A DNA stretch of 33,890 nt, taken from the NCBI GenBank assembly GCA_018645725.1, contig JABGWD010000460.1, forward strand, positions 1 to 33,890, given 5' to 3'. The position numbers and the translations under genes were made by a program. Each line of letters begins with the position of its first letter. The stretch's first letter is position 1. Of the stretch, positions 1-33,890 are shown piece after piece. This DNA is from Opitutia bacterium (lineage in GTDB: Bacteria > Verrucomicrobiota > Verrucomicrobiia > Opitutales > Seribacteraceae). Below the pieces are notes generated by a model. That model searched no databases. It saw only the letters and a list, made by a program, of their open reading frames with translations, and was not told the DNA's origin.

Positions 1-1142
1 CAATAATCATACAGCCTTTGCGAACCCAGCAGCACGCCTAACTGAGCAGCCCCACGGTTACTTGATTTTTGCACTACTTTGCTTACCGATATTTTCCCAA
101 GAGCATGGTCGTCATTCGGCAATCTCATCCGTCTTGATCCCCGTTGTATCGTGGCAATCGAACAGTCAATCAAATCTTCCGGCCCTACCAATCCTTCGTT
201 CATGGCCCCACTTACCGCAACGATCTTGAAAGTCGAACCTGGCTCGTAAACGTCAGCCAAGGCACGGTTGCGCTGCTGACTGTGATCAGCTTTGTTGAAT
301 TTGTTGGGATCGAAATCCGGCACGTTTCCAATCGCCAGCACGTAACCTGTCTTCGGATCGCTCACGATTATGCTCGCGCTTATCGGTTCGTACTCATCCA
401 CGATCGCCTTGAGTTCGCTTTCCACCATGTCCTGAATCATTCGGTCAACACTCAGCTCAACGTTCAACCCATCCCGGGAGGCCACTTCGAAAGATCGGTG
501 TTGAGGCATTTCCCTTCTTTCTCCGTCCTTCTCGCTTTCGCGCCAACCGTCTTGCCCTTTCAAATAGTAATCCGCATGGCTTTCCGTACCCATGGCGGCA
601 ATCCCTTCCTTGTTGACGAACCCAAGCAGGTGAGAGGCTAACTTCCTGTTCGGATACAACCTCGAATGTTTGAAATTCCCATAGACTCCTTTTATTTCGA
701 GTTTCCTGATTTCCCGATAAACGTCCTCCTCGACTTCATCTTTCAACTTTACCCACCTGACCTTCTTGAATTCCTTGCCGTCCGTCCCGCTCCGTCTGAT
801 CAAATTTTTAGCGGCCGAGTGAATTTCCACAGGGTTCACCCCGAGGAGAACCGCCAGGCGATCGAATTTGGCCCAGTCTTTTTCAGCCACCGAATGTGGG
901 TCAATCCCCACTTCGACGACGGATCTCGTAGTTGCGAGCAGATTACCCTTGGAATCCACTATGTCACCCCTTCGGGCCTTGATCTCGATAAAGTTTTTAC
1001 GGGCTTGATTGGCAAGCACGGTATAGTCATCCGCCTTGAAAACCTGAAGGTACACGAGCCTTCCACCCAAAGAGCAGAAGGCGAAGGAGACGGCAAAAAA
1101 GGTGAGGTAAAAACGAAAAGGGGAGATAAAGAGACTTTTCAT
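1..1142 (-). CDS. ftsI: Peptidoglycan D,D-transpeptidase FtsI / penicillin-binding protein (3' part outside window)
   Basis: Minus-strand frame is open from ATG at 1142 to the window edge (absent from the ORF track because it has no stop). Translation begins MKSLFISPFRFYLTFFAVSFAFCSLGGRLVYLQ and contains YEPGSTFK (SxxK) and KSSNRGAAQLG (SxN). It follows rsmH and an ftsL-like gene. Confidence 0.9.
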   Translation of the reverse strand, partial: MKSLFISPFRFYLTFFAVSFAFCSLGGRLVYLQVFKADDYTVLANQARKNFIEIKARRGDIVDSKGNLLATTRSVVEVGIDPHSVAEKDWAKFDRLAVLLGVNPVEIHSAAKNLIRRSGTDGKEFKKVRWVKLKDEVEEDVYREIRKLEIKGVYGNFKHSRLYPNRKLASHLLGFVNKEGIAAMGTESHADYYLKGQDGWRESEKDGERREMPQHRSFEVASRDGLNVELSVDRMIQDMVESELKAIVDEYEPISASIIVSDPKTGYVLAIGNVPDFDPNKFNKADHSQQRNRALADVYEPGSTFKIVAVSGAMNEGLVGPEDLIDCSIATIQRGSRRMRLPNDDHALGKISVSKVVQKSSNRGAAQLGVLLGSQRLYDY

Positions 1143-1143
1143 C

Positions 1144-1515
1144 CTACCGGGTTCCGGCAAACTCCCCTTGAGCACCCAAACGATTATCGGCGCCTCCCTC
1201 TTTTCGCGACCCGAGTCTCCTCAGGACATCAGCCTGCGAGACGTGAATCGTTTGCCGCGCAGTCGGCATGGACAACCTGCCCGATACCATGGCCGCCAAA
1301 GTCGAGGGCCGAAGGGAACGTGATTTTTCTCCCCTCAAATCCTGAACTTCTCTCGATGCGATCTCTCTTCGGTCCTCAAGATTCCTGCAATGCTTGGCTA
1401 CCTTTGAAATCTCCATCCTCATCCATACGATCCCAAGCGATCCCATCCCAAAAACAAACGCGATCATCAAAGTAAGGACCAATGGAAACCGATTTCTGCT
1501 TTTCGTTTTGGCCAT
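1144..1515 (-). CDS. FtsL-like small single-TM cell division protein
   Basis: 124-aa ORF with one N-terminal TM segment (FPLVLTLMIAFVFGMGSLGIVWM) followed by a coiled-coil-like region. Located between rsmH and ftsI. ATG overlaps the rsmH stop (TGATG). Confidence 0.6.
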   Translation of the reverse strand: MAKTKSRNRFPLVLTLMIAFVFGMGSLGIVWMRMEISKVAKHCRNLEDRREIASREVQDLRGEKSRSLRPSTLAAMVSGRLSMPTARQTIHVSQADVLRRLGSRKEGGADNRLGAQGEFAGTR

Positions 1516-2447
1516 CACAAATTGGGCTGCCTCAACTTACGAAGAACACGCAAACGGGCGGAACGACTCTTCGGGTTTCGCTCCACTTCGGCTTTGGTCG
1601 GAAAAATCGCTTTGGATTGAAAAAGTTCGGCGTAAGCCTCTCGATCCTGCTGATACCTCGAGTCACCCCGGTGCTCGGGCCGTCCCGCCATCTTCCTCAT
1701 GAAACGCTTGACCATCCGGTCTTCCAGCGAATGAAACGATATGACAGCCAAGGTTCCGCCCACTTTGAGAGCCCTGAAGGCTTTGGGCAAAGTCAGGGCA
1801 AGCGATTCGAGTTCGCCATTGATCGCTATCCTTATGCCCTGAAAGGTTTTGGTCGCCGGATGAATTCGCTGCCTTGACTTGCTTCCGCCGACTGCCTTGG
1901 AAACTACTTCCGCCGCACTCATCGTGCGGACCAATTCACCCGAACCCCGAGCCTCCATAATCGCATTGACGACCCGGTTCCACCTGCGCTCCTCCCCATA
2001 CTCGCGTACAGCACGGACGAGACTTTCCCTCGTGGCAGTCTCGAGGAAATCAGCGGCGCTCTGACCGACCCTCGGATTCAACCGCATGTCAATCGGAGCA
2101 TCCAAGCGAAAGGAAAAACCCTTGCTCGGCTCCATCAACTGAAAAGAGGAAATGCCCAAATCCATCAACACCCCGTCAAATTCGTCCGGAGACGAAACCT
2201 TGTCCATTTCCCGAAAACTCAGATCGTTGAATCGAAAACGCTCGCCAAAGACTTCCGACACTTCCGACGCGCGGGTTCCCGCATCCGGGTCGCAATCAAA
2301 GGCGAGCAGCGTGTTTGCCTGATTGGCCTTGAGAATCGCCCGACTGTGCCCTCCTCCCCCAAAAGTCAGGTCGGCAAAATTGCCGCCTTTCCCCGGATCA
2401 AGATGATCCATGCACTCTTCAAGCAAAACTGGCACATGCCCTACCAT
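1515..2447 (-). CDS. rsmH: 16S rRNA (cytosine1402-N4)-methyltransferase RsmH
   Basis: MVGHVPVLLEECMDHLDPGKGGNFADLTFGGGGHSRAIL, GVLMDLGISSFQLMEPSKGFSFRLDAPIDMRLNP, TFQGIRIAINGELESL; MraW/RsmH hallmarks. Confidence 0.97.
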   Translation of the reverse strand: MVGHVPVLLEECMDHLDPGKGGNFADLTFGGGGHSRAILKANQANTLLAFDCDPDAGTRASEVSEVFGERFRFNDLSFREMDKVSSPDEFDGVLMDLGISSFQLMEPSKGFSFRLDAPIDMRLNPRVGQSAADFLETATRESLVRAVREYGEERRWNRVVNAIMEARGSGELVRTMSAAEVVSKAVGGSKSRQRIHPATKTFQGIRIAINGELESLALTLPKAFRALKVGGTLAVISFHSLEDRMVKRFMRKMAGRPEHRGDSRYQQDREAYAELFQSKAIFPTKAEVERNPKSRSARLRVLRKLRQPNL

Positions 2448-2609
2448 GGAAGGCAAACAGACGAACTCAACAGACCCACAATACATTTTTACCCCTTGTT
2501 ACCCGTGACCCAACCCCAAATGAAACGAGAGAGAGAGGGGCTTTCATAGCGCATATTCCCCTTCGCTGGACGACCACCCTAAAAGTCGCCCAATCCATGC
2601 GCTTACGAA

Positions 2610-3059
2610 TCATAGCCCCAACTCCCTCATCGCATCAAAAATATTAACCTGCTCGGCCGACTTCTTTCTTTTGTCGTAACGTCCCTCCGACCAAATCGAG
2701 AAATCCGTAAAGTTACCCGCCAAGACCGCCTTCCCCTTGATTCCGGCGTGACGCAAAAGATCTTCGCTCAAGTTAATCCTCCCCTGCTTGTCGCACCCGA
2801 ATGAATCGGCCCGGGAGAAAAGTTCCATCGACAAAGCCCTGCGCCGGACGTCACTCAATTTCGCCTCCCCCATGTTTTCTTCCAACCGGGCCACCATCTT
2901 GGGAGGATAAACCGTTATGTACCCGTCTTGATTCGGAAGAGCCAAATAAGTGTTGTCGCCCCCGGGAATACGCCACTTCGAGGGAATAGTCAGCCGACCC
3001 TTGGTATCCAAGGAATGGGTAAACTCTCCTACAAAATAGGTTATTGCGCGTTCTACCAT
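2610..3059 (-). CDS. mraZ: Transcriptional regulator / division cluster protein MraZ
   Basis: VGEFTHSLDTKGRLTIPSKWR and DSFGCDKQGRINLSEDLLRHAGI (two MraZ/AbrB-like repeats). Upstream of rsmH. Confidence 0.95.
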   Translation of the reverse strand: MVERAITYFVGEFTHSLDTKGRLTIPSKWRIPGGDNTYLALPNQDGYITVYPPKMVARLEENMGEAKLSDVRRRALSMELFSRADSFGCDKQGRINLSEDLLRHAGIKGKAVLAGNFTDFSIWSEGRYDKRKKSAEQVNIFDAMRELGL

Positions 3060-3061
3060 AA

Positions 3062-3121
3062 CGAAATGACATTCTAACCACTGATTTGCATTATGCCCCA
3101 CTTTCTGACATTTCAACCCAC
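3062..3121 (-). promoter_or_regulatory. Three tandem 20-bp repeats upstream of mraZ, candidate MraZ operator
   Basis: Minus strand: GTGGGTTGAAATGTCAGAAA | GTGGGGCATAATGCAAATCA | GTGGTTAGAATGTCATTTCG, exact 20-bp period, ending just upstream of the mraZ ATG. Confidence 0.65.
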
Positions 3122-3223
3122 CATGGTCAAGTGTTTTTTTATTTTTTTATTTGGAATGACCAGGATGGTTCCCGGGCAATCGGGAATTGCCCTTCCAGGA
3201 GATATCGGTTGAGCTTCGCAAAG

Positions 3224-3982
3224 ATGAAGAAAGCGGGAAGAAAGCGGGCGGATGAATTGGTCGTGTCCTTGGGGTTGTGCGAAAGCAGAACGCAAGCCCA
3301 AGCCTACATTCTCGCTGGGAAGGTCAGAATGGGAACGGAGCGAATCGACAAATCCAGCAAACTTCTTCCTGCAGACTCGATTCTTTCCCTGGAACAGGCT
3401 CAGCCGTTCGTGGGGAGAGGAGGGCTCAAAATGCAAAATTTTCTGGAGGAGGCAAAGGTCGAAGTCAAGGGACTCGCCATACTTGACCTTGGAGCTTCAA
3501 CGGGCGGATTCACCGATTGCCTTCTCCAGAAAGGAGCGGTTTCGGCAACTTGCATCGACGTGGGGCATGGGCAACTTCACTACAAACTCCGTACCGACTC
3601 ACGGGTCACGAACCTTGAGAAAACAAACCTGCGTCACTTGACCACGGAATCGCTCGCCCAATCGTTCTTCGAACTGGTTGTGATGGACCTCTCTTTCATC
3701 TCCCTGCGCAAAGTTTTGCCCCAGGCATGGTCTTTCGTCCAAGAGGGAGGAAGACTGATCGCATTGGTCAAACCGCAATTCGAATGCGCCAGAAAGGAGG
3801 CGGATCAGGGCCGCGGGGTAATCAGTGATCCTCAAATCCAGCAAAGAACGCTTCGGGAAATCAAGGATTTTGCCCAAAGTGAGCTGGTCGGCTCCGAACT
3901 TTTCGCCCAAACCGAATCAAGCCCACGCGGGGCCGACGGGAACTTGGAGTTTTTTCTGGGCTGGGTCAGGAAAACCGGCTAA
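3224..3982 (+). CDS. tlyA: TlyA family rRNA (cytidine-2'-O)-methyltransferase / hemolysin A
   Basis: MKKAGRKRADELVVSLGLCESRTQAQAYILAGKV (S4 domain), FVGRGGLKMQNFLEEAKV, LDLGASTGGFTDCLLQKGA, VVMDLSFISLRKVLP, LVKPQFE. Confidence 0.93.
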   Translation: MKKAGRKRADELVVSLGLCESRTQAQAYILAGKVRMGTERIDKSSKLLPADSILSLEQAQPFVGRGGLKMQNFLEEAKVEVKGLAILDLGASTGGFTDCLLQKGAVSATCIDVGHGQLHYKLRTDSRVTNLEKTNLRHLTTESLAQSFFELVVMDLSFISLRKVLPQAWSFVQEGGRLIALVKPQFECARKEADQGRGVISDPQIQQRTLREIKDFAQSELVGSELFAQTESSPRGADGNLEFFLGWVRKTG

Positions 3983-3989
3983 GGCAAAC

Positions 3990-6623
3990 CTAATCGTTTT
4001 GGGCAGATTCTTGGGATATGAGATCCCTCAACAGGAGATCCCTGCCCTTTTCGGCCCGGGCAAACTGAAGATCTTCGACCCGCGCCTCGATTTCCGAGGC
4101 TTCAAGTTTTCCCTGCTTGAGAAAGTAGGCAGCCTTAAGAGAGACGAAAACAGCGGAATCTTCGGTTCTTTCGAGTTCCGACCATTTGCCGTCCGGTTCC
4201 AAGCCTTGGCAAGCATCCACCAACCTCTGCCCCAAGGAACTCTCCTTGTTCAATTCCGCCTGACGGGACCGGATGGCATCAATCTCGCCATCGATGACTT
4301 CCTTTCGGGCCAGTTGAGCGGCAGTCGCATTGGAATCTCTTTCCGCAGAAGCAATCAGGTCCCGTTCTTTTTCCAACTTTTCAAGCTGCGAACCGATTCG
4401 GCCATTGGCGCCATCATAATAGCCGCGCAACAAACGGGAATCCTTTCCGGCGACTTCGACCTTAAGCCCAATGGACGGGTCGGAGTCATTGGAATCGCCT
4501 TGCAGCGCGGCCAAGGTCCGGTCAGCCAACTCGGCAAATGCATCCGCCTTGAGTTGGGCTGCATATTCACGGTATAGGAGAGAAAAAGAGACAGCGGAAA
4601 AGGATCCGGGACCTTTTTCGGTCTTCTTGTCCAAAAGAAAGATGACGTAGCCATCACGAGATTTGCGAATCGAACGGGTGAAAAAAGAACCTTTGCTCAG
4701 GGAAGCGACTTCCTGGAGAGGAGCGCGATTGTTCCTCTTCTCGCTTTCTCTTCTCTCCAAGCCGAGAATTCCACCCCGGATTTCCATCTCCTGTTCCGAA
4801 AAGTCAATTTTCCCAAGGGCAACGTTGTTTTCATTGATCAAACTCTCCAATTCGGGCGATTGACGGAGTTGTTCGTATGAGGAGGCATACTTGCTCTTCA
4901 AGTCGTCCCCAAGCTCATGAACCTGAAGGAGAAATTTGGAAGCTGCGTCCTTGGCCAAGTCGCCGGCATCTCTTTCGGCATCAATCCTGTCGCCCTCGAT
5001 GATTCGCTGACGAACCTCTTCCCGGACGTCTTCGAAAGTCACTTCCGCCACATCCGCGCTCGCATTGGATTCCGCCAAAAGAGCCAGGGAATCAATATCG
5101 GGGGTCTCGGGAGCCTCCTGCAAAATCAAAGGGGCCGAATCAGCCTCGGGAAGGGCCAAATCAATTTTGAGATCCGAATCAGCCTCGGGATCCCCTTCTC
5201 CAACCGGGCCTTGCTCACCTACGGATGCATTCCCCTCGGGAGCGGGCGGCGGAGGTGGAGCGGGTGGCGGCGGTGGCGGCGGAGGGGGTGGCGGCGGCAA
5301 ATCAAAACTTTCCTTGTTCCGCTCGAAATAGGAGCGCAGACGAGCTTCGTCGGGCTCGGGGGGAACGGAAAGGAAATCCCGGGACCTGAAAGTCATCGCG
5401 GTGGCATAGGTACGGGCAGGCTCGGCAAAGGCCACGTCGTTCTTCCTCTCCTCGTGAAACTCGGCGAGTGAACCGGTTAATTCATCCGAAAAAACCAAGG
5501 CTGTGGAGGAAGAGCTGAAGGAGGGAAAAGTCTGCGGCAAACGGAATGAGTCCGGGGAAAAGGCGAGAACACCCGAACCCTTCGGGAGAGCGGAAAAACC
5601 GAAGTCTTCCTTTTCAATTGAATTTGCAAGGCTTGCGGCAAGACCGGCTACGTCCTGCCCGAGGGGAACCTGGACGTCGCTTGAATTTGCGTCTGCCAGA
5701 CCCGTTATGAAGACAAATTTTCTCTTTTTGTCACCGTAGGAAATCTCGATGCTGTCCCCGGCTTTGGGAAGAGCGGCGACCGAGAGGGTGGCCAAGTGAG
5801 GATCACTTGCATTGACGTCGTCAAGACTGAGAGAAAGAGCTTCGGCATCCCATGCGAAATCATTGATCCGCAAGTCAATCGCGGCCTCCTCGTTCAACAC
5901 GAAACCGCCTTCGGTATAAACATCCTCAACCAAGCTTGCCCTGAAATGGGAATAGAGGATGCTTTCGATTCCCCGAGGATCAAAGTTCCGGTTTTTGCCA
6001 ACGCTTTCAAAGACTTGGCTACGGTTGGCGTCGATGCCCAAGACGGGATCAATGGAAATCAGCCATTTCGTAAAATAATTGTTGGCAGACTTGATGTTGT
6101 GCTGGAGAGGAAGGAAGTCCCACGCTTCCGCTTGGGCATCCAGCGTCAATTTGGATTGAACGGAAGCCCTTGAAAATTCTGCATCGTAAAGACCCGACAT
6201 GGCAATTCGGCGAACCTTGAGACGATTGGGTTGGTAGGGCCATGACTGAATTGCCTGAAAAAGATACTGCAACTGAGTTCGATCGACGTCCTGGGGATTC
6301 GATGCAAAAGCCCTTTGCAATTCGGCGTTCATGTATTGCAGAAAGTTTGCATCCGCTTTTTCCATCACTTCCCCGACGGGCCCGATGGAAGAACCGAAAT
6401 CCGCGGCCACTCGGTTTTGAGCGTTGAGCGATCTCATTTGGTCATTGTCGTTGAGATCATGACCGTAGAATTCCATTTTCTCCCTTTGACCATCGGGAAG
6501 AAAGTCAAAGATCGAGGATCCCTGGGACAGATAAAGCACGAAGGAAACGACGATAACAAGGAGAAGAGGAATGAAAATAAGTTTTCCCCTTTTGGAAATT
6601 AAGTTTTGGATGGCGGTTATCAT
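3990..6623 (-). CDS. PpiD/SurA-like periplasmic foldase (SurA_N-type protein) with polyproline linker
   Basis: 877 aa. N-terminal TM anchor (KLIFIPLLLVIVVSFVLYL), SurA_N-like helical region, EPDEARLRSYFERNKESFDLPPPPPPPP..., EDVREEVRQRI, C-terminal GSFFTRSIRKSRDGYVIFLLDKK. Confidence 0.7.
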   Translation of the reverse strand: MITAIQNLISKRGKLIFIPLLLVIVVSFVLYLSQGSSIFDFLPDGQREKMEFYGHDLNDNDQMRSLNAQNRVAADFGSSIGPVGEVMEKADANFLQYMNAELQRAFASNPQDVDRTQLQYLFQAIQSWPYQPNRLKVRRIAMSGLYDAEFSRASVQSKLTLDAQAEAWDFLPLQHNIKSANNYFTKWLISIDPVLGIDANRSQVFESVGKNRNFDPRGIESILYSHFRASLVEDVYTEGGFVLNEEAAIDLRINDFAWDAEALSLSLDDVNASDPHLATLSVAALPKAGDSIEISYGDKKRKFVFITGLADANSSDVQVPLGQDVAGLAASLANSIEKEDFGFSALPKGSGVLAFSPDSFRLPQTFPSFSSSSTALVFSDELTGSLAEFHEERKNDVAFAEPARTYATAMTFRSRDFLSVPPEPDEARLRSYFERNKESFDLPPPPPPPPPPPPAPPPPPAPEGNASVGEQGPVGEGDPEADSDLKIDLALPEADSAPLILQEAPETPDIDSLALLAESNASADVAEVTFEDVREEVRQRIIEGDRIDAERDAGDLAKDAASKFLLQVHELGDDLKSKYASSYEQLRQSPELESLINENNVALGKIDFSEQEMEIRGGILGLERRESEKRNNRAPLQEVASLSKGSFFTRSIRKSRDGYVIFLLDKKTEKGPGSFSAVSFSLLYREYAAQLKADAFAELADRTLAALQGDSNDSDPSIGLKVEVAGKDSRLLRGYYDGANGRIGSQLEKLEKERDLIASAERDSNATAAQLARKEVIDGEIDAIRSRQAELNKESSLGQRLVDACQGLEPDGKWSELERTEDSAVFVSLKAAYFLKQGKLEASEIEARVEDLQFARAEKGRDLLLRDLISQESAQND

Positions 6624-6703
6624 GAGATTGCTAAATGAAAAAGGGTTTGATCATGAACATTGGGATCAGAACGTCAAACCTTTGAAAAAGGGGGCAACAA
6701 GAA

Positions 6704-7459
6704 TCAGTTCGGCTTGAGTATCGGGGGATCGGGAAAGATCAGGGAGCTCATCCAACTCTGCCTTTTGGAACCGTCCTCCTTGAGAAACGGCCTCAATACC
6801 ACCATTTTCTCCAACTCGAGTTCTCCGGATGCATCATCGGACCATCGAAGGAAGTATTTGTAGCTCTCGGGGGATTGTTCGTTGCCGGCGCCCTCCTCGG
6901 GGGGAAGCTCAACCACAACAACCACTCGACCGGAAGCCCATTTCCATTCCCCTTTCAAGTCGCTTTCGATCCCTCCCCCCCGAACCAAAACCTCTTCGGC
7001 GTCAATGAAGTTGAGGGAGAACGGATAGGATTCCTTCCGGGAGAGGCCCTCGTTTCTCATGAGCAAAACCGGAGAATCGTCATCATTGCTTAGGCCCTGC
7101 TTGGTTTGGAAGGCAAAGCGGGCTCCGCGCTTGATCAGGTAGTACTCGCGGACGTCGCCATCCGGAAAGAGCAGCACCCGCTTGCCGTCGCCAACTTCCC
7201 ATTTGCCTGACCGAACGACCTCATCTTTCCCGGGTTGACGAAAAACAATCTCCGAAAACATTCCGGAGGGCGTATTCCTGAGAACGACCCTCAACCGACT
7301 GGCTTCCCCTTCCGAAGTAAGGGTTCCCTCGAACACCTCGTGCACCCAATCCTGCACGTAACCCTTGTAAGGACCGTCCGGATCCTCCATCCCGCAAGAA
7401 ACAAAAATCAAAAACAAAGGGGTAGCGCAAAACCGTAAAAACTTAACCTCAGCGAGCAT
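6704..7459 (-). CDS. Putative lipoprotein, weakly NlpE-like
   Basis: MLAEVKFLRFCATPLFLIFVSCGMEDP has a lipobox (FVSC|G). FEGTLTSE...SGKWEVGDGKRVLLFPDGDVREYYLIKRG resembles an NlpE-type barrel. Confidence 0.5.
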   Translation of the reverse strand: MLAEVKFLRFCATPLFLIFVSCGMEDPDGPYKGYVQDWVHEVFEGTLTSEGEASRLRVVLRNTPSGMFSEIVFRQPGKDEVVRSGKWEVGDGKRVLLFPDGDVREYYLIKRGARFAFQTKQGLSNDDDSPVLLMRNEGLSRKESYPFSLNFIDAEEVLVRGGGIESDLKGEWKWASGRVVVVVELPPEEGAGNEQSPESYKYFLRWSDDASGELELEKMVVLRPFLKEDGSKRQSWMSSLIFPDPPILKPN

Positions 7460-7490
7460 TTCGTACTGATTACTATGAAAAGAGGACGGA

Positions 7491-9143
7491 CTACTCAATA
7501 CTTTCCGCTTTATTGGTTTCAAGTTTTCTGAGTTCACGATGATAAATGAACCAAGCCAACAAAAAACCCAGCCCGAAGAACAAGGACCAACTGAAACCAC
7601 TCTCCCCCTCCCGGAAAAAGGCGAGCTCGGCGGAAGCGATTTTACCCGTGCTTTTCTTGAGGCGCAGCTCGGGATAAAGCGTGATCGACCCCTTGCCTTC
7701 GCTGCCGGGAACAAAAACTTCGTCCTTGTGTTCCCTCTTGACCAGAATCAAGGCTTCCCTCGAGGCGTCGTGACGAAGATAATCAATCCAGTAACTGTAG
7801 TCATCCGGGGAAGTGTTTCCCGCGAAAATCAAGTCCGACCGCTTCTTTCCGCTCTCCTCGGTTTTGCTTTTCTTCAGGCGACGAAAGCTCAGTTTGAAAA
7901 GTCCGTCCTCTATTTCCCACGTACCTTGGGCACTCTGTCCGCCCAGTCCTTGCTCGTCACAGGCAGGGGGCACAATGCCCCATGCGTTCCCGCTCCGGAA
8001 ACCCGCTCCCAACTGGTAGCTATCGGAGGCCTTTTTCTTGATATCGGTATTGCCCGAGAGGGAATATTCCGTCCAAGGCACGGGTAGAAAGAAGAGGTAG
8101 ATGGAGGAAAAGAGAAACAGGAACAGGAACAACCCTGCCACCAATCCAGTCATGTTCCTGCGGAAACGCAGGTTTCCCAATTTTTCGGACAAAGCCCATT
8201 CCTTCTCCCTCTTTGCCTTCAAGGCCTCCAGGTCCATCTTCTGGTCCTCGGAAAGTTCCTCCGCCTTGACCCCGTACTCGGAAAGGTCTCCGACACCCGG
8301 CAGGGCTTGCATGGAATGAGCGATGGAGGGGAAGGCATCGGGTTGTCCGGTTGCGGATGCCCGCTTCGCCCATGAGTTCCACTGATCCCACTGCGAAGCC
8401 TTCCCTCCAGCCTTCTCGATTGCCCAACGAACAATTTTGCCCAGGGCAAAAATATCCCAACTTTCATCGGGAACATCCGGTTCATCCGGATTTCCGGGCC
8501 GGAATTTGTCCGCTTCTTCACGGGAATCCCGACCGTCTTGATTGAGAGAGGTAACCTCGTTTCCGAAAGACTCCTCATCACCCACGGCCCGGAACTTGCC
8601 CATTCGGAAAAGACCCGTCTCGGTTACCCATGCTTCCCCGCCCCCATCCTCGGTTTTCCCGACCAAAACGTTACTTGGCTTCATGTTGCCATGGGCAATT
8701 CCCGATTGATGAATGCGGTAAAGGCCACGGTGCAAGGAAATCATGAAGTCGAGCAAAAGTTCCGGGGTAAGGCTGACCGGATTGTATTCCATGAACTCAG
8801 CGAGAGAACGGATGACGGGGCCGTCTTCTTCCTCCCCTTCGGCCGGAAGATTCTCCCCCTCCAACCACTCGTAGCCAATCCAATGCTTCCATTTCGTCAC
8901 GCCGAATTCCCTGATCGGCCAAATACCCGGTCCTTCCAATTGCTCGAGAGTCTGGCATTCCTGATGGAAATAATCCTCGAATCCGTTTCTCTCGGAAATT
9001 TCCCGATGGATGAGTTTCACGTAGAGCAAATTTCCCTTGAGGTCACCTTCCGTAGATTCGCAATGGTAACTTTGCCCCGTCGAACCCTCACCCAACCATG
9101 AAAGAATCCTTGTTGTTCCGATGCGAGTACCCGTGGAAAGCAT
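7491..9143 (-). CDS. Protein kinase-fold transmembrane protein, predicted pseudokinase
   Basis: Gly loop LGEGSTGQSY, YVKL (VAIK-like Lys), HGNMKPSNV in place of HRDxKxxN, ETG in place of DFG, WDIFALGKIVRWAI (alphaF). TM segments at TGLVAGLFLFLFLFSSIYLFF and WSLFFGLGFLLAWFIY. Confidence 0.8.
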   Translation of the reverse strand: MLSTGTRIGTTRILSWLGEGSTGQSYHCESTEGDLKGNLLYVKLIHREISERNGFEDYFHQECQTLEQLEGPGIWPIREFGVTKWKHWIGYEWLEGENLPAEGEEEDGPVIRSLAEFMEYNPVSLTPELLLDFMISLHRGLYRIHQSGIAHGNMKPSNVLVGKTEDGGGEAWVTETGLFRMGKFRAVGDEESFGNEVTSLNQDGRDSREEADKFRPGNPDEPDVPDESWDIFALGKIVRWAIEKAGGKASQWDQWNSWAKRASATGQPDAFPSIAHSMQALPGVGDLSEYGVKAEELSEDQKMDLEALKAKREKEWALSEKLGNLRFRRNMTGLVAGLFLFLFLFSSIYLFFLPVPWTEYSLSGNTDIKKKASDSYQLGAGFRSGNAWGIVPPACDEQGLGGQSAQGTWEIEDGLFKLSFRRLKKSKTEESGKKRSDLIFAGNTSPDDYSYWIDYLRHDASREALILVKREHKDEVFVPGSEGKGSITLYPELRLKKSTGKIASAELAFFREGESGFSWSLFFGLGFLLAWFIYHRELRKLETNKAESIE

Positions 9144-9175
9144 AGCAGAATATCAGCCGTTCATGCGGAGGGAAA

Positions 9176-9994
9176 TCATCCCCATTTCAACTTGCTGCGC
9201 AAAACGTGAAAATGCGAGTGGTTCTTTTCCTCCAATAGCGGGAAGGTTTCATCCGCAACGGTAACTTCGATGGGGAACGCTGCGGGAACCTCAAAGGCAG
9301 GTTGGCCGTCTGCCGACACCAAGGGGTCGTCGGGGTTGCGTTCCGATTGGATCGAGAGGGACACGCCGGAAGGAAAAACGACGCTGCGGCTCGTCAGGGT
9401 ATGGGCGGAAATCGGAGTCATCAGAAGAACCTGAGCCTCGGGATGGGCAATCGGTCCGCCGGCTGCCAAGTTATAAGCAGTCGAACCGGTCGGTGTTGAG
9501 AAAACGATCCCGTCGCAAGCGTATTCGGCAACCCTCTCCGGCCCCTCGGAAACGGAAAATCTTCCCAATCTCCCGTTCGTCCCACTCTTCACCACCAGGT
9601 CATTCAATGCGCACCTGGAAAAACCGCTCTCATCACGATACCTCAGCATGCTCCTCCTGCTGACCCTGTACTCTCCCTTGAAAAGGGCAGGTATTTTTTC
9701 CTCCATGTCCTCCGGTGAAAAAGTGGCGAGAAAACCGAGCTGACCATGCCTGATGCCAGCCACCGGCACGTCATGACGGACAGCCTCCTCCATGACGCTG
9801 AGCAAAGTACCGTCTCCGCCAACTACAAAACAGGCGTCCGAACCTTCCAGGAAACCACTTGGCGCTGGAAATTCTACGGTTGCAACTGCTTCCACTCCAT
9901 GATCCTCCGCCAATCCCTGCAAGCGGACAGCCGCCTTTTCCGCACCAAGCTTGGAGGCATTGGCCAGGATGCTGATTTTTCGTAGGGGCTTCAT
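9176..9994 (-). CDS. nadK: NAD kinase
   Basis: CFVVGGDGTLLSVMEEAVRHDVPVAGIRHGQLGFLATF, DGIVFSTPTGSTAYNLAAGGPIAHPEAQVLLMTPISAHTLTSRSVVFP. Confidence 0.95.
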   Translation of the reverse strand: MKPLRKISILANASKLGAEKAAVRLQGLAEDHGVEAVATVEFPAPSGFLEGSDACFVVGGDGTLLSVMEEAVRHDVPVAGIRHGQLGFLATFSPEDMEEKIPALFKGEYRVSRRSMLRYRDESGFSRCALNDLVVKSGTNGRLGRFSVSEGPERVAEYACDGIVFSTPTGSTAYNLAAGGPIAHPEAQVLLMTPISAHTLTSRSVVFPSGVSLSIQSERNPDDPLVSADGQPAFEVPAAFPIEVTVADETFPLLEEKNHSHFHVLRSKLKWG

Positions 9995-10061
9995 GTGAAA
10001 AAGTAAAACGGTGGGGAATGAAGGAGTCAGCAACGAATTTAGTCAAAGGCAACGGATGCGG

Positions 10062-11003
10062 TCAAGCGTCCGAACTCCATTTCAACTCACCCGATCGTGG
10101 TTCCGAGCTTGGACCGAGAAGAAACCGGGAGGACGGCGGGAAGCGCTTGCGGAACCATTTTCTTTGCTTGGAAACAAGTTTGCGCGTGGATGAACAGATG
10201 GCCGGGTTCAATTCCTCCCGCGTGATTTCATTTCGCAAAAAAGAACAAACGTCACGGTAACCGACGGAGGAGCACGCTGCATGATTTGACAGAAATCCCC
10301 GTTCAATCAGGGATTCGGTCTCCTCCACGAGACCCATGTCGATCATTTTGCCTGTCCGGGATTCGATTCTTTTTTCCAAATCCTCATTCGGCCGGTCCAA
10401 CCATAGGCATTGTTTGCGCAAAGAGGCATAAGGAGTGGGTAACGCTTCGAAACGTTCCCTTAACTGCGAAAGCCTCAAGCCGGAACCCAGACAACGCTCG
10501 AGGGCGCGGAGGAGTCGCTGTGGATTCAACTCGTCCAACCCGAGAGGCTCGTCTCCGTTCAATTGCCTGAGTTGAGCAAGTAGCCCGGGAATACCTTCGC
10601 GTTCGTAAAGGGTTTCGACCTTGGCCCGCGTTTCATCCGTCACCACGACTTCGTCGACGATGGGCTCGAAAAAAGACTGCAGATAAAAACCGCTCCCGCC
10701 GACTACGAGCAAGTTCTTTCCCTTGGACAAAACTTCCGACACCACGTTCCGGGCATAACGCTCGTACCGGGATACGTCGTACCCCTCGGTCACGTCGGCC
10801 AGGTCAAGGCCATGATGGGGAACCCTTTTTCTCTGTTCGGCCGTAGCCTTGGCCGCCCCCAAATCCATACCCCGGTAGACGGCGATCGAATCGCAGGAAA
10901 GAATTTCCGCGTCATGACTCTCCGCCCAGCTCAAGGCCAGTTCGGATTTCCCGGATGAAGTAACCCCGGCGAGGAAGTAGAGACTCTCACCCATCACGAA
11001 CAC
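10062..11003 (-). CDS. miaA: tRNA dimethylallyltransferase MiaA
   Basis: LAGVTSSGKSELALSWAE (P-loop), ILSCDSIAVYRGMDLGAAKAT, HHGLDLADVTEGYDVSRY, LLVVGGSGFYLQSF. Confidence 0.95.
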   Translation of the reverse strand: MFVMGESLYFLAGVTSSGKSELALSWAESHDAEILSCDSIAVYRGMDLGAAKATAEQRKRVPHHGLDLADVTEGYDVSRYERYARNVVSEVLSKGKNLLVVGGSGFYLQSFFEPIVDEVVVTDETRAKVETLYEREGIPGLLAQLRQLNGDEPLGLDELNPQRLLRALERCLGSGLRLSQLRERFEALPTPYASLRKQCLWLDRPNEDLEKRIESRTGKMIDMGLVEETESLIERGFLSNHAACSSVGYRDVCSFLRNEITREELNPAICSSTRKLVSKQRKWFRKRFPPSSRFLLGPSSEPRSGELKWSSDA

Positions 11004-11021
11004 CCCATCGTCACGAGCCGA

Positions 11022-11834
11022 TTAACTCTCGGTCAGCCCGCGAACCAGTTCCGCCGCGCGATCTCCAATTGCTTGGGGAATTGAACCCGGGTTCGAAAGG
11101 TTTTCCGAAATGCAGTTAACCAAGGCGCTGCCGACCACCACACCATCGGCCGCTTCGCCAACGGACCGGACTTGCGAGGGAGTGGAAATGCCAAAACCCA
11201 CGACTACGGGCAAATCGGTAAACTTTCGAATGGTCTCCACTCTCTCGGTCAAGTCACCGGCCAGGTCTTTTCTCTCCCCGGTTACGCCTTCGCGGGAAAC
11301 ATAATACAGAAAACCCGACGATTTCTCCACAATCGAAGGAATCCTGTCTTCGGGCGTAGTGGGGGCAATAATGAAGACGTTCTTCATCCCGTGACTTCTC
11401 GATGCGTCCACCAGCTCGGTCGCTTCCTCGGGCGGAAGATCCAAGGTGAGCAAACCGTCGACTCCGGCCTCCCGCGAACGAATCACGTATTGCTCGATTC
11501 CTTGGGAAAAAATCAGGTTGTAGTAGGTGTAGAAAACAATGGGGACTTCGGAATGCTTTCGGATTTCCTCGACCAATCGAAAGACGTCACTTTGATTGGA
11601 ACCCGATTCAAGGGCCCGTTGGGCGGCCAGTTGGTTGGTCAAGCCATCGGCAAGCGGATCGGAAAAAGGCACCCCGAGCTCAAGCAAGTCCACCCCGTTG
11701 GCGATCAAAGATCGACTAATCTCAAGGGACGTGTTGAAATTCGGGTCGCATGCGCACACGTAGCCGACAAAGGCAGCTCGCCCATTATCTTTGCAATCCG
11801 AGAAAAGTTTCGCGATTCGGTCAGGATTATCCAT
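11022..11834 (-). CDS. trpA: Tryptophan synthase alpha chain
   Basis: GYVCACDPN, DLLELGVPFSDPLADGLTNQLAAQRAL, LTLDLPPEEA, FIIAPTTPEDRI, GFLYYVSREGVTG, PVVVGFGIS. Confidence 0.95.
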   Translation of the reverse strand: MDNPDRIAKLFSDCKDNGRAAFVGYVCACDPNFNTSLEISRSLIANGVDLLELGVPFSDPLADGLTNQLAAQRALESGSNQSDVFRLVEEIRKHSEVPIVFYTYYNLIFSQGIEQYVIRSREAGVDGLLTLDLPPEEATELVDASRSHGMKNVFIIAPTTPEDRIPSIVEKSSGFLYYVSREGVTGERKDLAGDLTERVETIRKFTDLPVVVGFGISTPSQVRSVGEAADGVVVGSALVNCISENLSNPGSIPQAIGDRAAELVRGLTES

Positions 11835-11910
11835 AAGTGAAAAAAGTGAATCATTCCCAAAGCCGAGCTCATTTTGCAACGGTAAAGCTCAACCTGGCCA
11901 TTGTTTCGTC

Positions 11911-13212
11911 GTGATTTGGTTCTACCGCTTGCTTTATCCCTTTTTGACTCTGCTCTTGTCGCCCTACTATTTGCGGCGGATGATCAAACGGGGAGGATAT
12001 GGACGAAAGCTGGGCTTCAGGCTCGGACTTTGGCCAAAGTTACCCCCCAACAAAAAGGGTACCCCAAGGATTTGGATCCAGGCGGTAAGCGTGGGAGAAC
12101 TTTCCTCCATTGAAAAACTGCTGGAAAGCCTTTTGGCGGATCCCGGAATCGAGATCGTACTCAGTGGCACCACGAGCACCGGTCTGGCCATTGCAGAGGA
12201 AAAGCATGGGAAAAGGCTCCTCGCCCAAGGTCCCTTCCCACTTGATTGGCTCCCTTTTTCAAGACTTGCCTGGTCACGCATTCGACCGGATCTGGCCATT
12301 GCCGTGGACAGCGAACTTTGGCCCGAACACATGCAGCAGGCAAAAAACCACGGGGTACCTTTCGTCATCGCAAACGCCCGCCTTTCCGACCGGTCCTTCG
12401 GTCGCCTCCGGTTCTTCCGCTTCTTGCACGGCATTCTTCTGCCTCCGACGCTGCGTATTCTCGCATCCTCCGAGAAGCAACTCGACCGATGGCTGAGCCT
12501 GGGGCTTGACTCGGGCCAAGCAAAGGTGACCGGGAACCTCAAAGTCGACTCCGCATCCCAATCCCCCCCGACCAAGGAAACCAAGCAAAAACTGAAGGAC
12601 GAATTCGGGTTTTCCGAAAAATCCTTCGTGCTCGTCGGAGTTTCCACCTGGCCGGGTGAGGAGGAAGCCCTCCTCGAGTCAATCGGCGAACTGAGAAAAG
12701 AGAGCCTCGATGCCCGCCTGCTTCTCATTCCGCGTCACGCCGAAAGACGAGAAGAAGTACGCAAGCTCATATCGGCATCCGGCTTGCCTTTCAACCTGCG
12801 CAGCGAGGCCCGACAAGCTGAAGCCGGTACAATCGTCTACTTGGCCGACACGACCGGCGAACTTCCCAGGCTGATCGGGGCCGGAGACCTTGCCTTCCTC
12901 GGCAAAACCTTGCCTCCGAACAACGGCGGGCAAAACCCCATGGAGCCAATCTCCTTGGGCCTTCCTCTCGTCGTTGGCCCTGCCTATCAAAACTTCAGGG
13001 AAAGCTGCGCGGAACTATTCTCCCACGGAGCGGCATTCAAAGCGGAGAAGAAGGAAGATATAAAAAAGCTTATTCGCGAATTCGCAGGTGACGAAAAGAA
13101 AACCGCCGAAGCCCGGGACGCCTGTTTCGAATGGATCGGAAAGCAAGGATCCCCCACCGGGACGACTTTGAAAATCCTCCACCAGATTTTGGAAAAGAAG
13201 GAGCCATTTTGA
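11911..13212 (+). CDS. waaA: 3-deoxy-D-manno-octulosonic acid (Kdo) transferase
   Basis: VIWFYRLLYPFLTLLLSPYYLRRMIKRGGYGRKLGFRLG, IWIQAVSVGELSSIEKLLESL, TTSTGLAIAEEKHG, AVDSELWPEHMQQAKNHGVPFVIANARLSDRS, GGQNPMEPISLGLPLVVGP. Likely GTG start at 11911. Confidence 0.9.
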   Translation: MIWFYRLLYPFLTLLLSPYYLRRMIKRGGYGRKLGFRLGLWPKLPPNKKGTPRIWIQAVSVGELSSIEKLLESLLADPGIEIVLSGTTSTGLAIAEEKHGKRLLAQGPFPLDWLPFSRLAWSRIRPDLAIAVDSELWPEHMQQAKNHGVPFVIANARLSDRSFGRLRFFRFLHGILLPPTLRILASSEKQLDRWLSLGLDSGQAKVTGNLKVDSASQSPPTKETKQKLKDEFGFSEKSFVLVGVSTWPGEEEALLESIGELRKESLDARLLLIPRHAERREEVRKLISASGLPFNLRSEARQAEAGTIVYLADTTGELPRLIGAGDLAFLGKTLPPNNGGQNPMEPISLGLPLVVGPAYQNFRESCAELFSHGAAFKAEKKEDIKKLIREFAGDEKKTAEARDACFEWIGKQGSPTGTTLKILHQILEKKEPF

Positions 13213-13236
13213 TTTGACTCGAACCGATCCTCCGCC

Positions 13237-14151
13237 ATGTCAAAAAAACAAGCTTTGCCCAAAAAAACGACAATCCAATCGTTTCTGTCCTGCCTTTTTC
13301 TTCTTTCCTCCTGTGGACCCGAACAGGAAAAAAACCAGGTTCCGACTCCGGGCAACGAACTCTCTGTCCAAAAGGTAATTCTCGCGATCGAATCGACTGA
13401 TCGCCCCGGCAAATCGGTGGCGGAAAAAGAGGACCTCGAGAACTATCTCTCGGAAAAATTGAAACGGTCAGTCGAAACAACCATGCCCCCGGACCCGACC
13501 GAGCTTTCCGAATCCTTCCGCTCGGGGGAAATCGACCTCGCCTACCTCAGTCCCTGGGATGCCGTTCCCATCCTTGATCAACAGGTTGCATCCGCCTTCC
13601 TTGTCCGCCTCGCCGGAGACAAACCCGACAAGAGCATCTGGCTATGCAGAAAGGACAAGGACTACGCGGACATATCGCAGGCAAAAGGAAAAGCCGTCGC
13701 CTTCGCCAACCGGGCAAGCGCACTGGGTTGCCTGATCCCGGTCTGGGACTTGAGCAAGAGAAACCTGATTGGATCGGACCGGGCCCTGACCGACTTTTTC
13801 TCTCAAGTCATTTATGGAGACGACTCCGGCTCAGTCCTGAAAAAAGTCTTGAACGGGGACGTGGAAGCCGCAGCCGTGGGAAGCTATGCGTTCGAAGGCT
13901 TGGACGAAAAGCAGAAGGCCCAACTCCGGATTTTTCAGGAACAAGGACCGGTACCGACCGACGTTCTCTGCATCAGGTCATCCATATCGGCGTCAGACCG
14001 GGCCATCATCGAGCAAGCATTCATGGACATGAACACCGACAACCCGGAACTCGCCCGACGCGTATTCAACGGAACGCTCGCCACCCCTGAGAAAGGACAC
14101 CTCGACGTAACCCGGGAAGCGCTTCGGGCAATCAAAGCGGTCAAGCCATGA
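13237..14151 (+). CDS. PhnD-like (phosphate/phosphite/phosphonate) substrate-binding lipoprotein, orphan
   Basis: Lipobox LSSCG. ESFRSGEIDLAYLSPWDAVPIL, KGKAVAFANRASALGCLIPVWDL, GDVEAAAVGSYAFE; PhnD-family pattern. Confidence 0.75.
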   Translation: MSKKQALPKKTTIQSFLSCLFLLSSCGPEQEKNQVPTPGNELSVQKVILAIESTDRPGKSVAEKEDLENYLSEKLKRSVETTMPPDPTELSESFRSGEIDLAYLSPWDAVPILDQQVASAFLVRLAGDKPDKSIWLCRKDKDYADISQAKGKAVAFANRASALGCLIPVWDLSKRNLIGSDRALTDFFSQVIYGDDSGSVLKKVLNGDVEAAAVGSYAFEGLDEKQKAQLRIFQEQGPVPTDVLCIRSSISASDRAIIEQAFMDMNTDNPELARRVFNGTLATPEKGHLDVTREALRAIKAVKP

Positions 14152-14191
14152 ACTGATGACAGTCCGCAGACAGCGGGCGATCGTCCTGTCT

Positions 14192-15037
14192 TCACTCCGG
14201 GGAATCCGGTCTTCGGGGAATGCCGAACCGTTCGACGAAGTCAACCACGTCGCCCAGCAAAGGTTTTGGCCAAAGGTGCCAGGAACTTGTCCGGCGAATC
14301 AGAGAGAAATGCCCGTGCGAAGCATAAATTTTGGTTTCGGCAGTACCTCCCGCCTGCTTCAATGTCTCTGAAAATTTCTCGCACAATTCATACTTGATCA
14401 AGGGATCGAATCTTCCATGCATCAGTAAAAAAGGAGGGGCTTTGTTCCGTCCGACTTGAAAAGCGGGCATGGTGGAGTTTCGGTCGACGGAGGAAGGGAA
14501 AAGGTCACGGTAGAGAAACTCCTTGTTTGGATCGAACTCGTAGGGGGCGGACATCGAAATCACCCCCCGTATCCAATCCAGGCTCCCTCCGTGAGCTTTC
14601 AGATAAACCGGATCCAATCCAACGAGGCAGGCGTTGTGGGCACCCGCCGAGTGCCCCATGAGGAAGAGGTTTTTGCCATCCCCGCCATGAGCCTGGGCAT
14701 TTTTCCTGACCCACGCGGAGGCGAGAGCGGCGTCTTCCGGAAAGGCGGGAAACCGGACTTCGGGATAGAGGCGGTAATTGGCAGTGACAAAGACTATTCC
14801 TTTCCGGGCAAACTGTTTGCCGATTTCGCGATGATAATCCTTTTGCCCCCACCGCCAACTCCCACCGTGAAAGAAAAGAATGACCGGAGCGGACCGGCAG
14901 GCTTCCGAACTGACGACGTCGAGAACCTGGCGCTCATGCTCTCCGTAGGAAAGGTTCAGGGCTTCCGTCACCCTCGTATCGTCCGCTTCCGCGCCGAAAG
15001 GAAAAAACGTCAAAAGGAGAAATGACCAAAGGAGCAA
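14192..15037 (-). CDS. Alpha/beta hydrolase (BD-FAE/esterase-like), secreted
   Basis: VILFFHGGSWRWGQKDYHREIGKQFARKGIVFVTANYRLYPEVRFPAFPED, GHSAGAHNA, FLLMHGRFDPLI. The part of the ORF upstream of about 15037 is the translated tRNA-His. Start inferred at TTG 15037, giving signal peptide LLLWSFLLLTFFPFGAEA. Confidence 0.8.
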   Translation of the reverse strand: MLLWSFLLLTFFPFGAEADDTRVTEALNLSYGEHERQVLDVVSSEACRSAPVILFFHGGSWRWGQKDYHREIGKQFARKGIVFVTANYRLYPEVRFPAFPEDAALASAWVRKNAQAHGGDGKNLFLMGHSAGAHNACLVGLDPVYLKAHGGSLDWIRGVISMSAPYEFDPNKEFLYRDLFPSSVDRNSTMPAFQVGRNKAPPFLLMHGRFDPLIKYELCEKFSETLKQAGGTAETKIYASHGHFSLIRRTSSWHLWPKPLLGDVVDFVERFGIPRRPDSPE

Positions 15038-15038
15038 A

Positions 15039-15116
15039 TGGGGCGATAGACCGGATTCGAACCGGCGACCCCCGGCACCACAAGCCGGTGCTCTAACCAA
15101 CTGAGCTACTATCGCC
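15039..15116 (-). tRNA. tRNA-His (anticodon GTG)
   Basis: Minus strand GGCGATAGTAGCTCAGTTGGTTAGAGCACCGGCTTGTGGTGCCGGGGGTCGCCGGTTCGAATCCGGTCTATCGCCCCA folds as a cloverleaf. Encodes G-1:C73 and CCA; anticodon loop TTGTGGT. Confidence 0.97.
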
Positions 15117-15246
15117 ATGAAGGGACTTGAACTTAAACAACGGGGGGTTTTCGTCAACGAGAAATGATCGGTGACGAAGGCGAGCTTCCTTGACCATTTC
15201 CTCTTCTTGATTCATTTTCTTTCCTTTTCAGACAAACCAACACACC

Positions 15247-16350
15247 ATGCTACAAGCAGGAATAGTAGGCCTTCCCAACGTGGGCAAAAGCACCTTGTTC
15301 AATGCCCTCACCAAGTCGCGCAAGGCGGAAGCGGCAAATTACCCCTTCTGCACGATCGACCCGAACGTGGGAGTCGTACAGGTTCCGGACTCCCGACTCG
15401 GTCCCCTGGCCGAGTCAGCCGGAACCACCACCATCATCCCCGCCGCCATCGAGATGGTCGACATCGCCGGCCTGGTGGAGGGAGCGAGCAAGGGAGAAGG
15501 CTTGGGAAACAAATTTTTGGCCAACGTCCGAGAAGTGGATGCGATCGTTCACGTCGTCCGTTGTTTTGAGGACGATGACGTCATTCACAACATGGGCCGG
15601 GTCGATCCAGTCAGTGATGCCGAGGTGATCATGACCGAACTCGTGCTCGCTGACGCCGAATCCGTTGCCAACCAACTTCAAAAAAACCTCAAGAAAGCAC
15701 GCGGAAACGACAAGGATGCCGCCGCCAACGTTACCGTGCTCGAACGACTGGTCCCCCACCTCGATGAGGGAAAACCGGCCAACCTCCTGGATTTGGACGA
15801 GGACGACAAGGTTCGCCTCAAGAGCTTCTGTCTACTCAGTTCCAAACCGATGCTCTACGCGTGCAACCTAAAGGAAGAGGAAATTGCCGATCCCGCTTCG
15901 AATCCGTTGCTTCAGCCATTTCAGGAATGGGCAGCCAGACAGCAAGATGCCCATTGCTGCGTGATTTCCGCCAAGATGGAAGAGGAGCTTTCGGAACTAA
16001 GCGACGAGGACACCAAGGAATACCTGGAAGCCATGGGGGTCGAAGATTCCGGGGTAACGTCCTTGATCGAAGCCAGTTACGAATTGCTCGGCCTGGCCAG
16101 TTTCCTTACCGCAGGGGAAAAAGAAGCCCGGGCCTGGACCTTCCGCAAGGGCATGACCGCACCCCAATGCGCCGGTGTCATTCACACTGATTTCGAAAAA
16201 TCGTTCATCAAGGCGGAAGTCGTCTCCTACGATCACCTGATCGAGGCCGGTTCGATGCAAAATGCGCGGGATGCGGGAAAGCTTCGTTTGGAAGGCAAGG
16301 AGTACGTCTTTGCCGATGGGGACGTCGTCCTCTTCAAATGCAATGCCTGA
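15247..16350 (+). CDS. ychF: Obg-family GTPase/ATPase YchF
   Basis: [83 protein letters not shown]-terminal TGS-like region. Confidence 0.98.
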
Positions 16351-16457
16351 AAACCGCTCTACCATCTTGCCTCCTCTCCCCCTTGCGCTTAAACTGAATC
16401 TCACTTTCCTGCCTTTCGTAAACTCAATATTCAATTGCGAATTTTTTACTGACTTCA

Positions 16458-17495
16458 ATGAACTGTTTTTCAACGATACCCTTCAAGGTTGCCCTTGTTT
16501 GCGTGACGGTTTCAATTCTCGCATCGCTCTTCTCCTGTTCGGACGAAGCCACAGTCAAAACCAGTGTAATTGCCCCTGAATATACGGGGCCCGTCGTCAC
16601 TTGGATCCTGCCTGAGACCTGGGGCGAAAACCCTGCTCTTGCCGGTCCGATGGCCGGCTCCTTCCATGTCAAGACCGGGGAAGGACCACAAGGTCGCATA
16701 GGGGTGATGCCCTTCAGGGAATCGGTCTCGAGCCTTGAGATGGCCAACATGTTCGCCCGGGAAATCGGATATGGTACCCTGACCAACGAAACACTCGCCC
16801 CCCTGCTTGAAAAAAAGACGGTTGGAACACGCGATTTCGAATGGATCAGGTTGGAGGAGCAAAGAAAGGAAGAGACCCCGAAAACCGTCTTGCTTGCCCT
16901 CTACCGAAAGGATTCGCAGACTTGGCTCTTTCCTTTCATAGGCGGGAGAGACCTCGTTGACGCGGAACTGGAAAACTTTTCTCTTTTTCTCGAATCCACC
17001 GTGCTCCGGGCAGGCATAGAGCCCATCAGAGCCCTTTCCCAACCCGTATCCCCTTCCCCCGCGCCCGCTCCATCCGGGCCCATTGCTCCTGATTGGTCGA
17101 TCCCCTCCAATTGGACACCCGGGCAAGCCTCCTCCATGCGGTTGGCGAGTTACAAAGTAAACGACGGGCAAGGAAACAAACTTGATTTTTCAGTCACCTC
17201 CTTTCCCGGCGACGTAGGGGGACTTCTGGCCAACGTAAACCGCTGGTTGGGTCAAATCGGCGTACAGCCAACCGACGATGAGGGCTTGAAGCAATTCGTC
17301 CGCCCGATCATGATCGACGGCCTATCGGCCCAATTGGTCGAAGCTTCTTCTGCGGACAAGGCTCTTTACGCCGCAATCCTGATGAGAGACAATCGTTCCT
17401 GGTTCTTCAAGTTATCCGGGAGCAAAACCCTCGCCCAAAAGGAAAAGGAAAACTTCTCCGCCTTTCTTGAGTCCGTTTGTTTCCACAAACCCTGA
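16458..17495 (+). CDS. Lipoprotein with two tandem homologous domains, in the ResB/CcsA operon
   Basis: Lipobox ASLFSC. Halves align: VLLALYRKDSQTWLFPFIGGRDLVDAELENFSLFLES versus ALYAAILMRDNRSWFFKLSGSKTLAQKEKENFSAFLES. Stop lies 8 bp before the resB-like ATG. Confidence 0.7.
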   Translation: MNCFSTIPFKVALVCVTVSILASLFSCSDEATVKTSVIAPEYTGPVVTWILPETWGENPALAGPMAGSFHVKTGEGPQGRIGVMPFRESVSSLEMANMFAREIGYGTLTNETLAPLLEKKTVGTRDFEWIRLEEQRKEETPKTVLLALYRKDSQTWLFPFIGGRDLVDAELENFSLFLESTVLRAGIEPIRALSQPVSPSPAPAPSGPIAPDWSIPSNWTPGQASSMRLASYKVNDGQGNKLDFSVTSFPGDVGGLLANVNRWLGQIGVQPTDDEGLKQFVRPIMIDGLSAQLVEASSADKALYAAILMRDNRSWFFKLSGSKTLAQKEKENFSAFLESVCFHKP

Positions 17496-17503
17496 AAACC
17501 CTT

Positions 17504-18784
17504 ATGTCCAGCGAAAGCAAACCCAAGAAAGGCAAAAGCTCTCTGGCCAAGCGCAGAGCCCTCTTTTCGTGGCTCATTCCCCTTGCCAACCTGCGGATCA
17601 CCCTTGCGCTCCTCAGCTTTTCCATGGTGCTCATTTTTGTCGCCACTTTGGAACAAGTCGAAATCGGAATACGCGGAGCCCAAGCCAAATATTTCGAATC
17701 TCTCCTTGGAATATGGCATTACCCCGAACAATTTTGGGGTGGCGAATTCCTCAACCCCGTGCCCATACCCATACCCGGGGGTTGGCTGCTCGGAGGTCTC
17801 TTGATCATCAACCTGACGGCCGCCTACGTCACCCGCTTTCAATGGACCGTAAAGAAGTTCGGCATTCAATTGATCCACCTGGGGATCATCATGCTCTTGG
17901 TCGGTCAGCTCGTCACCCAAGCGATTCAAGAGGAATCGCGCATGCAAATCAACAAGGGTGAATCAAGTAACTATATCGAACGTTTTCACGGGGTTGAATT
18001 GGCCCTGACCGACGTTACCGACCCCAGTCGCGAAACCGTCGTAAGCATACCCCAGGAACTTCTTGAAAAAGGCGGGTCCATTTCCTCCGGAGATCTCCCT
18101 TTCGAGGTCACGGTCAAATCCTTCGGTCCCAATTGCGACTTCGACGCAGTGAGCTCCAAGGACCAACGAGAAGGCTCCAGCAAAGAAGTCGACCAAGGGG
18201 TTGGTCATTCGGCAAATTTGTCCATCAAGCCAAAGAGCGAAGACTACAGCAGCGAAGCCATGAATTTCGGCCACCTCGTTTTTGAATTGTCCGACGAAAC
18301 CGGCAGCTTGGGAACTTGGCTAGCCCTCGCTCACCCCGCAGGGAACCATTGGTGGAAGGAAAGTCCGAAACTGGCCGACCTTGCCTTTCAGCCCATTCGC
18401 CACAAGGGCAAGTTGTGGGGGGTAACCCTGCGTGCGAAGAGGGAATACCTGCCCTACTCGATCGAATTGCTCGGCATAGCAAACGAATTTTACCAAGGCA
18501 CCGAAACGCCCTTCAACTTCGAAAGCGACATCATGATCAAGATGGAGGGCAACGAAACACGCCGGGCCTTGGTCTACATGAATACCCCCCTGCGCCACGA
18601 CGGGAAGACTTTTTACCAGTTCCAGATGAACAATGCCGCCGACTACACGGTTTTTCAGGTCATTCGCAACCCCAGTTGGCTCGTTCCTTACCTCGCTTGC
18701 ATCATCGTTTCCATCGGCCTGCTTTGGCAGTTCGGCTTTCACCTCGTTCGCTTCCTGCGGAAAAACTCCCTCCAGAAGGCATGA
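17504..18784 (+). CDS. ResB/Ccs1-like cytochrome c biogenesis protein
   Basis: MSSESKPKKGKSS...LRITLALLSFSMVLIFVATLEQVEIGIRGAQAKYFESLL; LVYMNTPLRHDGKTFYQFQMN; multiple TMs. ATGA overlap with the ccsA-like gene. Confidence 0.85.
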   Translation: MSSESKPKKGKSSLAKRRALFSWLIPLANLRITLALLSFSMVLIFVATLEQVEIGIRGAQAKYFESLLGIWHYPEQFWGGEFLNPVPIPIPGGWLLGGLLIINLTAAYVTRFQWTVKKFGIQLIHLGIIMLLVGQLVTQAIQEESRMQINKGESSNYIERFHGVELALTDVTDPSRETVVSIPQELLEKGGSISSGDLPFEVTVKSFGPNCDFDAVSSKDQREGSSKEVDQGVGHSANLSIKPKSEDYSSEAMNFGHLVFELSDETGSLGTWLALAHPAGNHWWKESPKLADLAFQPIRHKGKLWGVTLRAKREYLPYSIELLGIANEFYQGTETPFNFESDIMIKMEGNETRRALVYMNTPLRHDGKTFYQFQMNNAADYTVFQVIRNPSWLVPYLACIIVSIGLLWQFGFHLVRFLRKNSLQKA

Positions 18785-21012
18785 AGAAACATTCCCCCAT
18801 ACGCCTCGGCATCCTGATCGCCCTCACCCTTTTGGGCGCTTGGGTTTGTTTTTTCCCAAATTCTTTCGGAACCGCTTCGCTTTTTGATTTCGCAAAGGAC
18901 CCTCCCGTACCTCCCGCCGATTCTTTCGACTTGGACGGCTTCTCCCGCATTCCGGTTTTGCGCGGGGGAAGAGTCAAACCGATCGACAGCGTAGCCCGAA
19001 ACACCTTGCTCGTCCTGCGCAACAAAAGAACTGCCCTTGATGCAGACGAAGAAAAAGTTCCTGCTCTCGAATGGTTTGTCCGTGTTTTGTTCGCTCCCGA
19101 TCAGGCGGATCAGCTCAAAACTTTCCTCATTGATCACGATCAGGTTCTTGGCCTGATGGGAAAGAAGCTTGCAAGCGACGGAAAGCATTTTTCGTATGCC
19201 GAACTGGAACCACATCTTGCCGAAATCGAATCCAGCGCAAGGGAAGCCGGACAACTTGAACAGGAGGAACGGGACAGCTTCCAGCAAAACGTCATCGAAT
19301 TGTACCGCGGGCTTTTGCTCTACCGCAAACTCAAGAACACACTCACCCCTCCCCCCGTTCCTTCCGAAAGTTCCGACATGCTTGATGAAATCGGGGTTGC
19401 CGAGGTCTTTTTCGACCCGGACAAAGATTCGGACCGCACCGCCGAGTACAAACGGTTCCGTGTCTTGACCGGGGTCATCGCCGAACAGCCGTCCTTGATC
19501 GAAATGGGAAGCTCGGAATTTGCCAAGGTCGTCTTTTTCCTCGATCACTATTCGCGGGCCAACATGTGGTCGGAATTCTTTCCCATCCCCCCGGAAGCAA
19601 ACGATCCTCTCGAAAAGTGGCTTGCCGTGGGACAATCACTGGTCGGCGAGGAACCTCTTGATTCCCAGGAAAAACGCAACATGGACCCACGGGCATTCAT
19701 CTCGACCCTCCGCGAATTGGTCGCCCTGTCACCCGATGAATTGAGAAAACGCATAACTGCCATTCGGGAAACGCAGAAAATGAACCCCACCGCCCTCTTT
19801 GCCTCCCAATACGCCGAAGCCATCAAATTACGCCGCGAGGTAGATCCCATTATCGGACTATACGAAAAGCTCGGCATCAGTTACCGTGCCAATGATTTCG
19901 CCACCTTCAACGCGACCGTCGCTCATTTGCGCGAATTGGCCACCGAGCGGGCCGGCGAGGCGGGCTCAACTCTTCACTTCGAGAAAGCATACAACGGCTT
20001 CGAGCCTTTTTACCGCAGTTCCCTTGCTTACGTTCTTGTTTTCATCATTGCCTGCTGCTCCTGGCTCGCCGCGACTTACTCGAACTCCGTTGGCAAAAGC
20101 GACTCTACTGCAAAAATGCTTCGCGATACCGCCTATGTCCTCACGGGTATCGTTTTGCTCTCTCACACCTTTGGTCTTTTCGGCCGGATGTACATCGAGG
20201 GACGCCCCCCCGTGACCAATCTTTATTCCTCGGCCTTGTTCATCGGTTGGGGTGCGGTCCTTCTTTGTTTCGCCACTGAAAAATACCTGCGCTTGGGGGT
20301 TGCCTCCGCGATGGGCTCTTTCATCGGAGCGGGAAGTTTGGTCATTGCCTACAACTTAAGCCTCGATTCTTCCCTCAATCCAACGGGGGACACCATGGAA
20401 ATGATGCGTGCCGTGCTCGATTCCAATTTCTGGCTGGCCACGCACGTAGTCATCATAACCATCGGTTACTCCACTACCTTCCTCGCCGGATTCCTGGGGA
20501 TTGCCTATGTGTTTTATCACCTCAAGTCCGCCCTTTTCGGCAAATCGGAGGGCAAATTGAAGAAAACATTGGAATCGATGATTTTCGGAATTACTTGCTT
20601 TTCCTTGTTGTTCAGCTTGGTGGGAACGGTTCTCGGTGGAATTTGGGCAGATCAATCATGGGGCAGGTTCTGGGGATGGGATGCCAAGGAGAACGGGGCT
20701 CTCCTGATTGTGATTTGGAACGCCCTTCTTCTGCATGCGAGGTTTTCCGGGATTGCCAAGACCAGAGGGCTTGCCGCAATCGCCATCTTCGGAAACGTCG
20801 TCACAGCCTGGTCTTGGTTCGGAACGAACATGCTCGGAGTGGGACTGCATTCCTACGGCTTCATGGACAAAGCGTTCAATTACCTGATGGCCTTCATCCT
20901 TTCCCAATTGGCCATCATTGCCTTGGCCTACTTCCCCGCCTTTGTGAAGATGCTGATCAAGTTGGCAAGCAAACTTATCTCCAGTCCACCCCCGAACGAG
21001 ACCAGAACCTAG
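18781..21012 (+). CDS. CcsA/ResC-like cytochrome c assembly protein with long N-terminal extension
   Basis: ATG at 18781 (ATGA overlap). GRPPVTNLYSSALFIGWGAVLLC, GGIWADQSWGRFWGWDAKENGALLIVIWNALLLHARF (WWD-type motif). Confidence 0.9.
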   Translation: MKKHSPIRLGILIALTLLGAWVCFFPNSFGTASLFDFAKDPPVPPADSFDLDGFSRIPVLRGGRVKPIDSVARNTLLVLRNKRTALDADEEKVPALEWFVRVLFAPDQADQLKTFLIDHDQVLGLMGKKLASDGKHFSYAELEPHLAEIESSAREAGQLEQEERDSFQQNVIELYRGLLLYRKLKNTLTPPPVPSESSDMLDEIGVAEVFFDPDKDSDRTAEYKRFRVLTGVIAEQPSLIEMGSSEFAKVVFFLDHYSRANMWSEFFPIPPEANDPLEKWLAVGQSLVGEEPLDSQEKRNMDPRAFISTLRELVALSPDELRKRITAIRETQKMNPTALFASQYAEAIKLRREVDPIIGLYEKLGISYRANDFATFNATVAHLRELATERAGEAGSTLHFEKAYNGFEPFYRSSLAYVLVFIIACCSWLAATYSNSVGKSDSTAKMLRDTAYVLTGIVLLSHTFGLFGRMYIEGRPPVTNLYSSALFIGWGAVLLCFATEKYLRLGVASAMGSFIGAGSLVIAYNLSLDSSLNPTGDTMEMMRAVLDSNFWLATHVVIITIGYSTTFLAGFLGIAYVFYHLKSALFGKSEGKLKKTLESMIFGITCFSLLFSLVGTVLGGIWADQSWGRFWGWDAKENGALLIVIWNALLLHARFSGIAKTRGLAAIAIFGNVVTAWSWFGTNMLGVGLHSYGFMDKAFNYLMAFILSQLAIIALAYFPAFVKMLIKLASKLISSPPPNETRT

Positions 21013-21515
21013 CCCCCGGAACCTTTTTTGCGATTCTTCCGCTTGGCCCCCGGAGTCTTTTTCAGTTTCTCCCTGAGGGTTTTCAGAATGGGTTCGGCAG
21101 GCCTCCCGAATGAGCAGGGAAAAGACAAGCGATCGTTTGACAATCCTCTGGACTCCACCGCGCTCTCCTTCAATACGGCTACGATCAGCTTTCGGTTGAT
21201 GTAATCCTCAAGCTCAAAATCCTTGATCTCTTCATGTCTAAAACTTTCCTTTCTCCACCAACTACGGAGGTGAAAGCCCTCCGAATCAATCTTCAACCGA
21301 GACCATTCGAAAAGTTGATCGAGCAAGTTCAAAAGACCTGCCAAGGCAAGAATGATCGTTCCAAACAAACTGACGTTTTCGCCAAGAGTTTCTGAGAAAG
21401 TACCGCTAAGAACGAAAAACAAAGCGCACAGGAGCAAAAAAAACGTGAATGCGACTTGCCTCCAGCCAACCGGCTTGATGACCGTAACGTCTTTTCTTCT
21501 GCCCCCCTCCCGCAT
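21009..21515 (-). CDS. Hypothetical small membrane protein (two TMs plus PH-like soluble domain)
   Basis: 168 aa. VAFTFFLLLCALFFVLSG and VSLFGTIILALAGLLNLL, followed by LKIDSEGFHLRSWWRKESFRHEEIKDFELEDY. Confidence 0.55.
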   Translation of the reverse strand: MREGGRRKDVTVIKPVGWRQVAFTFFLLLCALFFVLSGTFSETLGENVSLFGTIILALAGLLNLLDQLFEWSRLKIDSEGFHLRSWWRKESFRHEEIKDFELEDYINRKLIVAVLKESAVESRGLSNDRLSFPCSFGRPAEPILKTLREKLKKTPGAKRKNRKKGSGG

Positions 21516-21521
21516 GAATGC

Positions 21522-23009
21522 CTATGCGGGTCGAAGTGTGGGAAAAAGAATGGTATCGCGAATGTTCGATGCCTTGGTGAGGAAGATAACCAAGCGGTCT
21601 ATCCCCAAGCCCATCCCCCCGGCCGGAGGCATGCCATGCTCAAGGGCGAGAAGGAAATCATCGTCCAACTCTTGCGTTTCCTCTCCTACCTGTTTCATGA
21701 AGGCTTCTCTCTGAACGAACGGATCGTTTTGTTCGGAATACGCCGGGGCAATTTCCTGACCGTTGATACAAAGTTCGAATACGTCGATGGTGCTCTCGTC
21801 GTCCTCGGTAATTTTGGCCAAGGGGCAAAGTTCGCGTGGAATATGGGTCACGAAGGTCGGCTGGATCAGGGTATGCTCGATAATCTTTTCAAAGACGTCG
21901 TTGGTGATCTCGAAGTCCTCCAATTCGGGATCCACTTCTATGCCCAATTCCTTTGTCTTTTCAAGCTTGGCCGACTTCGGCAGTTCAAACCAGTCGTCCC
22001 GGCCAACCGCACCAAGGATCAAGTCCTTGTACTTCGCCTCCTTCCAATTCCCCGAAAGGTCAATCGCTTCCCCCTCTTCCCTTTCCATTTGCAAAGTACC
22101 CAAGGCTCTCTCGGCCACTTGCTGAATGAGGGATTGGGTCAACTCCATCATGCCACGAAAATCGGTATAGGCCTGATAAGCTTCGAGCATAGTGAACTCC
22201 GGGTTGTGCCTGCGGGACAAGCCTTCGTTACGGAAAACCCGTCCGACTTCGAAAACCCGATCGAATCCACCGACCAACAACCTTTTGAGATGCAGTTCCA
22301 GGGCAATCCGAAGGCTGAAGTCACAATCCAAGGCATTGAAGTGCGTTTCAAAAGGACGGGCGGCGGCTCCGCCGGAAACCGCTTGCAACATCGGGGTCTC
22401 GACCTCCAAAAAATCCCTGCTCCAAAAAAACTCACGGATTTCCCTGATAACCCTGCTTCTCGCCCGGAAGCGTTCGCGGGAATCGTCGTTGACGATCAAG
22501 TCGAGATAACGCTGGCGGTAGATTTGTTCGTTATCCGTCAGGCCATGCCATTTTTCCGGCAAGGGGCGAAGAGCCTTGGAGACAAGTCGATACTCCTTCG
22601 CCCGGATGGTAATTTCCCCCGTCTTGGTACGAAAGAGAGGACCGCGAATTCCGATAAAGTCACCAAGGTCAAGTTTCTTGAAGGCAGCGTACTCGTCATC
22701 CCCGATCTCATCCCTGCGGACATAGGATTGAATTTTGCCATCCCGGTCGATGATCTTCAGAAACGATGCCTTGCCCATGAGACGGAAGGCAACGATTCGA
22801 CCGGCCACCGAAACCTCCGGTCCTTCATCCAGGTCTTCGGGCAATAGTTCGAGAGCTTCACTCGAAGTATGGGACTGATCCCAGTTCGAACGGTAGGGAT
22901 CGTTTCCGGATTCTCGCAAATGATCGAGCTTGCTTTGGCGGACCGCAAATTGATCGCTTCCGTCAAGAGAAGAATCCACGGTGGGGTTTTTGGGCTGTTC
23001 TTGGCTCAT
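21522..23009 (-). CDS. lysS: Lysyl-tRNA synthetase (class II)
   Basis: MSQEQPKNPTVDSSLDGSDQFAVRQSKLDHLRESGNDPY, RYLDLIVNDDSRERFRARSRVIREIREFFWSRDFLEVETPMLQ, FRNEGLSRRHNPEFTMLEAYQAY, GMGLGIDRLVIFLT. Confidence 0.97.
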   Translation of the reverse strand: MSQEQPKNPTVDSSLDGSDQFAVRQSKLDHLRESGNDPYRSNWDQSHTSSEALELLPEDLDEGPEVSVAGRIVAFRLMGKASFLKIIDRDGKIQSYVRRDEIGDDEYAAFKKLDLGDFIGIRGPLFRTKTGEITIRAKEYRLVSKALRPLPEKWHGLTDNEQIYRQRYLDLIVNDDSRERFRARSRVIREIREFFWSRDFLEVETPMLQAVSGGAAARPFETHFNALDCDFSLRIALELHLKRLLVGGFDRVFEVGRVFRNEGLSRRHNPEFTMLEAYQAYTDFRGMMELTQSLIQQVAERALGTLQMEREEGEAIDLSGNWKEAKYKDLILGAVGRDDWFELPKSAKLEKTKELGIEVDPELEDFEITNDVFEKIIEHTLIQPTFVTHIPRELCPLAKITEDDESTIDVFELCINGQEIAPAYSEQNDPFVQREAFMKQVGEETQELDDDFLLALEHGMPPAGGMGLGIDRLVIFLTKASNIRDTILFPTLRPA

Positions 23010-23092
23010 GGGAAAAGTAAGAAAATGGGGTAAATCCAAAGAAAGACAACGGTAAAGCCTTTCGTTCGCAAAGCCGCTCGCCCGGATCTCCC

Positions 23093-24562
23093 CTAGGTGT
23101 TGGGCAAACGGGCCAAGGCCACCCGGAAGCCAAGGTTTCGGTAACGATGGAAGAGAGATTGAGTGTCTCTCGAGGAGGACTTGCACCCGGATGCCTTCTT
23201 CATGTAACTCCCTCCCCGGCAAATACGGAACTCGTCTTGTTCGGTATCATCGAGAAGGGTATTGACGAAGGAATTCCCGACCCATTCCCTGACGTTCCCG
23301 TACATATCGTGAAGACCCCAGGGGTTTGGCAGTTTGAGTTTGACCGGATGAACCCGCCTTACGCTGTTCACCAAGTACCAACCATGTTCATGCAATTCGG
23401 CAGGATCGTCTCCGAAATAGTAGTCGGTGGTCGTCCCTGCCCGGCAGGCATATTCCCATTCGACCTCGGTAGGAAGGCGGAATTCATGGTTTTCCGGAAG
23501 ACTTCCACTGTCCTTGGCCAAAACGGTCAGGGCCTTGCAAAACTCAACGGCGTCCAACCAGGAAACCCTGTTCACTGGCAAATTGAAGACTTCTGCACCG
23601 CCATCCGTATCGACGTCGCTGGGATTCGATCCCATGACTTCGGTGTATACCTCCTGAGTAACCAATAACTGGCTCAGCCAAAAATCATTGCGCACGTGCA
23701 CGAGGCGAACGTCCGAGGTATAGGGAACGCGAACGGTTATTTTCCCTGAAGGAATCCACGAAAGATCGCCCACGTAGGAATCGGAAAAAGGTGGTTTGTC
23801 CTGTCGTATATTGTTTTCGGCTTCATCGACGATGACACCGACGGCAAAAGGGTGACGAGTCTTTTGAGCACTCAAGGCTTTGGGCTTTGCAGGAGAACGC
23901 TGAGGAACCGGTATCACCGGAGAGAACCCGGCTTTCTTTTCCTTGTCGTCTTCGGTATCTTTGCCTTCGGTGACCGAAGAGCTACCGTTTTGACGACTGT
24001 ACCGGTTGACTTGGGCGGCGAAGACCTGCTCCATGATTTTCCACAAGGCTTCCCCTTCGTCCAGTACTTCCTCGCCAGTTGACTTGCGGTTGAGCAAATG
24101 GCGGTGTTGGCCTTGGCTGTCGGCTTTGGCCAAAATGTTGCGCATGACCTCTATGGCTTTCTTTTGCCAACCGAGTTTATAGTAGAAGCAAGACTGAAAC
24201 TGTTGCAAACAGAGTTTCAAGCTTGGGGTCAGTGTAATATCCTCGAGAAAAATAGGCAGCATCGGCTTGTTTTCACTCAGGGCGAATTGAATTTCCCGGT
24301 TCACGTGGGAAGAAGAACAAGCGCTCGGGGAAAGAAAGACGGCAAACATATCGGATCCCATGATCTTTTGGGCAATTTCATTTTGCCACTCCTCGGCGGG
24401 AGGTATGCCATCATCATACCAAAGATTCAAATTCGCTTCATGAAAATGACGCATGGCATTGTAGACCAACACCTTGTCCGCATGAGCATAACTGACGAAG
24501 GCGAAAGGCTTGCTTCCCGAGTAAGACTCGAAAGGGATTGGAATGTCAGGTGAGGTTGTCAA
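23093..24562 (-). CDS. TIR domain - FGE/sulfatase-modifying-factor (SUMF1-like) fusion protein
   Basis: N-term SKPFAFVSYAHADKVLVYNAMRHFHEANLNLWYDDGIPPAEEWQNEIAQKIMGSDMFAVFLSPSACSSSHVNREIQFALSENKPMLPIFLE (TIR with conserved Glu). C-term LVTQEVYTEVMG, FRLPTEVEWEYACRAGTTTDYYFGDD, GLHDMYGNVREWV, CRGGSYMKK (FGE-sulfatase). Only a TTG start is available. Confidence 0.9.
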   Translation of the reverse strand: MTTSPDIPIPFESYSGSKPFAFVSYAHADKVLVYNAMRHFHEANLNLWYDDGIPPAEEWQNEIAQKIMGSDMFAVFLSPSACSSSHVNREIQFALSENKPMLPIFLEDITLTPSLKLCLQQFQSCFYYKLGWQKKAIEVMRNILAKADSQGQHRHLLNRKSTGEEVLDEGEALWKIMEQVFAAQVNRYSRQNGSSSVTEGKDTEDDKEKKAGFSPVIPVPQRSPAKPKALSAQKTRHPFAVGVIVDEAENNIRQDKPPFSDSYVGDLSWIPSGKITVRVPYTSDVRLVHVRNDFWLSQLLVTQEVYTEVMGSNPSDVDTDGGAEVFNLPVNRVSWLDAVEFCKALTVLAKDSGSLPENHEFRLPTEVEWEYACRAGTTTDYYFGDDPAELHEHGWYLVNSVRRVHPVKLKLPNPWGLHDMYGNVREWVGNSFVNTLLDDTEQDEFRICRGGSYMKKASGCKSSSRDTQSLFHRYRNLGFRVALARLPNT

Positions 24563-24589
24563 TGCGGGCCAGAGGATGGGGGTCGGACG

Positions 24590-26542
24590 TTATTCCTTGT
24601 ATCCGGTACGTTGCAGGATGTAAATGGGATGACTGCCGTAATTCTTGGCCAACTCCAAATTACCAACGTACTCGAAATCAAAATCATCGTGCCCGAAGGA
24701 TAGCAGGGCAGCCATGATTTCCGAAACGTAAACGGAACCGGGCAAGACGATCGGTTCGATTCGAGCGGCTTGATTGACGTGTTTGCCAAAGAAATTCTTC
24801 CTCATCAGAACGGGATCCAATTCTTCGTAAACCGGCCCGGCATGCATGGAAATCCTGACTTCCAGTCCATCGGTCAGCCCCAACTCGTCCCAGTTTCCCT
24901 TGGAGAAGTAATCCCTCAACTGGATTGCCAAGCTCAAGGCATCGTCCAAATCGTCAAAAACCGCAAAGAAACTATCCCCCCACGTATTGACGAAAGCAGG
25001 GGGTTTCGAAAGCGTCCCGAGACCATCGGAAATTCCGCCCAAGAACTTCTCCACGAATACCGGGGTCAGCTCCTCGGACACCTTGGTGAACCCTTCGACG
25101 TCCGCAAAAAGCATGACCTTGACCGTACGGGACACTGTTTTCTTCAAGCTTCCGTCGGCTATGACGATTGCGGGCTTGGTTTCCCCCGAACTGGACGGGG
25201 CGGCATTCTGTTCGCCTACGGACGAAAGGACCTCCTTTGCATCAATTACAATCGGTTCGTTAAAAATGGACGTCCATCTTTCCACAAGCTCCCCGGTTCC
25301 TCCGGTAGATCCTTTTTGTCCGTCCCAAAAAACGAGCAGTTTCGGGTTTTCATCCAGTCCTCGTCCCCGCATGGCAGTGAACCCGAGCAGGACGTCATTG
25401 CAAAAGGAATAAAGAGAATCTTCGCCGTTATAGCCCTCACGCGTGACATAATGAACGGCGGTCGCCTGATCAAGTACCTTTTCGAACCGGGCAACCCAAT
25501 TGCCACCTGCTCTTCTGACGCTTGTCTCGATGAATTCATCCTTCGCGAAGGGAAGAAAAACATGGGTTTCACCGCCCCGTTCGGCCATCGTCTCAAGAAA
25601 GAGTATGTCGGTTCCGCATGCGGCCGAACTGTACCCGCAACTCGCTCCCATTGATGCCAAGGCTTCTTCGATCTTTCGCTTGACCTCGGGTTCGGCTTCC
25701 GGCGGAAACCTGCGCGCTCCGCCCGGACTGTCTATGACATGGCCCGAACAAGCAACGATTCCCAATTTTGGAAAGGCAAAAGAGATTTCCTCAAGAATAG
25801 CCTCATCCTCGTAAACGCTGGCAATTTGAAGAGCTTGCTTTCGGGTACTCGCAATTTGAGAAGGTTCGGCATCCCCCGAAGACACCGCCTCACCGTAAGC
25901 CGATGCCGCCTCCTCGATGGACCCGAGAAGCAAGAGGGCTTCCGCCTCGGTTACCTGAATCCAATAATTCGAGGTTCCCTGATCCTTGAGTTTTCGGCAA
26001 ATCTGACGGGCTTTTTCAGCGCTTTCTCTGCCTTTCTCCCGATCACCCGAGAGAAAATGCATGAAAGCGATGTTGATACAGGGATAGTATTGGGTCTCCA
26101 GATCCTGTCTCTGACTCACGCGAAGGCTGTCAAAACTGTTGGTCGAATAAGCCTCCTCGTAGCGGGCAATCGCCAGGTCGGCATATTTTTTCTTACTGCT
26201 TTGGTCGCTTGAATACTCCCACAAATCCTTGTAGGCGCTCGCCAGCAGGCTATGAGTCTCCACGTCCCGGTCTCCGCCCGCAACCAACTCCTCCAAAATC
26301 TTCGTGGCCATCATCGGGGAACCCGCCTTCGACAGGGCATGCCCCGCCCGTTGACTCAGTTTCTTGTGCTTCTTGAACTTCTTGAGCCCGGCCCGGGCAA
26401 CGTCGTGAGCAAGAAGGAATTCACCCACCTTGATCATTTTCTCGCACAAAGAAAGAAACTCCATGGCCGAAGCCTTTTCCTGATCAAGAAGCTTCCACTC
26501 CAACCGGAGGTTCGGACTGAGTCTCTTTTGTAATTGCGACAT
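24590..26542 (-). CDS. TPR-like / TRAFs-binding-SLOG-like / class III nucleotide cyclase fusion
   Basis: N-term helical repeats. Middle SGHVIDSPGGARRFPPEAEPEVKRKIEEALASMGASCGYSSAACGTDILFLETMAERGGETHVFLPFAKDEFIETSV. C-term VKVMLFADVEGFTKVSEE, FVNTWGDSFFAVFDDL, KHVNQAARIEPIVLPGSVYVSE. Confidence 0.85.
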   Translation of the reverse strand: MSQLQKRLSPNLRLEWKLLDQEKASAMEFLSLCEKMIKVGEFLLAHDVARAGLKKFKKHKKLSQRAGHALSKAGSPMMATKILEELVAGGDRDVETHSLLASAYKDLWEYSSDQSSKKKYADLAIARYEEAYSTNSFDSLRVSQRQDLETQYYPCINIAFMHFLSGDREKGRESAEKARQICRKLKDQGTSNYWIQVTEAEALLLLGSIEEAASAYGEAVSSGDAEPSQIASTRKQALQIASVYEDEAILEEISFAFPKLGIVACSGHVIDSPGGARRFPPEAEPEVKRKIEEALASMGASCGYSSAACGTDILFLETMAERGGETHVFLPFAKDEFIETSVRRAGGNWVARFEKVLDQATAVHYVTREGYNGEDSLYSFCNDVLLGFTAMRGRGLDENPKLLVFWDGQKGSTGGTGELVERWTSIFNEPIVIDAKEVLSSVGEQNAAPSSSGETKPAIVIADGSLKKTVSRTVKVMLFADVEGFTKVSEELTPVFVEKFLGGISDGLGTLSKPPAFVNTWGDSFFAVFDDLDDALSLAIQLRDYFSKGNWDELGLTDGLEVRISMHAGPVYEELDPVLMRKNFFGKHVNQAARIEPIVLPGSVYVSEIMAALLSFGHDDFDFEYVGNLELAKNYGSHPIYILQRTGYKE

Positions 26543-26578
26543 AAATAAAGTTTTTAGTTTTCCTTATGCGCCTTTGGC

Positions 26579-26607
26579 CCTCTTTACGAGGAAAACCTCC
26601 TTAGAGG
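26579..26607 (-). promoter_or_regulatory. Alternating short inverted segments between rpsU and the cyclase gene (weak terminator/attenuator candidate)
   Basis: Minus strand CCTC-TAAG-GAGG-TTTT-CCTC-GTAAA-GAGG; each segment can pair with the next. Confidence 0.3.
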
Positions 26608-26608
26608 C

Positions 26609-26809
26609 TTACATCTTTTCGTAACGCGTACGAAGCATTTGGGTGAAAGCAGCAACCTTGCGGGCCTCTCTCTTCTTGTCGGACCGCTTTTCAAAATATC
26701 GCTTGGCTCTCACGTCGCGAATTACGCCTTCACGGTCGAGACGTTTTTTCAGTCGACGAATGGCCCTGTCAATGGGTTCGCCTTTACGTAGTTTGATTTC
26801 GATAGTCAT
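26609..26809 (-). CDS. rpsU: 30S ribosomal protein S21
   Basis: MTIEIKLRKGEPIDRAIRRLKKRLDREGVIRDVRAKRYFEKRSDKKREARK. Confidence 0.95.
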   Translation of the reverse strand: MTIEIKLRKGEPIDRAIRRLKKRLDREGVIRDVRAKRYFEKRSDKKREARKVAAFTQMLRTRYEKM

Positions 26810-26863
26810 AGAAAACCTTTCAAAATAGGCGTTTGCGTTCGCAGGTCAAGGAGGAACGAACAA

Positions 26864-29800
26864 TCAGGCTTTCTTGGCCCAAGGTCTTTCGGGCGGCGGC
26901 TCGGGCTCGCTCATCACCACGCGGGCACCCTTTACGGGTTCGCGTTTCCTCCATTCCTTGAAGCAATCGGGCGTCAACCGCATGGAAAACCTTGGGTCCG
27001 TCTCGACCACCAGGCCATCATCCTCCCCCTGGCGGGCAAAGCCCAGTCGGATCAACGTCCCCCCTTCTCCACGATCCCCCAAGGCAAACAGATCCTTGGC
27101 AAATTGCTCGGCATCCTCGTGCGCAGGGTCAATCAGCCAAGTAACCTCTTCGGCTAATTCAGCAATTGCACGATCGATCGCCCGGACCGTACTGACCGTC
27201 ATGCGGGTCTCCCCGTCCCGACGAGAGACCACGCCCTCCACGACAACGATCTTTCCTTCCTCGAGCGTCACCCCGTATTTCTCGTAAGCCTCGGTAAACA
27301 TGGGCAGTGAAAAATCCTTCTCCTTGGCCAACAAGTTAAATCTCGCCCATGGCTTGGCATCCTTCTTGGTATATCTTCTCTCGATGTCCGCAAGCACTCC
27401 GCACAGACGGAAAGATCGCCTGTCTTCGACTTTGTCCAAGTCCTCGGACTTGATCGTGTCAAGGAGCGGCCCAAGTCCCTGCAAGGTATCGACCGGGTGA
27501 CCGGAAAGAAAAAAGCCCAGCAATTCCTTCTCCAACTTGAGTTTTTCGAGTTCCTCCATCTCGGGAACGTCGGGCAGTCCGTTGTTCGGGGAGAATTCTC
27601 CGGAGTCACCCCCGGTTTCTTCCTCTCCACCGCCCATCATGTCGAACAAGTTGACCTGCCCGGCTTCACGGTCCTTTCTTCTGAGCTGAGCCTCCCCCAT
27701 CGCACGGTCCAAGTCAGCCAGCAAGGCCGCCCGGTTTCCTTCCAAAGCATCGAAACCTCCCGTCTTGATCAAGCACTCGAGCACTCTCTTGTTGACCGCC
27801 TTTCCATCCACCCGCTCGACCAGATCGGTAAAGCTTTCGAAGGGACCGTTCTTTTCGCGTTCCTCGACGATCGTCTTGGCCGCAATATCCCCTACCCCCT
27901 TGACCGCGGCCAACCCGAACCTGATCGAATTCCCCGTATCGCCCTTTCCCTCGATCGGGGTAAAGCTTTCGCCCGATTCATTGACCTCGGGCCCAAGTAC
28001 GGAAATTTCCATCTCGGCGCATTCCCCGAGGAAGTGGGACAACTTGTCGGAATTCCCCAGCTCGCAGGAAAGAATCCCCGCCATGAAATCAACCGGGTGA
28101 TTCGCCTTCAGGTATGCGGTCTGGTAACTGATGATCCCATACGCCGCGGAGTGGGATTTGTTGAACCCATAACCTGCGAATTTTTCCAGGATGTTAAAGA
28201 TTTCGTCCGCTTTTTTCTTGTCGATCTCATTGGTCTCCTTCGCACCCTTGACAAAGATCGCGCGCTGCTTGGCCATTTCCTCCGGTTTCTTCTTGCCCAT
28301 CGCCCGGCGCAGAATATCGGCTCCTCCGAGCGAATACCCCGCTACTCGTCTGGCCGCTTCCATGACCTGCTCCTGATAGACCATCACCCCATAGGTTTCC
28401 TCGCAGACCTCTTCCAACAGAGGGTGCGGAAACTTGATCGTGGACGGATCTTCCTTGCCCTTGATGTAATCGGGAATCCACTCCATCGGACCGGGGCGGT
28501 AAAGGGCGATCAGGGCGATCACCTCGTCCACGTTGGCAATCGTCATTTGCTTGCACAGCCTCCTCATCCCTTCGGACTCCAACTGGAAGACTCCGATCGT
28601 ACGGGCCTCGTTCAACAGGTTGAATGTCAGCTCATCCTCCAAGGGGGCATCCGCCACCCGGAATTTTTCCAATCCCGGCTTCTTTCGGATATGCTCCTCC
28701 GCCTCGTCAATCACGGTCAGGGTCTTAAGGCCCAAAAAGTCCATTTTCAACAGCCCCAGATCCTCAACCGGATCCTTCGGAAACTGGGTGGTCAACACAC
28801 CGTCCTGAGTCGTCAAGGGGACGAGTTCCTTGAGGGGACGGTCGGCAATGATCACCCCCGCGGCATGAGTCCCGACATTTCTCACCATACCCTCGATTAC
28901 CCGACCGGTATCCACAATCTGCTTGGCAATCGGATTCTTTTCATACTCGGCCCCAAACTCCGGGCTCTTGGCCAACGCATCGTCGAGGGAAATATTCAAG
29001 TCGTCCGGGATCATCTTGGCCAACTTGTCCGCCTCCGCGTAGGGGAGATCGCGTACCCGGGCGACGTCTCGAACCACCATTTTCGCCCCGAAGGTACCGA
29101 AAGTAATGATGTTGGCCACACAATCGCGCCCGTATTTTTCCCGGACGTACTCAATCACGTCTCCCCGGCGTCTCATGCAAAAATCGATATCGAAATCAGG
29201 GGGAGAAACCCGTTCCGGATTAAGGAATCTCTCGAAGAGCAAACCAAAGCGCAAAGGATCGATATCCGTGATCCCGAGACCGTATGCAACCAGACAACCT
29301 GCTCCCGATCCGCGACCCGGTCCGACCGGGATTCCCTGCTCGCGGGCCCAGTTCATGAAATCCGCAACGATCAGGAAGTAATCATTGAACCCGGTCTTCG
29401 CGATGACCCCCAGCTCGTAATCGACCCGCTCGCTCAATACACGGGTCTGGTCTTCCGGATCATCCGCCCGTTTGTCCTCGGGTTGGTACTCCGCATCATA
29501 CCTGTCCTTCAATCCCTCGACGCAAAGATGCTTCAGGTACGCGACGTTATCCTCGACCTCCGACTTGATCTCCGGGGGCATCGAGAAGACCGGGTAATTG
29601 TTCTCCCCGAAGGGCAACTTCACTTCGCACATCTCGGCCACTGCAAAAGTGTTGGTGATCGACTCGGGGGCCTCCTTGAAGAGGTCTTCCATCTCCGCCC
29701 TCGACTTCAGGTAGAATTCCCGGGCATCGTACCTCATCCTCTTCTCGTCATCGATCTTCGAACCCGTCTGAATACAAAGCAAGGCATCATGGGGGGCCCA

Positions 29801-30457
29801 ATCCTCGCCCTTTACGTAGTGAACGTCATTGGATGCGATCGTCTTCAAACCAAACTTCTTGGCCAACTTGAGAAGTTCGGGAATAAGCTTGATCTGTTCC
29901 TCGATCCCATGGTTATGAAGCTCGACGAAATAATTTTCCTTCCCAAAGATATCGATCATCTGGCCCATCGCCTTTTCCGCCTCCCCCTCTTCGCCCCGCA
30001 GGATCAACTGGGGGATCCATCCCTGCATGCATCCCGTAAATGCGATCAATCCCTTGGAAAATTCGGCCAAAGTTTCCAAATCCGTCCGGGGGCGGTAGTA
30101 AAAACCATCGACATGGGCGTCGGAAACGACCTTGGACAAATTCTGGTACCCCTCGTAGGTCCGGGCCAGCATCCCGATGTGATAGGATTTGTGATTTTCC
30201 CGGCCAGGTTTCTCATCGTTCTTGTGATCGGTCACCATGTAACCCTCGCACCCGATGATTGGCTTGATCCCGCGCTTCTCCGCATTCTTGACAAAGGAAA
30301 TCGTACCGAACAAATTCCCATGGTCGGTCAGGGCCATGGCGGACTGTCCAAGCTCGACCGCCCGGTCCATCAACCGGTCCATCCGGCAGCACCCGTCCAG
30401 CAAGCTGAAATCGGAATGTACGTGCAAGTGCACGAAATCTTTGTCTTTGTCGGCCAT
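26864..30457 (-). CDS. dnaE: DNA polymerase III alpha subunit
   Basis: [41 protein letters not shown] (PHP), [85 protein letters not shown]. Confidence 0.98.
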
Positions 30458-30630
30458 GAAAATTTTTTGGCTAGGACTTATTCATCACGCATGGCCCCAC
30501 CTCTTTCAAGGCAATCTTGCGCACAATGAATTTAAGGTATCGAAGTCCCTCTATGACAGACCGACTTGGACAAAATGTTTTATTACTTGTGCCGTTTTTC
30601 GACAAAGCGAGGATCATTGATTCATTTCTC

Positions 30631-31560
30631 CTAATCATCCTTGATCAGGGAAAACAAATCACTGTCAGCATCGGAGCGTATCTTGATTCCAGAGGACGAG
30701 AATTCGACTTCCACATTACCATGCTCACCATTGACAATTGCCTTACTCTTCATCTCCGAAAAGACCATCCGAGTTCGTAAACTTCTATTTGAATCCCACA
30801 AATGCCTTGGTGATGGAACCAGACATGCCTTTGCTCTTGTCGCTAGAAAAAATTCATTGGAAGCCAGACCCTCTGTTCCATGATGAGGAACCTTCAGAAC
30901 GTCACAGATAATCGATTCTTTGCTATTGCGAACTATCCAATTGCTGAGCTTCTTGTTTAGATCCCCAGTGAACAAAGCTTTGTACGGCCCATATGTAAGC
31001 TCCGCAACCAGAGATAATTCGTTGATATCCGGACCAATTCCAAGTTTTGAAAGCTCATCCTCATTAAAAATAAAAAGTTTTCTGAAATGACAGTTTTCGC
31101 TGAAGGAAAAGGTGTCAAAGTGACTGTAATCCTGTATCAGGATATTTTTCGCCTCGGCACTCTTCCTTATCTCAATCAGATCCCCATAATTCCCTCCCCA
31201 CCACTCTCTCTTCATCCATTTTTGGCTCACGTCATTCATATAAATAACTCCTATCTCGATTTCAGATTCAATTATGGTCAAAAGGCCTCCGTAATGATCC
31301 GAGTGAGGGTGGGTGATAAAAATAGCATCAATCGATTTTATTTTTCTTTCGTTCAGGTCACGGATTAGCTTGGATGCTGTCAATTTATGACCGGTATCAA
31401 TCATGATCGTCTTCCCGTAGCCTTGAACCAAATGCGCATCTGTCTGTTGAAGGGAATGGTTCACACCGAGCATGGTCCATGTCACCACTGTAGAATCGGA
31501 TGAACCACAACCAAAGAAAGAAAACGAGGTCAGTAACAAAAACAAATGGCATCTTTTCAT
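30631..31560 (-). CDS. ComEC/Rec2-like metallo-beta-lactamase-fold hydrolase, putative lipoprotein
   Basis: MKRCHLFLLLTSFSFFGCGSSDS (lipobox), IDAIFITHPHSDHYGG, YKALFTGDLNK, VLKVPHHGTEG. Locally AT-rich. Confidence 0.85.
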   Translation of the reverse strand: MKRCHLFLLLTSFSFFGCGSSDSTVVTWTMLGVNHSLQQTDAHLVQGYGKTIMIDTGHKLTASKLIRDLNERKIKSIDAIFITHPHSDHYGGLLTIIESEIEIGVIYMNDVSQKWMKREWWGGNYGDLIEIRKSAEAKNILIQDYSHFDTFSFSENCHFRKLFIFNEDELSKLGIGPDINELSLVAELTYGPYKALFTGDLNKKLSNWIVRNSKESIICDVLKVPHHGTEGLASNEFFLATRAKACLVPSPRHLWDSNRSLRTRMVFSEMKSKAIVNGEHGNVEVEFSSSGIKIRSDADSDLFSLIKDD

Positions 31561-31650
31561 TGTCAGGACATCATTAGCATTATTTTCAATGCGCAATCAA
31601 ACAAATGGAAAACCAAATGCCGATTTGCCTAAGCAAGCACTGGAAGTACA

Positions 31651-33420
31651 TTACTCCCCCAGAACGTTGATCGGGGTGAGCTCGAACTTGCGGAATTCCA
31701 CCTCCGAACCCTCCGCCTGGATGGCAAGCTTTCCCTTCTTCGCGGTGCAATCGGACCCATGGTTGACCAGCTCCCCATTTACCCAGACCTTGACCTCGTC
31801 GCCCACGCACTCGATCCTCATCCGGTTCCATTCTCCGACCGGTTTTTCCGAGCCGTCGGTCAGGTTGACGATCCGGCGGGCCTTCCCCTCCGTGATCCCC
31901 CAGTTCTTCTCCGCCCCGCGCCTCTTGACCATGTCGGGCACCACGATATTCTCCACGATGCACCAGAAATCACCCGCATGGGTATGGTTCATCTGCACCT
32001 CGATCGACTTCGGGTACATCTTGTACAAGTTGCGCAACTTGGATGCATGGACCAGCACCCCGCAATTTCCAGGCTTGCCCGCAAAGCGGTACTCCGCAAT
32101 CACCCGGTAATTCTCGAATTTCTCGTCGGTCAGCAGATGCCCGCCCGGCGAGCCCAAGCTGACCAGCATCCCGTCTCGAGAAACGAAGGGCTTCTTGCCC
32201 TCCGGTTTCTTGTCGAGGGCAGGCACGTCCATCGACCACCCGCTCAGGTCCTTCCCATTGAACAGGCTGCGCGAATGGGGAGAGGACAACCCGTGCTTGT
32301 CATAGAGCCGATGCCAGAAAACCTTCCAGTACTTGTCATAGTAGTCGAGCGCAGCGGTATCGATATGGGGCAAATCCTCCGTCACGGGGGCCTTCTCCGG
32401 ATCGTAGCCCTTCAAGTGTGCCTTGCCCGCCCGTTCGCGTGGAGAAACGAAGCGCCAGTCCCCCTCGCCCAAAACCTCCGAGCACAACTTGGCCAACTCG
32501 AGATCGTACTCCTTCAATTGCTTGCGGGTATGGATATGGTTATGGTCATGATCCATCGTGCGGTTTGTATTGTACCAGCACTGCACGCCCTCCGCCCAGT
32601 ACTCCGACCGGTTGCGTGACGCATAGCACCTCTTGGGACCGTCGAAGTTGACCAGTACCTTGTCCTCCCCGTTCACCTTGACCGAAGATTTTGCCTTCTT
32701 CCCGTTCACCAACACGTCGCCCTCCTGCAGGCACTTTTTCAAAAGCTCATCCGATTCTTGCGGGAACCATTTTTTCAAGGCCCCCAATAAAGAGACCTTC
32801 TTTTTTCCCTTCACCCGCCTGAAGCGCTGAGCCGCCCGGCCATCGTTCCAGATTTCCAATTCTCTCGCCTTCTCGAAGGCCGCCGTGAGTCGCTTCTGCT
32901 GATCCTCATCAAAACCGGCCCCATGGATGACGTGTCCGAACTCATGAATCAAGATACTCTCCAGCCTCATGCCCCCCTCGTATTCCATCACGTCCTCCTC
33001 GGCAAAGACGACCACCGGGCGCGGTCCGAACCAGCGCAAAAAGCCCCGGCTTCGCCAGTTGTAAAAATCCAATTCCTTTCCCTTCTTGTCGCTCCTGAAC
33101 TGGGGAACTTCGGAAGTCAATTCGGCATGCCCGATCAGGATGCACAACAAGCGCTTCTCCCGTATCCTCTCCGCCACCTTCTTGTCGATCGACTGCATGA
33201 TCTTCCCGAACAAATAGGCCGACTCGGCATGGGCATAATCCGAGACCCGATCCGAGGTCGCGATAAGGATTCCTTCCACCTCCGTCCCCTTCTTGAAGAA
33301 CTTCCCGTCCAGCTTGTGGACCTTGAGCTGTTTTTCGTTCAAGGGCTTGGTCTCATGCCCGGCCTGCAGGGCGATGGCAAAGACAAAAGATAGAGAAAAG
33401 GTGAGCAAGCGCAGGTTCAT
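31651..33420 (-). CDS. Secreted HExxH metallopeptidase-like domain fused to a 3-keto-disaccharide hydrolase (DUF1080) domain
   Basis: Signal peptide LLTFSLSFVFAIALQAG. LESILIHEFGHVIHGAGFD (HExxH), RSEYWAEGVQCWYNTNRTMDHDHNHIHT. C-term SLFNGKDLSGWSM, YRVIAEYRFAGKPGNCGVLVH, SIEVQMNHTHAGDFW, EWNRMRIECVGDEVKVWVNGELV. Confidence 0.85.
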   Translation of the reverse strand: MNLRLLTFSLSFVFAIALQAGHETKPLNEKQLKVHKLDGKFFKKGTEVEGILIATSDRVSDYAHAESAYLFGKIMQSIDKKVAERIREKRLLCILIGHAELTSEVPQFRSDKKGKELDFYNWRSRGFLRWFGPRPVVVFAEEDVMEYEGGMRLESILIHEFGHVIHGAGFDEDQQKRLTAAFEKARELEIWNDGRAAQRFRRVKGKKKVSLLGALKKWFPQESDELLKKCLQEGDVLVNGKKAKSSVKVNGEDKVLVNFDGPKRCYASRNRSEYWAEGVQCWYNTNRTMDHDHNHIHTRKQLKEYDLELAKLCSEVLGEGDWRFVSPRERAGKAHLKGYDPEKAPVTEDLPHIDTAALDYYDKYWKVFWHRLYDKHGLSSPHSRSLFNGKDLSGWSMDVPALDKKPEGKKPFVSRDGMLVSLGSPGGHLLTDEKFENYRVIAEYRFAGKPGNCGVLVHASKLRNLYKMYPKSIEVQMNHTHAGDFWCIVENIVVPDMVKRRGAEKNWGITEGKARRIVNLTDGSEKPVGEWNRMRIECVGDEVKVWVNGELVNHGSDCTAKKGKLAIQAEGSEVEFRKFELTPINVLGE

Positions 33421-33460
33421 TATTGAAAATACGGGTTAAGGGTTGAAGGAACTCCCACCC

Positions 33461-33509
33461 TTGCGTTTGCCCGCTCAAACGTCCACCAAGGAATGGGGGG
33501 CAAACGCAA
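33461..33509. repeat. Perfect 12-bp inverted repeat upstream of the peptidase-DUF1080 gene
   Basis: ttgcgtttgccc (33461-33472) and gggcaaacgcaa (33498-33509), 25-nt loop. Confidence 0.7.
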
Positions 33510-33582
33510 AAATCCGGCTACGTTTAAAATGCGGAGGGAAGGATTTGCGCGGATCATCCGAAAACCAAGGTTTCCGGCTAGG

Positions 33583-33890
33583 TGTCATTGCGAGGAGCGC
33601 AAGCGACGCGGCAAGCCAGGGGATTCCTTTTTCACGGACTCGCAGGCTCGTCCCTCCATGGGGCGCGGTTTGTTATTGGAGGGTTCACGGATTGGTCCAT
33701 GGGGCGCGGGAATTCAGGGGATTCCTTTTTCACGGACTCGCAGGCTCGTCCCTCCATGGGGCGCGGTGAAGGGTTCGCGGATTGGTCCATGGGGTGCGGT
33801 TTGTTATCGGGGGGTTCACGGATTGGTCCATGGGGCGCGGCAATCCAGGGGATTCCTTTTTTACGGACTCGCAGGCTCGTCCCTCCATGG
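33583..33890. repeat. Composite intergenic repeat array (interleaved A and B units)
   Basis: Unit A caggggattcctttttcacggactcgcaggctcgtccctccatggggcgcgg at 33617, 33715 and 33846 (last one truncated by window end). Unit B gggttcacggattggtccatggggcgcgg at 33681, 33771 and 33812. Preceded by tgtcattgcgaggagcgcaagcgacgcggcaa. Confidence 0.9.

What the first reader, a model, noticed from the sequence alone, without database searches (positions are those of the whole stretch)
23093..26542. Candidate signalling/defence module: nucleotide cyclase plus TIR-FGE effector between rpsU and lysS
Seen: two adjacent co-directional genes. The first is TPR-like/SLOG-like/class III cyclase, the second is TIR fused to an FGE-sulfatase domain. 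Both are embedded among conserved housekeeping genes. Known: Pycsar pairs a class III-type cyclase with an effector such as TIR, and TIR enzymes degrade NAD+. SLOG domains are proposed nucleotide-ligand sensors. Inference: this may be a Pycsar-like or SLOG-TIR signalling system with a different architecture. The effector lacks a recognisable cyclic-nucleotide-binding domain and instead carries an FGE (lectin-like fold) module, while the cyclase protein carries its own putative sensor domains.
Basis: partly seen in the sequence, partly recalled or inferred. Interest (0 to 1): 0.85.

Follow-up and report, generated by a model that had tools for sequence, protein, structure and literature searches.

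The report
Core TIR and SLOG-cyclase signalling pair
Next to a ribosomal gene, a family of marine Verrucomicrobiota carries as a fixed, inherited pair what other bacteria carry only here and there: a cyclase enzyme with a built-in nucleotide-sensing (SLOG) domain, and a TIR (NAD+-enzyme) protein with a lectin-like tail; they look like the two halves of a nucleotide-signalling circuit.

Summary
Two minus-strand genes lie between rpsU and lysS: TPR-S/SLOG/class III cyclase (650 aa), then TIR-FGE (489 aa). The middle domain, which has no Pfam hit, is a YpsA-clade SLOG by profile comparison (probability 96%, controls 2% or less). Metal-binding, transition-state and TIR catalytic residues are intact. 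The FGE half lacks one of the two catalytic cysteines, so it is a lectin-fold module.

The pair is not a mobile defence island. It sits in the same slot across one Opitutales family (TIR-FGE in 38 of 44 genomes, 14 of 14 high-quality), under purifying selection. TIR-FGE was lost twice with the cyclase kept intact. Outside the family the cyclase is sporadic, yet repeatedly adjoins TIR or STAND/FGE genes, far above chance.

It is not Pycsar: there is no cyclic-nucleotide-binding domain. No step of the chemistry was tested. New variant of a known kind.

The parts
24590..26542 (-). TPR-S / YpsA-clade SLOG / class III nucleotide cyclase gene, 650 aa
25778..26542 (-). N-terminal TPR-S and helical region (residues 1-255)
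   Evidence: PF20308 at residues 49-161, 4.8e-14; all-helical AlphaFold2 model
25229..25777 (-). SLOG domain, YpsA-like (residues 256-438); the most conserved part of the protein (75 of 183 columns invariant)
   Evidence: hhalign against YpsA family prob 96.4, E 1.2e-9; controls 2% or less; Rossmann-like strand-helix order; conservation
24593..25132 (-). class III cyclase domain (residues 471-650)
   Evidence: PF00211 2.5e-14; PDB cyclases by sequence and fold
25100..25102 (-). metal-binding Asp481
   Evidence: invariant in A1/A3
24974..24976 (-). metal-binding Asp523 in the NTWGD signature
   Evidence: invariant in A1/A3; lost only in three divergent homologues
24986..24988 (-). Asn519, at the base-specifying position (Lys in adenylate, Glu in guanylate cyclases)
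   Evidence: aligned to E of 3et6 and K of 3mr7; Asn in every full-length homologue examined that has both metal Asp
24761..24763 (-). transition-state Arg594 (with Asn590)
23093..24562 (-). TIR-FGE gene, 489 aa
24113..24505 (-). TIR domain (residues 20-150)
   Evidence: TIR_2 1.3e-16; best PDB fold matches SARM1 TIR
24293..24295 (-). Glu90, candidate catalytic glutamate
   Evidence: aligned with the Glu of SARM1 VHKEIVTAL; invariant in 27 sequences
23096..23776 (-). FGE/FGS lectin-fold domain (residues 263-489)
   Evidence: FGE-sulfatase 3.8e-33; 91 of 227 columns invariant
23183..23200 (-). FGE active-site stretch: Lys455 where human FGE has its first catalytic Cys; Cys460 retained
   Evidence: alignment with 2aft, SYMSHRSYC against SYMKKASGC
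26609..26809 (-). rpsU, upstream neighbour
   Evidence: Ribosomal_S21
21522..23009 (-). lysS, downstream neighbour
   Evidence: tRNA-synt_2; ATG start at 23009
26864..30457 (-). dnaE, conserved upstream neighbour

Best explanation
This is a conserved two-protein nucleotide-signalling relay. The FGE (lectin-fold) half of TIR-FGE recognises a fixed molecular cue, and its TIR domain then cleaves NAD+ to an ADP-ribose-type signal. The YpsA-type SLOG domain of the partner protein binds that signal. Binding, with the TPR-S region, switches on the attached class III cyclase, which makes a cyclic mononucleotide of unknown base. That second messenger acts on cyclic-nucleotide receptors elsewhere in the genome, giving a stress or infection response. 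Shown here: the domains, intact catalytic residues, strict co-localisation, vertical inheritance, recurrent TIR adjacency in other lineages, and cyclase retention after TIR-FGE loss. Inferred: both enzymatic activities, the signal's identity, the direction of flow, the receptors and the physiological purpose.
For: The SLOG domain belongs to the YpsA-like clade, which is described as including cADPR sensors (PMC9503650). In Thoeris, the TIR protein senses infection and its cADPR product binds a SLOG domain (PMC11204291). TIR Glu90 aligns with the SARM1 catalytic glutamate and the best fold matches are SARM1. FGS/FGE domains have been proposed as invader-sensing lectin-fold modules (PMC8195603), and this one lacks the first FGE cysteine. 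The TIR protein has no CNBD, while the genome has about seven such domains elsewhere. SLOG is the most conserved part of the cyclase protein. Two genomes lost TIR-FGE but kept an intact cyclase; no TIR-FGE was seen without the cyclase, apart from contig-end truncations. Elsewhere the cyclase adjoins TIR proteins with other C-terminal modules (TPR, WD40), as expected if the TIR partner carries an exchangeable sensor.
Against: No biochemistry. Pycsar is a precedent for the opposite direction (cyclase product activates TIR). SLOG ligand specificity cannot be read from the sequence, and ligand-binding residues of ThsA were not compared. Several homologous cyclases have no TIR nearby. Cyclase retention after TIR-FGE loss could reflect another function or recent loss. 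The retained cyclases would need another signal source, such as another TIR protein (this genome has five TIR matches including this one).
Confidence: 0.38

Rival explanations
1. Pycsar-like forward signalling: the TPR-S/SLOG part senses a trigger, the cyclase makes a cyclic nucleotide, and this activates TIR-FGE (through FGE or the linker) to destroy NAD+.
For: Cyclase plus TIR pairing; all catalytic residues intact; recurrent adjacency of this cyclase family to TIR genes; Pycsar precedent with TIR (PMC11224242).
Against: No CNBD on the TIR protein; FGE is not a known nucleotide-binding fold; cyclases with intact active sites persist where TIR-FGE is gone; no mobile or patchy distribution in this family.
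Confidence: 0.3
2. The two proteins form a complex or parallel outputs: TPR-S/SLOG senses an NAD+-derived or other nucleotide, and cyclase and TIR are both outputs of a housekeeping regulator of NAD+ or translation status tied to the dnaE-rpsU-lysS operon, unrelated to phage.
For: Core, vertically inherited, purifying selection, housekeeping location; no homologue of the cyclase found in viral contigs; FGE and SLOG strongly conserved rather than diversifying.
Against: Related cyclases elsewhere adjoin TIR, STAND-NTPase and SIR2-TIR genes typical of conflict systems, and one fragment lies on a mobilizable plasmid beside a TIR-WD40 gene.
Confidence: 0.25
3. The FGE half is a formylglycine-generating or sulfatase-related enzyme and the pair controls sulfatase maturation.
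For: Pfam family name; Cys460 retained; marine Verrucomicrobiota are sulfatase-rich (general knowledge).
Against: The first catalytic Cys position is Lys455 here and conserved as Lys in all 27 sequences; closest PDB relative is the Treponema denticola variable protein 1, a C-type-lectin-fold binding protein.
Confidence: 0.03

Closest known systems
Thoeris (ThsB TIR plus ThsA SIR2-SLOG)
   Same: TIR protein next to a SLOG-bearing partner; SLOG of the clade said to include cADPR sensors.
   Different: The SLOG partner carries a class III cyclase and TPR-S instead of SIR2; the TIR protein carries FGE; core and vertical rather than patchy.
Pycsar (PycC class III cyclase plus PycTIR or PycTM)
   Same: Class III cyclase next to a TIR protein.
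   Different: No CNBD on the TIR protein; the cyclase has TPR-S and SLOG; base-specifying residue is Asn in an NTWGD signature (in the cCMP cyclase EaPycC the residue four before the metal Asp is Arg, PMC11224242).
TPR-S and FGS conflict-system proteins described by the Aravind group (Pfam PF20308; PMC7159879; PMC8195603)
   Same: Same domain vocabulary: TPR-S, SLOG, cNMP cyclase, TIR, FGS.
   Different: In the passages read I found no description of this two-gene arrangement or of a core, fixed locus; the main 2015 paper was not available.
Split and fused homologues in other Verrucomicrobiota (L068, L095, L097, L105)
   Same: Same TPR-S/SLOG/cyclase, adjacent to effector-like genes.
   Different: Partners are DUF4062-NACHT-TPR, TIR-TPR or nSTAND-WD40-FGE instead of TIR-FGE.

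Membership tests
Pycsar | Class III cyclase (PycC) with metal Asp pair and transition-state residues | tested here: met
   D481, D523, N590, R594
Pycsar | Effector with cyclic-nucleotide-binding domain (PycTIR) or another listed Pycsar effector | tested here: not met
   No cNMP_binding domain in TIR-FGE; PADLOC gives only weak ThsB and SAVED-TIR hits
Pycsar | Makes cCMP or cUMP | not testable with these tools
   Base-pocket residue N519 differs from adenylate and guanylate cyclases aligned; product unknown
Thoeris | TIR protein (ThsB) with catalytic Glu | tested here: inconclusive
   TIR with Glu90; PADLOC ThsB hits weak, best 9.4e-4
Thoeris | Effector ThsA with SIR2-SLOG or TM-macro | tested here: not met
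   SLOG present but joined to a cyclase; no SIR2 or macro domain found
SLOG superfamily, YpsA-like clade | Profile similarity over the domain and Rossmann-like fold | tested here: met
   hhalign prob 96.4, E 1.2e-9; strand-helix order. The whole-model fold search did not list a SLOG in its top 50
Formylglycine-generating enzyme | Two active-site cysteines | tested here: not met
   Lys455 and Cys460
Mobile defence island gene | Patchy presence, variable genomic position | tested here: not met
   Fixed slot in the family; sporadic only outside it

The most novel reading that the evidence does not exclude
A two-messenger cascade: a TIR enzyme makes an ADP-ribose-type signal that is read by a SLOG domain built into a nucleotide cyclase, converting an NAD+-derived signal into a cyclic mononucleotide of non-standard base, and fixed as a core circuit in a whole bacterial family.
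Probability: 0.33. Interest if true: 0.85.

Novelty: new variant of a known kind. Interest (0 to 1): 0.6.

Why it matters
TIR/SLOG and cyclase/TIR circuits are known as separate, patchily distributed phage defences. A pair that joins TIR, SLOG and a class III cyclase, is found beside TIR genes in several lineages and has become a core operon in one marine family would be a case of an immune-type module turned into constitutive cell signalling. It makes a direct test possible: does an NAD+-derived signal control a nucleotide cyclase?

Tried and rejected
SLOG recognition by Pfam or by PDB sequence search failed, and hhalign against DprA and LOG was not significant; only the YpsA comparison worked. 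STALD (a SLOG family associated with Sir2 and TIR) was searched in the phylum and nearly absent. Whole-model Foldseek of the cyclase protein was dominated by TPR and cyclase matches and did not settle the SLOG domain. The first lysS identities come from a frame error in my query and were corrected. The distance correlation used partial dnaE sequences and was redone with full ones. The Anti-Pycsar-like hit of the metallo-beta-lactamase gene at 30631 was rejected as a link: below cut-off and not conserved there. The PADLOC search gave no system. No relatives of the cyclase were found in viral contigs; TIR-FGE found only FGE-domain relatives there.

Full report
Observation. The two genes are real and minus-strand, in the order dnaE, rpsU, cyclase (26542-24590), TIR-FGE (24562-23093), lysS. 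Gaps are 66 bp (rpsU to cyclase), 27 bp (cyclase to TIR-FGE) and about 83 bp (TIR-FGE to lysS). Pfam finds TPR-S and Guanylate_cyc on the first, TIR_2 and FGE-sulfatase on the second. Promoter and terminator scans gave no more sites than shuffled sequence, so operon structure is inferred from spacing and synteny only.

The cyclase protein. PDB cyclases align at residues 476-643. Both metal-binding aspartates (D481, D523) and the transition-state arginine R594 are invariant in the family; N590 is Asn in the family and Ser or Thr in most outgroups. At the base-specifying position, where aligned cyclases have Glu (3et6) or Lys (3mr7), this protein has N519. The signature NTWGD is kept in nearly every full-length homologue examined that has both metal aspartates, and N519 in all of them. 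Three homologues (L100, L102, L107) have lost both aspartates and look inactive. For comparison, the cytidylate cyclase EaPycC is reported with metal residues D102 and D146 and base residues F100, R142 and Q144 (PMC11224242), so its Arg is at the same spacing; the product of the present enzyme cannot be predicted.

The middle domain. No Pfam match and no credible PDB sequence match exists. The AlphaFold2 model shows a Rossmann-like strand-helix order at residues 262-433 (mean pLDDT 71.5). Profile comparison with YpsA (sequence verified as 2nx2) and nine phage YpsA relatives gives probability 96.4, E 1.2e-9 over 158 columns. DprA, LOG, TIR, cyclase and TPR controls give 2% or less. SLOG is the most conserved region of the protein.

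The TIR-FGE protein. Glu90 aligns with the Glu of SARM1's VHKEIVTAL and is invariant in 27 sequences; the best structural matches are SARM1 TIR domains (model pLDDT 64, TIR part better). The FGE half aligns to human FGE with Lys455 at the first catalytic cysteine position (the 2aft chain itself shows Ser there; that the native residue is Cys is general knowledge) and Cys460 at the second, so enzymatic FGE function is unlikely. FGE is the most conserved part of this protein, which argues against a diversifying receptor.

Distribution in the family. The cyclase was found in 35 of 37 family genomes including the window's; the two without any match are 59-60% complete, and a few matches are partial. 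TIR-FGE is in 38 of 44 family genomes and in 14 of 14 high-quality ones. The order dnaE-rpsU-cyclase-TIR-FGE-lysS-small uncharacterised gene is the same in nearly all loci long enough to show it. The well-supported shallow clades of the cyclase and TIR-FGE trees match those of dnaE+lysS+rpsU; deep nodes are unresolved. Distances correlate at r = 0.81 and 0.63, and rates are 1.8 and 2.3 times the reference. dN/dS against the nearest relative is 0.049 and 0.090 (dnaE 0.041). In 15 other families of the order lysS is not next to rpsU or dnaE, so the slot appears specific to this family.

Losses. In G001 (a single-cell genome, so chimera is possible) a scar holding the first and last few codons of TIR-FGE remains between cyclase and lysS. 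In G030 the gene is absent and lysS follows directly. Both cyclases keep all active-site residues. No genome with TIR-FGE and no cyclase was seen, apart from contig-end truncations.

Outside the family. 15 of 393 other phylum genomes in the sample have a homologue, plus G048. Neighbours: DUF4062-NACHT-TPR 8 bp downstream (L068); TIR-TPR 20 bp downstream in a genome with only one TIR match (L095); TIR-TPR 15 bp upstream (L105); nSTAND1-WD40-FGE 52 bp upstream, with a TIR gene beyond it (L097); divergent TIR genes in three genomes of one genus (L098, L099, L101). A Tolypothrix plasmid has a cyclase fragment 93 bp from a TIR-WD40 gene. Others have no TIR nearby (L108, L094, L096, L100, L102, L104, L107). 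With a rough expectation from TIR counts per genome, finding TIR next to (or one gene from) the cyclase in five of 11 families has a probability of about 2e-10 (approximate, ignores TIR clustering and rests on one assumed rate for a genome not counted).

Mechanism. Two directions are open. Cyclase-to-TIR copies Pycsar but has no CNBD to receive the signal. TIR-to-SLOG-to-cyclase copies Thoeris logic, uses every domain present, and explains why cyclases outlast TIR-FGE; about seven cNMP-binding domains elsewhere in the genome could receive the product. I rate the second slightly higher (0.38 against 0.30). A non-defence housekeeping role is compatible with either direction and is favoured by the core, vertical distribution.

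Novelty. All domains are known and the Aravind group has described this vocabulary, including FGS as an invader-sensing module (PMC8195603) and YpsA-like SLOG as a clade with cADPR sensors (PMC9503650). I found no description of this pair; the 2015 source paper was not available. PADLOC and NCBIfam do not name it.

Noticed in passing
window 30631-31596 (-): Metallo-beta-lactamase-fold protein upstream of dnaE with ComEC-C-terminal-like and weak Apyc1 similarity, both below cut-off; not conserved at this place in relatives.
   Followed up: partly
window 21009-21515 (-): Uncharacterised 168 aa protein that follows lysS in the whole family and evolves faster than its neighbours.
   Followed up: partly
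L104 6083-7938, L105 6787-8651: The cyclase is split into two overlapping genes (TPR-S/SLOG and cyclase) in some lineages, showing the two parts can act as separate proteins.
   Followed up: partly
L100, L102, L107: Homologues with lost metal-binding residues, apparently inactive cyclases, in loci without an adjacent TIR gene.
   Followed up: no
L098-L102 (family f15): Clusters of TIR genes, up to 18 per genome, in one family of the order.
   Followed up: no
window 31651-33420 (-): Protein with a 3-keto-disaccharide hydrolase domain, upstream of the metallo-beta-lactamase gene.
   Followed up: no
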